A DNA stretch of 64,000 nt from NCBI GenBank assembly GCA_021773635.1, contig JAJFJV010000028.1, forward strand, positions 1-64,000. The letters are read 5' to 3'. Position 1 is the first letter of the stretch; each line of letters begins with the position of its first letter. A program made the position numbers and the translations under genes. Below, piece by piece: positions 1 to 64,000 of this stretch. The DNA comes from Gammaproteobacteria bacterium (GTDB lineage: Bacteria; Pseudomonadota; Gammaproteobacteria; HK1). The notes under the pieces were generated by a model, which worked only from the letters and a program-made list of their open reading frames with translations, was not told the origin of the DNA and ran no database searches.

Positions 1-127
1 TCCTACGCGTTACTCACCCGTCCGCCACTCGTCGCCAGAGAGCAAGCTCTCCGCGTTACCGTTCGACTTGCATGTGTTAGGCATGCCGCCAGCGTTCAAT
101 CTGAGCCAGGATCAAACTCTTCAGTTT
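1..127 (-). rRNA. rrs: 16S ribosomal RNA, 5' end only (partial)
   Basis: Read on the minus strand, this is the start of a bacterial small-subunit rRNA. It contains the universal 27F primer region (AGAGTTTGATCCTGGCTCAG), then the conserved stretch leading to ACACATGCAAGTCGAACGG. The mature 5' end should be near 127, by analogy with the E. coli start AAATTGAAGAG. The rest of the gene lies beyond the left edge of the window, so the rRNA operon points out of it. The visible part is too short for a firm taxonomic placement. Confidence 0.97.
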
Positions 128-297
128 AAAAAACACCGCTGTAAACAGCGGCTTATCTTGGCTCGACGGAAATCACTCAACTTGAGTGCTTTACGTCGAT
201 GGTCATTTTGGGAACGATCACCAACGCAAGCGCCCACACAAATTACTCGATCTGAATTTTTAAAGAGCTGACTTTGGGGCCAGTTGCCCCGAAGCAG
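128..297 (-). promoter_or_regulatory. 16S rRNA leader with boxA antitermination element
   Basis: This is the transcribed leader between the promoter and the 16S gene. Read on the minus strand, AGCTCTTTAAAAATT at about 256-270 matches the NusB/NusE-binding boxA of gammaproteobacterial rRNA operons. It is followed by AATTTGTGTGGGCGCTTG, which resembles the E. coli sequence downstream of boxA. A stem of the type GCTGTTTACAGC lies nearer the gene. No protein is called here; the open frames through this region are incidental. Confidence 0.8.
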
Positions 298-304
298 GAG
301 GCGC

Positions 305-332
305 ATTATACGCACGGCCTCCGCGGGATCAA
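305..332 (-). promoter_or_regulatory. rRNA operon P1-type sigma-70 promoter
   Basis: On the minus strand, TTGATC (327-332) and a perfect TATAAT (305-310) are separated by 16 bases. Upstream, 333-356 holds A and T runs that look like an UP element. Downstream of the -10 is a GC-rich discriminator (GCGCCTCC), the usual feature of stringently controlled rRNA promoters. Growth-rate control by ppGpp/DksA is inferred from that family pattern. Confidence 0.85.
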
Positions 333-393
333 GCCCAATTTTCGGTTTTTTTTGCAGTGTCCTGCCAGTTGAAGCCAAGGCACTGAAAAACAT

Positions 394-494
394 GCCCTAG
401 ATCCAGTGTTTATGCCAGGGATGAGCGTGTTCATCACTCACGGAATAGTGGTCTGAGGGCATCGACGGATAGCCATAACTTCCCCGTCGATACC
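394..494. other. Intergenic region between tyrS and the rRNA promoter, with an 8-bp inverted repeat
   Basis: No gene is visible. An inverted repeat ATCGACGG (461-468) / CCGTCGAT (484-491) lies just past the tyrS stop codon with a 15-base loop. It has no T-tract, so it may stabilise the tyrS mRNA 3' end or act as a weak terminator. That role is a guess. Confidence 0.4.
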
Positions 495-1694
495 TCAGTC
501 TGAGCCAACTATGGTGACCTTGGCAAAACGGCGCTTGCCAACCTGAATTACGCACGCGGCTCCAGCATGGAGTATTAACGCACGTTCGGATAACCGCTCT
601 CCATCTATGCGGACGGCACCCTGCTTAATCATCCGATGGGCTTCCGACGTACTAACCGTCAACTGCGCCTCCTTAAGTATGTTGGCAATCGCCAACCCCT
701 CTTTTGGCGCATCCAGTTCCCGGTGGGGGATATCTGCAGGAATGGCCCCCTTTTTAAACTGGGCAACAAAATCAGCTTCAGCCTGTGTGGCCGCGGTACG
801 TGAGTGAAAGCGCTCAACAACTTCCAGAGCCAGCCGCACTTTCACATCTCGTGGATTAGCGCCCTCTTCCACATCCTTGCGCCATTTATCGATCTCGGCC
901 GCGGGCCTGAAGCTCAACAAGAGCAGGTAGCGCCACATCAGCTCATCCGAGATAGACATCAGTTTCCCGAACATTTCCTGCGGCGAATCGTTGATAGCCA
1001 CATAATTGTTGAGGGATTTGGACATCTTCTCGACCCCATCCAATCCTTCCAGGATCGGCATGGTGAGCACGACCTGGGGTTTCTGGCCATAGGCCTCCTG
1101 CAACTGACGACCTACCAGCATATTGAATTTCTGGTCTGTTCCACCCAGTTCCACGTCTGCCTGCATCGCCACTGAGTCATAACCCTGGACCAGCGGGTAG
1201 AGAAACTCATGAATAGCGATAGGCTGCTGTGCCCGAAAACGGGTCTCAAAATCGTTACGTTCCAGCATACGTGCAACGGTATGTTTTGCGGCCAGCTGCA
1301 CGAGATCCGCCGCATTCATTTCATCCATCCAGGTGGAATTGAAACAGACCTTGGTCTTTTTCGGGTCCAGTATCTTGAAAAACTGGTCTTGGTAGGTCTG
1401 GGCGTTGGCCTGCACCTCATCCCGGGTTAGTACCTTACGGGTTACATTTTTTCCCGTTGGATCGCCAATCATTCCGGTGAAATCGCCAATCAAAAACAAT
1501 ATCTGATGGCCAAGATCCTGAAATTGACGGAGTTTATTGATTAATACCGTATGCCCAAGATGCAGATCGGGGGCCGTAGGATCAAAGCCTGCCTTAATCC
1601 GCAAGGGCCTCCCGGTCTTCAGCTTTTCAACCAGATCCCGCTCCAGCAGCACTTCCTGACTACCGCGCAGCAATATCGCTAATGCTTCATCCAT
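495..1694 (-). CDS. tyrS: Tyrosyl-tRNA synthetase
   Basis: This enzyme charges tRNA-Tyr with tyrosine in the cytoplasm. It is a class I synthetase: the HIGH-type motif HLGH is at residues 45-48 and KMSKS at 223-227. The C-terminal 60 or so residues form an S4 RNA-binding domain. The 399-residue length fits the longer TyrS/TyrZ-type branch. I chose ATG at 1694, which is preceded by GGGG nine bases upstream; a TTG at 1709 in the same frame is less likely. It is transcribed divergently from the M23 peptidase gene, a common gammaproteobacterial arrangement. Confidence 0.97.
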
Positions 1695-1759
1695 CCTCAA
1701 TATCCCCAAATTTCGCCATGAAGTACCAGGAGCACCGGGTTAAGATCACCATTCCGGCA

Positions 1760-1788
1760 TTGACCACCGCGAATGCTCGCGTTATGGT
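1760..1788 (+). promoter_or_regulatory. Putative sigma-70 promoter for the M23 peptidase gene
   Basis: TTGACC (1760-1765) and TATGGT (1783-1788) are separated by 17 bases. They end 27 bases before the ATG at 1816. This is the only good match in the divergent tyrS/peptidase spacer. Confidence 0.5.
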
Positions 1789-1815
1789 CTGCTTGGCACA
1801 AGAGCCTATTATTCA

Positions 1816-3234
1816 ATGAGTTACGATTCACTCTTTTCTAAAGATTACAAAGGCCATCCACGCCGGCAGGATGAGCAGCGACGGACGCCGCGAGAATTGT
1901 TAGCCATACGGGGCCGCCTCATTGGTATGGCCGCCATCCTGATCCCGATGCTATTCGCCGGCATCGCACTTGAAAGTCAGGGAAAAACGCCCCCTGAGCC
2001 CAGTCCCTTGCGTGCCGTTCCGGACGATAGCAGCCGTATCCGGAAAGTACTGTTACTTCCCGCCCATCCTGAATCCGCCCCGCTGGCTGCTGCACCGGAA
2101 GCCAAGGCAAGCACGGAAAATGTACTTTCTATCAAGGTGTTGGCAGGCGACACCTTGTCTACCATTTTCACCCGACACGGGCTCAGCGCCGCGACGCTGG
2201 CAAAGCTTCAGGCCACAAAACACGGTAAACGACTGGCCCGTATCCGCCCTGGCCAGACCCTTAGCCTGTATATGAATGAGCAGAATGTTCTCCAGCGCCT
2301 TATCCTGCCACTGGATATACAGCATTCGCTGCACCTTATCCGGGGCCACAAAAATTTCCACAGCGTGCAGATTTCCAAAAAGCTGAAGACCCGTCTCAAC
2401 TACGCCGAAGCCCGCATCACGAATTCACTCTTTCTCGCAGGGAAAAAATCCGGGCTCTCCGACGACCTCATCATGCAAATGGTTGATATATTCGGCTGGG
2501 ACATTGATTTTGCCCTGGATATCCGTACCGGCGATCATTTCACCCTGATCTTTGAGGAGCTCTATCGCGCCGGCGAGAAGGTGGCGAACGGTAGCATAAT
2601 CGCCGCGGAGTTTGTCAATCGAGGGAAGGCTATCCGCGCCATCCGCTATACCGATGCGAGTGGCCACAGCGATTATTACACGCCCGATGGCCATAGCGTG
2701 CGCAAGGCCTTTCTCCGCACCCCGGTCAAATTTTCGCGCATTAGTTCACGCTTTAATCTGCGGCGCAAACATCCCGTGTTACACCGGGTACGGGCTCACC
2801 GCGGGGTGGATTATGCGGCGCCACGGGGCACGCCCATAAGAGCGACCGGAGATGGCAAAATCGCTTTTGCCAGCCGTAAGGGAGGCTATGGAAAAACGCT
2901 GATTATTCGTCACGGCTCGACCTATTCAACGCTCTATGCCCACCTCTCCCGTTTTGCCCGCGGAATCCGTAGCGGCAAATCAGTGCGACAGGGGCAATTG
3001 GTTGCTTACGTGGGCAGCAGCGGCCTTGCCACGGGTCCTCATCTGCATTACGAGTTCCGGGTACGTGGGCGACACCGCAATCCGCTGACCGTTGCCCTGC
3101 CCAAGGCCAAATCAATCGCCAAACGTTTTCGTACAGATTATCAACGTCACGGCCACACGCTGAATTCCCGACTCAATCTCATTTCCCGCCTCACCCTTGC
3201 CCAAAACTCAATCACGGTAGCGAAAAAGCACTGA
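1816..3234 (+). CDS. M23 family murein DD-endopeptidase, MepM-like
   Basis: This is a probable peptidoglycan hydrolase that cuts peptide cross-links in the periplasm, allowing wall expansion. A cytoplasmic tail of about 30 residues precedes one membrane anchor (AAILIPMLFAGIAL, residues 38-52). An OapA/LysM-like segment (LAGDTLSTIFTRHGLS) lies near residues 110-130. The C-terminal M23 (LytM) domain spans roughly 315-415 and keeps the zinc ligands: His and Asp in HRGVDYAAP near 328 and the HxH of GPHLHYEF near 407. At 472 residues it matches the MepM/YebA class. The gene is followed after 13 bases by anmK, which recycles cell-wall sugars. The ribosome site at 1816 is weak. Confidence 0.9.
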   Translation: MSYDSLFSKDYKGHPRRQDEQRRTPRELLAIRGRLIGMAAILIPMLFAGIALESQGKTPPEPSPLRAVPDDSSRIRKVLLLPAHPESAPLAAAPEAKASTENVLSIKVLAGDTLSTIFTRHGLSAATLAKLQATKHGKRLARIRPGQTLSLYMNEQNVLQRLILPLDIQHSLHLIRGHKNFHSVQISKKLKTRLNYAEARITNSLFLAGKKSGLSDDLIMQMVDIFGWDIDFALDIRTGDHFTLIFEELYRAGEKVANGSIIAAEFVNRGKAIRAIRYTDASGHSDYYTPDGHSVRKAFLRTPVKFSRISSRFNLRRKHPVLHRVRAHRGVDYAAPRGTPIRATGDGKIAFASRKGGYGKTLIIRHGSTYSTLYAHLSRFARGIRSGKSVRQGQLVAYVGSSGLATGPHLHYEFRVRGRHRNPLTVALPKAKSIAKRFRTDYQRHGHTLNSRLNLISRLTLAQNSITVAKKH

Positions 3235-3247
3235 CTCCAGTGCGCGG

Positions 3248-4411
3248 ATGCAGGATGGCCAACTTGTGAGTTTCTATATTGGCCTTATGTCAGGTACCAG
3301 CCTCGACGCCGTCGATTCAGTACTGGTAGATTTTGCGGGTAAACATCCACGGCTACTGGCATCCCATAGCCATCCCTTTCCTGAGGCGCTGCAAAAAACC
3401 CTGCTCTCCATACAGCACCCACACGAAGCCACACTTCAACTCGTCGCCGAACTGGACCGGCAGATGGGCCTGCTGCTAGCAGAGGCAGCGCTCGCCCTCA
3501 TCGCAAAAAGCGGTGCCAACATTATCGATATTCGGGCCATTGGCAGTCATGGCCAAACGCTCTGTCACCACCCGGATGGCCCATCTCCTTTTACCCTGCA
3601 AATCGGCGATCCTAATCTCATCGCCGAAAAAACCGCGATTACCACGGTAGCGGACTTGCGCCGCAGAGATATGGCGGCGGGAGGCCAAGGCGCGCCGCTG
3701 GTGCCACTTTTTCACCACGCGGTGTTCCGGAGCGCGTCCACCAACCGCTGCATACTCAATCTTGGTGGCATCGCCAACATAACGGTGTTGCCCGCGAATG
3801 AGGCAGATCCGATCCGTGGTTTTGATACCGGACCGGGGAATGGCCTTCTGGACACGTGGATAAAACACAGCCTTGGCGAAGCTCTCGATAAGAACGGGGC
3901 ATGGGGGGCGAGCGGCATAGTGGATCAACGCCTGCTCCAACAGTTTGAGAGAGACCCCTATTTTTCCCAACCCCCGCCCAAAAGTACCGGACGCGAATAT
4001 TTCTCGACCAACTGGCTTGGGCAGCACATACAACGCTTCGGTGAGACGCTTCCGGCAGAAAATGTTCAGCGCACCCTGGCGGAGTTAACCACCCGAACGA
4101 TCGCCCAGGCCATCAGTGACCATGCCCAAAGCACCAGCGAGCTCTATGTCTGCGGGGGTGGCAGCCACAACAATTTATTGATGGACGGTCTCGCGGCAAA
4201 CATGCCTGACTGCAAAATCACAACCACTGCGGATCTCGGTATTCCAGCCGACTGGGTAGAAGCCGTAGCCTTTGCCTGGCTGGCACGGCGCACATTACAC
4301 GGACAGGCGGGCAACGCACCTGCCGTTACCGGAGCGTCACAGGAAGTGATTCTGGGGGGGATTTATCCCGGAGCAATCGATCGGGAACACCGCAATTCGA
4401 AAGAAAATTAA
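3248..4411 (+). CDS. anmK: Anhydro-N-acetylmuramic acid kinase
   Basis: AnmK phosphorylates and opens 1,6-anhydro-MurNAc released by lytic transglycosylases, giving MurNAc-6-phosphate for wall recycling. The 387-residue protein has the ASKHA-type phosphate loop [14 protein letters not shown] at residues 12-25. It also has the family segments [30 protein letters not shown] (holding the catalytic Asp) and FDTGPGN. It lies just downstream of the M23 peptidase, probably in one operon. Its TAA stop overlaps the stop of convergent erpA by three bases. Confidence 0.95.
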
Positions 4412-4725
4412 GCGGAAAACGACGATCCGCAACCGCAGGTAGTTACTGCGTTGGGGTTGTTAACGATGAATTGCTCACCGTCCAGGCTCTCCTGGTAGTC
4501 AATCTCGACCTCAGCCAAATACTGGTGGCTCAGGGGGTCGATAAGCAGGGTGACGCCCTGCTCCTCAACGAGGATATCGTCGGTCTGCTGCGTTTCCTCA
4601 AAGTTGAAGCCGTACTGAAATCCTGAACAGCCACCACCCTGAATATAGACCCGCAGCATCAGCTCACCTTCCCCTTCCTCGGTGATGAGTTGCCTGATTT
4701 TCAGTCCCGCACTTTCTGTCAACAC
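4408..4725 (-). CDS. erpA: Iron-sulfur cluster insertion protein ErpA
   Basis: ErpA is an A-type carrier that delivers Fe-S clusters to apoproteins, including isoprenoid-synthesis enzymes. The 105-residue product has the three conserved cysteines: C33 in [11 protein letters not shown] and C97/C99 in TCGCGSSF. The start is GTG at 4725, because an in-frame TAG lies four codons upstream; a GGGGG run supplies the ribosome site. It is slightly shorter at the N-terminus than E. coli ErpA. It follows the bactofilin gene by 25 bases on the same strand and converges with anmK. Confidence 0.95.
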
Positions 4726-4750
4726 TAAAATCTACCCCCACACTTCCAAC

Positions 4751-5179
4751 TTACTCCGCCACATCCATGGACGGTTCAAGCACTGCGGCATGGCTTATCT
4801 TAAGGGGAGATTCCTGCTCCTGCACGCCATGCACCAGACTGCCATTGACCTCTGCCCCCATGGCCATCTCAATCAATCGATAATAAACGTTGCCGGTGAT
4901 ACGCGCATTTGCCGCCAACTCGATATGTTCCAGGGCGTAGACATCGCCATTTACAGTGCCATTAACAATGATATTCGGTACCCGGACCTCACCTTCAATC
5001 GTCCCGTGATCGCTAATGGTCAACACCGATGCTGAACCCTCTTCAGCGACAACGTTGCCCTTTACCGTGCCATCAACATGCAGGCCACCGGAAAAATGCA
5101 GGTCTCCGGACAACAACGTTTGCTGTCCGATCAGCGAATCAATCCTCGCAGGCTTAATCTTTTTCCGCTTACCCAGCAT
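4751..5179 (-). CDS. Bactofilin (polymer-forming cytoskeletal protein)
   Basis: Bactofilins self-assemble without nucleotide into beta-helical filaments that scaffold cell-wall enzymes or polar structures. The 142-residue protein shows the core of repeated six-residue beta-helix turns, for example LHVDGTVKGNV, GTIEGEVRV, IIVNGTVNGDV and ARITGNVYY, at about residues 30-110. Short disordered tails flank the core; the N-terminus is basic (MLGKRKKIKPAR). The gene is 12 bases downstream of the DUF6776 gene and upstream of erpA. Its specific role here is unknown; wall shaping is the family expectation. Confidence 0.93.
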   Translation of the reverse strand: MLGKRKKIKPARIDSLIGQQTLLSGDLHFSGGLHVDGTVKGNVVAEEGSASVLTISDHGTIEGEVRVPNIIVNGTVNGDVYALEHIELAANARITGNVYYRLIEMAMGAEVNGSLVHGVQEQESPLKISHAAVLEPSMDVAE

Positions 5180-5191
5180 GAAACCTCTCTC

Positions 5192-5911
5192 CTAACCCGC
5201 GTGATGCGGCCAATCAAACACCTTTTCCGCCCGCCAGCGATTTGCCTTGGCCACCGCCCGGAACTCCACTCGCTGCGGATCGAAACCCGCCGGGAATCTC
5301 AGGACGCCGCTAATCTTCTGAAAATCACGGAAGCGAAACTGCAGTGTCTTGTGTCCCGGTCCAAACAGGGCCTCATCAGCAAGTCGTGTGGACTCACCAT
5401 CCAGTTCCCCCACCACCACAATCTTCAGGCTTCCGGCCACCACTCTATCACTTTTCAATCCACGGGTTAATACGAGACGATACTGGTAGCCGGTGCCGAC
5501 AGGTTCTAATGGGGAAACTACAAATCCTTGAATAGACAGGCGTTTATTTCGCGCCGCCGAGGCCACGATAGAGCGAAAAAAGGCCACTTCCTCGCGCAAC
5601 TCAAGATTCTGCTGCTGCAGATCCTGAAACAGCTCTTGTGCCTTTTGGTAGGCATTCCCCTCGATTTGCTTGGCGCGCTCGAGGATTGCAATACGCTCGT
5701 CCTGCTCGAGTTTTTGGCTCCTCAGCACGCTGACGGCCTTCCTAAGTTCATTGCGCTCCGCGGAGAGGTTGGCAAAAACCAGGCCAGCACTTTGTTGCCC
5801 TTTCCCGTAGAGAGCATACGCCCCCAGCACAAGTGCCCCGATGACCACCAGTATGGCGAACAGCGTTCGGGCGGGATGGTGGTTTTTTACAACGACAGCA
5901 CGGGGCGCCAT
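5192..5911 (-). CDS. DUF6776 family membrane-anchored coiled-coil protein
   Basis: Function is unknown. The 239-residue protein has a short basic N-terminus, one transmembrane segment (LFAILVVIGALVLGAYAL, about residues 17-34) and a heptad-rich coiled coil (about 45-115). A compact C-terminal domain of about 120 residues contains YRLVLTRG and LQFRFRDFQ. The coiled coil and C-terminal domain should face the periplasm. I start at ATG 5911; an in-frame upstream extension runs into the end of argC and lacks conserved character. I assign DUF6776 from memory of this layout beside a bactofilin gene. Its position suggests a membrane partner of the bactofilin, which is inference. Confidence 0.75.
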   Translation of the reverse strand: MAPRAVVVKNHHPARTLFAILVVIGALVLGAYALYGKGQQSAGLVFANLSAERNELRKAVSVLRSQKLEQDERIAILERAKQIEGNAYQKAQELFQDLQQQNLELREEVAFFRSIVASAARNKRLSIQGFVVSPLEPVGTGYQYRLVLTRGLKSDRVVAGSLKIVVVGELDGESTRLADEALFGPGHKTLQFRFRDFQKISGVLRFPAGFDPQRVEFRAVAKANRWRAEKVFDWPHHAG

Positions 5912-5990
5912 GAATATTCCATGTCTATAGATGCCTGCATACAGAGGAAAGCCGGCAAAACAAGGTGAGCGACCCGGCGAGAGAGTCAGG

Positions 5991-7022
5991 CTAGGGGAGG
6001 AGTGCGGGCTGATCAAGGCCCATCTGTTCGTCCAGCGCAAACAGTATATTCATATTCTGTATTGCCTGACCGGCGGCGCCCTTGCCCAGATTATCGATTA
6101 CCGAGAGTACCACCAGCCTGTCCCCTCCCTGGGGGCGATGCCACGAAATCTGACAGCGGTTGGTGCCGCGGACGCTACGGGTCTGCGGATGGCTCTTTGG
6201 CGGCAATAGATCGACAAAATGCTCGCCTTCATAGCGATTCCTGAAGATCGTATCGACATCGGTAGCGCCTGCCTCCAGTTCTGCATACAGGGTGGCATGT
6301 ATACCGCGAATCATCGGGACCAGATGTGGCACGAAGGTCAGCCCTATCGACTGCCCTGTGGCCATCTCAAGCCCCTGGCATATTTCGGGGAGATGGCGAT
6401 GGCCGGAGGCCGCATAGGCATTGAAATTCTCGCTGGCCTCGCACAGTAAAATAGGCACGCCGGGAGTACGCCCGGCACCACTGACTCCAGATTTCGTGTC
6501 AGCGATTAAAGCTGCAGGATCTACGAGGCCCGCCTCAATCAACGGCAAAAACCCAAGTTGTACCGCAGTTGCGTAGCAACCCGGATTGGCAATCAGGCTG
6601 GCCTCGGCAATGGCATCCCGATTGACCTCCGGCAGACCGTAAACTGCCTGACTGAGTAATTCAGGGCTAGCATGAGGAAGACCGTACCATTGCTCCCACA
6701 CTGCCGGGTCCCGCAGCCTGTAGTCGGCCGAGAGATCGATCACCCGCAATCCACGCTCCAGCAGCTCGGGCGCCAGGTTCATGGCCGTACCATTGGGAGT
6801 GGCAAAGAACACCACATCGCAGTCGGCAAAGCTGTCGGCCTCCGGGAGCACAAAACTTTGTGAGACAAAATTTCTTAAATTCGGGAAAACCTCGGCGATA
6901 GGCGTGCCCGCCTGCCCGCGAGAGGTCACACTCCCGAGGGAAACGGACGGATGAATTGCCAACAATCTCAGCAGCTCGGCACCAACATACCCGGTGCCTC
7001 CTACCACGCCTGCAGTAATCAT
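5991..7022 (-). CDS. argC: N-acetyl-gamma-glutamyl-phosphate reductase
   Basis: ArgC catalyses the third step of arginine biosynthesis: NADPH-dependent reduction of N-acetylglutamyl phosphate to its semialdehyde. The 343-residue protein starts with the nucleotide-binding loop [17 protein letters not shown]. The catalytic cysteine is C149 in [15 protein letters not shown], and the family segments KSGVSGAGR and HRHLPEI follow. I chose ATG 7022 over a TTG three codons upstream, as AAGGG and GGGA lie before it. No other arg genes are nearby. Confidence 0.96.
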
Positions 7023-7152
7023 AATTCCCAACCCTTTGCTGCCACCCCGGGCAGCCCATAAAACATATTTGATACGATATAATCTACTGTCGCCAGCCCC
7101 ATTCCGGGGCTATATAGTCTGCTAACCCGAACCATCATATCCCACACTGACC

Positions 7153-7575
7153 ATGCTCTGGATCAAAGCCTTCCACATTATCTTCATGGTCACCTGGTTT
7201 GCCGGATTATTCTATCTGCCCCGCCTGTTCGTCTATCATGCTGACGCGGCGGATCAACCCAGCATCACTCGCTTCAAGCTCATGGAGAAAAGGCTTTTTA
7301 TACTCATGAGCATCGGTTCCGCCGGGACCGCGCTATTCGGCTTCTGGCTACTCGCAGACTACGCCTGGGCGGCCTGGTCTTCATCCGCCTGGCTACATAT
7401 AAAACTTCTGCTCGTCGCGGTGCTCTTTGGCTATCATCTGTATCTTGGAAAACTGGTCACCGATTTTCACCACAATCGTAACCGGCACGGCCACCGCTTC
7501 TACCGTTGGCTCAATGAATTTCCATCGCTAATACTTATAGGCGTGGTCCTGCTCGCGGTGCTCAAACCCTTCTGA
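7153..7575 (+). CDS. hemJ: Protoporphyrinogen IX oxidase HemJ
   Basis: HemJ oxidises protoporphyrinogen IX to protoporphyrin IX, the penultimate step of haem synthesis. It is an inner-membrane haem b protein used instead of HemG or HemY. The 140-residue product has four transmembrane helices and the family N-terminus MLWIKAFHIIFMVTWFAGLF, with the conserved His at residue 8. Length fits the family (formerly UPF0093). It is followed after 16 bases by yggX. Two other haem genes, hemL and hemE, lie in this window but in other operons. Confidence 0.92.
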   Translation: MLWIKAFHIIFMVTWFAGLFYLPRLFVYHADAADQPSITRFKLMEKRLFILMSIGSAGTALFGFWLLADYAWAAWSSSAWLHIKLLLVAVLFGYHLYLGKLVTDFHHNRNRHGHRFYRWLNEFPSLILIGVVLLAVLKPF

Positions 7576-7591
7576 CAACTCCGGAATCTCC

Positions 7592-7834
7592 ATGACACGA
7601 ACGGTCTATTGCGTCCGCCTCAAACAACAGGCTGAGGCCCTGAACGAACCTCCGCACCCGGGTCCATTGGGACAGCGAATTTATGACCATGTTTCCCGGA
7701 AAGGCTGGCAACAATGGCTGGAACAGCTCCATATGCTAATGAACGAGCATCGCCTCAACACCTCGGAAGCAGAACATATGGAACTGATTGAGGAGCACAT
7801 GGAGGCCTTCTTTTTCAAACAAGAGGCCCCCTGA
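7592..7834 (+). CDS. yggX: Probable Fe(2+)-trafficking protein YggX
   Basis: YggX is a small cytoplasmic protein linked to iron handling and protection of Fe-S clusters from oxidation. The 80-residue product matches in length and motifs: the N-terminal V-Y-C (family: F-C) Cys, the segment GPLGQRIYDHVSRKGWQQWL, and a C-terminal helix ending in EEHMEAFFF. It sits behind hemJ and converges with the IscA-like/rubredoxin pair, so several iron-related genes cluster here. Confidence 0.93.
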   Translation: MTRTVYCVRLKQQAEALNEPPHPGPLGQRIYDHVSRKGWQQWLEQLHMLMNEHRLNTSEAEHMELIEEHMEAFFFKQEAP

Positions 7835-7885
7835 ACACGGGGCAAGCAGGGCTAGACGGGGATACGGCGCAGCCCCCGTATATAC

Positions 7886-8275
7886 TCAGGCACAGCCACC
7901 ACCCGAGGCACTGCAACTGGCGCAGGCATTACCGCCATCAATAACCGCGAAGGCGTTCTCGAAAGAAAAGCCGCTTCCCGAGTCGTCGGAAACATAGTCG
8001 ATCCGGGTGCCTGTCAGAAAACTCATGGCAACCGCATCCACATAAATCCGGAAACCGTCCCCCGCCAGTTCCCGGTCATAAGGCTCGTTGCGATCCGAAA
8101 AGTTCATCGCACAGGACATACCTGCACAACTGCCTCCGGTCACAAATATGCGTATTCCCTTGTCTTCCCCTGAAGCTTGGCACACTCGCGCAAATTCTTT
8201 GCCGGCGGCCGGAGAAATCCTTAGCTCGTCGGGAGATATGGTGTCGCGAAATACAGCGTGTTCGTGATCGCTCAT
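7886..8275 (-). CDS. Atypical IscA/HesB-family protein with a rearranged cysteine tail
   Basis: The fold-defining segments of A-type Fe-S carriers are present: ISPAAGKEF near the N-terminus, GGSCAGMSC (C50, C55) in the position of GGGCSGFQY, and GFSFENAFA before the tail. The usual C-terminal CGCGSSF is replaced by CASCSASGGGC (C118, C121, C128). It may therefore bind a cluster with altered ligands or have another redox role. The 129-residue frame starts at ATG 8275; an in-frame extension upstream only overlaps the rubredoxin gene. It follows that gene by 13 bases, almost certainly in one transcript. Confidence 0.8.
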   Translation of the reverse strand: MSDHEHAVFRDTISPDELRISPAAGKEFARVCQASGEDKGIRIFVTGGSCAGMSCAMNFSDRNEPYDRELAGDGFRIYVDAVAMSFLTGTRIDYVSDDSGSGFSFENAFAVIDGGNACASCSASGGGCA

Positions 8276-8288
8276 GGGGTTAAAACGC

Positions 8289-8453
8289 TCAGAGTTCCAC
8301 CATCTCAAAATCCTCCTTACGCGCTCCGCATTCGGGACAGGCCCAATTCGGCGGAACATCTTCCCACAGCGTACCCGCCGCGATCCCTTCGTCTGGCCTG
8401 CCGTCGGCCTCCGAATAAACAAACCCGCAGATGACACACATATAGGACTTCAT
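8289..8453 (-). CDS. Rubredoxin
   Basis: Rubredoxin is a small one-iron electron carrier. The 54-residue product has the two Fe(SCys)4 knuckles CVICG (C6, C9) and CPECG (C39, C42). It also has the conserved residues Y4, W30 and P40 (in WACPECG) and the segment DEGIAAGTLWEDVP. GAGGG lies about six bases before the ATG at 8453. The gene is upstream of the IscA-like gene and divergent from thiE, a gammaproteobacterial layout. Its redox partner cannot be read from the sequence. Confidence 0.93.
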   Translation of the reverse strand: MKSYMCVICGFVYSEADGRPDEGIAAGTLWEDVPPNWACPECGARKEDFEMVEL

Positions 8454-8630
8454 AAGGCACCCTCAAGACTCAAGAGCGGCGTATTCTCGCACGGAATTCA
8501 TCCCAGAAGAAACCGGCCAGGAAATCCCGGATCCCCTCCGGTGCGATGCTAGAATATCCCCCTCAAAGTGCCAAAAATGAAAAGATGGCAACTTCCAGAT
8601 ACCTTCAGAAAAAAATAAAGACGAGATTGA
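8454..8630. other. Divergent rubredoxin/thiE spacer, with an inverted repeat
   Basis: No gene is seen. An imperfect inverted repeat, AAGTGCCA (8566-8573) with TGGCAACTT (8586-8594), lies about 40 bases upstream of thiE and could be an operator or a leader hairpin. There is no TPP-riboswitch core here, so thiamine control of thiE by that route is not supported. Confidence 0.35.
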
Positions 8631-9290
8631 ATGATCCCCTTCCCACCCCTTGGCCTGTATGCCATCACCCCCGACGACATGCCAGCGGATAAGCTGCTCA
8701 AGGGTGTTACCCGGGCCATCCAGGGTGGCGCTAGCGTTGTTCAATACCGCGACAAGTCGCGTTCACCCGCCGAACGAGTACATCTTGCCCGCGATCTCGC
8801 AACCTTGTGCCATCGTCACGGCGTTCCATTGATCATTAATGATGACGCCGAACTCGCACAGAAAAGTGGCGCAGATGGCTTACATCTTGGGAAGGGAGAT
8901 ACCTCACTGGAAAATGCCCGCCAAAAACTTGGCCCCCATGCAATTATCGGAGTCTCTTGCTATGACTCACTGGAGCGAGCTAAACAGGCACAGGATGGAG
9001 GAGCGGATTACATCGCCTTCGGACGATTTTTCCCCTCACACAGCAAGGCCCAGGCAAGTCAGGCACCGGTGGAACTATTAACAATTGCCCGACCACACAT
9101 ACGTTTACCTGTGGTCGCCATCGGCGGTATCACAGCACAAAACGGGGCACAATTAAAACAGGGTGGGGCCGATCTGCTGGCGGTCATCGACGCTGTTCTT
9201 GGGCAAGCGGATCCAAAAACCGCTGCCCAAGAGTTCATGCCCCTGTTCGACAATACGTCATCCACAAAGGCACCTGCCGGAAACACCTAA
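8631..9290 (+). CDS. thiE: Thiamine-phosphate synthase
   Basis: ThiE joins hydroxymethylpyrimidine diphosphate to carboxythiazole phosphate, giving thiamine monophosphate. It is a TIM barrel of 219 residues with the motifs GLYAITPD, GGASVVQYRDKS, LIINDDAELA, GADGLHLGKGD, YIAFGRFFPS and VVAIGGITAQN, which form the substrate and pyrophosphate site. It is followed after six bases by hemL. The thiazole genes thiS and thiG lie about 49 kb away in this window. Confidence 0.96.
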   Translation: MIPFPPLGLYAITPDDMPADKLLKGVTRAIQGGASVVQYRDKSRSPAERVHLARDLATLCHRHGVPLIINDDAELAQKSGADGLHLGKGDTSLENARQKLGPHAIIGVSCYDSLERAKQAQDGGADYIAFGRFFPSHSKAQASQAPVELLTIARPHIRLPVVAIGGITAQNGAQLKQGGADLLAVIDAVLGQADPKTAAQEFMPLFDNTSSTKAPAGNT

Positions 9291-9296
9291 AACACC

Positions 9297-10580
9297 ATGA
9301 CAAAATCAGAAGAACTCTTCCGCGCATCACTCACCCACATCCCGGGGGGGGTCAACTCACCGGTACGGGCCTTCAAGGGTGTCGGTGGAACACCCGTATT
9401 TTTTAACCGTGGAGAAGGCGCCTATCTCTATGACGAAGACGGCCAACGTTACGTCGACTATGTCGCCTCCTATGGCCCCGCCATCCTTGGCCACGCCCAC
9501 CCCAAGGTAGTTGAAGCGATTCGTGAGACGGCGGGCAAAGGCCTGGGTTTTGGCGCCCCATCCGCCCTTGAAGCCCGGATGGCGGAAACACTCTGCACAA
9601 GCCTCCCCGCTATGGAGAAGGTGCGCATGGTGAACTCCGGCACTGAAGCCACCATGAGTGCCATCCGGCTCGCCCGTGGCTACACCGGCCGGGATCGGAT
9701 CCTGAAATTTGAGGGCTGTTACCATGGCCATGCCGACGCCTTGCTGGTCAAGGCAGGCTCGGGCGCGCTGACTCTGGGAATACCCAATTCACCCGGTGTG
9801 CCTGCAGCAGTAGCTCAACATACCATCACGGCCCCCTACAACGATTTGGCGGCTACCGAGACCGTGTTTGCCGAAATCGGTGATGAAATCGCGGCGGTGA
9901 TTGTGGAACCGGTTGCCGGAAACATGAACTGCGTCCCGCCAGCAGACGGCTTCCTCGCCGGGTTACGGAAACTCTGCGACCGCTACGGTAGCTTATTGAT
10001 CTTTGATGAGGTGATGAGCGGATTTCGTGTCGGAGCCCACTGTGCACAAGGGCTTTTTGATATCACGCCGGACCTCAGCGCCCTCGGTAAAGTCATCGGA
10101 GGGGGATTACCGGTGGGCGCCTTTGGTGGACGCGGTAAAATCATGGATCAACTGGCACCGGAAGGTCCTGTCTACCAGGCAGGCACGCTGTCCGGAAACC
10201 CTGTCGCAATGGCCGCAGGGCTCGCCACGCTTGAGCTAATCGGCGAAGCGGATTTCTTCAGCCGCCTCACGGCCAGCACAACACGCCTGATTGATGGCTT
10301 ACTGGAACGGGCAAATGCCGCCGGGATTTCCCTGCGCGCCAATCAGGTGGGAGGAATGTTTGGCCTGTTCTTCACGGATGCCCGGACTATAGCCAGCTTT
10401 GCGGACGTAATGGGCTGTGACCAGCAACGCTTCCGGGAATTCTTCCACGGTATGCTCGGCGAGGGGATTTACTTCGCCCCCTCACCCTTCGAAACAGCCT
10501 TTGTCTCCTCGGCGCATGGCGCCGAGGAACTTGAACTCACCTGGAATGCAGCAGAACGGGTCTTTGCCAAGCTGAAATGA
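9297..10580 (+). CDS. hemL: Glutamate-1-semialdehyde 2,1-aminomutase
   Basis: HemL converts glutamate-1-semialdehyde to 5-aminolevulinate in the C5 route of tetrapyrrole synthesis. It is a class III PLP aminotransferase-fold enzyme of 427 residues. The PLP-binding lysine is K265 in [17 protein letters not shown]. Other family segments are [25 protein letters not shown] and FDEVMSGFR. It lies directly behind thiE and probably shares its transcript. It converges with the CBS protein gene. Confidence 0.98.
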
Positions 10581-10595
10581 TGGCGCTTGGGAAAA

Positions 10596-11030
10596 CTAAC
10601 CCAGAATATAGTGCTTGAGGTGCTCGATCTCGCTCTTCTGGTTGGAAATGATGCTTCTGACCAGATCGGTTGTGGAGATCATGCCAACGGGATGATTGTC
10701 CTCACCCTCGGTCACTGGCAGGTGGCGAAAACCACGCCCGGACATCAGCGTCATGCATTCATTGATGGTGCTGCACTCGTGGATACAAACCACCTTGTCC
10801 GACATGATCTCCCGCACCTTGGTTTCACGAGAGGCACGATGCTTCAGGATAACCTTGCGCGCATAGTCACGCTCGGAAACGATACCAATCAGTTGCTCGT
10901 CCTCAATGACTAAAAGCGCACCGACCTGCTTGCACGCCATCAACTCGATGGCAGCAAAGACCGTGTCATCGGGTCCTACACTCCAGAACCCGCGCCCTTT
11001 GACATCAAGTACCTGCCTGATGTATTCCAT
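10596..11030 (-). CDS. Tandem CBS-domain protein
   Basis: CBS pairs bind adenosyl ligands such as AMP, ATP or SAM and act as energy or redox sensors. The 144-residue protein is little more than one Bateman module. CBS1 is at about residues 10-65 (DTVFAAIELMACKQVGALLVIEDEQLIGIVSERDYARKV) and CBS2 at about 75-130 (CSTINECMTLMSGRGFRHLPVTE). ATG 11030 has GAGGA seven bases upstream and is preferred to a GTG at 11045. It lies downstream of glmS on the same strand; its partner is unknown. Confidence 0.9.
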   Translation of the reverse strand: MEYIRQVLDVKGRGFWSVGPDDTVFAAIELMACKQVGALLVIEDEQLIGIVSERDYARKVILKHRASRETKVREIMSDKVVCIHECSTINECMTLMSGRGFRHLPVTEGEDNHPVGMISTTDLVRSIISNQKSEIEHLKHYILG

Positions 11031-11118
11031 TCCAATCCTCCTCACACACTCATCAGTCTTGCAGGCCTGTTAACCAGGGCTGCGCTATTTTTATTCCCTG
11101 GGCTTGAAAGCGACAGGG

Positions 11119-12951
11119 CTATTCCACTGTGACCGATTTAGCCAGATTTCTCGGCTGATCCACGTCGGTACCCTTGAGAACTGCGACGTGATAGGCCAGC
11201 AATTGCAGGGGGATAGTATAAAGAATTGGCGCGACGGTCTCACCTATGGATGGCACATCCATCACATCCACATTAGCGGTGGCAACAAACTCCGCTTTGG
11301 TATCCGCAAAAACATAGAGCTGGCCACCTCGAGCGCGAACCTCTTCAAGATTTGATTTCAGCTTTTCAAGCAGGGAATCGTTGGGTGCCACGGCAATCAC
11401 CGGCATTTCCGCGTCCACCAGGGCCAGTGGTCCATGCTTCAATTCACCAGCCGGATAGGCCTCGGCATGGATATAGGAGATCTCTTTAAGCTTTAAGGCT
11501 CCTTCCATCGCCACCGGGTAGTGTAGTCCTCGCCCCAGAAACAAAGCATGCTCTTTGTCGGCAAAAGACTCCGCAAGCACCCGGATCTTCCCATCGAGCG
11601 CGAGCGCCTCCCGACAACGGCCAGGCAGGTCGCGTAATTGAGCCACAACTCCAGCTTCAACCTCTGGCCTCAACCCATGGTACTTGCCGATCGCCAGTAC
11701 CAGCAGTAAAAGCGCGACGAGCTGCGTCGTAAATGCCTTGGTGGAGGCGACTCCGATCTCTGTTCCAGCGCGGGTCATTAACACCAGATCGGCCTCTCGC
11801 ACCAGTGAACTTTCCGGTACGTTCACGATACCAAGAGACGGACCAAAACCTCGCTCTCGCGCACCATAAAGGGCCGCCAGGGAATCTGCCGTTTCACCAG
11901 ACTGGGAGATGATCACGATGAGCGTATCCGCTGATGCTACCGGCTCACGATAGCGAAACTCACTGGCCACCTCGACACTGCAGGGGATACCCGCCAGCGT
12001 CTCAAACCAGTGCTGGGCAATGAGTCCGGCATGAAAACTGGTGCCACAGGCAATAATCTTGACTGCCCGGATACGCTCAAATATAGCCGGTGCATCCGGG
12101 CCACAAATACCCTCTAGCAAATACTTTTCGGTAATGCGCCCTTCCAGGGTATCGGCGATTGCATGCGGCTGCTCGTGAATCTCCTTGAGCATGTAGTGGC
12201 GGTAGCTACCACGATCCGCAGCATCGGCACTGAGCTGGCTCTCCACCACGGGTCGCTCGACGGGCTGTCCACTTGCATCATAAATCCGTAATTCCTTACC
12301 CTTCAGGTCGGCAAAATCCCCATCCTCCAAAATGATAAAACGATGGGTAACGGGCAGCAGGGCCGAGATATCGGAGGCAATGAAGTGTTCCCCAACCCCA
12401 ACCCCGATAACCAGTGGACTACCCCTACGTGCCGCAATAAGCCGCCCGGGTTCTTCCTTGCTAATAACGCCGAGGGCATAGGCTCCCTCCAGATCACTCG
12501 TACTCGCCTGCACTGCGGCAAGCAGGTCCATGCCCTGGGTGGTGTAACGATGAATCTGGTGCACGACCACCTCGGTATCGGTATCCGAGGTAAATTTGTA
12601 ACCGAGTTCCGCCTGCTGTGCCCGCAGCACCGCATGGTTCTCGATAATACCGTTATGAACGATGGCGATACTGCCATGACAGACGTGGGGATGAGCGTTG
12701 GAAACACTGGGAATTCCATGGGTAGCCCAGCGAGTGTGGGCAATGCCCACCTCCCCCTCAAGGGATGATTCGGCCAGCAGCTTTGCAAGATCTGCTACCT
12801 TGCCCTGAGTGCGCTCTCGATTCAGCCCCTGCCTGGGGCCACACACGGCAATGCCCGCGGAATCATAACCACGGTATTCGAGACGCCTCAGCCCCTCCAT
12901 AAGGATAGGCACGACGTTTCGCTCTGCCACGGCTCCAACGATTCCACACAT
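11119..12951 (-). CDS. glmS: Glutamine-fructose-6-phosphate aminotransferase (isomerizing)
   Basis: GlmS makes glucosamine-6-phosphate from fructose-6-phosphate and glutamine, the first committed step of UDP-GlcNAc synthesis. The 610-residue protein starts MCGIVGAVAE, so Cys2 becomes the N-terminal nucleophile of the glutaminase domain (residues 1-240). Two SIS isomerase domains follow (CGTSFHAGLIAQHW; SQSGETADS; RGLHYPVAMEGALKLKEISY). The end, LAKSVTVE, is the canonical C-terminus. It follows glmU by 67 bases, the common gammaproteobacterial order after the atp operon. Confidence 0.98.
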   Translation of the reverse strand: MCGIVGAVAERNVVPILMEGLRRLEYRGYDSAGIAVCGPRQGLNRERTQGKVADLAKLLAESSLEGEVGIAHTRWATHGIPSVSNAHPHVCHGSIAIVHNGIIENHAVLRAQQAELGYKFTSDTDTEVVVHQIHRYTTQGMDLLAAVQASTSDLEGAYALGVISKEEPGRLIAARRGSPLVIGVGVGEHFIASDISALLPVTHRFIILEDGDFADLKGKELRIYDASGQPVERPVVESQLSADAADRGSYRHYMLKEIHEQPHAIADTLEGRITEKYLLEGICGPDAPAIFERIRAVKIIACGTSFHAGLIAQHWFETLAGIPCSVEVASEFRYREPVASADTLIVIISQSGETADSLAALYGARERGFGPSLGIVNVPESSLVREADLVLMTRAGTEIGVASTKAFTTQLVALLLLVLAIGKYHGLRPEVEAGVVAQLRDLPGRCREALALDGKIRVLAESFADKEHALFLGRGLHYPVAMEGALKLKEISYIHAEAYPAGELKHGPLALVDAEMPVIAVAPNDSLLEKLKSNLEEVRARGGQLYVFADTKAEFVATANVDVMDVPSIGETVAPILYTIPLQLLAYHVAVLKGTDVDQPRNLAKSVTVE

Positions 12952-13018
12952 ATACTTTGCTCCCTGGCCGAATATTCAGCTCATCAATCGGCAACCAACT
13001 TGCTTGCAGACCAATCTA

Positions 13019-14383
13019 TTATTTTTTCTTTGGTCGACGCCAACCCTTGACGGACTGCTGGCGGGCACGTGCCAGGGTCAATTCGCCTTTTGGCGTATCC
13101 CGGGTAATCGTCGAACCTGCACCAATGGTTGCGCCCTCGCCCACGGTAACCGGCGCCACCAGCTGGGTACCCGAGCCTATAAAGCTGTTGTCACCAATGA
13201 GCGTCTTGAACTTGTTGGCACCATCATAGTTACAGGTAATCGTTCCGGCACCAATATTAACGCCACGCCCCACCTCACTATCACCCACATAGCTGAGATG
13301 ATTAATCTTTGATCCGTGGGCAACCGAGCTTTTCTTGATTTCCACAAAGTTACCAATATGGACCGCATCGGCAAGTTGTGTCTCTGGACGAAGCCGGGAA
13401 AATGGCCCTATGCGAGCATTCTTCCCGACCACCGCATCCTCAAAGATACAGTTGGGCTGAATAATGGTTCCCGAGCCTATCTCAGCGTTGCGAATCACCG
13501 TATTTGCGCCAATATGCACCTCATCACCCAGTACCACGCGGCCCTCGAAAACTGCATTCACATCGATCACCACGTCGCGCCCACAGAGGAGTTCACCGCG
13601 CACATCAAGGCGTTCTGGGTCACGAAGGGTAACGCCGCCGGCCATAAGTGCCCGGGCTTGTTGTCGCTGGTAATAGCGTTCAAGACGCGCAAGTTGCTGG
13701 CAATCGTTGACTCCCAGCACCTCCTCCTCACAGCCCGGATGCACCGTCTGTACGCTAATACCGTCAGCCACCGCCGCGGCAATACAGTCGGTAAGGTAGT
13801 ATTCACCTTGCGCATTGGCCCTGCCCAAGCCCCCTAACCAGCGCTTTAACATCCCGCCTCGGACCGCCAGGATTCCGGTATTGATTTCGCGAATCTGGCG
13901 TTCCCCGGAATTGGCATCCTGCTCCTCGACGATAGCCAGTACCTGGTCATCATTGTCCTTCACGATACGGCCGTATCCGGTCGCATCATCCAGATTCACC
14001 GTAAGCAGCCCCAGGCTGGAGTCACTTACCGCCGCGACCACCGCCTCCAGCGTGCACTTTTTAACAAGGGGAACGTCGCCATATAACACCAATACCGTAG
14101 CGCCTTGGTCAATCTGCGGGATGGCCTGGATAACTGCATGGCCCGTGCCTTTTTGTTCCGCCTGTAGCACCCACTGTACCGGCAGCTGGGGCAGTGCCTC
14201 GGGAACACGTTGGCCGCCATGACCATAGACCACGTGTATGCGATCAGGATGCAGTGAGATTGCTGTATCCACGACGTGACCCAGTAGGGGCTGCCCGGCC
14301 AGTTCATGCAGCACCTTTGGCACCCTGGAGCGCATGCGCTTGCCCTCTCCAGCCGCCAGAATAACAATTTCGAGCTTATTCAT
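13019..14383 (-). CDS. glmU: Bifunctional UDP-GlcNAc pyrophosphorylase / glucosamine-1-P acetyltransferase
   Basis: GlmU acetylates glucosamine-1-phosphate and uridylates it to UDP-GlcNAc, the precursor of peptidoglycan and LPS. The N-terminal pyrophosphorylase domain opens with VILAAGEGKRMRSRVPKVLH. The C-terminal left-handed beta-helix shows hexapeptide repeats such as IGANTVIRNAEIGSGTII and HIGNFVEIKKSSV, and ends in an Arg/Lys-rich tail. I start at ATG 14383 (454 residues), the family start; GAGG and GGGAGG lie just before it. A longer in-frame GTG/TTG extension is unlikely. Confidence 0.97.
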   Translation of the reverse strand: MNKLEIVILAAGEGKRMRSRVPKVLHELAGQPLLGHVVDTAISLHPDRIHVVYGHGGQRVPEALPQLPVQWVLQAEQKGTGHAVIQAIPQIDQGATVLVLYGDVPLVKKCTLEAVVAAVSDSSLGLLTVNLDDATGYGRIVKDNDDQVLAIVEEQDANSGERQIREINTGILAVRGGMLKRWLGGLGRANAQGEYYLTDCIAAAVADGISVQTVHPGCEEEVLGVNDCQQLARLERYYQRQQARALMAGGVTLRDPERLDVRGELLCGRDVVIDVNAVFEGRVVLGDEVHIGANTVIRNAEIGSGTIIQPNCIFEDAVVGKNARIGPFSRLRPETQLADAVHIGNFVEIKKSSVAHGSKINHLSYVGDSEVGRGVNIGAGTITCNYDGANKFKTLIGDNSFIGSGTQLVAPVTVGEGATIGAGSTITRDTPKGELTLARARQQSVKGWRRPKKK

Positions 14384-14471
14384 CCCTCGCCTCCCCCTGA
14401 CCCGACAATTCCAAACATTCACTCAGAGACAGATGTCCCTGGTGAGATAGACATATTCTTTGGATATTTCT

Positions 14472-14500
14472 AACTCCGGGCGAGCAGCTTGCCCGGAGTT
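14472..14500. repeat. Perfect 10-bp inverted repeat between atpC and glmU
   Basis: AACTCCGGGC (14472-14481) and GCCCGGAGTT (14491-14500) form a perfect stem with a nine-base loop. There is no T-run on either side, so it is not a classical terminator. In the glmU leader it could be a processing or regulatory hairpin. Confidence 0.6.
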
Positions 14501-14567
14501 GGTAACACCACTATGAGTGATATCGCCAACAAGGGCCAAAACTAAAGTGAATCTGAAGCCTGCAGAC

Positions 14568-14602
14568 ACAAAAAAACCGGCCGCGAAAACCCGTGGCCGG
14601 TT
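14568..14602 (-). terminator. Rho-independent terminator of the atp operon
   Basis: On the minus strand, AACCGGCC (14595-14602) pairs perfectly with GGCCGGTT (14575-14582) around a 12-base loop and is followed by a run of T. It lies about 30 bases past the atpC stop and should separate atp transcription from glmUS. Confidence 0.9.
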
Positions 14603-14629
14603 CTGGTGAGAGTGGGGAAACAGCGTGTA

Positions 14630-15055
14630 CTAGTGCTGGGAGCGTTTTCGCAGGCGCTGGATGGCCTGGAGCTGGGCAGCGGCTTGCACCAATTCTGACT
14701 GTGCTTTGGCGTAATCCAGGTCTGCCGCACGATCCTTCAGTGCGTGCTCCGCCTTTTCCTTCGCCTTAAGCGCCGCGGCCTCATCAAGGTCGTGGGCACG
14801 CAACGCCGTATCTGAAAGTACCGTGATAACGTGGGGTTGAACCTCAAGTATCCCGCCAGAGACGTAGAAACTCTCTTCCTCTCCCCCGGCCACACGCACT
14901 CTGACCTCGCCTGGACGCAGACGGGTAATCATCTGGCTGTGTTGGGGCGCAATACCCACGTCCCCCAAAATTCCGGGAGCCACCACCATTTCAGCACGGC
15001 CCGAAAAGATCTCGGTTTCCGCACTCACGATGTCTATATGAATGGTCATCGCCAT
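14630..15055 (-). CDS. atpC: F1F0 ATP synthase epsilon subunit
   Basis: Epsilon is part of the F1 central stalk and inhibits ATP hydrolysis. The 141-residue protein has the N-terminal beta-sandwich ([35 protein letters not shown]) and a C-terminal two-helix region ([28 protein letters not shown]). It is the last gene of the operon and is followed by the terminator at 14568-14602. A spacer of 90 bases separates it from atpD. Confidence 0.97.
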
Positions 15056-15145
15056 TATTACAAAGACCTTTGCATCAGAAATTCAGACTCATCAAGGACG
15101 TCCTTCGGAGAATACGGGCGACTCCCGTTCCCCACAAGCGCGCCC

Positions 15146-16558
<1,413 letters not shown>

Positions 16559-16586
16559 CTATATCTGAATAGCCGTTATTTCGCCG

Positions 16587-17450
16587 CTACGAAACTGCTG
16601 CAGCACCACCCACGATTTCCGAAATCTCCTGGGTAATAGCGGCCTGCCTGGCCTTGTTGTAGATCAGCTGTAGCTCGCCGATAAGATCCGACGCATTATC
16701 CGAGGCGGCCTTCATCGCCACCATTCGGGCTGCCTGCTCGCAGGCAATATTTTCTACCACGCCATGATAGACCAGAGACTCCACATAACGGGTCAAAACG
16801 TGATCAAGAATTTCTTTGGCATCCGGTTCGTAGATGTAATCCCAGTGATACTGGATTTCCTCGTCTTCCGCGGCAACCCGCGGTAGCAACTGCTCTACCA
16901 CCGGATTTTGTGCGATAGAGGACTCGAAATGGTTATAAGCCACAAACAGGCGGTCAATCTTACCCTCGTCAAATCGATCGAGCATGACCTTCACCGCGCC
17001 GATAATGGCATCAATACCCGGCGCATCACCCAAGTGCCCCTCTTGGGCAACAATATTTGAACCGATGCGTTTGAAGAATCCCGCAGCTTTGGTTCCCACC
17101 GTAGCCACGTCCACCTCAATGCCTTCTGCATCAAACTTGGCGAGTTCCGGCAACACCTTGCGAAACAGATTGGAGTTAAGGCCACCACACAAACCGCGGT
17201 CACTGGAGATCACCAGCACTCCAACCCGCTTTTTCTCGCGTTTCAGCAGATAGGGATGGCGATATTCACTATTAGACAGTGCCAAGTGGGCAACCACGTT
17301 ACGCATCCGCTCCGCATAGGGCCGTGCGGCACGCATCCGATCCTGAGCCTTGCGCATCTTGCTCGCAGCCACCATTTCCATGGCGCGGGTAATCTTCTGC
17401 GTATTCTGGATACTGCGTATTTTGCCGCGTATTTCTTTGGAACCAGCCAT
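16587..17450 (-). CDS. atpG: F1F0 ATP synthase gamma subunit
   Basis: Gamma is the rotating central shaft of F1. The 287-residue protein starts [36 protein letters not shown], the long N-terminal helix. It ends in the matching C-terminal helix with [32 protein letters not shown]. It lies 25 bases after atpA and 61 before atpD. Confidence 0.98.
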
Positions 17451-17475
17451 CGCTCACATCCCTTAAAGTGGGTTA

Positions 17476-19017
17476 TTACCAGCTATGGTTGGCGACGAAA
17501 TCGTCAAGTGCGGCTTTGAACTGCGCCTGAATTTCATCATTGTAATCGCCAGACTCATTCACCTGGGACAGCAATTCAGCCTGCTCGGAGGCCATATAGG
17601 CCTGTAGTGCAGCCTCGAAATCGCCAATCTTGTTGAGATCCACCTCGTCAAGGTACCCCTCGTTAACCGCAAACAGAGAGATAGCCATGGCAGCGACGCT
17701 CAAGGGCGCATACTGAACCTGCTTCATTAACTCGGTAACCCGCTGGCCACGCTCCAACTGCTTTCGTGTTGCCTCATCAAGATCCGAAGCAAACTGTGCA
17801 AATGCGGCGAGTTCACGGTATTGGGCAAGCGCCAGGCGAATACCACCGCCGAGCTTCTTGATGATCGTGGTCTGTGCCGCACCACCTACACGGGAAACCG
17901 AAAGTCCGGCATTGATGGCCGGGCGGATGCCCGCGTTAAACAAGTCGGTCTCAAGGAAAATCTGGCCGTCGGTGATAGAGATCACGTTAGTGGGCACAAA
18001 GGCCGATACGTCACCCGCCTGGGTCTCAATAATGGGCAGAGCGGTCAGTGAGCCAGTCTTGCCTTTGACCTCGCCGTTGGTCAGTTTTTCCACTTCGTCA
18101 GCATTGATGCGCGATGCGCGCTCCAGCAAGCGGGAGTGCAGGTAAAACACGTCACCGGGATAGGCTTCACGCCCTGGCGGACGACGCAGCAACAGGGAAA
18201 CCTGGCGATAGGCCCAGGCCTGCTTGGTGAGATCGTCGAAAATAATCAGTGCATCTTCACCGCGGTCACGAAAATATTCTCCCATGGTGCAACCGGAGTA
18301 CGGGGCAATGTACTGCATCGCCGCAGACTCAGAGGCATTAGCTGCCACCACAATGGTGTGGTCCATGGCACCGTGCTCTTCGAGCTTGCGTACCACGCCG
18401 GCAACCGACGAGGCCTTTTGACCGATAGCGACATAAATACAGAGTACACCGGTATCTTTCTGATTGATGATGGTATCGATGGCAATAGCGGTCTTGCCGG
18501 TCTGGCGGTCCCCAATAATCAGCTCGCGCTGACCACGGCCGATGGGCACCATGGAATCGATGGATTTCAACCCGGTCTGTACGGGCTGGTCGACGGACTG
18601 ACGGTTAATAACACCGGGGGCTACCTTTTCAATAGGCGCCTCGCCCTCGGCCTCAATATCGCCCTTGCCATCAATGGGCTTTCCGAGGGAGTTGACTACG
18701 CGACCAAGCAGCGCACGACCGTAGGGCACTTCAAGAATACGACCGGTACAACGCACCACATCGCCTTCAGAAATGTGGGTGTATTCACCCAGTACCACCG
18801 CGCCTACAGAATCCTGCTCCAGGTTGAGCGCCAGTCCGTAAGTATTACCGGGGAACTCGATCATCTCCCCCTGCATGACGTCGCTCAACCCGTGGATACG
18901 GGCAATACCATCGGTAAGGGTGACGACCGTGCCTTCGGTACGGGCCTCGGTACCGATATCCAGGTTCTCGATCTTTTGTTTTATAAGATCGCTGATTTCC
19001 GTCGGACTGAGTTGCAT
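17476..19017 (-). CDS. atpA: F1F0 ATP synthase alpha subunit
   Basis: Alpha is the non-catalytic nucleotide-binding subunit of the F1 hexamer. The 513-residue protein has the P-loop GDRQTGKT (169-176), the arginine-finger region [10 protein letters not shown] and an intact N-terminal helix ([20 protein letters not shown]) that contacts the delta subunit. Length is equal to E. coli AtpA. Confidence 0.99.
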
Positions 19018-19083
19018 AACTAAACCTCTGTGCTTGCCACGACGAGTGGTCCACCACGCGTCGGAAGAATACGTTTATCTGCT

Positions 19084-19617
19084 TTACGTAAGCTGCAACG
19101 ACAATTGCTTTAAGCGTCCACGCAGGGACAAATCGATAACCAAATCGCCGGATCGGATGACCACCCCTCCAATCAAACCTGGGTCCTCCACAACCGACAG
19201 ATCCACGACATTACCAAGCCGCTTTGCCATCACACCACTAATTACTTGCTCGAAGCGCGGCTCCAGGGCAAAGGCACTGCGTACCTCTACCCGGCTACGC
19301 CCTTCTTGCTCGGCGCGTCGGGCTTCAAATAATTCGGTAATTTTCCCAACTACCTGCAACCGGCGATTCGTAATCAAGAGACGTAAAAAATTTTCCTGGG
19401 TGCTACTCAGGCGCTCGGCGCAAAGGTCGAGCATCAGTTGAGTGAGCCGTTCCTGCGCAACCCGGGGGTCGGAAATAACCGTAGCTAATTCTGAATCTGC
19501 GGCCAGTGCGGAGACAAAGTCCAGCACCTCGGACCATGAGCTCAGCGCACCCTCTTCCTGGGCCTGCTGGAATGCTGCAAGTGCATAAGGTCGGGCCAGT
19601 GAGACGACTTCTGCCAT
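19084..19617 (-). CDS. atpH: F1F0 ATP synthase delta subunit
   Basis: Delta links the peripheral stalk (b) to the top of F1. The 177-residue protein begins MAEVVSLARPYALAAFQQAQEEG, the typical helical N-terminal domain. It ends with the conserved GGVVIRSGDLVIDLSLRGRLKQLSLQL. It sits eight bases after atpF. Confidence 0.97.
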   Translation of the reverse strand: MAEVVSLARPYALAAFQQAQEEGALSSWSEVLDFVSALAADSELATVISDPRVAQERLTQLMLDLCAERLSSTQENFLRLLITNRRLQVVGKITELFEARRAEQEGRSRVEVRSAFALEPRFEQVISGVMAKRLGNVVDLSVVEDPGLIGGVVIRSGDLVIDLSLRGRLKQLSLQLT

Positions 19618-19625
19618 GATGCTTC

Positions 19626-20096
19626 CTAGAACTGCTCAACGAGCTTGGACAGGGCCTCTTCATGGGCCGCCGCGTCAACCTCTCGCAGCAGCACCTGCTC
19701 GGCACCAACCAAAGCAATGCTGACAACTTCCTTTCGTAGAGACTCCTTCGCCTGGGTGATCTCCTGATCGATTTCCGCTCGCGCGGCAATCTTCAGGCGT
19801 TCCCCTTCAGAACGGGCCTCGTCCTTCGCAGCGTCAACGATCTCGTCGGCGCGTTTTTGCGACTGGGCGATGATATCCCGGGCCTTGTCCTTGGTTTCAT
19901 GGAGAAGCTTCTTGGCGCGTTCCTCCGCCAGTTCCTTCTCGTGGTGCCCACGTTCAGCCGCGGCCAAACCGTCAGCAATCTTGCTCTCCCGCTCGGCCAT
20001 TGCATCAATCAGCAGCGGCCAAACGAATTTCATGGTGAACCAGATGAATAACCCGAAGGTAATCATCTGGCCCAACAGCGTGGCATTGATGTTCAC
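19626..20096 (-). CDS. atpF: F1F0 ATP synthase b subunit
   Basis: Subunit b forms the peripheral stalk dimer. The 156-residue protein has one N-terminal membrane helix ([27 protein letters not shown]) and a long charged coiled coil running to the C-terminus, ending in LSKLVEQF. Length equals E. coli AtpF, and only one b gene is present. Confidence 0.98.
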
Positions 20097-20127
20097 AGTG
20101 AGGAACCCTCGATTGGAGCGTTAAAGA

Positions 20128-20433
<306 letters not shown>

Positions 20434-20458
20434 CTAGTTATTAGTCGTGACAAAAAAA

Positions 20459-21618
<1,160 letters not shown>

Positions 21619-21697
21619 ACCGAATATCTGTCCGTGCAGCCCGAGGGCCGCAGGTAAAGCATGCTTCTTCCGGAATCAGTCAATAATGTCGTAACCA

Positions 21698-21715
21698 GCA
21701 CCCGAAAAGGGGTGC
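21698..21715 (-). promoter_or_regulatory. Leader hairpin of the atp operon
   Basis: GCACCC (21698-21703) and GGGTGC (21710-21715) form a six-base-pair hairpin with an A-rich loop, about 25 bases downstream of the atp promoter -10. It may affect mRNA stability. Function is not shown. Confidence 0.4.
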
Positions 21716-21737
21716 GCCGAGTGGCGGAGGCGGGCGC

Positions 21738-21766
21738 ATTATAGAAGGATGCCCACCCGGGATCAA
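21738..21766 (-). promoter_or_regulatory. atp operon sigma-70 promoter
   Basis: On the minus strand, TTGATC (21761-21766) and a perfect TATAAT (21738-21743) are separated by 17 bases, about 120 bases upstream of atpI. The match equals that of the rRNA promoter at 305-332. It lies in the only large gap of the parB-atpI junction, so it should drive atpIBEFHAGDC. Confidence 0.85.
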
Positions 21767-21820
21767 CGGGAAAAAGCTGCTTCGGCATCGGTTTTGCGAT
21801 ATTGAAATAATGCCCGTCGG

Positions 21821-22696
21821 CTAGTCTATATGCGCCAGGATTCCTTCCAGTTCATCCACGCTGCCATAATCGATGATCAAACGACCACCCCCCTTGGCAC
21901 GGTGCTGAATATTTACCTTCGCACCCAGGCGAGTCGATAACCCGTCCTGCAAGCGTCGGATATCCGGGTCAGCTGCGGGCTGCAGCCTCTTCTTTCCAGT
22001 CTTATCCTCGCCAGCAGACTTCAGACGCCGTACCAACGCCTCGGTTTCACGTGCCGAAAGCCCGCGTCTCACCACATCTTTGGCGGCCGCGAGTTGTGCG
22101 CCGGGGTCGAGCCCCAGCAGTGCCCGGCCATGGCCCATGTCCAGTTGGCCTTCTTCCAGCATTCGCGCTACTCCGGGCTCAAGATCGAGCAAGCGCAGCA
22201 GATTACTGACTGCGGCACGTGACCAGCCCACTGCCTCGGCGGCTTGCTGATGGGTCATCTCAAACTCATCGATGAGGCGGCGCAAGGCCCGTGCCTCCTC
22301 GATGGCATTGAGATCTTCACGCTGGATATTTTCAACCAGGGCGATAGCCAGCGCGGCCTCATCCGGCACGTCCCGTACTACCGCAGGTATACGCTCACAC
22401 TGGGCTAGCTGGGCGGCACGCCAGCGCCGCTCGCCGGCAATGATTTCGTAATCAGGGCCACCATCGAGCAGCCGCACGACGATAGGCTGCACCACACCAC
22501 GGGCACGAATGGAATGCGCCAGGTCTTCCAGCGCCTTGCCATCCATATGTTTGCGCGGCTGATATTTCCCGCGCTGAATGCGGTCGAGCGGCAGTTCCCG
22601 TAACTCTCCATCATTAGTGTCCGACAGAAGCTCGCTGGAGGTCGAGCCCGACAGCAAGGCATCCAGGCCACGGCCAAGGCCCTTGCGTTTTACCAT
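21821..22696 (-). CDS. parB: Chromosome partitioning protein ParB
   Basis: ParB binds parS sites near the origin and spreads as a CTP-dependent clamp to load ParA and SMC. The 291-residue protein begins MVKRKGLGRGLDALLSG. It has the CTP-binding box ELPLDRIQRGKYQPRK / GERRWRAAQLA, the helix-turn-helix DEFEMTHQQAAEAVGWSRAAVSNLLRLL, and a C-terminal dimerisation end (GKVNIQHRAKGGGRLIIDYGS-like). It follows parA by 69 bases. Confidence 0.97.
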   Translation of the reverse strand: MVKRKGLGRGLDALLSGSTSSELLSDTNDGELRELPLDRIQRGKYQPRKHMDGKALEDLAHSIRARGVVQPIVVRLLDGGPDYEIIAGERRWRAAQLAQCERIPAVVRDVPDEAALAIALVENIQREDLNAIEEARALRRLIDEFEMTHQQAAEAVGWSRAAVSNLLRLLDLEPGVARMLEEGQLDMGHGRALLGLDPGAQLAAAKDVVRRGLSARETEALVRRLKSAGEDKTGKKRLQPAADPDIRRLQDGLSTRLGAKVNIQHRAKGGGRLIIDYGSVDELEGILAHID

Positions 22697-22765
22697 GAGT
22701 ACAGTTTCCGAATTTGAAGGGGAACCAACAGTATTTGCCGGCTGTACCGGCTCAAAAATCCCAAA

Positions 22766-23548
22766 CTACACCGCCCGCAGGTGACGATGATTGCGCTGCA
22801 CCATTTCGCTGGCAAGAGCAAGATAGGCCAGCGCGCCACTGGAATTACGGTCATAGAGCAGCGCCGGCAAACCGTGGCTGGGGGCCTCTGCCAGGCGTAC
22901 GTTGCGGGGAATAATGGTACTGAACACCTTGGATCCGAAGTGCTTTACCAACTGTGCCGAAACCTGGCCCGAAAGATTGTTACGGGCATCAAACATGGTG
23001 CGCAGCAGACCCTCGACCCGCAACCCGGGATTAAGTATCCGGCGGATTTTTTCCACCGTATCCAGCAGCGCAGCCAAACCCTCAAGGGCGTAGTACTCAC
23101 ACTGCATGGGAATCAGCACCGAGTCCGCCGCCGCCAGGGCATTGACCGTCAACATACTGAGCGCCGGCGGGCAATCGATGATAATAAATTCGTAGCGCTC
23201 CTCAATGCTGCTGAGCGCCTGGCGCAATCGCAATTCACGACCAATCTCGTCGAGCAATGCCACCTCGGCGGCGGTAAGATCGCCATTACTGGGCAACAGA
23301 TGGTAGCCACTGTGCTCCACCGCAACCACGCTCTCTTCAATGGTCGATTGCCCCAGCAGCACCTCATAGCTCGAGCGCTCAAGAGCCGCCTTGTTCACGC
23401 CACTACCCATGGTGGCATTACCCTGGGGATCGATATCGATAAGCAGCACCTTGCGCCGGGAGGCGGCAAGGGAGGCGGCGAGATTGATGCTGGTGGTGGT
23501 TTTACCCACCCCGCCCTTCTGGTTGGTAACGGCAACGGTCTTAGCCAT
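22766..23548 (-). CDS. parA: Chromosome partitioning ATPase ParA (Soj)
   Basis: ParA is a deviant-Walker ATPase that moves ParB-bound origins along the nucleoid. From ATG 23548 the protein is 260 residues. The deviant Walker A loop KGGVGKTTT is at 11-19, Walker A' is KVLLIDIDPQGNAT and Walker B is FIIIDCPPAL. The start overlaps the rsmG stop by eight bases; a longer in-frame extension inside rsmG is not conserved in character. Confidence 0.97.
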   Translation of the reverse strand: MAKTVAVTNQKGGVGKTTTSINLAASLAASRRKVLLIDIDPQGNATMGSGVNKAALERSSYEVLLGQSTIEESVVAVEHSGYHLLPSNGDLTAAEVALLDEIGRELRLRQALSSIEERYEFIIIDCPPALSMLTVNALAAADSVLIPMQCEYYALEGLAALLDTVEKIRRILNPGLRVEGLLRTMFDARNNLSGQVSAQLVKHFGSKVFSTIIPRNVRLAEAPSHGLPALLYDRNSSGALAYLALASEMVQRNHRHLRAV

Positions 23549-24254
23549 GGCTTTCCTGTACCTCCCCAACATTCCCGACGCAACGAATAGTGACAAGATG
23601 CCTTGCCGCCTTGACCCCGGGCACTTGGAGCGCAACCAACCGCCGTTGCGTATCCGGCAAAGCCAGAGCCTTGAGTTCTGCTTCAGGTATTCCGCCCTTC
23701 ATCGCCAGCAAAACGCCTCCGGGGGCCAACAGCCGCTCCGCGTCATCAACAAATCCGCGTAACGAGGTGTAGGCCCGGCAAATAATACTGGAGAACAGCC
23801 GTGACGGCGCGTAGGCTTCGACCCGGCTATGTACGATCTCCACGTTCTCAAGCCCCAGTTGCGCCATCGCCTGCAGGCAAAAACGGGTTTTTTTACTGTT
23901 GCTGTCCAATAACACGCAACGCAGATCCGGCCGCATCATGGCGAGCACCATGCCCGGCAGACCCGCACCACACCCCACGTCGAGCAAGTACTCGCCTTCG
24001 ATGTAGGGCAATACGGTCAGTGAATCCAGCAGGTGATGAGTGACCATCTGCCGAGGTTCCCGCACCGAGGTCAGATTGTAGGTGCGATTCCAGCGTGATA
24101 ACAAGCGCAGGTAATCGAGCATCCGGGTTTGTATCCCGGCATCGCCCCCAAGGCCCAACGCCTCCATTCCCCGACCCAATAGAAGCCGAAGTTCTGCCTC
24201 CGGGACTGACTCAGGCACGCCGACGCTTCGTTCCGTCAGATTTATCGTTACCAC
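23541..24254 (-). CDS. rsmG: 16S rRNA (guanine527-N7)-methyltransferase
   Basis: RsmG (GidB) methylates G527 of 16S rRNA with SAM; its loss gives low-level streptomycin resistance. Class I methyltransferase motifs are clear: [34 protein letters not shown], then [11 protein letters not shown]. The coding frame from GTG 24254 (237 residues) overlaps mnmG by 44 bases. GTG 24218, overlapping by eight bases, is an equally plausible start. It is the standard gene between mnmG and parA. Confidence 0.95.
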
Positions 24255-26109
24255 GGCGGCGCAAATGGACCAGGAGCAGGGAAATGGCTACTGGAGTAAT
24301 GCCCGGGATGCGGGCCGCCTGGCCGAGGGTTGCCGGTCGCTGCCTGGCGAGCTTCTGGCTAACCTCGGTGGACAGGCCACGAACCTCTGCATAATCCAGC
24401 TCTGCAGGCAGGCGGGTCTTTTCATGGCGCAGGCTGCGACGCACCTCAGCCTCCTGGCGCTCTATATAGCCGTGATATTTGGCCTGTATCTCCACCTGCT
24501 CCGCAACCTTCGCGTCAGCCACCCCCGGCCCTATCCCGGGTAAATTCATCAGTTCGGCATAGCCCACCTCAGGCCGCCGAAGCAGTTCGAGCAAACGGTA
24601 CTCCTGCTTTGGTGGAGCGCCCAGCAAGCGGGTCAGTCCCGCCCCGGCAGGCACGGTGGTAGCGGCCAGCCGCGCCGCTTCACATTCAACGGCCGTACGC
24701 TTTTCCACAAAGTGCTGCCAGCGGTGGTCATCGACCAGGCCCAGCTGCCGGCCCTGCTCGGTAAGGCGAAGATCGGCATTATCCTCCCGCAACAGCAGGC
24801 GATATTCAGCCCGGCTGGTGAACATCCTGTAGGGCTCGCTGGTACCGCGGGTAATGAGATCATCAACCAGCACTCCGAGATAGGCTTCATCCCGTCGCGG
24901 CCACCAGGGTGCTTCCCCACGCCCCTTCAGGGCGGCATTGATGCCTGCCAACAACCCTTGGGCGGCGGCCTCTTCGTAGCCCGTGGTACCGTTAATCTGG
25001 CCGGCAAAGAACAATCCCGGCAAGTGCCGGGTCTCCAGCGAGGGATGCAGATCCCGCGGATCAAAAAAATCATACTCGATGGCATAACCGGGGCGGGTGA
25101 TGCGTGCCTGTTCAAAGCCCGCAATGGAGCGAACCAGGGCGTATTGCACATCAAAGGGCAGGCTGGTGGAAATGCCGTTGGGGTAGATTTCAGTACTGTC
25201 CAGCCCCTCCGGCTCAACGAAGATCTGGTGCGAAGACTTGTCGGAAAAACGCACCACCTTGTCCTCTACCGAGGGACAATAACGGGGCCCAACGCCCTCA
25301 ATCTCCCCGGCATACAGAGGTGACCGATCAAGCCCCGCACGAATAATGTCATGAGTCTGTAAATTGGTACGGGTGATATGGCAGGGCACCTGACGCGGAT
25401 GAACGGCGGCATTTTCCACATAAGAAAACACGGGCACCGGCGTATCCCCGTGCTGAAGTTCGAGCTTGGAGAAATCAATACTGCGGCCATCAATGCGCGG
25501 GGGCGTACCGGTCTTCAGACGCTCCACCCGGAAGGGCAACTCACGCAATCGCCGGGCAAGGGCATTAGCGGGCGGATCCCCCGCTCTCCCACCCTGATAG
25601 TTGGTCAGCCCCACGTGTATCCGACCACCAAGAAAGGTGCCTACCGTGAGCACCACGGTCTCGGCGCGGAAACGTAGCCCCAACTGGGTTTGCACACCGC
25701 GAATCTCCCCACCCTCCACCAGGAGATCCTCCACCGTCTGCTGGAACAGCTGCAGATTTTCCTGCTGCTCCAGCTCGCGACGCACCCTGGTCCGGTAAAG
25801 ACTACGGTCGATCTGGGCGCGGGTAGCGCGCACCGCCGGACCTTTACGACCATTGAGGGTACGAAAATGAATCCCGCAATGATCCGCTGCCCGCGCCATC
25901 ATGCCGCCCAGAGCATCGATCTCACGCACCAGGTGGCCCTTGCCAATCCCGCCAATGGCGGGATTGCAGCTCATCTGCCCCAGGCTATCGATACTCTGGG
26001 TCAACAACAGGGTGCGTGCACCCATGCGCGCTGCCGCCAACGCAGCCTCGCTACCCGCATGGCCGCCACCGACCACGATCACCTCGAAATTTTCCGGATG
26101 CTCCACCAA
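24211..26109 (-). CDS. mnmG: tRNA uridine-5-carboxymethylaminomethyl modification enzyme MnmG
   Basis: MnmG (GidA) works with MnmE to build the cmnm5 group on wobble U34 of several tRNAs. The FAD-binding loop is [21 protein letters not shown]. Further family segments are [49 protein letters not shown] and the C-terminal [19 protein letters not shown]. The frame has no ATG near the family start. I place the start at TTG 26109, which has GAGG five bases upstream; GTG codons out to 26202 are possible and would add up to 31 residues. Confidence 0.94.
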
Positions 26110-26269
26110 CGATACCTCTACCACTTCCCCCGTAGTCCCCGTGACCACGGCGGGATACACCGACCGGCCAGTATACCCGTCCGTGCGCCCGCCTTGGCGC
26201 ACGGATTATATTTTCGCTACTCTCTCCCTGTAATTCTCACAACAACCGGGCGAAGGGGTAGGCACAGAC

Positions 26270-26614
26270 ATGGCTGATATGCATATGCGGGATGCGGACC
26301 AGGAACTGATCGTCCAGCGTTTCTTCAAAGAGTTTGAGAAACGCATCGAGAGTATCAATCGGGCAAGCATTGAAACCAGCATTGGTCCAGTGAGCCAGCA
26401 AGCATTCATGGATGTTGCAGGCTCGGTGGCAAATATACGCGCCCTCTATATCAAGGAAGTCATGAAGATTTCCACCAAGGGTGATTCCGAGGTACCCGAT
26501 GCCGAAACCCTGCGCCGGCTACGCAACTTTCGCCAGGCCTATGAGGAAGTGGTCAATGGTTTTGAGGCCCTCAGCCAGGCGGTTAAGCGTGGTCACCTGG
26601 ATCTTGTGGACTAA
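26270..26614 (+). CDS. Conserved-looking protein of unknown function
   Basis: I do not recognise this 114-residue protein. It has no signal peptide, membrane segment or cysteine. It looks mostly helical, with charged amphipathic stretches (QRFFKEFEKRIESIN; TLRRLRNFRQAYEEVVNGFEALSQ). It has a good start: ATG 26270 with AGGGG upstream. Codon use resembles its neighbours. It is divergent from mnmG and 20 bases upstream of crcB, so it may be the first gene of that operon. Confidence 0.7.
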   Translation: MADMHMRDADQELIVQRFFKEFEKRIESINRASIETSIGPVSQQAFMDVAGSVANIRALYIKEVMKISTKGDSEVPDAETLRRLRNFRQAYEEVVNGFEALSQAVKRGHLDLVD

Positions 26615-26634
26615 AGCGAGGGAGGCATAACTCC

Positions 26635-27009
26635 ATGCCCCAGGTAATCGCTATCGCCGCAGGTGGTGCCGTGGGCGCCGTGTTGCGTTACGGTCTCTCC
26701 AATCTGGTACATCTTTTTCTGGGTCGTGGCTTTCCCTTCGGCACCCTCACGGTCAATCTGCTCGGCTCCCTGCTGATGGGGTTTTTCTACGTGCTGCTGG
26801 TGGAGCGTACGCTCAGCAGCACAGAATGGCGCGCCGCCCTGCTCATCGGCCTGTTGGGCGCCTTCACCACCTTTTCCACCTTTTCCATGGAGACCCTGAA
26901 CCTGCTGGAACAGGGGGAACAGCTCCGGGCCGGGCTCAATATCCTGCTCAGCGTGTCGCTGTGCCTGCTGGCATGCTGGGCCGGACTGCAAATCGGGAGG
27001 CAATTATGA
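26635..27009 (+). CDS. crcB: Fluoride channel protein CrcB/Fluc
   Basis: CrcB forms dual-topology dimers that export fluoride. The 124-residue product has four membrane helices and the family motifs GGAVGAVLRYGL, PFGTLTVNLLGSLLMGF (pore Asn) and GLLGAFTTFSTFSME (the Phe-box and sodium-site break). No fluoride riboswitch is visible in the short 20-base gap before it. Its TGA stop overlaps the next ATG by four bases. Confidence 0.95.
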   Translation: MPQVIAIAAGGAVGAVLRYGLSNLVHLFLGRGFPFGTLTVNLLGSLLMGFFYVLLVERTLSSTEWRAALLIGLLGAFTTFSTFSMETLNLLEQGEQLRAGLNILLSVSLCLLACWAGLQIGRQL

Positions 27010-27323
27010 GAAATGCCGAGGTCACCATGGTGCGAGTCTATCTCACCGAAGGGGAAAAACGCCTCAAATCCCTGCTCGCCTATCTGCACGACGAAAGCCG
27101 GGTCCACGGGGTCACGGTCTTCCGTGGTATCAGTGGCTTTGGAAAATCGGGAGAGATGCATTCCTCCACCCTCATGGACATGGCCTTCGATCTGCCGCTG
27201 GTGATCGAGTTCTTTGACCAGCCCGAGCGGGTCAGAGCAGTACTCGACCATCTGGATACACTGCTGGAACCCGGCCACATCGTCTGCTGGAATGCCCAGG
27301 CAAATATTGCGGCATCTGACTGA
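27006..27323 (+). CDS. DUF190 family (PII-like) protein
   Basis: DUF190 proteins have a small ferredoxin-like, PII-related fold and are often coded beside crcB; their function is not settled. The 105-residue product contains the family core YLTEGEKRLKSLLAYLHDESRVHGVTVFRGISGFG in two consecutive segments, then DLPLVIEFFDQPERV. ATG 27006 overlaps the crcB stop as ATGA, so translation is coupled. A role in sensing or regulating fluoride export is an inference from this pairing. Confidence 0.9.
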   Translation: MRNAEVTMVRVYLTEGEKRLKSLLAYLHDESRVHGVTVFRGISGFGKSGEMHSSTLMDMAFDLPLVIEFFDQPERVRAVLDHLDTLLEPGHIVCWNAQANIAASD

Positions 27324-27342
27324 ACCGGGAGCAACTCACACA

Positions 27343-27552
27343 ATGGGCATCATTGCTAAATCCACCCTCACCTGCCCCCATTGCGGGCATGCAAAAACCC
27401 TCACCATGCCCACCGACTACTGCCAGTTTTATTACGAATGTACGGAATGCGGCACGCTGCTAAAACCACTGGCCGGGGATTGCTGTGTTTTCTGCTCCTA
27501 CGGAGATGTCCCCTGCCCTCCGATACAGGAACAAAAGGGGTGTTGCGGATGA
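27343..27552 (+). CDS. GDCCVxC-motif small cysteine-rich protein
   Basis: This 69-residue protein has two zinc-ribbon-like pairs (CPHCG at 11-15, CTECG at 33-37). The signature GDCCVFC (45-51) follows, then CPP and a CCG C-terminus: eleven cysteines in all. It matches the family described as GDCCVxC-domain (seleno)proteins, in which one signature Cys can be selenocysteine; here both codons are ordinary Cys (TGC, TGT). It overlaps the MerF-like gene by four bases. Binding or handling of a soft metal or metalloid is inferred. Confidence 0.85.
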   Translation: MGIIAKSTLTCPHCGHAKTLTMPTDYCQFYYECTECGTLLKPLAGDCCVFCSYGDVPCPPIQEQKGCCG

Positions 27553-27779
27553 AGGCCGGCACCCGCAAGCAACTCATCCGAATCGGGCTTGTTGGCACCG
27601 TGGTTACGGCTATCTGCTGTTTTACACCCGCACTCGTACCGCTGCTTGGCGCTCTGGGTCTGGCTGCGTGGACCGGCCATCTCGACATGGTGTTATTGCC
27701 CCTGCTGGGCACATTTCTCCTGCTAATCGTCTACGCCAGTCTCACCACCAACCCATCCAGTGATTCGCAGGACAACTGA
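27549..27779 (+). CDS. MerF-like small membrane transporter
   Basis: This 76-residue protein has two membrane helices. The first ends with the vicinal cysteine motif AICCFTP (C23, C24), as in mercuric-ion transporters of the MerF/MerT type. The second is LDMVLLPLLGTFLLLIVYASL. MerF has a second cysteine pair near its C-terminus; this protein has none. No merR, merA or merP is present in the window. It is translationally coupled to the GDCCVxC gene (ATGA), so the substrate may not be mercury. Confidence 0.8.
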   Translation: MKAGTRKQLIRIGLVGTVVTAICCFTPALVPLLGALGLAAWTGHLDMVLLPLLGTFLLLIVYASLTTNPSSDSQDN

Positions 27780-27817
27780 AGGTCAGGCTCCGCACTTGCG
27801 GTCGGGACGCAAGACAA

Positions 27818-27857
27818 AAAAAGCCCCACTTTCCCGTTTTGAAAAGTGAGGCTTTTT
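27818..27857. terminator. Bidirectional terminator between the MerF-like gene and gltD
   Basis: AAAAAAGCCCCACTTT and AAAAGTGAGGCTTTTTT form a stem of about 12 pairs with one mismatch and a loop of about nine bases. There is an A-run before it and a T-run after it, so it can end both convergent transcripts. Confidence 0.9.
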
Positions 27858-27900
27858 TCAGAGCACCGCCTATCACTGGCCCGCTGCAAAAATTCCTGAA

Positions 27901-29343
27901 CTAGCGGGGTAAATCAGAGGCCCCCATCAGAAAGGTATCCACCTCGCGCGCGGCCTGGCGGCCCTCGCGGATGGCCCACACCACCAGGGACTGGCCACGA
28001 CGCATATCGCCGGCGGCGAAGACCTTGGGCACCGAGGTCTGGTAGGCATTGGTATCGGCCAGGACGTTACCACGCGGGTCCAGATCCACCCCAAGCTCTT
28101 CCAGCATGCCCTGATGTACCGGGTGCAGAAAGCCCATAGCGAGCAGCACAAGATCAGCTTTCAGTTCAAATTCACTGCCTTCGACCTCTTTCATATCCCA
28201 GCCACCCTTGCCGTTGCTAATCCAGTCGACACGGGCTGCGTTGAGGGTCGTCACGCGGTCGTCTTCACCGGTGAAGGACTTGGTGATCACCGACCAGTCA
28301 CGGCCTGCGCCCTCCTCATGGGAAGAGGAAGTACGCAGTTTCATCGGCCAGTTGGGCCAGGTTAACGCCTTGTTCTCCTGGTCTGGCGCCTTGGGCATGA
28401 TCTCGATCTGGGTAACCGAGCGTGCACCCTGGCGGTTGGAGGTGCCGATACAGTCAGAACCGGTATCACCACCACCGATGACCACCACGTGCTTGTCCTT
28501 GGCACTGATACTGATCTCTTCCGGAATCTCGTCACCCGCATTGCGCTTGTTTTGCTGGGGCAAAAATTCCAGCGCGTAGTGGACACCGGCCAATTCCCGG
28601 CCAGGTACTGGCAGATCCCGCGGCTTCTCGGAGCCCCCGGTCAATACCACCGCATCAAACTCCTCCACCAGACGCTTGGCGGCCACATCCACGCCAATAT
28701 GGACCCCGGAACGGAAGACCACGCCCTCGGCCCGCATCTGTGCCATACGCCGGTCAATATTCTGCTTGCCGAGCTTGAAGTCCGGAATGCCGTAGCGCAT
28801 CAGACCACCAATGCGGTCGTTCTTCTCGAACAGGTGGACCTCATGTCCGGCCCGGGCCAGCTGTTGGGAACAGGCGAGACCGGAAGGACCGGAACCCACT
28901 ACCGCAACCCGTTTGCCGGTCTTGCGCGCCGCCACCTGCGGCACGATCCAGCCCTCATCCCAGCCACGATCAACAATCGCGCACTCAATGGTGCGAATGG
29001 TCACCGGGCTTTCATCGATATTGAGGGTACAGGCGGCCTCACACGGAGCGGGGCAAATGCGCCCGGTAAATTCAGGAAAATTGTTGGTGGAGTGCAATAC
29101 ATCCAGGGCCCGTTTCCAGGAGCCGCGATAGACCAGATCATTCCAGTCAGGAATGATGTTATTGACCGGGCAACCGTTGTGGCAAAAAGGAATGCCGCAA
29201 TCCATGCAACGCGCACCCTGGTCCTGCACCTCCTGCTCCGTAAGCGGGATAAAAAACTCGGTGTAATGACGCACCCGATCACTCGCCGGAGCAAAGCTCC
29301 GCTCTCGCCGGCTGATCTCCATAAATCCAGTGGGCTTGCCCAT
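27901..29343 (-). CDS. gltD: Glutamate synthase small subunit
   Basis: GltD passes NADPH electrons through FAD and Fe-S clusters to GltB, making glutamate from glutamine and 2-oxoglutarate. The 480-residue protein has the N-terminal cysteine cluster [17 protein letters not shown]. It also has an FAD loop ([18 protein letters not shown]), an NADPH loop ([20 protein letters not shown]) and the C-terminal [21 protein letters not shown]. It lies two bases behind gltB and converges on the shared terminator. Confidence 0.98.
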
Positions 29344-29345
29344 AC

Positions 29346-33992
<4,647 letters not shown>

Positions 33993-34010
33993 AGCGCTAA
34001 CCTCAGTCAC

Positions 34011-34095
34011 TTGTGTTTCCCGCGGCCCGGTTCCCTCAGGAACCAGCGCGGCACCTTTATAATAAAATTCAAATAGTTATTGTGTTTCGATCCCG
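34011..34095 (-). promoter_or_regulatory. gltB leader: AT-rich segment and a small hairpin
   Basis: On the minus strand, an AT-rich stretch with TATAAA near 34056-34063 could be a -10, without a good -35. A perfect hairpin, GGTTCC-CTCA-GGAACC (34029-34044), lies between it and gltB. It may regulate or weakly terminate the upstream hemE transcript. Both readings are tentative. Confidence 0.35.
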
Positions 34096-35028
34096 TCAAA
34101 CCACCTGCTGGCGACGGTTGGCCAGAAAATGCAACATAAATACGACGCTCAGGCCAAACAGCGCCAGGCCCAACGCGACGGCCACCGAAGCATCCAGTTC
34201 AGTGGGCAAGACCGGTGCGGAGCCCACCAGACGGGTCTTGCCACGGATGATCTCGTAGCTGCGCTCCTGGAAAGGCCAGAGCACCCATAGCGAGCCAAGG
34301 AGTAAACCGATGATCGTCTCGAGGGTCCGCTGGTAGTAATTTCCCAACAGCCAGAGCAGAACACGCGAAAATAATACCAGTCCCAGCACCGCTCCCAGCG
34401 CAAACGGAACAATGATCCCCAGGTCCAACCTGCCAATGCCATCAAATATGTAGGCATACTTGCGCAGGACGAGCAGTATAAACGAACCGGAAATCCCCGG
34501 CAGAATCATCGCTGAAATTGCCAGCGCACCGCATAAAAAGACAAACCAGGGCGCCTCGGGCGTGGCAAAGGGCACCATATTAAAAATACTCCAGCCCACC
34601 AGTGCACCCACTCCCAGCCAGATCAAATTTGCGCCGCCGGGGCTTGGCAATTCACGCAATAACACCACGATAGAGGCAACAACCAAACCCAGAAACAGAC
34701 TGTATACCGGCTCCGGATCGCTCAAAATCAGAGCGGGCAGGGGCACCACTCGGGTAAAAAACATCAGCGCTGCAAAAATGCCCAGTATCAGTGGAACCAG
34801 AAAACCACCATCGATATGGCGCAAAGCCCGACCCAGCTCCAGCCGCCCGAGAGAACCCAGCAGCTGCAGATCGAAGCTGCGGATAGCCTTGAGCAAACGC
34901 TCGTAGATTCCAAGGATAAAGGCCATGGTGCCGCCGCTAACGCCGGGAACAACGTCCGCGCTACCCATGCAAAAACCTTTGGCCAGGATCAACCCGCTCG
35001 ATCTGATTGGCTCTGCCAAACCACTCAT
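34096..35028 (-). CDS. DUF368 family membrane protein, probable polyprenyl-phosphate translocase
   Basis: This 310-residue protein has eight or more membrane helices and the DUF368 signatures [21 protein letters not shown] near residue 15 and [18 protein letters not shown] near the middle. Family members (PopT type) have been linked to returning undecaprenyl phosphate to the cytoplasmic face of the membrane for wall synthesis. The start overlaps the hemE stop by four bases (ATGA). The pairing with hemE probably reflects shared transcription rather than shared function. Confidence 0.88.
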
Positions 35029-36092
35029 GGGTGGTACTGCCGGCTCAGCTCATGCACCGCATCCACTAGCACCGCCATTTTTTCCGGTGCTATCCAGGGC
35101 TGTATACCATGCCCCAGGTTGAAGACATGGCCAGAGCCCTCACCATAAGCCGCCAATACCCGCCCCACCTCGGTACGAATAGCCTCATCGGGGGCTTCAA
35201 GCAAGGCGGGGTCCAGGTTCCCCTGTAATGCGACCTGACCGCCGACGCGGCGCCGTGCCTTTGTAATATCCGTACTCCAGTCGAGGCCAAGGGCATCGCA
35301 GCCTGTATCGGCCATGGCTTCCAGCCAGCCGCCCCCGCCCTTGCTGAAGAGAATAACCGGCGGCCGGTTTTCGGTGGGCAAGGCCGCCAGAATCTGGCGC
35401 ACATAACGCAGGGAAAATTCCTCATAGGCGTCGGATGTCAGCACGCCACCCCAGGTATCAAAAATCATCAGTACCTGGGCACCAGCCTTCATCTGCGCTT
35501 CCAGGTAGGCCGCTACAGAACGCGCGAGAATATCCAGCAAATGGTGCAAAGTCCGGGGCTCCCCGTACATCAAACCCTTGGCCTTGCGGAAATCTCCAGG
35601 CGCCCGCCCCTCCACCATATAACTCGCCAGAGTCCACGGACTACCGGAAAAACCGATGAGCGGGACCCGGCCATCCAATTCCTTGCGGATCAGACGAACG
35701 GCATCCATGACATAGCCAAGCTCCGTCTCTGGATCCGGGACACTGAGATTCATAATCTCACGCGTACTTTGTACCGGCCGCTGGAAACGGGGCCCCTCGC
35801 CCTCAACGAATTCCAGTCCCAGCCCCATGGCGTTGGGAATGGTAAGAATATCGGAGAACAGGATGGCGGCATCTAGCGGAAAGCGTTCGAGCGGTTGCAG
35901 GGTCACTTCGCACGCCAGTTCCGGGGTGCTGCAAAGTGTCAGGAAGCTGCCGGCCCGGGCACGGGTCTCGCGATATTCAGGCAGATAACGGCCTGCCTGA
36001 CGCATGATCCACACGGGCGTTGCGTCCACTGGCTGGCGTGCCAGGGCGCGTAGCAGACGATCATTTTGCGGCTTTTCCACGGATGCAGGCAC
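35025..36092 (-). CDS. hemE: Uroporphyrinogen decarboxylase
   Basis: HemE removes four carboxyl groups from uroporphyrinogen III to give coproporphyrinogen III. The 355-residue TIM-barrel protein has the N-terminal family motif [20 protein letters not shown], whose Arg residues bind substrate, plus [25 protein letters not shown] and [16 protein letters not shown]. It ends in [16 protein letters not shown]. It is separated from the upstream damX-like gene by about 100 bases. Confidence 0.98.
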
Positions 36093-36194
36093 GGCGCGTA
36101 GTTAATCCTGAAAGACGGTATTCGTGAGCCGCGGAAAGGGATCCCGGCCAAGAGAAAAAAAAGCGAGGTATATTAGACGATTACGCTGGCCATG

Positions 36195-37733
36195 TCATCG
36201 GCCCCGTGATGTGGCCGTGGCGGTAATACTGGCAATGCTCCGAACCCAGGGCTTTGCCTCCCTGAGCGCAGCCGGAAGATTGGCTATAGCCGTACGTGCT
36301 CCATTGCGATCGGAATAAACCCCCTGGACCAGCACGTACCACGGCCGCTCACGGTGAGTTGTCTCAAACCAGGCAGACTCGTGATCGGCAGCGCGACTGA
36401 CGACGAATTTCCGGAGTGAATCCAGATGGTAGGTGCCGAATATCTGGATGGTGTAGTGACTCCCGGGTTGCCGGGCCAGCCAGGAAAGATCATGCAGGGC
36501 GGCCAATTCTTCAGGCACTACCGATCTCTTTTTTACAGGCGTTTCCAAACCCATCGGAGCGGATTGCTTGCCCGCACTGGTTTCTACCGTGGTTTCCGCC
36601 ACGGTTTCCAGCTCTACCGAACTGGCCACCGGATCTGCGGCCACAACTTCCATCGGGGGAGGCACCACTACAGGCGTCGTAACCGCCTCTGCAGGGGGTT
36701 TGATTTCATCATCGGCTACCACCACCGGTGGCTGCACTATTGGAACGGGGCTAACTTTAACTTCCTGCTCGTGCTCATCCTTGTCTCCCGATGCCACCGT
36801 CGGCATGTCCGGAACTATGGGAATGACGGGCTCTGGTTGGGTAGCTGTCTGCGGTGGCAATGCGGGCTGAGAAAACTGTTTTTCCGGAGCCTCGGCACCA
36901 CCCCGGAATAACACCCAGCTGCCCAATAACAAGACCGCCGCAACCGCACCCCATCCAACAAGCCCGCGGGTCATCCCGGACAGTCGACTGGATGACTCTG
37001 CCTGTGGTTGAAGCACCTCGGTGGCCACCTCCCGGATGCGCCCGGGCAATCCATTGCTACGCTGGTAAACGGTATGTACCACGGCGTCACTGAATGGACT
37101 ATCTCCCGCCCACTCCACCTGACTCATCAGCAGATGGAGAAAATCCGCCGTCTCTTCCTCACTCAGGGAAGGCATTTCGATGCGATGTACCCGCTGTCCG
37201 GCAGCACGCTGCTGTGCCAACTGCTGAATACCGGCCACTGCCGCAGGCGACACGGCCAGCACCAGCCGCAGCACACTTTTGGCCTCGGTACAGGCTAGCT
37301 CAACAAGCAATTCGAGGGTCGCCGACGCCAGCAGATGGGCATCGTCAATCATCAACACCACGGCGCCAGCGGGGCGGGAGGCACTCCTGAGCAGTTCGCG
37401 TACCGTCTGCGCCTCATCACTATCCGGCTCACCGAGGCCAGCCATTGGAAAATATTCGGAGAGCTTGCGTATCAGGGCCTCTATTTCCACAACCTCCCGG
37501 CCCTCAAGCGTGCAGATCCGCCAGTCACTGGCCAGCTCGGCAGTCTCTTTAAGAAAACGCGTCTTGCCACTGCCTCTCTCGCCACTCACCACCAGCAAGC
37601 TATCGCTGTAACCGATGAGATGATGGGCGAGCTTGAGCTGCTTGCTCAGGGTTGGGGTACTGAAATACTGTCCGTCGGAACCGAAAGGTACTGCTGCTTC
37701 TGACTCCGAACGCGCGGCTGCTTTCAATGCCAT
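36195..37733 (-). CDS. damX: DamX-like protein: AAA ATPase domain plus C-terminal SPOR domain
   Basis: DamX binds denuded septal glycan and takes part in cell division. The 512-residue protein has a cytoplasmic GspA/ExeA-like AAA domain with Walker A GERGSGKT (51-58) and Walker B VVLMIDDAHLL. One membrane helix follows (GLVGWGAVAAVLLLGSWVLF, about 270-290). A long Pro/Val-rich linker leads to a SPOR domain ending with WYVLVQGVYSDRNGARTAIANLP. ATG 37733 is the better start. The position next to aroB, with dgt inserted, supports the name. Confidence 0.85.
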   Translation of the reverse strand: MALKAAARSESEAAVPFGSDGQYFSTPTLSKQLKLAHHLIGYSDSLLVVSGERGSGKTRFLKETAELASDWRICTLEGREVVEIEALIRKLSEYFPMAGLGEPDSDEAQTVRELLRSASRPAGAVVLMIDDAHLLASATLELLVELACTEAKSVLRLVLAVSPAAVAGIQQLAQQRAAGQRVHRIEMPSLSEEETADFLHLLMSQVEWAGDSPFSDAVVHTVYQRSNGLPGRIREVATEVLQPQAESSSRLSGMTRGLVGWGAVAAVLLLGSWVLFRGGAEAPEKQFSQPALPPQTATQPEPVIPIVPDMPTVASGDKDEHEQEVKVSPVPIVQPPVVVADDEIKPPAEAVTTPVVVPPPMEVVAADPVASSVELETVAETTVETSAGKQSAPMGLETPVKKRSVVPEELAALHDLSWLARQPGSHYTIQIFGTYHLDSLRKFVVSRAADHESAWFETTHRERPWYVLVQGVYSDRNGARTAIANLPAALREAKPWVRSIASITATATSRGR

Positions 37734-37812
37734 TTTGCTTTCACCCGCAAGCACTCGACCTGAGGACAACAATTATCAAAACCAAAGCAGGGCAACGTCA
37801 TTATTCTGTCTC

Positions 37813-38967
37813 TCAGGTCAATTGCGAGGGAGTAAACAGACGTTCGTATTCGGCAATGGCGTAGCGATCCGTCATGCCGGCAATATAGTCGACTATGCCC
37901 CGCGCCTTGCCTGCTTCGCCACCCTTTTCCTGCAGCGCCTGCACCCGCGAGCGGGTGGTTGGAGGAAGTATCTGAAGGTCCTCCATGAAGGCCTCAAACA
38001 ACGCTTTCAAGGTACGTTTGGCCTTGGTGGTCATGCGGTGGACCCGGTAATGACGGTACAGATGAACACCCAGATAGCGTTTCAATTCCCGATGTGCCGC
38101 CCGCATTGTCGACTCGAAGCGTATCAACGGCTCATGATGCTGACGTACCGCATCGATATCTGCGGGATGCAGCGTGGCGATGGCATCCCGGCTGGTCTCA
38201 ATCAAATCACAAACCTGACGATTGACCATGCGCCTAATCACCTCGTGGACCACCCCGCGTTGGGACAGCTCCGGCCAGATACGGCTCACCTGCAGGTAAG
38301 GCTCACGAAACAGCTCAATTTCCTCCAGCTCGGCCACCTCGATTAAACCGGCGCGCAGACCATCATCCAGATCGTGATTGTTGTAGGCAATTTCATCTGC
38401 CAGATCCGCGATCTGTGCCTCCAGGCTTGGCTGACCTCCCTCCCGAAAACGCTCACCCGCCTCACCCACCCGCTCATGGCTGGCGCGGGCACAGTGCTTC
38501 AGGATGCCCTCACGGGTCTCAAAGCTGAGGTTGAGACCGGGAAAGCTGGCGTAGTGTTCCTCCAGCACCTCCACCACCCGCAAGGATTGGAGATTGTGCT
38601 CAAAACCGCCGTACTCACGCATACAGCCATTCAGTGATTCCTGTCCCGCATGACCAAAAGGTGCGTGACCCAGATCGTGCGCCAGCGCGATGGCCTCGGT
38701 CAGGTCTTCGTTAAGGGAAAGTGCGCGTGCGATGGTACGCGCGATCTGCGCTACTTCAATGGAGTGGGTTAAACGGGTGCGGAACATATCACCCTCATGA
38801 TTCACGAAAACCTGGGTTTTGTATTCCAGACGCCGAAAAGCGGCGCAGTGAATAATGCGATCACGGTCGCGCTGGAACTCCCCACGCCAGTCCGGGGCGG
38901 ACTCCTCATAGACCCGACCGCGAGTCGTCGTATCACTGGCCGCATAAGGTGCTAGCTCCGCTGACAT
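37813..38967 (-). CDS. dgt: Deoxyguanosinetriphosphate triphosphohydrolase-like protein
   Basis: This HD-domain enzyme hydrolyses dNTPs to deoxynucleoside and triphosphate. The metal motif is seen as H in TRLTHSIEV and HD in ALAHDLGHAPFGHAG, with a final Asp in ADEIAYNNHDLDDGL. At 384 residues it is the shorter dGTPase-like type 2 form rather than the 505-residue E. coli Dgt, so substrate range is uncertain. It lies between aroB and the damX-like gene. Confidence 0.93.
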   Translation of the reverse strand: MSAELAPYAASDTTTRGRVYEESAPDWRGEFQRDRDRIIHCAAFRRLEYKTQVFVNHEGDMFRTRLTHSIEVAQIARTIARALSLNEDLTEAIALAHDLGHAPFGHAGQESLNGCMREYGGFEHNLQSLRVVEVLEEHYASFPGLNLSFETREGILKHCARASHERVGEAGERFREGGQPSLEAQIADLADEIAYNNHDLDDGLRAGLIEVAELEEIELFREPYLQVSRIWPELSQRGVVHEVIRRMVNRQVCDLIETSRDAIATLHPADIDAVRQHHEPLIRFESTMRAAHRELKRYLGVHLYRHYRVHRMTTKAKRTLKALFEAFMEDLQILPPTTRSRVQALQEKGGEAGKARGIVDYIAGMTDRYAIAEYERLFTPSQLT

Positions 38968-39021
38968 TTAGAATTACCGCCGAGCGCGGTCCCATGAGTG
39001 AAATTCTGACCGCAACAACAT

Positions 39022-40095
39022 TCAGCCGGCTTCCAGAGTGTTTCTTAAAATCTCAGGATCGAAATCCTCACTTAGTACCGCCCGGCCAATGGCCTTCAGC
39101 AATACCAGTCGCAACTTTCCACCCAAAACCTTTTTATCGACGGACATGTGCCCCAGCATACTCTCGACATTGAGCTCTGGCGGCAATTTCGTAGGCAGCT
39201 TCGCTCGCTCAAGCAATTCCTGCACGCGCGCCGCCTCCCTGTCCGGAAGCATGCCGATACGGGCAGACATCTGCGCCGCCATAACCATCCCTGCCGCCAC
39301 TGCTTCACCATGGAGCCATCGCCCGTACCCGAGGCCGGTCTCAATCGCATGCCCGAAGGTATGGCCCAGATTCAATAGCGCACGCTGGCCACGTTCATGC
39401 TCATCCGCACTGACAACTGCCGCCTTGTTTTCGCAGGAACGGCGCACGGCCTCGGCTGTTGCTTGCGGCTCCAGGCCAAGTACCGCCTCCAGATGTGCCT
39501 CCAGCCAGACAAAGAAGTCGACATCACTGATTAACCCGTACTTGATGACCTCGGCACAACCCGCCCGCAACTGGCGTGTATCCAGGCTTTGCAGAGTCTT
39601 GGTATCGGCAATGACACAGCGTGGCTGATGGAAGGCACCGATCATATTTTTTCCAAGGGGGTGATTGACCGCGGTCTTGCCCCCCACGGAGGAATCCACC
39701 TGCGCCAACAAGGTGGTCGGCATTTGAATAAATCCGACGCCACGCTGATAGCAGGCCGCCGCGAAGCCCACCATATCGCCAATCACCCCGCCACCCAATG
39801 CCACCAGGGTTGCATCGCGACCAAAACGGCGCGCCAGAAGCCGGTCGAAAATACGGTTCAGGTTTTCCAGCGTTTTTTGTGCCTCGCCAGCCGGCAGGAT
39901 CAGCTGCTCCGTTTCGTAGTCGGAAAAGGTAGCCAGTGCCTGTTTGAGATAGAGCGGCGCCACCTGATCATCCGTGATCACCAGTACCTGCCGGCCGGCG
40001 AGATGTGGCGCGACCAGCTCAGGCCTTCCCAGGAGTTGCTCGCCGATGTGAATCGGATAGCTACGGCGTCCGAGATCTACCTGAACGATGCTCAT
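39022..40095 (-). CDS. aroB: 3-dehydroquinate synthase
   Basis: AroB converts DAHP to 3-dehydroquinate, step two of the shikimate pathway, using NAD and a metal. The 357-residue protein has LPAGEAQKTLENLNRIFD, the NAD loop ALGGGVIGDMVGFAAACYQRG, QMPTTLLAQVDSSVGGKTAVNHPLGKN-type residues in the active site, and the metal ligands in LNLGHTFGHAIE and LHGEAVAAGM. It overlaps the aroK stop by four bases. Confidence 0.98.
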   Translation of the reverse strand: MSIVQVDLGRRSYPIHIGEQLLGRPELVAPHLAGRQVLVITDDQVAPLYLKQALATFSDYETEQLILPAGEAQKTLENLNRIFDRLLARRFGRDATLVALGGGVIGDMVGFAAACYQRGVGFIQMPTTLLAQVDSSVGGKTAVNHPLGKNMIGAFHQPRCVIADTKTLQSLDTRQLRAGCAEVIKYGLISDVDFFVWLEAHLEAVLGLEPQATAEAVRRSCENKAAVVSADEHERGQRALLNLGHTFGHAIETGLGYGRWLHGEAVAAGMVMAAQMSARIGMLPDREAARVQELLERAKLPTKLPPELNVESMLGHMSVDKKVLGGKLRLVLLKAIGRAVLSEDFDPEILRNTLEAG

Positions 40096-40610
40096 AGCGC
40101 TTCCAGGGCATCCAGTATATGCCGCACCATCCAGTGGGCACTGCGATGGTTGCTCTCCACTGTTAAATCAGCAATCTGCCGATACAGGGGATCGCGAGTC
40201 TCAAGAATTTCCTGCAGCCGGGTGCGCCGATCGCTATTGTCCAGCAAAGGCCTGTTTCGGGATCGCGCGGTACGCTCCACGAGCAATTCAAGAGGTGCGC
40301 ACAGGTAGATTACAAAACCACGGCCAACGAGATGTGAACGGTTTTCCTCATCCAGCACCGCACCACCACCTGTAGCAAGCACAAGATCCTTTTGCGCAGT
40401 CAACTCCTCTATCATGCGCCGTTCCCGTTTGCGGAATCCGGCCTCACCTTCGAGCTCAAAGATCAGCGGGATATCGACCCCGGTGCGCCCTTCAATCTCC
40501 TTGTCACTGTCGAGAAAACGCTTTCCGAGGCTCTGCGCAAGCTGCCTGCCAACGGTCGTCTTGCCCGCGCCCATGGAGCCGACGAGGTAGATATTTTCTG
40601 GGATATTCAT
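40092..40610 (-). CDS. aroK: Shikimate kinase
   Basis: AroK phosphorylates shikimate with ATP. The 172-residue protein has the P-loop GSMGAGKT (11-18), the shikimate-binding segment FLDSDKEIEGRTGVDIPLIFELEGEAGFR and the lid region RPLLDNSDRRTRL. It is the first gene of an aroK-aroB pair downstream of pilQ, the usual gammaproteobacterial order. Confidence 0.97.
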   Translation of the reverse strand: MNIPENIYLVGSMGAGKTTVGRQLAQSLGKRFLDSDKEIEGRTGVDIPLIFELEGEAGFRKRERRMIEELTAQKDLVLATGGGAVLDEENRSHLVGRGFVIYLCAPLELLVERTARSRNRPLLDNSDRRTRLQEILETRDPLYRQIADLTVESNHRSAHWMVRHILDALEAL

Positions 40611-40754
40611 AGATGGAAACCGCGGCGCCTCAATGCTTCCGGGTACGGGCAGTGCCGGAATATACCATCAGGCACAGAGGTGAATCAGGACTGGCCAGAG
40701 CCCGGGAATATTGCCCCCGGTTAGCCGCCCCGAAAGACTGCAGCCACGCGATGC

Positions 40755-42884
40755 TTAGCGAACGCTCAGGGTTTCCTTGAGGATTTTCGGGGTGACGAAA
40801 ATCAACAACTCACTCTTGTTGTCTCGCTTCGTCTCCGTGCGAAAGAGGAAGCCCACATAGGGAAGGTCGCCGAAGAAGGGCACCCGCTGACTATCGTTGC
40901 GCGTCACCTGCTCATAGACGCCACCAAGCACAACGGTGTCCCCGTTATCAACCAGGACCTGGGTTCTGAGTTCCCGGGTATTGATACTGGGCACACCGGA
41001 GAAGATCTGGCCCACGGTATCCTGATTGACCGCCAGATCCATGATAACCCGGTCATCCGGAGTAATCTGTGGCGTCACTGTGAGACTCAGCACCGCCTTC
41101 TTGAACGAGGTCGATGTGGCACCGCTGGAGGTTGCCTCCTGGAAAGGTATTTCCGTGCCCTGTTCGATCAATGCTTCCTTCTGATTTGAGGTAATCACCC
41201 GCGGGTTGGAGAGCACTTCGCCTCGTCCATCCGCCTGCATCGCCTGCAACTCCAGTTGCAGCAGGCTGCTTCCCAATTTTCCGATAGCAAAGCCAAGCGC
41301 CCCGGCAGGACTACCGATAGGCAGGTCGACGATTAGATTTTCGTTGTCATCAGTTGAAAATGCCGTGGTCACCGCCGGGTCACCGAAGGCAGTATCACCC
41401 GGCAACTTACCGCCCACGATCAAGGTGCGGGTTTTGTTGTCAAAGGAAGTCCCTCTGGAAAAGCCGAATTTGACCCCCAGATCCTTGCTGAAATTATCAT
41501 CGGCGATGACAACGCGCGACTCGATAAGCACCTGACGTACCGGCACGTCGAGTTCCAGCACCAGACCACGAATACTGTTGAGATTCTCGGCAGTATCGCG
41601 CACCAGCAAGGTATTGGTACGTTCATCCACGCTGACGTTGCCACGCTCGGACATCAGCGAGTTTTCCTTCGCCTTGAGCAGATCGGCAATATCGGAAGCC
41701 TTGGCGTAATTGACCTGGACAAACTCCGTCTGCAATGGAGCGAGCTCGGTGATTTGCTGCTGCGCCTCCAGTTCCAGCTTTTCACGCGCAGCGATTTCTT
41801 CGCTGGGCGCCACCATGACGACATTGCCAGCCTGGCGCATGGCCAGGCCCTTGCTCCGGAGAATAATATCCAGCGCCTGGTCCCAAGGGACATTTTTGAG
41901 TCGTAACGTAAGGCTGCCGCTGACCGTATCGCTGGCCACCAGATTGAGGCCGGTAAAATCGGCAATAAGCTGAAGCACTGCACGCACTTCGATGTTCTGA
42001 AAATTGAGCGACAGCCGCTCGCCGGTATAGCCAAACTTCTTTTTATTTGCCCTTTCCGCTTCTTCTTTGGCCACCGGCTTCACGTCCAGGGTAAAGAGAT
42101 TGTCGGACTGGTAGGCAATGTGCTCAAAGCTGCCCTTGGTCTCCAGCACCATGCGCACATCGTTACCACGGGCATGGGTATCCACAACCGTGACAGGAGT
42201 TGCGAAATCCACCACATCAAGGCGTCGCTGCAATTCTTCGGGAAGGCTGCTGGCAAAAATATCCACCAGAATCTGTCCACCTTCCTGACGCGTATCAACC
42301 ACCGTATCGGAATCAGACAGAGTGATAATGACTCGCGCTTCCCCGTTTTCACCACGACGGAAATCCACGTTATTAACCCGCCGCGCTTTCTTCGTATCCG
42401 CGCCAGGGGCAAATGCAATGTTTCCTGCCGCACCAGCACTTTCCAGGGTCAGGAAAACCGCATTTCCCTCCACGCGCAAACCATAGGGTACGAGCTTGAC
42501 CAGATTGAGTACCACCCGGGTACGACCACCCGCCTCTACAGCGACCACACTGCGCGCCATACCCACGCCAATCGCCTGACTTTTGCGCGGCACCTTAAGC
42601 CCGATGCCTGGCAAGTCCACGGCGATACGTGCCGGATTGTCGATTGCAAAATGAAGCGGCTCGGCCACCTTCTCGGACAAGGTCAGCTTGACCTCGACGC
42701 GATCACCCGGGAGGGTCGAAAAACTGATCTCGTTCAAACTCGCCCCGGCGGTTGCCGCCTGCACCTGCGGGCTGACCATTAACCCCATACCGACGATTAG
42801 CGAGACCAGTAGCAACCCGGCTATACGCTGAATCCCTGGCACCATAGTTCCCCTGAATTCGTAAAATTTACGCTGCATTATCAT
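40755..42884 (-). CDS. pilQ: Type IV pilus secretin PilQ
   Basis: PilQ forms the outer-membrane ring through which the pilus exits. The 709-residue protein has a signal peptide (GLLLVSLIVGMGLMVSPQVQA), two AMIN domains (about 45-270) that bind peptidoglycan, and secretin N0/N1 domains (LSLNFQNIEVRAVLQLIADFTGLNLV). The secretin core includes VLIESRVVIADDNFSKDLGV and VPFFGDLPYVGFLFR. It is the last gene of the pilMNOPQ operon. A spacer of 144 bases without features separates it from aroK. Confidence 0.97.
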   Translation of the reverse strand: MIMQRKFYEFRGTMVPGIQRIAGLLLVSLIVGMGLMVSPQVQAATAGASLNEISFSTLPGDRVEVKLTLSEKVAEPLHFAIDNPARIAVDLPGIGLKVPRKSQAIGVGMARSVVAVEAGGRTRVVLNLVKLVPYGLRVEGNAVFLTLESAGAAGNIAFAPGADTKKARRVNNVDFRRGENGEARVIITLSDSDTVVDTRQEGGQILVDIFASSLPEELQRRLDVVDFATPVTVVDTHARGNDVRMVLETKGSFEHIAYQSDNLFTLDVKPVAKEEAERANKKKFGYTGERLSLNFQNIEVRAVLQLIADFTGLNLVASDTVSGSLTLRLKNVPWDQALDIILRSKGLAMRQAGNVVMVAPSEEIAAREKLELEAQQQITELAPLQTEFVQVNYAKASDIADLLKAKENSLMSERGNVSVDERTNTLLVRDTAENLNSIRGLVLELDVPVRQVLIESRVVIADDNFSKDLGVKFGFSRGTSFDNKTRTLIVGGKLPGDTAFGDPAVTTAFSTDDNENLIVDLPIGSPAGALGFAIGKLGSSLLQLELQAMQADGRGEVLSNPRVITSNQKEALIEQGTEIPFQEATSSGATSTSFKKAVLSLTVTPQITPDDRVIMDLAVNQDTVGQIFSGVPSINTRELRTQVLVDNGDTVVLGGVYEQVTRNDSQRVPFFGDLPYVGFLFRTETKRDNKSELLIFVTPKILKETLSVR

Positions 42885-42902
42885 GGTGCTATCCCCATCT
42901 CG

Positions 42903-43469
42903 CTATTCGACCAGTGCCAGCGATGCCGAGCGCTCCACCCAGCCACCAAGGCCATCGGGTGCAATCTCAATCAACTCGATACTGTCTTCCTGGATATTGA
43001 TGATTTTTCCGTGATTCCGGCCCATATAGTTATCTATCTGCACCCGATGCACGCTACTGTCACTGGATTGAACTATGCCCCAACTTTCCCCGCCCTGCTC
43101 AATAGTCCCCACCATACGCAGGGAATCCAGAGGAAACGACTCCAGTTCCTCACGGTTACGATTAAAGTCTGGCTGGATTCCACCACTGCTCGTCTGCTGT
43201 ATTTGTTCCGGCTCATCACTAAAAAATGGCTGGAACGGGTCCTTGGCTTTCCCGGATTGATACGCATAGACCTCGTAAGGTTTGATTTCGGGCAAGGGTG
43301 TAATCTTCTTGCTCTTACGCACCAGAACCTGCTGGGTATAACTCTCAAGGTCGCTCATGCCCCCACTTTCGCAAGCAAGCAGCGACAAACCAAGTAGTGA
43401 AACAGCCACCACTTTGGCGCCGCACCACATTGCCTTCGGGACGTTGTTGAGGTGAACCATCGCTTGCAT
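42903..43469 (-). CDS. pilP: Type IV pilus assembly lipoprotein PilP
   Basis: PilP is an inner-membrane lipoprotein that links the PilN/PilO dimer to PilQ. The 188-residue product has a lipobox (LGLSLLAC) after a hydrophobic stretch at about residues 18-33. It also has the family segment AYQSGKAKDPFQPF and a small beta-sandwich domain (LDSLRMVGTIEQGGESWGIVQ) that binds the secretin. It lies between pilO and pilQ. Confidence 0.95.
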   Translation of the reverse strand: MQAMVHLNNVPKAMWCGAKVVAVSLLGLSLLACESGGMSDLESYTQQVLVRKSKKITPLPEIKPYEVYAYQSGKAKDPFQPFFSDEPEQIQQTSSGGIQPDFNRNREELESFPLDSLRMVGTIEQGGESWGIVQSSDSSVHRVQIDNYMGRNHGKIINIQEDSIELIEIAPDGLGGWVERSASLALVE

Positions 43470-43478
43470 ATCCCCTGA

Positions 43479-44084
43479 CTATTTCGCCTGCAACTCGTCT
43501 TCTTCAAGGTAACGGTACGTCTTGGCTATGAGGTTCATGCGTAGCTCACCCCCCGCCTTCTGCCCACCCACCGGTACGATGGCGATCTCGTGCTGAGTTA
43601 CGATTCTCGGCAAGGCAGCAACCGCACTGATAAATTCGCCGAACTCATGATAGGTCCCGGTGACCCGAATCTGGATCGGCTGAATTGCATAAAATTCAGC
43701 GGGAACCTCAAGACTCGGTTTGAACAATTCAAACTCCAGGCCGCTGGCCAATCCCGATTGGGATATGTCCACCAACAAGCCCTCAATCTCGGTCCGGTTG
43801 GGCAACAGACGCAGCATGGCGCCAAAAGACTGCTTCATTTCAGCCAGTTGGCGCTTCAAGGGCTCCAGACTTGCTGCCCGACGCTGCTTCGCCTCAAAGA
43901 TATTTTTCAGCTCAACTTCCTTTGCCTGCGCCCCTTCCAGCAGCGCAATCTGGTCCTTGGTGTCAAACCAATAGCCCGCAAATAACACGGCCGCCGACAG
44001 CACCACAATGACCGCCATTTTGATGGGCTTGGGCCAGTTGCCAATATTACTGGGGTCCAGATTCTGGAGTTCCGAGAGATTCAT
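43479..44084 (-). CDS. pilO: Type IV pilus inner-membrane protein PilO
   Basis: PilO pairs with PilN in the periplasm to align the pilus machine. The 201-residue protein has one membrane helix (MAVIVVLSAAVLFAGYWF), a coiled coil (about 45-85) and a ferredoxin-like C-terminal domain with FYAIQPIQIRVTGTYHEFGEFISAVAALPRIV. It overlaps pilN by four bases. Confidence 0.96.
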   Translation of the reverse strand: MNLSELQNLDPSNIGNWPKPIKMAVIVVLSAAVLFAGYWFDTKDQIALLEGAQAKEVELKNIFEAKQRRAASLEPLKRQLAEMKQSFGAMLRLLPNRTEIEGLLVDISQSGLASGLEFELFKPSLEVPAEFYAIQPIQIRVTGTYHEFGEFISAVAALPRIVTQHEIAIVPVGGQKAGGELRMNLIAKTYRYLEEDELQAK

Positions 44085-44665
44085 CCTGATTCTCCCTCAT
44101 CATTATTCGAGCTATCCGGCTTGCTCTGCTGGATGCGCAGCTTGAAGTTACTCATGCGCAAACCACCCCCGGTATTTTTGGTGTCTGCCGTAATCTCGAC
44201 CAGCTCAGGATTTGCCAGCCAGTCAGAGCCCTCCAGCGTGCGCATGAGCGAAGAAACACGTGCATTGGACTGTGCAACTCCCTCAAGGCTGAGCTTGTTA
44301 GCGGCCTGCGAGATACGCGTGTAGTAGGTTCCATCGGGGAGGGTGGTGACCATCTCATCGAAAAGATGAACCACCTCCGGGCGACTTGCCTGCAGCTCCT
44401 GAATAATTTCCATACGTGCCAGCAAGCGGCGCTTCTCTTCATCCAGGGTTTTTATCTCGCTGATTTTTTTATTCAGCCTGACAATGTGCTGCTCAAGAAA
44501 TGCGTTTCTCTGTTTCTGATGGTCGAGAAATCCGTTGAACTGCACGTGCACAATGGCAATGACACCCAGCATCAGCAATACAGAAATGCCCGCAAGAATG
44601 GAAAATTCCCGCTGACGGCGTTTGCGCAGTTCCTCGCGCCACGGCAATAGATTGATATGCGGCAT
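44081..44665 (-). CDS. pilN: Type IV pilus inner-membrane protein PilN
   Basis: PilN binds PilM through its cytoplasmic tail INLLPWREE, present here at residues 4-12. One membrane helix follows (FSILAGISVLLMLGVIAIVHVQF), then a coiled coil and a periplasmic domain. The 194-residue length fits the family. It overlaps pilM by one base and pilO by four, so the operon is translationally coupled. Confidence 0.97.
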   Translation of the reverse strand: MPHINLLPWREELRKRRQREFSILAGISVLLMLGVIAIVHVQFNGFLDHQKQRNAFLEQHIVRLNKKISEIKTLDEEKRRLLARMEIIQELQASRPEVVHLFDEMVTTLPDGTYYTRISQAANKLSLEGVAQSNARVSSLMRTLEGSDWLANPELVEITADTKNTGGGLRMSNFKLRIQQSKPDSSNNDEGESG

Positions 44666-45726
44666 CAGTAAAGGCTCCGCATGGCAAGCCCACAGGCAAT
44701 CATCAGGGAAGGCGCATCATTGCTGAGCACTTGTGGACGAACACCTGAGGACAAGGCCATATTGGCAAAGGGGTTGGCCACGATAACCGGCACCCCGGTT
44801 TTCGCGGCTATCACTTCATCCACTCCCTCAATGGAGGCACAACCGCCGGCAAGGACGATATGATCCACAGCACCATACTGGCTGGATGAGTAGAAAAATT
44901 GCAGCGCGCGATTTACCTGCTGTGCCATGGATTCCTTAAAAGGCTCCAGCACTTCGGGACCATAATTATCCGGTAGCCCACCCTGGCGCTTGGCCATCCC
45001 GGCCTCCTCAAAGCTCAGGCCATAACGGCGCTGAATCTCTTCGGTAAGTTGCTTGCCACCAAAAACCTGCTCGCGCGCATAAATGATTTTCAGGTCATGC
45101 AACACGCTCAATGTCGTCATCGTGGCACCTATGTCGACCAGGGCGATGGTCTGCCCCACGCCACCGCCCGGCATATCCTGGGCGATAAGCCCGAAGGCAT
45201 TTTCCAGCGCAAAAGCCTCCACATCCACAATCTTGGCTGCCAGACCGCCTAGCTCCGCCGCCGCAATACGCACGTCCACGTTCTCTGAACGTGAGGCTGC
45301 CAGCATGACATCGACCCGATCAGGATCGCTCTCGGAGGGCCCCATGACCTCGAAATCAAGATTGACCTCTTCCAGGGAGTAGGGGATATATTGATCAGCC
45401 TCAAGCTCAATCTGGCTGGCCATTTCTTCATCGGAGAGCGAGGCCGGCATGGTGATCACCTTGGTGATTACCGCAGATCCCGCCACTGCCACCGCGGTAT
45501 TCCGGGTCTTGGCGGAAGAACGCTTTACTGCCCGTCGCACCGCATCACCCACCAACTCCACATCAGTGATGTTCTTTTCGACCACCGAGTTGGCCGGCAA
45601 AGGCTCCACCGCGTAGCTTTCCACACGGTAGCGGTCGCCACTACGACTCAGCTCCAGCAGCTTGGCCGCACTTGAACTGATATCGAGGCCGATAATCGGC
45701 GTAGATTTCTTGCTGAAGATCCCCAC
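44665..45726 (-). CDS. pilM: Type IV pilus assembly protein PilM
   Basis: PilM is an actin-like (FtsA-type) cytoplasmic ATP-binding protein that recruits PilN. The 353-residue product starts GIFSKKSTPIIGLDISSSAAKLLEL. It contains the ATPase segments ALVDIGATMTTLSVLH and VLAGGCASIEGVDEVI. The start codon is GTG at 45726 with AAGGA upstream. It is the first gene of the operon and is divergent from ponA. Confidence 0.97.
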   Translation of the reverse strand: MGIFSKKSTPIIGLDISSSAAKLLELSRSGDRYRVESYAVEPLPANSVVEKNITDVELVGDAVRRAVKRSSAKTRNTAVAVAGSAVITKVITMPASLSDEEMASQIELEADQYIPYSLEEVNLDFEVMGPSESDPDRVDVMLAASRSENVDVRIAAAELGGLAAKIVDVEAFALENAFGLIAQDMPGGGVGQTIALVDIGATMTTLSVLHDLKIIYAREQVFGGKQLTEEIQRRYGLSFEEAGMAKRQGGLPDNYGPEVLEPFKESMAQQVNRALQFFYSSSQYGAVDHIVLAGGCASIEGVDEVIAAKTGVPVIVANPFANMALSSGVRPQVLSNDAPSLMIACGLAMRSLY

Positions 45727-45777
45727 TAACTTTTCCTTTGAATCCCCTAAGTTAGGATGATTTTATGCCTCTGCACA

Positions 45778-45805
45778 TTAAATACTAGAGCTAACTATAG
45801 ATCAA
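45778..45805 (-). promoter_or_regulatory. pilM operon sigma-70 promoter
   Basis: On the minus strand, TTGATC (45800-45805) and TTTAAT (45778-45783) are separated by 16-17 bases, about 50 bases upstream of the pilM GTG. The 45727-45936 spacer otherwise holds only a weak ponA candidate (TATATA near 45879 without a good -35). Confidence 0.6.
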
Positions 45806-45936
45806 GCTCTCCCGGTTGTACAAATAGCTATCCAACAGAAGTTTCCATCCGCTTATACTTAAGCCACTGGCGCGCACGGATATATAGCGCCTCATCCCAA
45901 ACCATAAATTACCCTGACAGGCCATTTCAAAGCGCC

Positions 45937-48336
45937 ATGATCCGGCTACGCCGCTTTCTCTCCCGACTATTGTTTACCGCACTCTTGCTCGCCGGGGCAA
46001 GCGCTGCCGGAATCTATTATTACCTGATTCCACAGCTCCCTTCTGCGGAAACGCTCAAAGATATTCATCTTCAGGTACCACTCAAAGTCTATACCCGTGA
46101 CGGCAAGCTGCTAGCCGAATTTGGAGAAAAACGCCGCTCGCCCCTGCGGCTCCCGGAGATACCGGATAATCTGACCAAGGCATTCCTGGCCGCGGAGGAT
46201 GCGAACTTCTATCGCCATCCCGGGGTGGACTGGGAGGGGATTGCACGAGCACTCATCCATATCGTGCGCACTGGCCGCAAGGGGCCAGGGGGCAGCACCA
46301 TTACCATGCAAGTGGCCCGGAACTTCTTCCTCAGCAAGGAAAAGACCTACCTGCGTAAACTGAACGAAATCCTGCTGGCCCTGAAGATTGAACAGGAACT
46401 CAGCAAGGACCAGATCCTGGAACTCTACCTCAACAAGATTTTTCTTGGCAATCGCGCCTACGGTATCGGGGCCGCGTCCCAGGTCTACTATGGCAAACCC
46501 GTTGACCGGCTTAGCCTGGCACAAATGGCGATGATCGCGGGCCTTCCCAAGGCACCGTCACGCTTCAATCCGCTTGCCGACCCGGTGCGTGCAGTGGAGC
46601 GCCGTTCCTATGTGTTGCGGCGCATGCTGGCGCTGGGAATCATTTCCGCGAGTGCCTTCGAGCAGGCCAACGTCGCCACCGTCAGTGCCCGTTACCATGG
46701 CCCCACGGTGGAAACCGAAGCTGCCTACCTTGCCGAGATGGTACGAGCCCACATGGAAGAGCTATTGGGCGCGGAGGCCTACACCGGCGGCTACCAGGTC
46801 CACACCACCGTGGAAAGCACATTGCAGGACAGTGCCCGGCTGGCCTTGGGTACGGGCCTGGATGAATATGACCGCCGCCATGGCTATCGAGGACCCGAGG
46901 CACAAAACCAGCCCACGGAGAGCACCGCACTCACCGGCATCCCGACGGTTGGCGCGCTCTACCCCGCCGTTGTTCGGCAGTTGGGAGAGCGAGAGGCTCT
47001 CATCGTGGTAAAGGGCCATGGTGAAGTTATCCTGGGCTGGGCCGGGATGGCTTGGGCACGACCCTATACAGATGAAAATCACCGCGGCCCACCCCCACAG
47101 AACGCCGCAGAGATCCTGAGCCCGGGAGATCGCATCCGGGTACGCCCGGGTAGCCAAGGCTGGGAACTTGCCCAGCTGCCAAAAATAGAAGGTGCGCTGG
47201 TCGCCATCAATCCCCAGGATGGTGCCATCGTCGCCATCGCCGGCGGCTACAATTTTCATCGCAGCAAATTCAATCGCGCCACCCAGGCCAGGCGTCAACC
47301 AGGGTCGAATTTCAAACCCTTTATCTACTCCGCGGCCCTGGCGAAAGGCTATACCGCCGCCAGCCTTATCAACGATGCGCCGGTGGTATTTGATGATCCT
47401 GGCCTGGAGGCGGCCTGGCGCCCGGAAAATTACAGCGGCAAGTTCTTTGGCCCGACACGGCTGCGATGGGCTCTGACCAAGTCCCGAAATCTGGTCTCCA
47501 TCCGCCTGTTGCGTGCCATCGGCATTCCCTTTGCGCTCAACTATGCCCGGCGCTTTGGCTTCGATACCGCTTCGCTCCCGCGCGACCTCTCTCTCGCGCT
47601 TGGCAGCGGTGCCATCAGTCCCCTGGAACTGGCGACGGGTTACGCGGTACTCGCAAACGGCGGCTACCGAGTAAAGCCCTGGTTCATAGAACGCATCACG
47701 GGCCAGAATCGGCAACTCGTATACCGTGCCAGCCCGGCACGGGTCTGTGCTGTCTGCCGCGATCAAAGTGCCACATCCGGAGAGCCGGAGCCCAGCGGTT
47801 CGCCCCGGATAGATCAATACGAAGTGCCCTTTCCGATTGCCGGGCGCGTGATTAGCCCGGCCAATGCGTGGCTCATGCAATCCATGCTGGGAGACGTGAT
47901 TCAGCGTGGCACCGGACGTCGGGCCAAGGTATTGGGTCGCAGGGATCTTGCCGGCAAGACGGGCACCACCAACGATCAGCGGGATGCTTGGTTCTCCGGC
48001 TTTAATCACCGTCTGGTGGCCACCGCATGGGTCGGCTTCGACCAGTTGCAGCCTCTGGGTCGCCGGGAAACCGGCGGACGGGCCGCGCTTCCCATATGGA
48101 TCCGCTTTATGAAAGAGGCGCTGCGGGATGTCCCGGAGGAAACGCTGGAGCAACCGGAAGATCTGGTCACCGTGCGCATCGACCCGACCACCGGCCTGCG
48201 CGTCCCGGCGGGTTACCCTGACGCCGTATTCGAGACCTTCCGAGCTGAATATCTGCCACGCAAACTGCCTGGCCGCAGTGCCCCGGCAACCGGCACCGGA
48301 CAAACACCGCCCAGGGTTACAGAACGATTGTTTTAA
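45937..48336 (+). CDS. mrcA: Penicillin-binding protein 1A
   Basis: PBP1A is a bifunctional class A enzyme with glycosyltransferase and transpeptidase activity in the inner membrane. From ATG 45937 it has 799 residues, with an N-terminal anchor (LLFTALLLAGASAAGIYYYLI). The GT51 motifs are AAEDANFYRHPGVD and GGSTITMQVARNFFL. Transpeptidase motifs are SNFK in QPGSNFKPFIYSAAL, SRN in TKSRNLVSIRLL and KTG in LAGKTGTTNDQRDAWFSG. An upstream in-frame stretch from 45757 is non-coding in character. Long antisense frames here are artefacts. Confidence 0.97.
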   Translation: MIRLRRFLSRLLFTALLLAGASAAGIYYYLIPQLPSAETLKDIHLQVPLKVYTRDGKLLAEFGEKRRSPLRLPEIPDNLTKAFLAAEDANFYRHPGVDWEGIARALIHIVRTGRKGPGGSTITMQVARNFFLSKEKTYLRKLNEILLALKIEQELSKDQILELYLNKIFLGNRAYGIGAASQVYYGKPVDRLSLAQMAMIAGLPKAPSRFNPLADPVRAVERRSYVLRRMLALGIISASAFEQANVATVSARYHGPTVETEAAYLAEMVRAHMEELLGAEAYTGGYQVHTTVESTLQDSARLALGTGLDEYDRRHGYRGPEAQNQPTESTALTGIPTVGALYPAVVRQLGEREALIVVKGHGEVILGWAGMAWARPYTDENHRGPPPQNAAEILSPGDRIRVRPGSQGWELAQLPKIEGALVAINPQDGAIVAIAGGYNFHRSKFNRATQARRQPGSNFKPFIYSAALAKGYTAASLINDAPVVFDDPGLEAAWRPENYSGKFFGPTRLRWALTKSRNLVSIRLLRAIGIPFALNYARRFGFDTASLPRDLSLALGSGAISPLELATGYAVLANGGYRVKPWFIERITGQNRQLVYRASPARVCAVCRDQSATSGEPEPSGSPRIDQYEVPFPIAGRVISPANAWLMQSMLGDVIQRGTGRRAKVLGRRDLAGKTGTTNDQRDAWFSGFNHRLVATAWVGFDQLQPLGRRETGGRAALPIWIRFMKEALRDVPEETLEQPEDLVTVRIDPTTGLRVPAGYPDAVFETFRAEYLPRKLPGRSAPATGTGQTPPRVTERLF

Positions 48337-48347
48337 GGGCTTGGGGA

Positions 48348-48965
48348 ATGGCGCCGCATAACGAAAAAAATTTCCAGTTGCGCCAGCGTATTGCCCACCA
48401 GGCGGCCCGCCTCATGGCGGAGCAGGGCATCGATGATTTTCAACGGGCCAAGCACAAGGCCGCCCGGCAACTGGGAGCAAGCCATCAGGGCGGCCTTCCC
48501 GGCAATGCCGAAATAGAAAGCGCCCTGCATTGCTATCACAATCTTTACCATATTAGTGACCATAGCCAGCAACTTGCCCGGCTGCGCCGTGGGGCATTGG
48601 CCGCCATGGAGCGCCTCACGAGCTTCCGGCCACATCTGGTAGGGCCCGCCGCAAAGGGCATAGTCGGCGAACTGAGCGAGATCACCCTAATCCTGTATGC
48701 CGAACCGGCGGAGGCACCAGAAGAACTGTTTGCCGCTCAGAGCATAAACGCACAGCTCAGCGAGCGCCGCCTGCACCTCGCGAGCGGCATATATAAAAGC
48801 TGTCCCGTATATCACTATGTCGAGCAAGGCATCCCGGTGGAAGTCGTGCTACTCCCCCCGGGGCACGTCAGCAACCCGCCACTCGATCCGGCAAACGGTA
48901 AAGCCATGAAGGGATTGAACATCACCGCGCTCAAGCACCTGATGGATGCAGAAGCGAAAGCATGA
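48348..48965 (+). CDS. Conserved protein of unknown function (possible nucleotidyltransferase-like fold)
   Basis: This 205-residue protein belongs to a family I recall from beta- and gammaproteobacteria, sometimes mislabelled as UDP-N-acetylmuramate-alanine ligase. It is far too short and lacks Mur ligase motifs. The N-terminus RQRIAHQAARLMAEQGIDDF and the middle segment RPHLVGPAAKGIVGELSEITL are the recognisable parts. The latter resembles a degenerate nucleotidyltransferase G-S/E-x-D loop, but the catalytic acids are not clear. It sits 11 bases after ponA and overlaps priA by 20. Confidence 0.75.
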   Translation: MAPHNEKNFQLRQRIAHQAARLMAEQGIDDFQRAKHKAARQLGASHQGGLPGNAEIESALHCYHNLYHISDHSQQLARLRRGALAAMERLTSFRPHLVGPAAKGIVGELSEITLILYAEPAEAPEELFAAQSINAQLSERRLHLASGIYKSCPVYHYVEQGIPVEVVLLPPGHVSNPPLDPANGKAMKGLNITALKHLMDAEAKA

Positions 48966-51189
48966 GCCACGCTCCCGGGTGAACGATCGCCTGACCATAC
49001 TGCGTATCGCCGTACCCTCACCGCTGCGAATGAGCTTCGATTATTGGCCACCGGCAGGGATTTCCGCGAACAGCATCCGGCCGGGGGTTCGCCTGCGCAT
49101 CCCCTTCGGGCGCAGCACTCGCATCGGTATTTTGCTCGCCAGGGCGAGCCACAGCGAACTCGCACCCTCTCGTATCAAAACCGCGCTCGAAGTCCTCGAC
49201 TCCGAGCCCCTGTTGCCCAGGGAAAGCCTCGACTTTCTGCTTTGGACCAGTCGCTATTACCACCACCCCATCGGTGAAACCCTCCACACCGCACTCCCGG
49301 TAGCCCTGCGCCGTGGCGCGCCGGCAACCCATAGCAAGCCAATATTCAACTGGCGCCTCAGCCCGGCAGGCGAGGCGGTGGATTTGGCCACACTGCGGCG
49401 CGCACCGCGTCAGCAAACCATCATGCAGGCACTCCACTCATGCCCCGGCGGGCTAGGTGAAACGACACTGCGCAGCCTCCATAAAGACTGGCGCACCGTA
49501 CTCCGAAGCCTGCATAAAAATGCCTGGATAGAACGCTGCGAAGCCCCCCCGGCGGCCACGGCCAAGCCGACGGGCCGGTCCTGGCAACCCAGCGCTGCAC
49601 AGCAGCAGGCCATTGAAACGGTAGATGCCCACCGTGGTCGCTTCCAGGCTTACCTGCTGGAGGGCGTGACTGGCAGCGGTAAAACCGAGGTTTATCTGGA
49701 GCTGGCGGAACGCACTATTGCCGCCGGCCGGCAAGCCCTGATCCTGGTGCCGGAAATCGGCCTCAGCCCACAGATGATCGCCCGCTACCGGCAAAGGCTG
49801 CAGGCACCACTCGCGGTACTGCACTCAGGGCTAAACGAGCGTGAGCGTCTCGATGGCTGGCTGGCTGCACGCGATGGCAAAGCCGCCGTCGTCATCGGCA
49901 CCCGCTCTGCCGTATTCGTTCCGCTCGCCCGACCGGGACTGTTCATCGTTGACGAAGAACATGACCCCTCCTACAAGCAACAGGACGGACTGCGTTACTC
50001 GGCACGTGACTTGGCGATGGTCCGCGCCCGCAATACGGCAACCCCCATCGTACTCGGCTCTGCCACCCCCTCGCTGGAGAGCCTGCGCAATGTTGAAGCA
50101 GGACGTTATGAACGTCTGCTTTTGCCGGCTCGCGTCGGCGACGCCCGCCCACCGGGCACCTCCATCATCGACCTGCGCAAGCAACCCCCACATGCTCCGC
50201 TGGCCCCACCGCTACTGAACGCCGTCGAAAGCTGTCTGAAAAGAGGCGAGCAGGCCCTATTGTTTGTTAACCGCCGCGGCTACGCACCGGTCTACCTGTG
50301 CCATAACTGTGGTGCCATCAGCGACTGCCCACGCTGCGACGCTCATATGGTGCTGCATCAAAAGAGCGGGCGCTTGCGCTGCCATCATTGTGGTACCGAA
50401 CAGGCGCCTCCCGGAAAATGCCCCGCCTGTGGTGCTGCCTCCTTTGTTCCCGTGGGCGCCGGCACGCAGCGCATCAGCACCGCCCTGCAGGAGCACCTCC
50501 CCGAGGCCCGTATTCTGCGTATAGATCGTGACAGCACCCGCCGCAAGGGGGCTATGGAATCTGCCCTGCAGCAGGTCCACGCAGGCAAGGTTGATATCCT
50601 CGTAGGGACCCAGATGCTGGCCAAGGGGCACCACTTTCCCAAGGTCACTCTGGTGGGGATTCTGGATGCCGATGGTGGTCTGTTTGGCACCGATTTCCGC
50701 GCCAGCGAGCGTTTGGCTCAGCTCATCGTTCAGGTCTCCGGCCGCGCCGGTCGCGGTGAACATCCGGGTCAGGTCTACATCCAGACCCATCACCCGGACC
50801 ACCCTTTGCTTCAGGCGCTGGTGGAAAAGGGCTATAGAAACTTTTCCGAGGCCGCACTGCGCGAACGCAGGGAAGCGGCATTGCCCCCTTATAGCTGGCT
50901 CGCCCTGTTGCGCGCCGAGGCACCGACTCAGGAAGCCAATTTCAACTTTCTCGAAGCCGCCCGGCGCCTGGCGGAAAAAATGCTCGACTCAAAGATGCTG
51001 CTACTCGGCCCGGTAGCGGCGGTAATGGAGCGACGCCGCGGCCGTTATCGCGCCCGCCTGCTATTGCAGGCCGAAAACCGCGATACCATGCATCTGGGCC
51101 TCGATCCCTGGCTGAAGAAATTACAGACTCACAAAAGTGCACGACGGGTACGCTGGTCACTGGATATCGACCCGGTAGAAGTAGATTAG
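48946..51189 (+). CDS. priA: Primosomal replication helicase PriA
   Basis: PriA restarts stalled replication forks. The protein (up to 747 residues) has an N-terminal 3'-DNA-binding domain (VPSPLRMSFDYWPP), Walker A in LEGVTGSGKTEVYLEL and DEEH in FIVDEEHDPSYKQQ. A zinc module has eight Cys (CHNCGAISDCPRC, CHHCGTEQAPPGKCPACG), and helicase motifs V/VI are in GTQMLAKGHHFPKVTLVGILDADGG-type sequence. The start is uncertain: ATG 48946 overlaps the previous gene, while GTG 48979 gives MNDRLTILRIAVPSP, closer to the family N-terminus. Confidence 0.97.
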   Translation: MQKRKHEPRSRVNDRLTILRIAVPSPLRMSFDYWPPAGISANSIRPGVRLRIPFGRSTRIGILLARASHSELAPSRIKTALEVLDSEPLLPRESLDFLLWTSRYYHHPIGETLHTALPVALRRGAPATHSKPIFNWRLSPAGEAVDLATLRRAPRQQTIMQALHSCPGGLGETTLRSLHKDWRTVLRSLHKNAWIERCEAPPAATAKPTGRSWQPSAAQQQAIETVDAHRGRFQAYLLEGVTGSGKTEVYLELAERTIAAGRQALILVPEIGLSPQMIARYRQRLQAPLAVLHSGLNERERLDGWLAARDGKAAVVIGTRSAVFVPLARPGLFIVDEEHDPSYKQQDGLRYSARDLAMVRARNTATPIVLGSATPSLESLRNVEAGRYERLLLPARVGDARPPGTSIIDLRKQPPHAPLAPPLLNAVESCLKRGEQALLFVNRRGYAPVYLCHNCGAISDCPRCDAHMVLHQKSGRLRCHHCGTEQAPPGKCPACGAASFVPVGAGTQRISTALQEHLPEARILRIDRDSTRRKGAMESALQQVHAGKVDILVGTQMLAKGHHFPKVTLVGILDADGGLFGTDFRASERLAQLIVQVSGRAGRGEHPGQVYIQTHHPDHPLLQALVEKGYRNFSEAALRERREAALPPYSWLALLRAEAPTQEANFNFLEAARRLAEKMLDSKMLLLGPVAAVMERRRGRYRARLLLQAENRDTMHLGLDPWLKKLQTHKSARRVRWSLDIDPVEVD

Positions 51190-51193
51190 CTTT

Positions 51194-51365
51194 GTGCAGG
51201 GATGCACTTATGCCGCGGGGGCATGGATGCCCAGGAGTGGCGCTTGGCAGGGAGGCACTTATGCCGCGGATGCATTACGCGCATGGATGCGCGGTAGTAG
51301 GGCAATGCAGGAGCAATTGTCGAGGATGCGGAAGCTTTGCCGAGGATGCCCAGGAGCGGCCCTTG
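51194..51365. repeat. Degenerate tandem array of short hairpins between priA and argS
   Basis: This non-coding stretch holds about three units of 50-60 bases. GGCACTTATGCCGCGG-type segments recur near 51203 and 51254, and GGATGCCCAGGAG near 51226 and 51345. Small palindromes are GTGCAGGGATGCAC (51194-51207), GGGCATGGATGCCC (about 51219-51232) and GCGCATGGATGCGC (about 51279-51292). The last two keep the same centre but differ in matched stem bases, as expected of conserved hairpins. Short open frames through it have no coding character. Confidence 0.7.
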
Positions 51366-51390
51366 TGCTTCGCGACCCAAGGCCATCCCT

Positions 51391-51396
51391 GTACAA
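51391..51396 (+). promoter_or_regulatory. Possible argS -10 element
   Basis: TACAAT lies 40 bases upstream of the argS start codon. The best -35 at the right distance is only TTCGCG (51369-51374, 16-base spacing), so this promoter is tentative. Confidence 0.3.
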
Positions 51397-51436
51397 TGGC
51401 GCGCCTGTTCCATAACCACCCGGAAGACGAGCCACA

Positions 51437-53197
51437 TTGAAAGCAGAGATCCACGCCCTCCTGCAGCACGCCCTCGAAGCCCTGATCAACGACGGAGTCC
51501 TGGCAGCGATACCTGAGCTGACCATCCCGGTGGAGCGGGGCCGTGACGACAGTCATGGTGACTTCGCCTCACCGGTCGCCCTGGCCCTGGCACGTAGTGC
51601 GCGCTGTAACCCACGCCAGCTGGCAACCCAGATCCTCGAGCGCCTGCCCACCTCACCGATAGTAGAAAAAGCCGAAATCGCGGGCCCCGGCTTTATTAAT
51701 TTCTACCTCCGGGATGCCGCCTATCAGGCCCTGGTGGGTGAAATACTCCAGGCCGACGACAACTACGGCACCAGCAAGCTGGGCGCAAAGCAACGAGTAC
51801 AAGTGGAATACGTCTCCGCCAACCCCACCGGCCCACTGCACGTCGGGCACGGTCGCGGCGCGGCTTACGGTGCCGTGGTGGCCAATCTGCTGCGCGCCAC
51901 CGGCCACGAAGTGGCAAGCGAATACTACGTTAATGATGCCGGGCGACAGATGGACATCCTCGCTGTCAGCGTCTGGCTGCGCTACCTGCAAAGCTGCGGC
52001 GAAACGCTACCCTTCCCGGCAAACGGCTATCGGGGTGCCTACATCCAGACCATCGCCGACCAGCTGCAAAACGAGCATGGCGAAGAATTTCGTCTGCCCG
52101 GAAGCACGGTGCTGGAAGCGCTGCCAGCCGATGAACCCGCCGGTGGCGATAAAGAGATCTATATTGACAGCGTCATCGAACGAGCCAGAACACTGCTGGG
52201 GAAGCGCCGCTACCAGCTGATTCATAGCTACGTACTCGCAGCGCTGGTAGAGGAAATACGGGACGATCTGCTGAACTTTGGCATCAGTTTCGAGAATTGG
52301 TACTCGGAACGTTCGCTCATGGATCGGGGTGCAGTCACTACCGTGATTGAGCGGCTGCGAGATGCTGGCCATCTCTACGAGCGTGAGGGCGCCCTGTGGT
52401 TCCGCTCCACCGAGTTTGACGATGAGAAGGATCGGGTGGTGGTGCGCGAAAATGGCCAGACCACTTACTTCGCCTCGGATATCGCCTATCACCTGGACAA
52501 GTTTGAACGCGGCTTCACCCGGGTCATTGATGTCTGGGGCGCCGACCATCACGGCTACGTGCCGCGGGTGCGGGCTGCCCTGCAGGCACTACAAGCGGAT
52601 CCGGCCCGTCTGGATGTGCTGCTGGTGCAGTTTGCCAACCTCTACCGGGGTGGCGAGAAAGTGGCCATGTCCACGCGTAGCGGGGAATTTGTCACCCTGC
52701 GGCAACTGCGTGAAGAGGTGGGCAAAAACGCGGCCCGCTTCTTCTACGTCATGCGCAAGAGCGACCAGCACCTGGACTTTGATCTCGATCTCGCCAAGGC
52801 GGAGAGCAATGACAATCCGGTTTATTACATCCAGTATGCCCACGCCCGCATCGCCAGCGTCATGCGCCAGACCAATGAAAAGGGCTTTCGCTGGCAAGCG
52901 GCAGACAGCCTGGATGCAGTCGGGGAGTTGAACGAAAGCCACGAACTTGCCCTGCTGCGTCGCCTCAGTCTTTATCCCGAAGTGATAGAGGCCGCGGCGC
53001 TCGGTTATGAGCCCCACCAGCTGGCCTATTACCTGCGCGAACTGGCCAATGATTTTCATACCTACTACAACGCCCATATCTTCCTGGTGCCCGAGGCCGT
53101 CTTGCGAAATGCCCGCCTGGGGCTCATCAATGCCACTCGTATTGTGCTGCGCAATGGACTCGCCCTGCTTGGCGTATCGGCACCGGATACCATGTAG
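51437..53197 (+). CDS. argS: Arginyl-tRNA synthetase
   Basis: ArgS charges tRNA-Arg. The 586-residue protein has an N-terminal Add-1 domain (about 1-110), the HIGH motif HVGH at 135-138 in [14 protein letters not shown], and a KMSKS-equivalent [10 protein letters not shown]. The C-terminal DALR anticodon domain ends near [15 protein letters not shown]. The start codon is TTG at 51437, with GGAAGACGAG upstream and no nearby ATG. It is followed after two bases by the SPOR protein, a common pair. Confidence 0.97.
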
Positions 53198-53199
53198 CC

Positions 53200-53769
53200 A
53201 TGCCCCGGGACTACAAACACCGTTCCCCCAAGAAGCCGCCACCAAAAGCACCTCCGCGGCGTGATTTCTGGTTTGCCATGGGCCTGCTCACGGGTATCGC
53301 GCTGGCCATCGCCTGGTCCTACCGCGTTGAACTCGGTGACCGGGCCTTTCACAGCATCAGCAGTCCGCAAAAAAAGGCCGCCACCACAACCACTCCGGCC
53401 AAGGCAAAAGCAGAAGCCGCTAACCCCAAGCGGCCACGCTTCGAGTTCTATACGCTACTTCCGGAGATGGAGGTGGTGGTACAGGAACAAGCGGTCAGTC
53501 CCAGGGTCAAAGCCGACGCGCGGGGCGATAAGGGACGCTATGTGATTCAGGCAGGTTCCTTCCGCAAGCAAACCGAGGCAGATGCATTAAAAGCACAATT
53601 GGCACTGGTCGGGTTAGAGGCAGAGATCCAGACCGTGGCGATTGATGGTCACGCCAAATGGCACCGGGTCCGCCTCGGGCCCTATCAGGGTCTGGCCACG
53701 GTGGATGCAGCACGGAACCGACTGAAGGAGCACCAGATCGCCGGCATCGTGCTGAAAATACAGGACTAG
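53200..53769 (+). CDS. SPOR domain protein (FtsN-like)
   Basis: This 189-residue bitopic protein has a basic, Pro-rich cytoplasmic tail (DYKHRSPKKPPPKAPPRR), one membrane helix (FWFAMGLLTGIALAIAW, about 24-41), an Ala/Lys linker and a C-terminal SPOR domain (GRYVIQAGSFRKQTEADALKAQLAL, then HRVRLGPYQGL). SPOR domains bind denuded septal glycan, so a division role is likely. The architecture and the argS neighbour suggest an FtsN-type protein. Its TAG stop lies within the CTAG that flanks the fold-back element just downstream. Confidence 0.88.
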   Translation: MPRDYKHRSPKKPPPKAPPRRDFWFAMGLLTGIALAIAWSYRVELGDRAFHSISSPQKKAATTTTPAKAKAEAANPKRPRFEFYTLLPEMEVVVQEQAVSPRVKADARGDKGRYVIQAGSFRKQTEADALKAQLALVGLEAEIQTVAIDGHAKWHRVRLGPYQGLATVDAARNRLKEHQIAGIVLKIQD

Positions 53770-53928
53770 AAGTCTGTCGGACTTAGGACTGTCCTACTGC
53801 GGAAAAGCCCTATTGGCCCTATTTTTCGGTCCTTTTCGTCTAATAGAGTGACTATTATCCTCAAATGACCGAAAAATCTGTCTCAATATGGCTCCCCCTC
53901 GCTACGAACGCCTAAATCGGACAGACTC
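53770..53928. mobile_element. Fold-back (MITE-like) element of about 160 bp
   Basis: The whole segment is an imperfect palindrome. The outer arms are AAGTCTGTCGGACTTAGG (53770-53788) and CCTAAATCGGACAGACT (53911-53927). Middle arms ATTTTTCGGTC (53821-53831) and GACCGAAAAAT (53867-53877) are perfect. Inner arms TAATAG (53841-53846) and CTATTA (53852-53857) close the loop, and the parts between also pair (AGCCCTATTG with CAATATGGCT). CTAG flanks both sides (53766-53769 and 53929-53932), like a target duplication. No protein is coded. A non-autonomous transposon is inferred; a structured RNA is the alternative. Confidence 0.7.
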
Positions 53929-53943
53929 CTAGGAGCTATCAAG

Positions 53944-54525
53944 ATGCGCCAAAAATATCTGCAATACCTGCTCTCTCTGCTGGCTGCACTGCTTTTTGCC
54001 AGTCACGCCCTGGCGGCAGACAACTACGCCTTCGACAAGACCCATTCGCAGATCCTGTTTTTCGTTAATCACCTGGGATTCTCCAACTCCCAGGGCGAAT
54101 TTCACGATTACGAGGGTGGTTTCACCTTCGACCCCGCGGACTGGAGCCGCTCCTCGGTCGAGGTGACGGTTCGTACCGCCAGCATCGACATGGATGACTA
54201 CGCCTGGGACAAGCACCTCAGGGCCAAGGATTTCTTCGACGTCAGAAAATTTCCGGAGATGCGCTATCAGAGTATCCGGGTGGAACAAACAGGAGAGAAG
54301 ACCGGCAAGATATACGGTGAGCTAACCCTCTTGGGCGTGACCCGGCCGGTGGTGCTGGACCTCATCCTCAACAAGGTGGGGCTGCACCCTATGAAACAGA
54401 CTCCGCGCGCGGGATTTTCCGCCACCACCCGCCTCAAACGCTCGGATTTCGGCATGAAATACGCGGTGCCCATGGTGAGCGACGAAGTGGAGATCCGTAT
54501 TGAGGTGGAAGGACCCCGGCAGTAG
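53944..54525 (+). CDS. YceI family periplasmic protein (first copy)
   Basis: YceI proteins are lipocalin-like beta-barrels that bind isoprenoids such as polyisoprenoid quinone precursors. The 193-residue product has a signal peptide (YLLSLLAALLFASHALA, cut near residue 24). Family segments are YAFDKTHSQILFFVNHLGFS, DMDDYAWDKHLRAKDFFDVRKFPEMRY and GELTLLGVTRPVVLDL. AGGAG precedes the ATG. It is followed after five bases by a cytochrome b561 gene and then a second yceI. Confidence 0.93.
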   Translation: MRQKYLQYLLSLLAALLFASHALAADNYAFDKTHSQILFFVNHLGFSNSQGEFHDYEGGFTFDPADWSRSSVEVTVRTASIDMDDYAWDKHLRAKDFFDVRKFPEMRYQSIRVEQTGEKTGKIYGELTLLGVTRPVVLDLILNKVGLHPMKQTPRAGFSATTRLKRSDFGMKYAVPMVSDEVEIRIEVEGPRQ

Positions 54526-54530
54526 TTTTC

Positions 54531-55094
54531 GTGCCCCCCGAAACTAACCGTGAATCCTGGAACGGGGTCGCCAAGGGCCTGCACTGGCTGATCGCGCTAC
54601 TGGTCCTCGCGCTATTCGTTCTGGGCTGGACCGCCACTAGCTGGCCGCTGTCTCCCACCAAGCTGAAGCTCTTTTTCTGGCACAAATCCCTCGGCATCAC
54701 CGTCCTCGGGCTCGTGCTGCTGCGCATCCTCTGGCGAGTGGCCCACCAGCGGCCGCCACTCCCGCCAAGCATGCCCCGCTGGGAATGTTATGCTGCCGAG
54801 GCCAGCCACCTGCTGCTCTACGGACTGCTGCTCGCCATGCCTTTGAGCGGCTGGGTGATTAACGCCGCCGCCAACTTCCCGCTGAAGGTATTCGGGCTTT
54901 TCACCCTCCCCGCCATCGTGGCCCCGGACAAGGCCTTACAGAGCGTGGCACAAACCGTCCATCTCACGCTGTTCTGGCTCTTCGCCAGCCTGCTGGTGCT
55001 CCATATCGGGGCCGCTTTGCGCCATCATATTGTCCTCCGGGACAACGTCCTGCGGAGCATGTTACCCACCGCCCGCCGAGACAAAAGCCCGTGA
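54531..55094 (+). CDS. Cytochrome b561
   Basis: This is a four-helix inner-membrane dihaem b protein that exchanges electrons with quinones. The 187-residue product has haem-ligand histidines in KGLHWLIALLVL, FFWHKSLGITVLGLVLLRILW, EASHLLLYGLLLAMPLSGWV and LFASLLVLHIGAALRHH. The start codon is GTG at 54531. Its stop overlaps the second yceI by four bases (GTGA). Its location between two YceI genes suggests a shared isoprenoid or quinone task. Confidence 0.93.
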   Translation: MPPETNRESWNGVAKGLHWLIALLVLALFVLGWTATSWPLSPTKLKLFFWHKSLGITVLGLVLLRILWRVAHQRPPLPPSMPRWECYAAEASHLLLYGLLLAMPLSGWVINAAANFPLKVFGLFTLPAIVAPDKALQSVAQTVHLTLFWLFASLLVLHIGAALRHHIVLRDNVLRSMLPTARRDKSP

Positions 55095-55651
55095 GGCGGA
55101 TCCTGTCCCTACTGGTGCTTATTGCCGGCTTCATCACAGCGCTATCTGTCCAGGCAGCAACTCTGTGGAAGATCGACCACCCGCGAAGCCGCCTTGGCTT
55201 TGTGGCCACCTGGCAGGAGAGTGAATTTCAGGGCGTCTTTCAAAAATTCCATGCGCAGATCCTTTTCGATGAAAAGAATCTGGAGAAAAGCCGTTTTGAA
55301 GTAGAAGTCGATGTCACCAGCGCCGATACCCGAAGCCCGGATCGAGACGAGGCCATGGCCCGGCCCGAGTGGTTTTTTTATAGCCGTTTTCCGGCGGCGC
55401 ACTTCACGACCAGAAGTATCCGGCGGCTTGAAAATAATCGCTATTTGGCTGAAGGAGAGTTGTTACTCAAGGGCATCACCCATCCACTCGCCCTGCCCTT
55501 TATCTGGCAACAAAGCGGAGATACGGCGAGGATGAAGGGAGAAACCGTGATCCAACGCACCGACTTCCGTATTGGTGAGGGCGAATGGTCCAGCGGGGAG
55601 ATGATTGGTCTGGATGTAAAGCTCACTGTCGAGTTGCACTTAACCCGCTAG
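55091..55651 (+). CDS. YceI family periplasmic protein (second copy)
   Basis: This second YceI paralogue has 186 residues and a signal peptide (ILSLLVLIAGFITALSVQA). Family segments are WKIDHPRSRLGFVATWQESEFQGVF, SADTRSPDRDEAMARPEWFFYSRFPAAHF and GELLLKGITHPLALPF. It diverges considerably from the first copy, so it is not a recent duplicate. The start is GTG at 55091, coupled to the cytochrome b561 stop. Confidence 0.92.
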   Translation: MRRILSLLVLIAGFITALSVQAATLWKIDHPRSRLGFVATWQESEFQGVFQKFHAQILFDEKNLEKSRFEVEVDVTSADTRSPDRDEAMARPEWFFYSRFPAAHFTTRSIRRLENNRYLAEGELLLKGITHPLALPFIWQQSGDTARMKGETVIQRTDFRIGEGEWSSGEMIGLDVKLTVELHLTR

Positions 55652-55667
55652 CAAGCCTGCGAATACT

Positions 55668-55695
55668 GCGGTCAGTCCTAAGTCGAACTGACCGC
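55668..55695. terminator. Perfect 9-bp hairpin between convergent yceI and gap
   Basis: GCGGTCAGT (55668-55676) pairs with ACTGACCGC (55687-55695) around a ten-base loop. It lies between convergent genes and probably stabilises or ends both mRNAs, although a T-run is missing. Read on the minus strand, its 5' part and loop share CGACTTAGGACTG with the left arm of the fold-back element at 53770. Confidence 0.55.
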
Positions 55696-55702
55696 CTGGC
55701 GT

Positions 55703-56704
55703 CTAGTCCAGCTTATCCAGCAACTTGAGCAGGTCAGCAACCCGGTTGGAATAACCCCACTCGTTGTCATACCAGGACAGGATCTTGGCAAAATGCCCGT
55801 CCACCACCGTGGTAAAGGGGGCGTCGAAGATGGACGAATGGGGATCGCCCACGATGTCGGAGGAAACGATAGGCGCCTCGGAGTACCAAAGTATCGACTT
55901 CATGTCATCGCTGGCTGCCGCCTCGCGCATCACATCATTGATCTCCTCGGCGCTGGTTTCCTTTTCCAGCGTGACCGCCAGATCGACGATAGAGCCATCA
56001 GGGATAGGCACGCGCATGGCCATACCGTCGAGCTTGCCGTCCAGCGCTGGCAATACCTTGCCCACCGCCTTGGCCGCCCCGGTACTGGTGGGAATAATAT
56101 TCTCTGCAGCCGCCCGGCTGCGCCGCCAGTCGCTATGGGGCACATCGGCCAGACGCTGGTCATTGGTGTAAGCGTGCACGGTCGTCATCACACCACGCAC
56201 GATGCCAAAGTTTTCATGCAGCAACTTGGCCACCGGCGCCAGGCAGTTGGTGGTACAGCTGGCATTGGAAACGATACGATGATCGGGTCGTAAATCACCC
56301 TCATTAACACCGAGCACCACGGTGCAATCGATATCACCCTTGGCGGGAACCGTGAGCAGCACCCGCTTGGCTCCAGCGTCCAAGTGTTGGGTCAATTGCT
56401 CCCGGGTACGGAACAGGCCAGTGGCCTCGATAACGCAATCCACATTCAAATCTTTCCAGGGCAGCTCCGCGGGGTTTGGGATCTCCAGCATTTGCACCCG
56501 CTGATGGCTGGTGCACATGCGCTCTCCCTTAACCTCGATGGTATCCGGAAAATTTCCCATGACGGTGTCGTATTTCAGCTGGTAAGCCAGGGTCTCGTTA
56601 CTGGCGAGGTCATTGATGGCCACCACCTCAATATCGTCCATGGTGTTGAGAATGCGAAAGACACTGCGGCCGATGCGTCCAAAACCATTGATTGCGATTC
56701 TCAT
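55703..56704 (-). CDS. gap: Glyceraldehyde-3-phosphate dehydrogenase, type I
   Basis: Gap oxidises glyceraldehyde-3-phosphate to 1,3-bisphosphoglycerate with NAD(P), or runs in reverse. The 333-residue protein has the NAD loop INGFGRIGRSVFR, catalytic C150 in SNASCTTNC, H177 in TTVHAYTNDQ and the phosphate-site Arg in GMAMRVPIPDGSIVDL. The C-terminus has WYDNEWGYSNR. The start at ATG 56704 shares a base with the stop of the upstream paralogue (TAATG). Cofactor preference is not certain from sequence alone. Confidence 0.97.
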   Translation of the reverse strand: MRIAINGFGRIGRSVFRILNTMDDIEVVAINDLASNETLAYQLKYDTVMGNFPDTIEVKGERMCTSHQRVQMLEIPNPAELPWKDLNVDCVIEATGLFRTREQLTQHLDAGAKRVLLTVPAKGDIDCTVVLGVNEGDLRPDHRIVSNASCTTNCLAPVAKLLHENFGIVRGVMTTVHAYTNDQRLADVPHSDWRRSRAAAENIIPTSTGAAKAVGKVLPALDGKLDGMAMRVPIPDGSIVDLAVTLEKETSAEEINDVMREAAASDDMKSILWYSEAPIVSSDIVGDPHSSIFDAPFTTVVDGHFAKILSWYDNEWGYSNRVADLLKLLDKLD

Positions 56705-57723
56705 TACGCTTCCTCCCCGGCCACGAAACCACCCAGAACACGTGCCGTCTCCAGAAGGCGGCTGGCGTAACCCCAACCGTTGTCATACCAGCTAATGGTC
56801 TTCACCAGTCCGCCCGGCAAGGCAATGGTAGCCATAGAATCAAAGATCGCCGAATGCGCATTGCCAACGATGTCGCTCGACACAATGGGGTCCGTGACAT
56901 ACTCCAGATAGGGTTTCAGCTCCCCCTCAGCCGCCGCACGAACGATGTCATTGACCTCATCGCGGGTCACGTCCCTTTTCAGCTGGGTACTCAGATCCAC
57001 ATTAGAGCCGTTAGGGACCGGTACGTTGATAGCCATCCCACTGATCCTGCCTTTAAGATGCGGCATGATGCTTTCGATCATGCCCGGCGACCAGGTCCAG
57101 TTAGGGATAAGATTTTCCGCCGCGCTGCGACTCTGACGCAGGTTGGGAGTAACGGAATCCGAAAGCTTCTGGTCGCTGGAGTAGGCGTGCACCGTAGTCA
57201 TGGTGGCCTGCTCGATACCTATCGCCTCATCCAGTACCTTGATCAACAATCCAAGTACGTGGGTTGTACTGCTACCGCAGGAAACCAGTCGATCTTCGGC
57301 ACTCAGTGTTTCCTCATTCAGGCCATGAATGATGGTTCGATCAATTTCGTCCAGTGCGGGCCGGGTCAGGATGACGCGCCGGGCGCCCGCATTCAGATGA
57401 CCTTCAAGTTCTTTACGCAGACGAAAGGCGCCGGTGGAATCAATGATGATGTCCGCACCATAAGCCTCCCAGGGCATGTCCTCCGGCACGGTACCTCTCA
57501 GCAGTCGTGTACGCTGCTTGCCGGCCTTGAGGTATTTCCCTTCCAGTTCGACCTTATGGGGAAATCGCCCGTAGATGGTGTCGTACTCAAGCAGATAGGC
57601 CATGGACTCACATGAGCCATGATCACTGACAGCAACGATTTCAATATCTTCGCACTGGCATGCCTGCCGAAAAATATTCTTCCCAAGCCGTCCAAAACCC
57701 ATGATTCCCAATCGAATCGCCAT
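56704..57723 (-). CDS. GAPDH paralogue lacking the catalytic cysteine
   Basis: This 339-residue protein is full length for GAPDH. It keeps the NAD loop (IMGFGRLGKNIFR), the His of TTVHAYSSDQ (H179) and the C-terminal WYDNGWGYASRLLE. The active-site motif SNASCTTNC is SCGSSTTHV here, so the nucleophile is Ser152 (codon AGT), with a Cys three residues earlier. The phosphate-site Arg is Asn (GMAINVPVPNG). The frame is intact with good codon use, so it is not a pseudogene. ATG 57723 has AGAGAGG seven bases upstream. A regulatory or altered-chemistry role is inferred. Confidence 0.9.
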   Translation of the reverse strand: MAIRLGIMGFGRLGKNIFRQACQCEDIEIVAVSDHGSCESMAYLLEYDTIYGRFPHKVELEGKYLKAGKQRTRLLRGTVPEDMPWEAYGADIIIDSTGAFRLRKELEGHLNAGARRVILTRPALDEIDRTIIHGLNEETLSAEDRLVSCGSSTTHVLGLLIKVLDEAIGIEQATMTTVHAYSSDQKLSDSVTPNLRQSRSAAENLIPNWTWSPGMIESIMPHLKGRISGMAINVPVPNGSNVDLSTQLKRDVTRDEVNDIVRAAAEGELKPYLEYVTDPIVSSDIVGNAHSAIFDSMATIALPGGLVKTISWYDNGWGYASRLLETARVLGGFVAGEEA

Positions 57724-57791
57724 CAACCAACCTCTCTCTATACCAAACGCCGGCCCCAGGCCTGACGGCAGGGTACTGTTTAATCAACAGG

Positions 57792-57865
57792 TGGAGCGGG
57801 TGAACGGAATCGAACCGTCGTCTTTAGCATGGGAAGCTAAGGTAATACCATTATACGACACCCGC
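57792..57865 (-). tRNA. tRNA-Gly (anticodon CCC)
   Basis: On the minus strand, GCGGGTG (acceptor 5') pairs with CACCCGC, then discriminator T and an encoded CCA. The anticodon arm TTAGC-TTCCCAT-GCTAA gives anticodon CCC. The T arm contains GGTTCGATTCC. The sequence resembles E. coli glyU. It is 68 bases upstream of the GAPDH paralogue on the same strand. Confidence 0.95.
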
Positions 57866-57869
57866 GAGC

Positions 57870-57910
57870 CGGTCGAGTTTAATGTGCTGAGGGGGGTTGC
57901 GTCCAATCCC
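57870..57910 (-). promoter_or_regulatory. Possible promoter of the tRNA-Gly gene
   Basis: On the minus strand, TTGGAC (about 57900-57906) lies 17-18 bases from ATTAAA / TTAAAC (about 57877-57883), just upstream of the tRNA 5' end. The -10 match is only fair. The rest of 57866-57998 holds no further gene. Confidence 0.35.
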
Positions 57911-57998
57911 GCGTCCGTTGCAGGGGGATCTGACGGGGATGACAAACTGACCTCGGGCGGCGGTTGATTTTCGCCCTTGGCGCCCTTAGTCTAGCACC

Positions 57999-58199
57999 AT
58001 GAATATCCAGCTAAATGGCGAATCAAAAGCGCTGTCTGCAAATGCCTCGGTAATGCAATTGATCACCGAACTTGGCGTGGCGGACAAACGCCTCGCGGTG
58101 GAGATCAATGAAGAGATCATTCCCCGCAGCCGCTATGAACAACACTGCTTGCAGCAGGACGATCAGGTCGAGATTATCCATGCTGTAGGTGGTGGCTAG
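57999..58199 (+). CDS. thiS: Sulfur carrier protein ThiS
   Basis: ThiS is a ubiquitin-fold protein whose C-terminal thiocarboxylate donates sulfur to the thiazole of thiamine. The 66-residue product starts MNIQLNGESKAL and ends in HAVGGG, the Gly-Gly tail that is activated by ThiF. It lies 117 bases upstream of thiG. No thiF or thiO is next to it here. Confidence 0.95.
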   Translation: MNIQLNGESKALSANASVMQLITELGVADKRLAVEINEEIIPRSRYEQHCLQQDDQVEIIHAVGGG

Positions 58200-58316
58200 C
58201 CCACCCGGCTTTACACTTGGGTATTTCATAACCACCCGCCGGCGGCGCCTTCGGAAAACTCGCGTCTTCGCCCGGTCCATTTCCCGATTTAACTCAGCAG
58301 ACCGATCCAGATTCCC

Positions 58317-59120
58317 ATGAGTGAAACCACCGCGAATAGCAACAAAGATCCCCTGAACATTGGCGGCGTCGATTATGACACCCGCCTGCTCGTCGGCACC
58401 GGCAAATACAAGGACATGGAAGAGACCCGCCTCGCCATCGAGGCCAGCGGGGCAAAAATTGTTACCGTGGCACTGCGCCGCACCAACATCGGCCAGAACC
58501 CGGACGAACCCAATTTGCTGGAAGTGATCCCGCCGGATCGCTACACCATCCTGCCCAATACCGCCGGATGCTTTGATGCCAAAACCGCGGTACGTACCTG
58601 TCGCCTGGCCCGTGAACTGCTCGACGGTCACGATCTGGTGAAGCTGGAGGTACTCGGTGATGAACAAACCCTGTACCCGGATATCACTGCCACCCTGGAG
58701 GCGGCGGAGACTCTGGTTGCCGACGGTTTCAAAGTGATGGTCTACACCAGCGATGACCCGCTCATCGCCAAACGGCTGGAAAACATCGGCTGTGTCGCGG
58801 TGATGCCGCTGGCCGCTCCCATTGGCTCCGGGCTCGGTATCCGCAATCCCTACAATATTCTCACCATCGTTGAAAATGCCGAGGTACCCATCATCGTGGA
58901 TGCCGGCGTGGGCACCGCATCCGATGCCGCAGTGGCCATGGAGCTCGGCTGCGATGGCGTGCTGATGAATACCGCTATCGCCGGGGCAAAAAAGCCCATA
59001 TTGATGGCCTCGGCAATGAAAAAAGCCATCGAGTCCGGGCGTGAAGCCTTTCTCGCGGGCCGCATGCCGCGCAAACGCTTTGCCAGCGCGTCGTCTCCCA
59101 TAGACGGCCTCATTATCTGA
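58317..59120 (+). CDS. thiG: Thiazole synthase
   Basis: ThiG builds the thiazole phosphate of thiamine from deoxyxylulose-5-phosphate, dehydroglycine and ThiS thiocarboxylate. The 267-residue TIM barrel has [23 protein letters not shown], the Schiff-base lysine in [27 protein letters not shown] and [31 protein letters not shown] split over two strands. The stop codon touches the left arm of the second fold-back element. Confidence 0.97.
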
Positions 59121-59260
59121 GGTACTTGTAAAACCTCGTCTTGCACTCCCTGGCGGCGTTGCAAATGTGCTCGACTGCTCATTTACCCTATGTAAACTCC
59201 GCTTCTGCGCGCATTTCCGCCTTGCCAGTGAGCACAATCCAACATTTTACAAGCACCTCT
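59118..59260. mobile_element. Second fold-back (MITE-like) element of about 143 bp
   Basis: The ends are GAGGTACTTGTAAAA (59119-59133) and TTTTACAAGCACCTC (59245-59259), 14 of 15 matching as an inverted repeat. The arms go on pairing imperfectly: CTCCCTGGC with GCCAGTGAG, AAATGTGC with GCGCATTT, and CATTTAC with GTAAAC at the centre. No protein is coded. It lies exactly between the thiG stop and the thiG terminator. The sequence is unrelated to the element at 53770. Confidence 0.7.
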
Positions 59261-59280
59261 CCACGCACATAGAGAGTTTC

Positions 59281-59316
59281 AGCCTCGAAGGCCCACCCGG
59301 CCTTCGGGCTTTTTTA
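59281..59316 (+). terminator. thiG terminator
   Basis: AGCC-T-CGAAGGCC pairs with GGCCTTCG-GGCT around the loop CACCC, followed by six T. It is a strong Rho-independent terminator. It now lies about 160 bases past the thiG stop, because the fold-back element separates them. Confidence 0.92.
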
Positions 59317-59333
59317 TGGCGCATGATTAGTCC

Positions 59334-60014
59334 ATGAATATCTCCACAGACACCTCCATCAAGACCTATGGTCGTACCAGCGGCCACCTCACCAGCGGCC
59401 AAAAAAGCGCCCTGGCCACGCTATGGCGACGCTATGGTATCAACGGCGATGGACCACTGGATCTCGATTGGATATTCGGCCGATGCGCCCCTCGCTATGT
59501 GGAAATCGGCTTTGGCATGGGGGCCAATCTCGCTCATCTGGCCACCCTCCATCCGGAAAGGGACTATCTGGGAATTGAGGTCTATATCCCCGGTGTGGGC
59601 AGCCTGTTACATCGGCTGCAGCGAGAGAATATTGGCAATGTGCACATCATCCGCAGTGACGCCCGTAGCGTACTCGGTCACCGCATCACGGATGGCAGCC
59701 TCGACGGCATCATGGTGTATTTCCCCGATCCCTGGCCGAAAAAGCGCCATCACAAGCGGCGTATTATCCAGCCAGAATTTGCCACCCAGGTGGTCACCAA
59801 ACTGCGCCCGGGTGGTACCTTGCATCTCGCCACCGACTACGAACCCTACGCCCTGTACATGCTTGAAGTGCTTGAAGGTGAAGCGGGGCTGGTCAATCGC
59901 ACTCATCCCGGCGGCTTTGCCGCCGACGGTGGTGATCGCCTACCGTCAAAATTCGAGGGTCGGGGACGAAGCCCGGGCGATGGTGTCTGGGACCTCGTCT
60001 TCGAACGGCGCTGA
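59334..60014 (+). CDS. trmB: tRNA (guanine46-N7)-methyltransferase
   Basis: TrmB methylates G46 in the variable loop of tRNAs with SAM. The 226-residue protein has the SAM loop YVEIGFGMGANLAHLA, the catalytic and tRNA-binding motif YFPDPWPKKRHHKRRI and the C-terminal FEGRGRSPGDGVWDLVFER. The N-terminus carries the family segment YGRTSGHLTSGQKSAL. A second ORF in another frame here is an overlap artefact. It converges with yrfG. Confidence 0.96.
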   Translation: MNISTDTSIKTYGRTSGHLTSGQKSALATLWRRYGINGDGPLDLDWIFGRCAPRYVEIGFGMGANLAHLATLHPERDYLGIEVYIPGVGSLLHRLQRENIGNVHIIRSDARSVLGHRITDGSLDGIMVYFPDPWPKKRHHKRRIIQPEFATQVVTKLRPGGTLHLATDYEPYALYMLEVLEGEAGLVNRTHPGGFAADGGDRLPSKFEGRGRSPGDGVWDLVFERR

Positions 60015-60048
60015 AGAAGTGACGCGCCCGTCCGATATAGCTCAATAG

Positions 60049-60711
60049 TCAGCTAATCGGAGACGGCAGCAAGTCACGAAAACTGCGCACCACCTCAAAC
60101 TCGGCACTATCCCGGGGCGCGGCCTGGCTATCCGGTTGATGCACACCCAAGAGATGCGCAATACCGTAGCCACGGGCTGAACGCAGTATCTCCAGATTGT
60201 CATCCACCAGCAGGCTGCGGGCTGGCTCGAAGGGCTCCAGTGCTTGCAGGCGGTCCCAGAACCCAGCCTCTTCTTTGGGCAAACCAAGGTCGTGAGCGCA
60301 GACCACCGCATCCAGACAACCCGCGAGGTCCGTACGCTCCATTTTCAGGGCCAGACTGCGGGTATGTGCGTTGGTCACCAGGATACGGCGCTTGCCCGCA
60401 GCTTTGAGAGCGGCCAGAAACTCGGGCACGAAGGGATGCACAGCAATGAGGTGGTCCACTTCTTCCTTCAATACGGCAACATCAAGTCCGAGTTCCCGGC
60501 TCCAGTAATCCAGGCAATACCAGTCCATGGTGCCCTTGATGCGCGTCATGTGCGCATACAGATCCTCGCGAGCATCGTCCAGATCCACGCCATGGGTCTC
60601 GGCATAGCGCCGCGGAATATGCTCGCGCCAGAAATGGTTGTCGAAATGGAGATCCAGCAGGGTGCCATCCATATCCAGCAGCACCGTATCAATGTCTTCC
60701 CAGGGGAGCAT
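60049..60711 (-). CDS. yrfG: GMP/IMP nucleotidase YrfG-like, HAD family
   Basis: YrfG is a HAD phosphatase acting on purine monophosphates. The 220-residue protein has motif I LLDMDGTLLDL (nucleophile and acid Asp), motif II LVTNAHTRSLALK, and motif III/IV in GLPKEEAGFW and SLLVDDNLEILRSA. The conserved HFDNHFWREHIPRRYAETHG after motif I is typical of YrfG. It lies between convergent trmB and divergent cysQ. Confidence 0.9.
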   Translation of the reverse strand: MLPWEDIDTVLLDMDGTLLDLHFDNHFWREHIPRRYAETHGVDLDDAREDLYAHMTRIKGTMDWYCLDYWSRELGLDVAVLKEEVDHLIAVHPFVPEFLAALKAAGKRRILVTNAHTRSLALKMERTDLAGCLDAVVCAHDLGLPKEEAGFWDRLQALEPFEPARSLLVDDNLEILRSARGYGIAHLLGVHQPDSQAAPRDSAEFEVVRSFRDLLPSPIS

Positions 60712-60751
60712 GGGATAAAGTTAACCGCAGAGACCCCGGAATGGAACAGGT

Positions 60752-61579
60752 ATGAATACACCCACCCTTAACCAGGAACTGCTGGACGCCATTATCGCTA
60801 TCGCCACCGAGGCCGGCGAACGCATCATGGAGATCTACGAAACTGATTTTGCAGTGCAGCACAAAGGCGACAAGTCGCCGCTCACCGCCGCTGACCTGGC
60901 TGCCCATGACACCATCCTGCAAAGACTGGCGGCACTGACACCCGAGCTACCCGTGCTCTCGGAAGAATCCACCAGCATTCCCTTTTCAGAACGCTCCCGC
61001 TGGAATTGCTACTGGTTGGTGGACCCGCTGGATGGCACCCGGGAGTTCGTCAAGCGTAACGGCGAGTTCACCGTCAATATCGCCCTCATCGATAACCACC
61101 ACTCCATTCTCGGCGTCGTACTGGCGCCGGTCACCGGCGACTGCTACTACGCCGCCCAGGGGCTGGGTGCCTGGAAGCAGGAGGCCGGTGGTACCCCCGC
61201 TGCCATCCACACCCGGGTACCCAGACCCTCACCGGTACGGGTCGCAGGCAGCCGCTCCCATGGCAACGCCCTCAGCCTGGCCTTCATCGATAATCTGGGA
61301 GAAACAGAGGTGATTGCAGTAGGTAGTTCCCTCAAGTCTTGTCTGGTGGCGGAGGGGCGAATGGACATCTACCCGCGCTTCGGTCTCACCTCTGAGTGGG
61401 ATACCGCCGCCGCCCAGGCCGTGGTGGAGGCAGCCGGCGGCTTGCTCACCGACACCGCCTTGAGGCCACTGCGCTACAACACCAAGGACTCCCTGCTCAA
61501 CCCTCATTTTCTCGTCTTCGGAGACACCGCCGAGCCATGGCAGGACTACTATCCAGACGACGTGGAAGTGCCGGCCTAG
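60752..61579 (+). CDS. cysQ: 3'(2'),5'-bisphosphate nucleotidase CysQ
   Basis: CysQ removes the 3'-phosphate from PAP, a by-product of sulfate assimilation and acyl carrier protein turnover. The 275-residue protein belongs to the lithium-sensitive inositol monophosphatase superfamily. Metal-binding motifs are PVLSEEST, DPLDGTREFVKRNGEFTVNIAL and SEWDTAAAQAVVEAAGG. It is followed by hint, maoC and yciA on the same strand. Confidence 0.95.
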   Translation: MNTPTLNQELLDAIIAIATEAGERIMEIYETDFAVQHKGDKSPLTAADLAAHDTILQRLAALTPELPVLSEESTSIPFSERSRWNCYWLVDPLDGTREFVKRNGEFTVNIALIDNHHSILGVVLAPVTGDCYYAAQGLGAWKQEAGGTPAAIHTRVPRPSPVRVAGSRSHGNALSLAFIDNLGETEVIAVGSSLKSCLVAEGRMDIYPRFGLTSEWDTAAAQAVVEAAGGLLTDTALRPLRYNTKDSLLNPHFLVFGDTAEPWQDYYPDDVEVPA

Positions 61580-61608
61580 CTGCTTGAAAAAATACGAGGT
61601 GCATACCC

Positions 61609-62043
61609 ATGCCCACTGATAAGGACTGCCTGTTCTGCCGCATCATTGCCGGAGAAATTCCCTCCCAAAAGATCTACGAAGATGAACGTACTTACGCCTT
61701 CATGGACATCAATCCGGCGAGCACGGGGCATGCGCTGATCATTCCCAAAGAGCACGCCCGCGACATCCACGATCTCTCCCCCGAGGCCCTGGCCGCCACC
61801 GCCCTCAGCGCCCAGAAAGTGGCCGCGGCAGTGCGCGACACTGTTGCGCCGGACGGCATCAACCTGCTCCAGTGCAACGAACCCGCGGCCGGTCAAACCG
61901 TCTTCCACTTTCACCTCCATGTAATTCCGAGAATGGAGGCTGACGGCCTTGCCCTCGGCTGGCCCATCGTCCCGGGAGACATGGATGCCATTGCGAGCCT
62001 CGCCACGCGGCTCCGTGAACGACTGGACAGCAAGAACACCTGA
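61609..62043 (+). CDS. HIT family (Hint-like) purine nucleotide hydrolase
   Basis: HIT proteins hydrolyse nucleoside phosphoramidates or related compounds. The 144-residue product has CLFCRIIAGEIPSQKIYEDE near the N-terminus and the histidine triad HFHLHVIPR. DINPASTGHALIIPKEHARD is also typical. It is slightly longer at the C-terminus than E. coli HinT. The start has GAGG nine bases upstream. Confidence 0.93.
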   Translation: MPTDKDCLFCRIIAGEIPSQKIYEDERTYAFMDINPASTGHALIIPKEHARDIHDLSPEALAATALSAQKVAAAVRDTVAPDGINLLQCNEPAAGQTVFHFHLHVIPRMEADGLALGWPIVPGDMDAIASLATRLRERLDSKNT

Positions 62044-62082
62044 CGGGTCATACCAGGAAATATCCGCAATGAGGAAATGGCG

Positions 62083-62541
62083 ATGAACATCCATGCCGAG
62101 CAACACGGCTATTACTTTGAAGACCTCGCGGTAGGCATGAGCGGGGTCTACGCAAAGACCGTCACCGAAGCAGATATTGTGCTTTTTTCCGGGGTCTCCG
62201 GGGATACCAACCCGGTTCACCTGGATGCCGAGTTTGCCCGCCACAGCCGCTTCGGCGAGCGCATCGCCCACGGCATGCTCACTGCCAGTTTCATCTCTGC
62301 GGTATTTGGTACCCGCTTGCCGGGACCGGGTTGTATCTATCTCAGCCAGAATCTCTCCTTTCGTGCACCAGTACATATCGGCGACACCGTGGTGACGCGG
62401 GCTACGGTCACCGCGCTCAAGCCACGCCGCCAGCGGGTCAGCCTGGAGACCGTGTGCACCGTGGGCGATACCGTGGTGCTGGAGGGAGAAGCATTGCTCC
62501 ATGTACCACCACGCCCGGAAACTGATGAGCAAACGCCTTGA
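62083..62541 (+). CDS. MaoC family hot-dog dehydratase
   Basis: The protein is probably an (R)-specific enoyl-CoA hydratase that links beta-oxidation and fatty acid or hydroxyalkanoate metabolism. The 152-residue hot-dog protein has the catalytic Asp/His motif SGDTNPVHLDAEFARHSRFGERIAHGML. ATG 62083 has GAGGA seven bases upstream and is preferred to ATG 62077. Its TGA overlaps the start of the thioesterase gene by four bases, so the two are coupled. Confidence 0.9.
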   Translation: MNIHAEQHGYYFEDLAVGMSGVYAKTVTEADIVLFSGVSGDTNPVHLDAEFARHSRFGERIAHGMLTASFISAVFGTRLPGPGCIYLSQNLSFRAPVHIGDTVVTRATVTALKPRRQRVSLETVCTVGDTVVLEGEALLHVPPRPETDEQTP

Positions 62542-62966
62542 GCCCGCACCGTAACGAGCCACAGGGACGGGTGGGCCTGCGCACCATCGCCATGCCCCGT
62601 GACGCCAATGTCAACGGTGATATCTTCGGCGGCTGGCTGATGGCACAGATGGATCTTGCCGGCGCCTACCATGCCATGCACCTTGCCGAAGGCCGGGTCG
62701 CCACGGTGGGGGTTGAGGCCATGAGCTTTCACCGCCCGGTCTTTGTGGGCGACGAGGTCAGTTGCTATTGCCGCACCGTGCGGACCGGACACACCTCCAT
62801 TATCGTCGAGGTGAAAACCTGGGTGCAGCGGCGAGATGAGGAAGTGACCATACAGGTCACCGAGGGCCTGTTCGCCTATGTGGCTATCGACAGCGAGGGC
62901 AGCAAACGAAGCTTGCCAACCAACATTGCCCGCAAAATGGCCCCTCCGGGGAACACTTCACCTTAA
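62538..62966 (+). CDS. yciA: Acyl-CoA thioesterase, YciA-like
   Basis: YciA-type hot-dog thioesterases hydrolyse acyl-CoAs. The 142-residue protein has the family motif MPRDANVNGDIFGGWLMAQMDLA with the catalytic Asn/Asp region, then FHRPVFVGDEVSCYCRT and EVTIQVTEGLFAYVAID. The start is TTG at 62538, overlapping the maoC stop (TTGA). It converges with the acyl-CoA dehydrogenase gene, so this end of the window holds CoA-ester metabolism genes. Confidence 0.9.
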   Translation: MSPHRNEPQGRVGLRTIAMPRDANVNGDIFGGWLMAQMDLAGAYHAMHLAEGRVATVGVEAMSFHRPVFVGDEVSCYCRTVRTGHTSIIVEVKTWVQRRDEEVTIQVTEGLFAYVAIDSEGSKRSLPTNIARKMAPPGNTSP

Positions 62967-62999
62967 GGCAATCGTTACATCCAACCACCGGATGCCAGA

Positions 63000-64000
63000 C
63001 TAATCCCCAAAAGCGGCGATACCGGTTTGGGCACGGCCGAGAATCAGGGCGTGGATATCGTGGGTGCCCTCATAAGTATTAACCGCCTCCAGATTCATAA
63101 CGTGGCGGATGACGTGGAATTCCTCTGACACACCATTGCCCCCGTGTACATCCCGCGCCTCCCGCGCAATGCCGAGCGCCTTGCCCACATTGTTGCGCTT
63201 GAGCATGGAAACCATCTCTGGAAATACCTGGCCCTGATCGAATAAACGGCCGAGGCGGAGGCAAGCCTGCAGACCAAGGGCAATCTCCGTCTGCATGTCC
63301 GCCAATTTTTTCTGCACCAGCTGATTGGCCGCCAGTGGACGACCAAACTGGTGACGCTCAAGCGCATAATTGCGTGCCGCCTGCCAGCAAAACTCGGCCG
63401 CACCCAGAGCACCCCAGGAAATGCCGTAGCGGGCACGGGTGAGCGCGCCAAAGGGTCCACCAAGCCCGGTAATGCCGGCCAGCAGATTCTCATCCGGAAC
63501 GAAAACCTCATCCATCAGAATCTGCCCGGTACTGGAGGCGCGCAGGGAGAACTTGCCCTTGATCGGCGGCGTGCTCAGGCCCTCCATGCCCTTCTCCAGC
63601 ACGAAGCCACGCACCCGGCCGTCATCACCCTTGGCCCACACCAGCAGCACATCGGCGAATGGGGCATTGGTGATCCAGGTCTTGGCCCCGGAGATCCGGA
63701 ATCCTCCTTCAACCTTGCGGGCACGGGTGCGCATGCTGGCGGGATCCGAGCCCGCGTCCGGCTCGGTGAGACCAAAGCAACCAATGGCTTCACCACTGGC
63801 CAGGGCCGGCAAAAAGCGCTCCTTCTGGGCCTCGCTGCCATAAGCATAGATGGGATACATCACCAGACTGGACTGCACACTAAGGGCGGAACGGTAACTG
63901 CTGTCTACCATCTCCACCTCGCGGGCAATGAGCCCATAGGCGACATAACCGACACCCGGGCAACCGTAGCCCTTAAGGGTAGCGCCGAGCATACCCATGG
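63000..64000 (-). CDS. gcdH: Glutaryl-CoA dehydrogenase, partial (5' end outside window)
   Basis: GcdH oxidatively decarboxylates glutaryl-CoA to crotonyl-CoA with FAD, in lysine and aromatic degradation. The visible 330-odd residues begin inside the N-terminal domain with [27 protein letters not shown]. They include [33 protein letters not shown] and the catalytic Glu in [12 protein letters not shown]. The motifs fit GcdH better than general acyl-CoA dehydrogenases. The start lies beyond the right edge, so any ATG inside the window is internal. Confidence 0.93.

Follow-up and report, generated by a model that had tools for sequence, protein, structure and literature searches.

The closest described relative of the locus reported here is the canonical mer operon (merR-merT-merP-[merF/merC]-merA, R100/Tn21), which likewise encodes MerF or MerT transporters with a vicinal cysteine pair in the first transmembrane segment (TM1) and whose MerR and MerP are also found at most relatives of our locus. 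The locus differs from it in having no MerA, with a GDCCVxC protein instead, and neither merR nor merP nearby. A second relative is Tn5563 (pRA2), in which merR-merT-merP is followed after 7 bp by a GDCCVxC gene and merA is absent, as in the stretch of DNA analysed here (the window, 64,000 nucleotides from a gammaproteobacterium), although Tn5563, unlike the window locus, is mobile and has MerT/MerP and merR. The available text of two papers on this transposon (PMC4785139, PMC4447125) lists merR, merT and merP and leaves the fourth gene unnamed. Cloned merRTP from Tn5563a lowered the mercury MIC at least 2-fold in six strains and raised it in two (available text of PMC4447125), a drop that fits Hg import without reduction; as far as that text goes, merRTP of Tn5563a mostly sensitises its host and the module alone gives no robust resistance. 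The accessible part of PMC4785139 regards mer operons that lack merA as defective. In that of PMC8261052, MerB-only strains raise the unsolved question of how intracellular Hg(II) is handled without MerA, and mercury is reported to induce merP1T1R5 of P. pseudoalcaligenes CECT 5344 in the accessible part of PMC10433974. A search of the literature readable without subscription returned no paper using the name GDCCVxC and no function, metal-binding or phenotype data for this family, and no prior account was found of an alternation between MerA and GDCCVxC. A looser parallel is offered by the metallochaperones of the ArsD and CopZ types, which we take to be small cytosolic thiol proteins encoded beside a soft-metal transporter, as GDCCVxC is; no sequence relation to them was seen, and GDCCVxC genes also occur in ars operons.

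The four genes that the original prediction had described as an island were recovered at the same coordinates, all on the + strand and all assigned to their families above curated cut-offs: crcB, a fluoride exporter of the Fluc family (26635..27009; PF02537, 102.9 bits; TIGR00494, 95.3 bits), a DUF190/COG1993 protein that is weakly P-II-like (27006..27323; PF02641, 73.9 bits, cut-off 23.4), the 69-aa GDCCVxC protein (27343..27552; NF041374, 106.6 bits, cut-off 40) and the 76-aa merF (27549..27779; NF033565, 81.4 bits, cut-off 50). The two ATGA overlaps that it had reported were found between crcB and DUF190 (27006-27009) and between GDCCVxC and merF (27549-27552), and the common terminator corresponds to an intrinsic-terminator-like hairpin at 27817..27858, a 16-bp inverted repeat (27817-27832/27843-27858) with arms 94% complementary and a folding energy of -15.6 kcal/mol (z -2.8). 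The gltD gene converges on this hairpin and shares it; with runs of A and T on its two sides, the hairpin can act in both directions. It was absent from a consensus terminator scan because its loop exceeds the limit of that scan. The four-gene island did not include a 114-aa gene (26270..26614, + strand; no known family, no Pfam or NCBIfam match over cut-off), which sits between mnmG and crcB with its stop 20 bp 5' of the latter. Its product is 82% identical in both congeners, at the same position, and it is the probable first gene of the crcB-DUF190-GDCCVxC-merF transcription unit. At the window edge, a 16S rRNA gene on the minus strand is represented by its 5' portion (positions 1-127).

With 69 residues, the GDCCVxC protein contains the 11 cysteines counted previously, arranged as CPxC...C...CxxC, GDCCVFC, C58 and a C-terminal CC. 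In an alignment of 62 sequences, nine of these cysteines were invariant and the final two were present in at least 90%. All positions are Cys in the window copy, without selenocysteine and with no in-frame TGA before the stop. An AlphaFold2 model (pLDDT 88.9) showed first two strands and then two helices, all of them short. Fold searches with it yielded nothing usable, with no PDB match at E 0.001 or better and a best Z of 3.2, small zinc domains being among the best; a sequence search of the PDB with the family profile gave weak hits only, and VIA-align listed no metallochaperone fold, a result that excludes nothing. The CPxC/CxxC spacing suggests a zinc ribbon, although the matches by fold are weak. 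In the window genome, which is 99.6% complete (2.55 Mb in 46 contigs), GDCCVxC is a single gene, and the family was found in 349 of 72,556 plasmid records.

The Cys-Cys membrane protein of the original prediction, there called MerF-like, is a true MerF by its profile score. It matched solved MerF (2m67) with E 2.7e-14 over 59 residues and carries the vicinal pair in TM1 (AICCFTP). The structures 2m67 and 2moz belong to the same small transporter family; the matched construct has Ser for the TM1 Cys pair, and the window MerF differs from the family members of transposons in having no Cys after TM1, so that the C-terminal CC is absent. We take that cytosolic pair to be a feature of transposon MerF, lying outside the curated cut-off. 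When MerF proteins were inspected by eye, leaving out two short MerT pieces (L246, L054), the C-terminal CC was present in 2 of 27 encoded beside GDCCVxC vs. 4 of 8 beside MerA, a difference confounded by phylogeny. For these short-tailed proteins, the pattern looks as if GDCCVxC supplied the missing thiols.

No merR, merA or merP lies near the GDCCVxC-merF pair in the window, as had been claimed. In the whole genome there was a single match to the MerF query and none to MerT, and neither MerA (best 393.5 bits, cut-off 454.45) nor MerR (best 104.1 bits, cut-off 150.85) exceeded its cut-off; by eye, the best MerR match has no Cys in the C82 region. Four long matches to TIGR02053 were considered as possible MerA and rejected, none of them having a CC tail; one is a fusion with a membrane part and the others look, by eye, of E3 or glutathione-reductase type. 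The highest-scoring, still below cut-off, is a 710-aa frame (L101; G000:C11:92879-94222) that joins a membrane N-terminal part to a MerA-like oxidoreductase, again without CC tail. The window copy is a stripped mer form, with no merR or merP nearby.

In one congener (G001), the whole order was kept beside mnmG, with identities of 98% for crcB, 83% for DUF190, 81% for GDCCVxC (all Cys kept) and 65% for merF; across congeners, crcB was 95-98% identical. In the other (G002), the 114-aa gene, crcB, DUF190 and merF were kept but GDCCVxC had no match: DUF190 runs directly into a merF without usual start codon, the frame being open downstream (L190), an arrangement that looks as it would after a deletion covering GDCCVxC and the start of merF. 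In G008 and G012, which belong to the same family, merF precedes GDCCVxC, the reverse of the window order, and the pair lies on a different contig from the DUF190 match. Overlaps between merF and GDCCVxC occur in both gene orders, as ATGA in the window and as 25 nt in Sulfitobacter and Agrobacterium plasmids. The conserved unit is thus the GDCCVxC-merF pair, and its linkage to crcB-DUF190 is a local arrangement of the window's genus.

This bears on the combination with fluoride export that had been proposed for the island, which was not borne out. CrcB is above the TIGR00494 cut-off in the NCBIfam profile search (95.3 bits vs. 80.45), and the DUF190 protein has solved relatives in TM0021 (1o51) and PH1503 (2dcl). 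A search of the entire window against Rfam at the gathering threshold matched rRNA and tRNA only, with no fluoride riboswitch, and neither CrcB nor DUF190 was found near any of 80 GDCCVxC loci fetched from other Pseudomonadota, so that the fluoride link was rejected. On plasmids, DUF190 adjoins crcB in Aquicella, with an ATGA overlap, and in Listeria, but not in A. caldus or Phenylobacterium, that is, in two of the four inspected out of 24 plasmid records with a match. The crcB-DUF190 genes are an ordinary, separate fluoride-exporter pair that merely shares a transcription unit with GDCCVxC-merF, and the two are unrelated modules.

The survey of GDCCVxC neighbourhoods that had been proposed as a check was carried out on 299 evenly drawn genomes of Pseudomonadota, the phylum being deduced from the relatives of the window and from its matches. 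GDCCVxC was found in 79 of them (76 over cut-off), about a quarter, MerF in 28 (26), MerT in 56 (48) and, at strict E-value limits, MerA in 29 (28) and SelD in 103. Genomes with GDCCVxC more often had MerF (21/76 vs. 5/223 in those without) and MerT (29/76 vs. 19/223), whereas the values for MerA (10/76 vs. 18/223) did not differ significantly. After leaving out five of the 94 GDCCVxC rows for scoring below cut-off, 89 places were kept, of which 80 were fetched. A MerF or MerT match lay within 2 kb in 37 of the 89, always on the same strand (37/37); 34 of these fell within 600 bp and two had MerA within 3 kb. The neighbours are thus non-random. When MerP, MerC and all mer transporters were counted as partners, 39 of the 80 fetched loci had one no more than 1.5 kb away, and 41 had none of these within that distance on the same strand. 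In a separate set selected by similarity (the best 80 of 593 loci, kept out of the test described below), 58 had such a partner within 1.5 kb when counted by hand.

The relation between GDCCVxC and MerA was then scored per locus, each MerF or MerT over cut-off being taken as one locus after merging within 3 kb. Among 64 transporter loci, 25 had MerA only, 33 had GDCCVxC only (window included), one had both and five had neither (Fisher p 8e-12). When the most heavily represented family (f72) was removed, the split, counted by hand, was 22, 18, 0 and 4, respectively (p 1.4e-8). Some genomes (G217 and G074 among them) have GDCCVxC-type and MerA-type loci at separate places, so the exclusion does not simply reflect two lineages. 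Its exceptions all belong to f72: in G198 both genes are at one locus; in G074 (contig C13), a weak MerF and a GDCCVxC gene lie 1.2 kb from MerA, a locus that fell into the MerA-only class since the MerT over cut-off lies 3.2 kb away; and in G192 GDCCVxC has a MerA piece of 256 aa at a distance of 651 bp.

The regulators bear on which metal these loci handle. For MerR proteins whose genes adjoin the transporter and lie no more than 1.5 kb from GDCCVxC, pooling both locus sets and allowing one alignment column of play, Cys occupied the positions of C82, C117 and C126 of R100 MerR in 74 of 77. We take these three residues to be the Hg(II) ligands of MerR. Their retention makes Hg(II) the likely metal of the GDCCVxC-MerF module, as judged from sequence. 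The compact soft-metal module originally put forward is supported for this pair, and its metal can be specified further. MerP proteins beside GDCCVxC kept CxxC in 40 of 40, and a second cytosolic Cys pair was present in 52 of 69 transporters of MerT length beside GDCCVxC vs. 25 of 28 beside MerA, by a crude pattern that includes MerTP fusions.

Taken together, the association with mer transporters, the near-complete exclusion of MerA and the Hg-type MerR point to a mercury module without MerA. Our preferred reading, to which we would give a probability of about 0.6, is that GDCCVxC acts in such modules as a cytosolic thiol acceptor for the Hg(II) delivered by MerF or MerT, and it may be the cell's alternative way of handling imported mercury. 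MerF would move Hg(II) across the inner membrane through its TM1 Cys-Cys pair, and the co-translated GDCCVxC, as a small, zinc-ribbon-like and thiol-rich protein, would take it off the transporter and then keep it bound, or give it on to a further enzyme or to low-molecular thiols, thus taking over at the step where canonical systems pass Hg(II) to MerA. The ATGA overlap would keep the production of both proteins in step. The components belong to known families, the alternation of MerA with GDCCVxC has no counterpart in the papers found, and from these we infer the function of GDCCVxC, including its metal binding, the hand-over of Hg(II) and the direction of transport. The window copy would still act on Hg, its merR and merP having been lost or never present. 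As GDCCVxC replaces MerA almost one for one at mer loci, the family becomes a candidate Hg(II) acceptor that lends itself to direct testing. If this reading is true, merRTP transposons, which many plasmids of clinical and environmental origin carry, would be annotated differently.

Hg cannot be the whole story, given that some GDCCVxC genes stand in ars operons or alone. Among the 41 loci without mer partners, read from gene listings, the gene lies between arsR and ACR3 in three (L262, L265, L299) and after ACR3 in another (L239). In Sulfuricella a GDCCVxC gene lies between ACR3 and a permease, and in L053 one precedes a CusA-type gene. A GDCCVxC gene was likewise seen in an arsenic operon at L006. 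The ars-operon genes make a wider role a live rival, in which GDCCVxC would be a general thiol buffer or chaperone for soft metals and metalloids (As(III), Cu(I), Hg(II)) working with any thiophilic transporter, MerF being one partner among several and Hg no special case. We hold this to be possible but unlikely, as mer partners were by far the most frequent, found within 1.5 kb in 39 of 80 loci vs. five for ACR3, and as the exclusion concerns MerA in particular. That the pair is instead a decayed mer remnant, a transporter with a passenger gene left after the loss of merA and with little present function, would agree with the absence of merR and merA from the window, with the merF of G002, which has no usual start codon, and with the terms defective or incomplete used for Tn5563-type loci in the accessible part of PMC4785139. 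It is an improbable explanation in view of the intact GDCCVxC of G001, 81% identical and with all its Cys, of the conserved MerR, MerP and transporter Cys at GDCCVxC loci, and of the occurrence of the family in 79 genomes out of 299, a wider spread than a passenger gene would have.

The selenium or tellurium species offered by the original prediction as possible substrates fared worst. GDCCVxC would then be a selenoprotein-type redox protein, and the NCBI family name, '(seleno)protein', does imply Sec forms somewhere, but the selD score of the window genome falls short of the cut-off (37.8 bits vs. 125), selD was not enriched with GDCCVxC (17/76 genomes vs. 86/223 in those without), and the only read-through TGA among the 89 over-cut-off places was in a degenerate copy (G237), leaving no convincing Sec codon in the 299 genomes. 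With selD co-occurrence and Sec codons both negative, a selenium role was rejected and such a reading is scarcely credible.

A more specific proposal concerns the reductase itself. In MerA, Hg(II) reaches the active site by way of a mobile C-terminal tail with vicinal Cys; GDCCVxC has a nearly invariant CC near its very end, so that it could conceivably lend this pair in trans to a tail-less FAD disulfide reductase, forming a split mercuric reductase. The reason to keep this reading is the recurrence of a MerA-like enzyme, a FAD disulfide reductase that has the redox motif CALRGC but lacks the CC tail, at seven GDCCVxC-mer loci (L042, L050, L059, L068, L086, L095, L266), six of them from the similarity-selected set (Pseudomonadota and Bacteroidota) and one from the phylum set; three of these enzymes were scanned and, for the 25 NCBIfam families shown, stayed below every curated cut-off. 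The enzyme is absent from most GDCCVxC loci and from the listed matches of the window genome, so that a housekeeping reductase would be needed there, and we regard the split arrangement as quite improbable. In Sphingobium (L095:7901-10242), merT, GDCCVxC, a relative of the organomercurial lyase and the tail-less reductase stand in a row. MerB was rejected as a general partner of GDCCVxC, with this one clear case and a weak one (L212) among the loci scanned.

Methyltransferases were also seen in some neighbourhoods. Similar short methyltransferase-like proteins, with WWxALWPDP near the N-terminus, are encoded close to GDCCVxC in L077 and L277, and in Runella (L005) a SAM methyltransferase gene precedes merTP-GDCCVxC.
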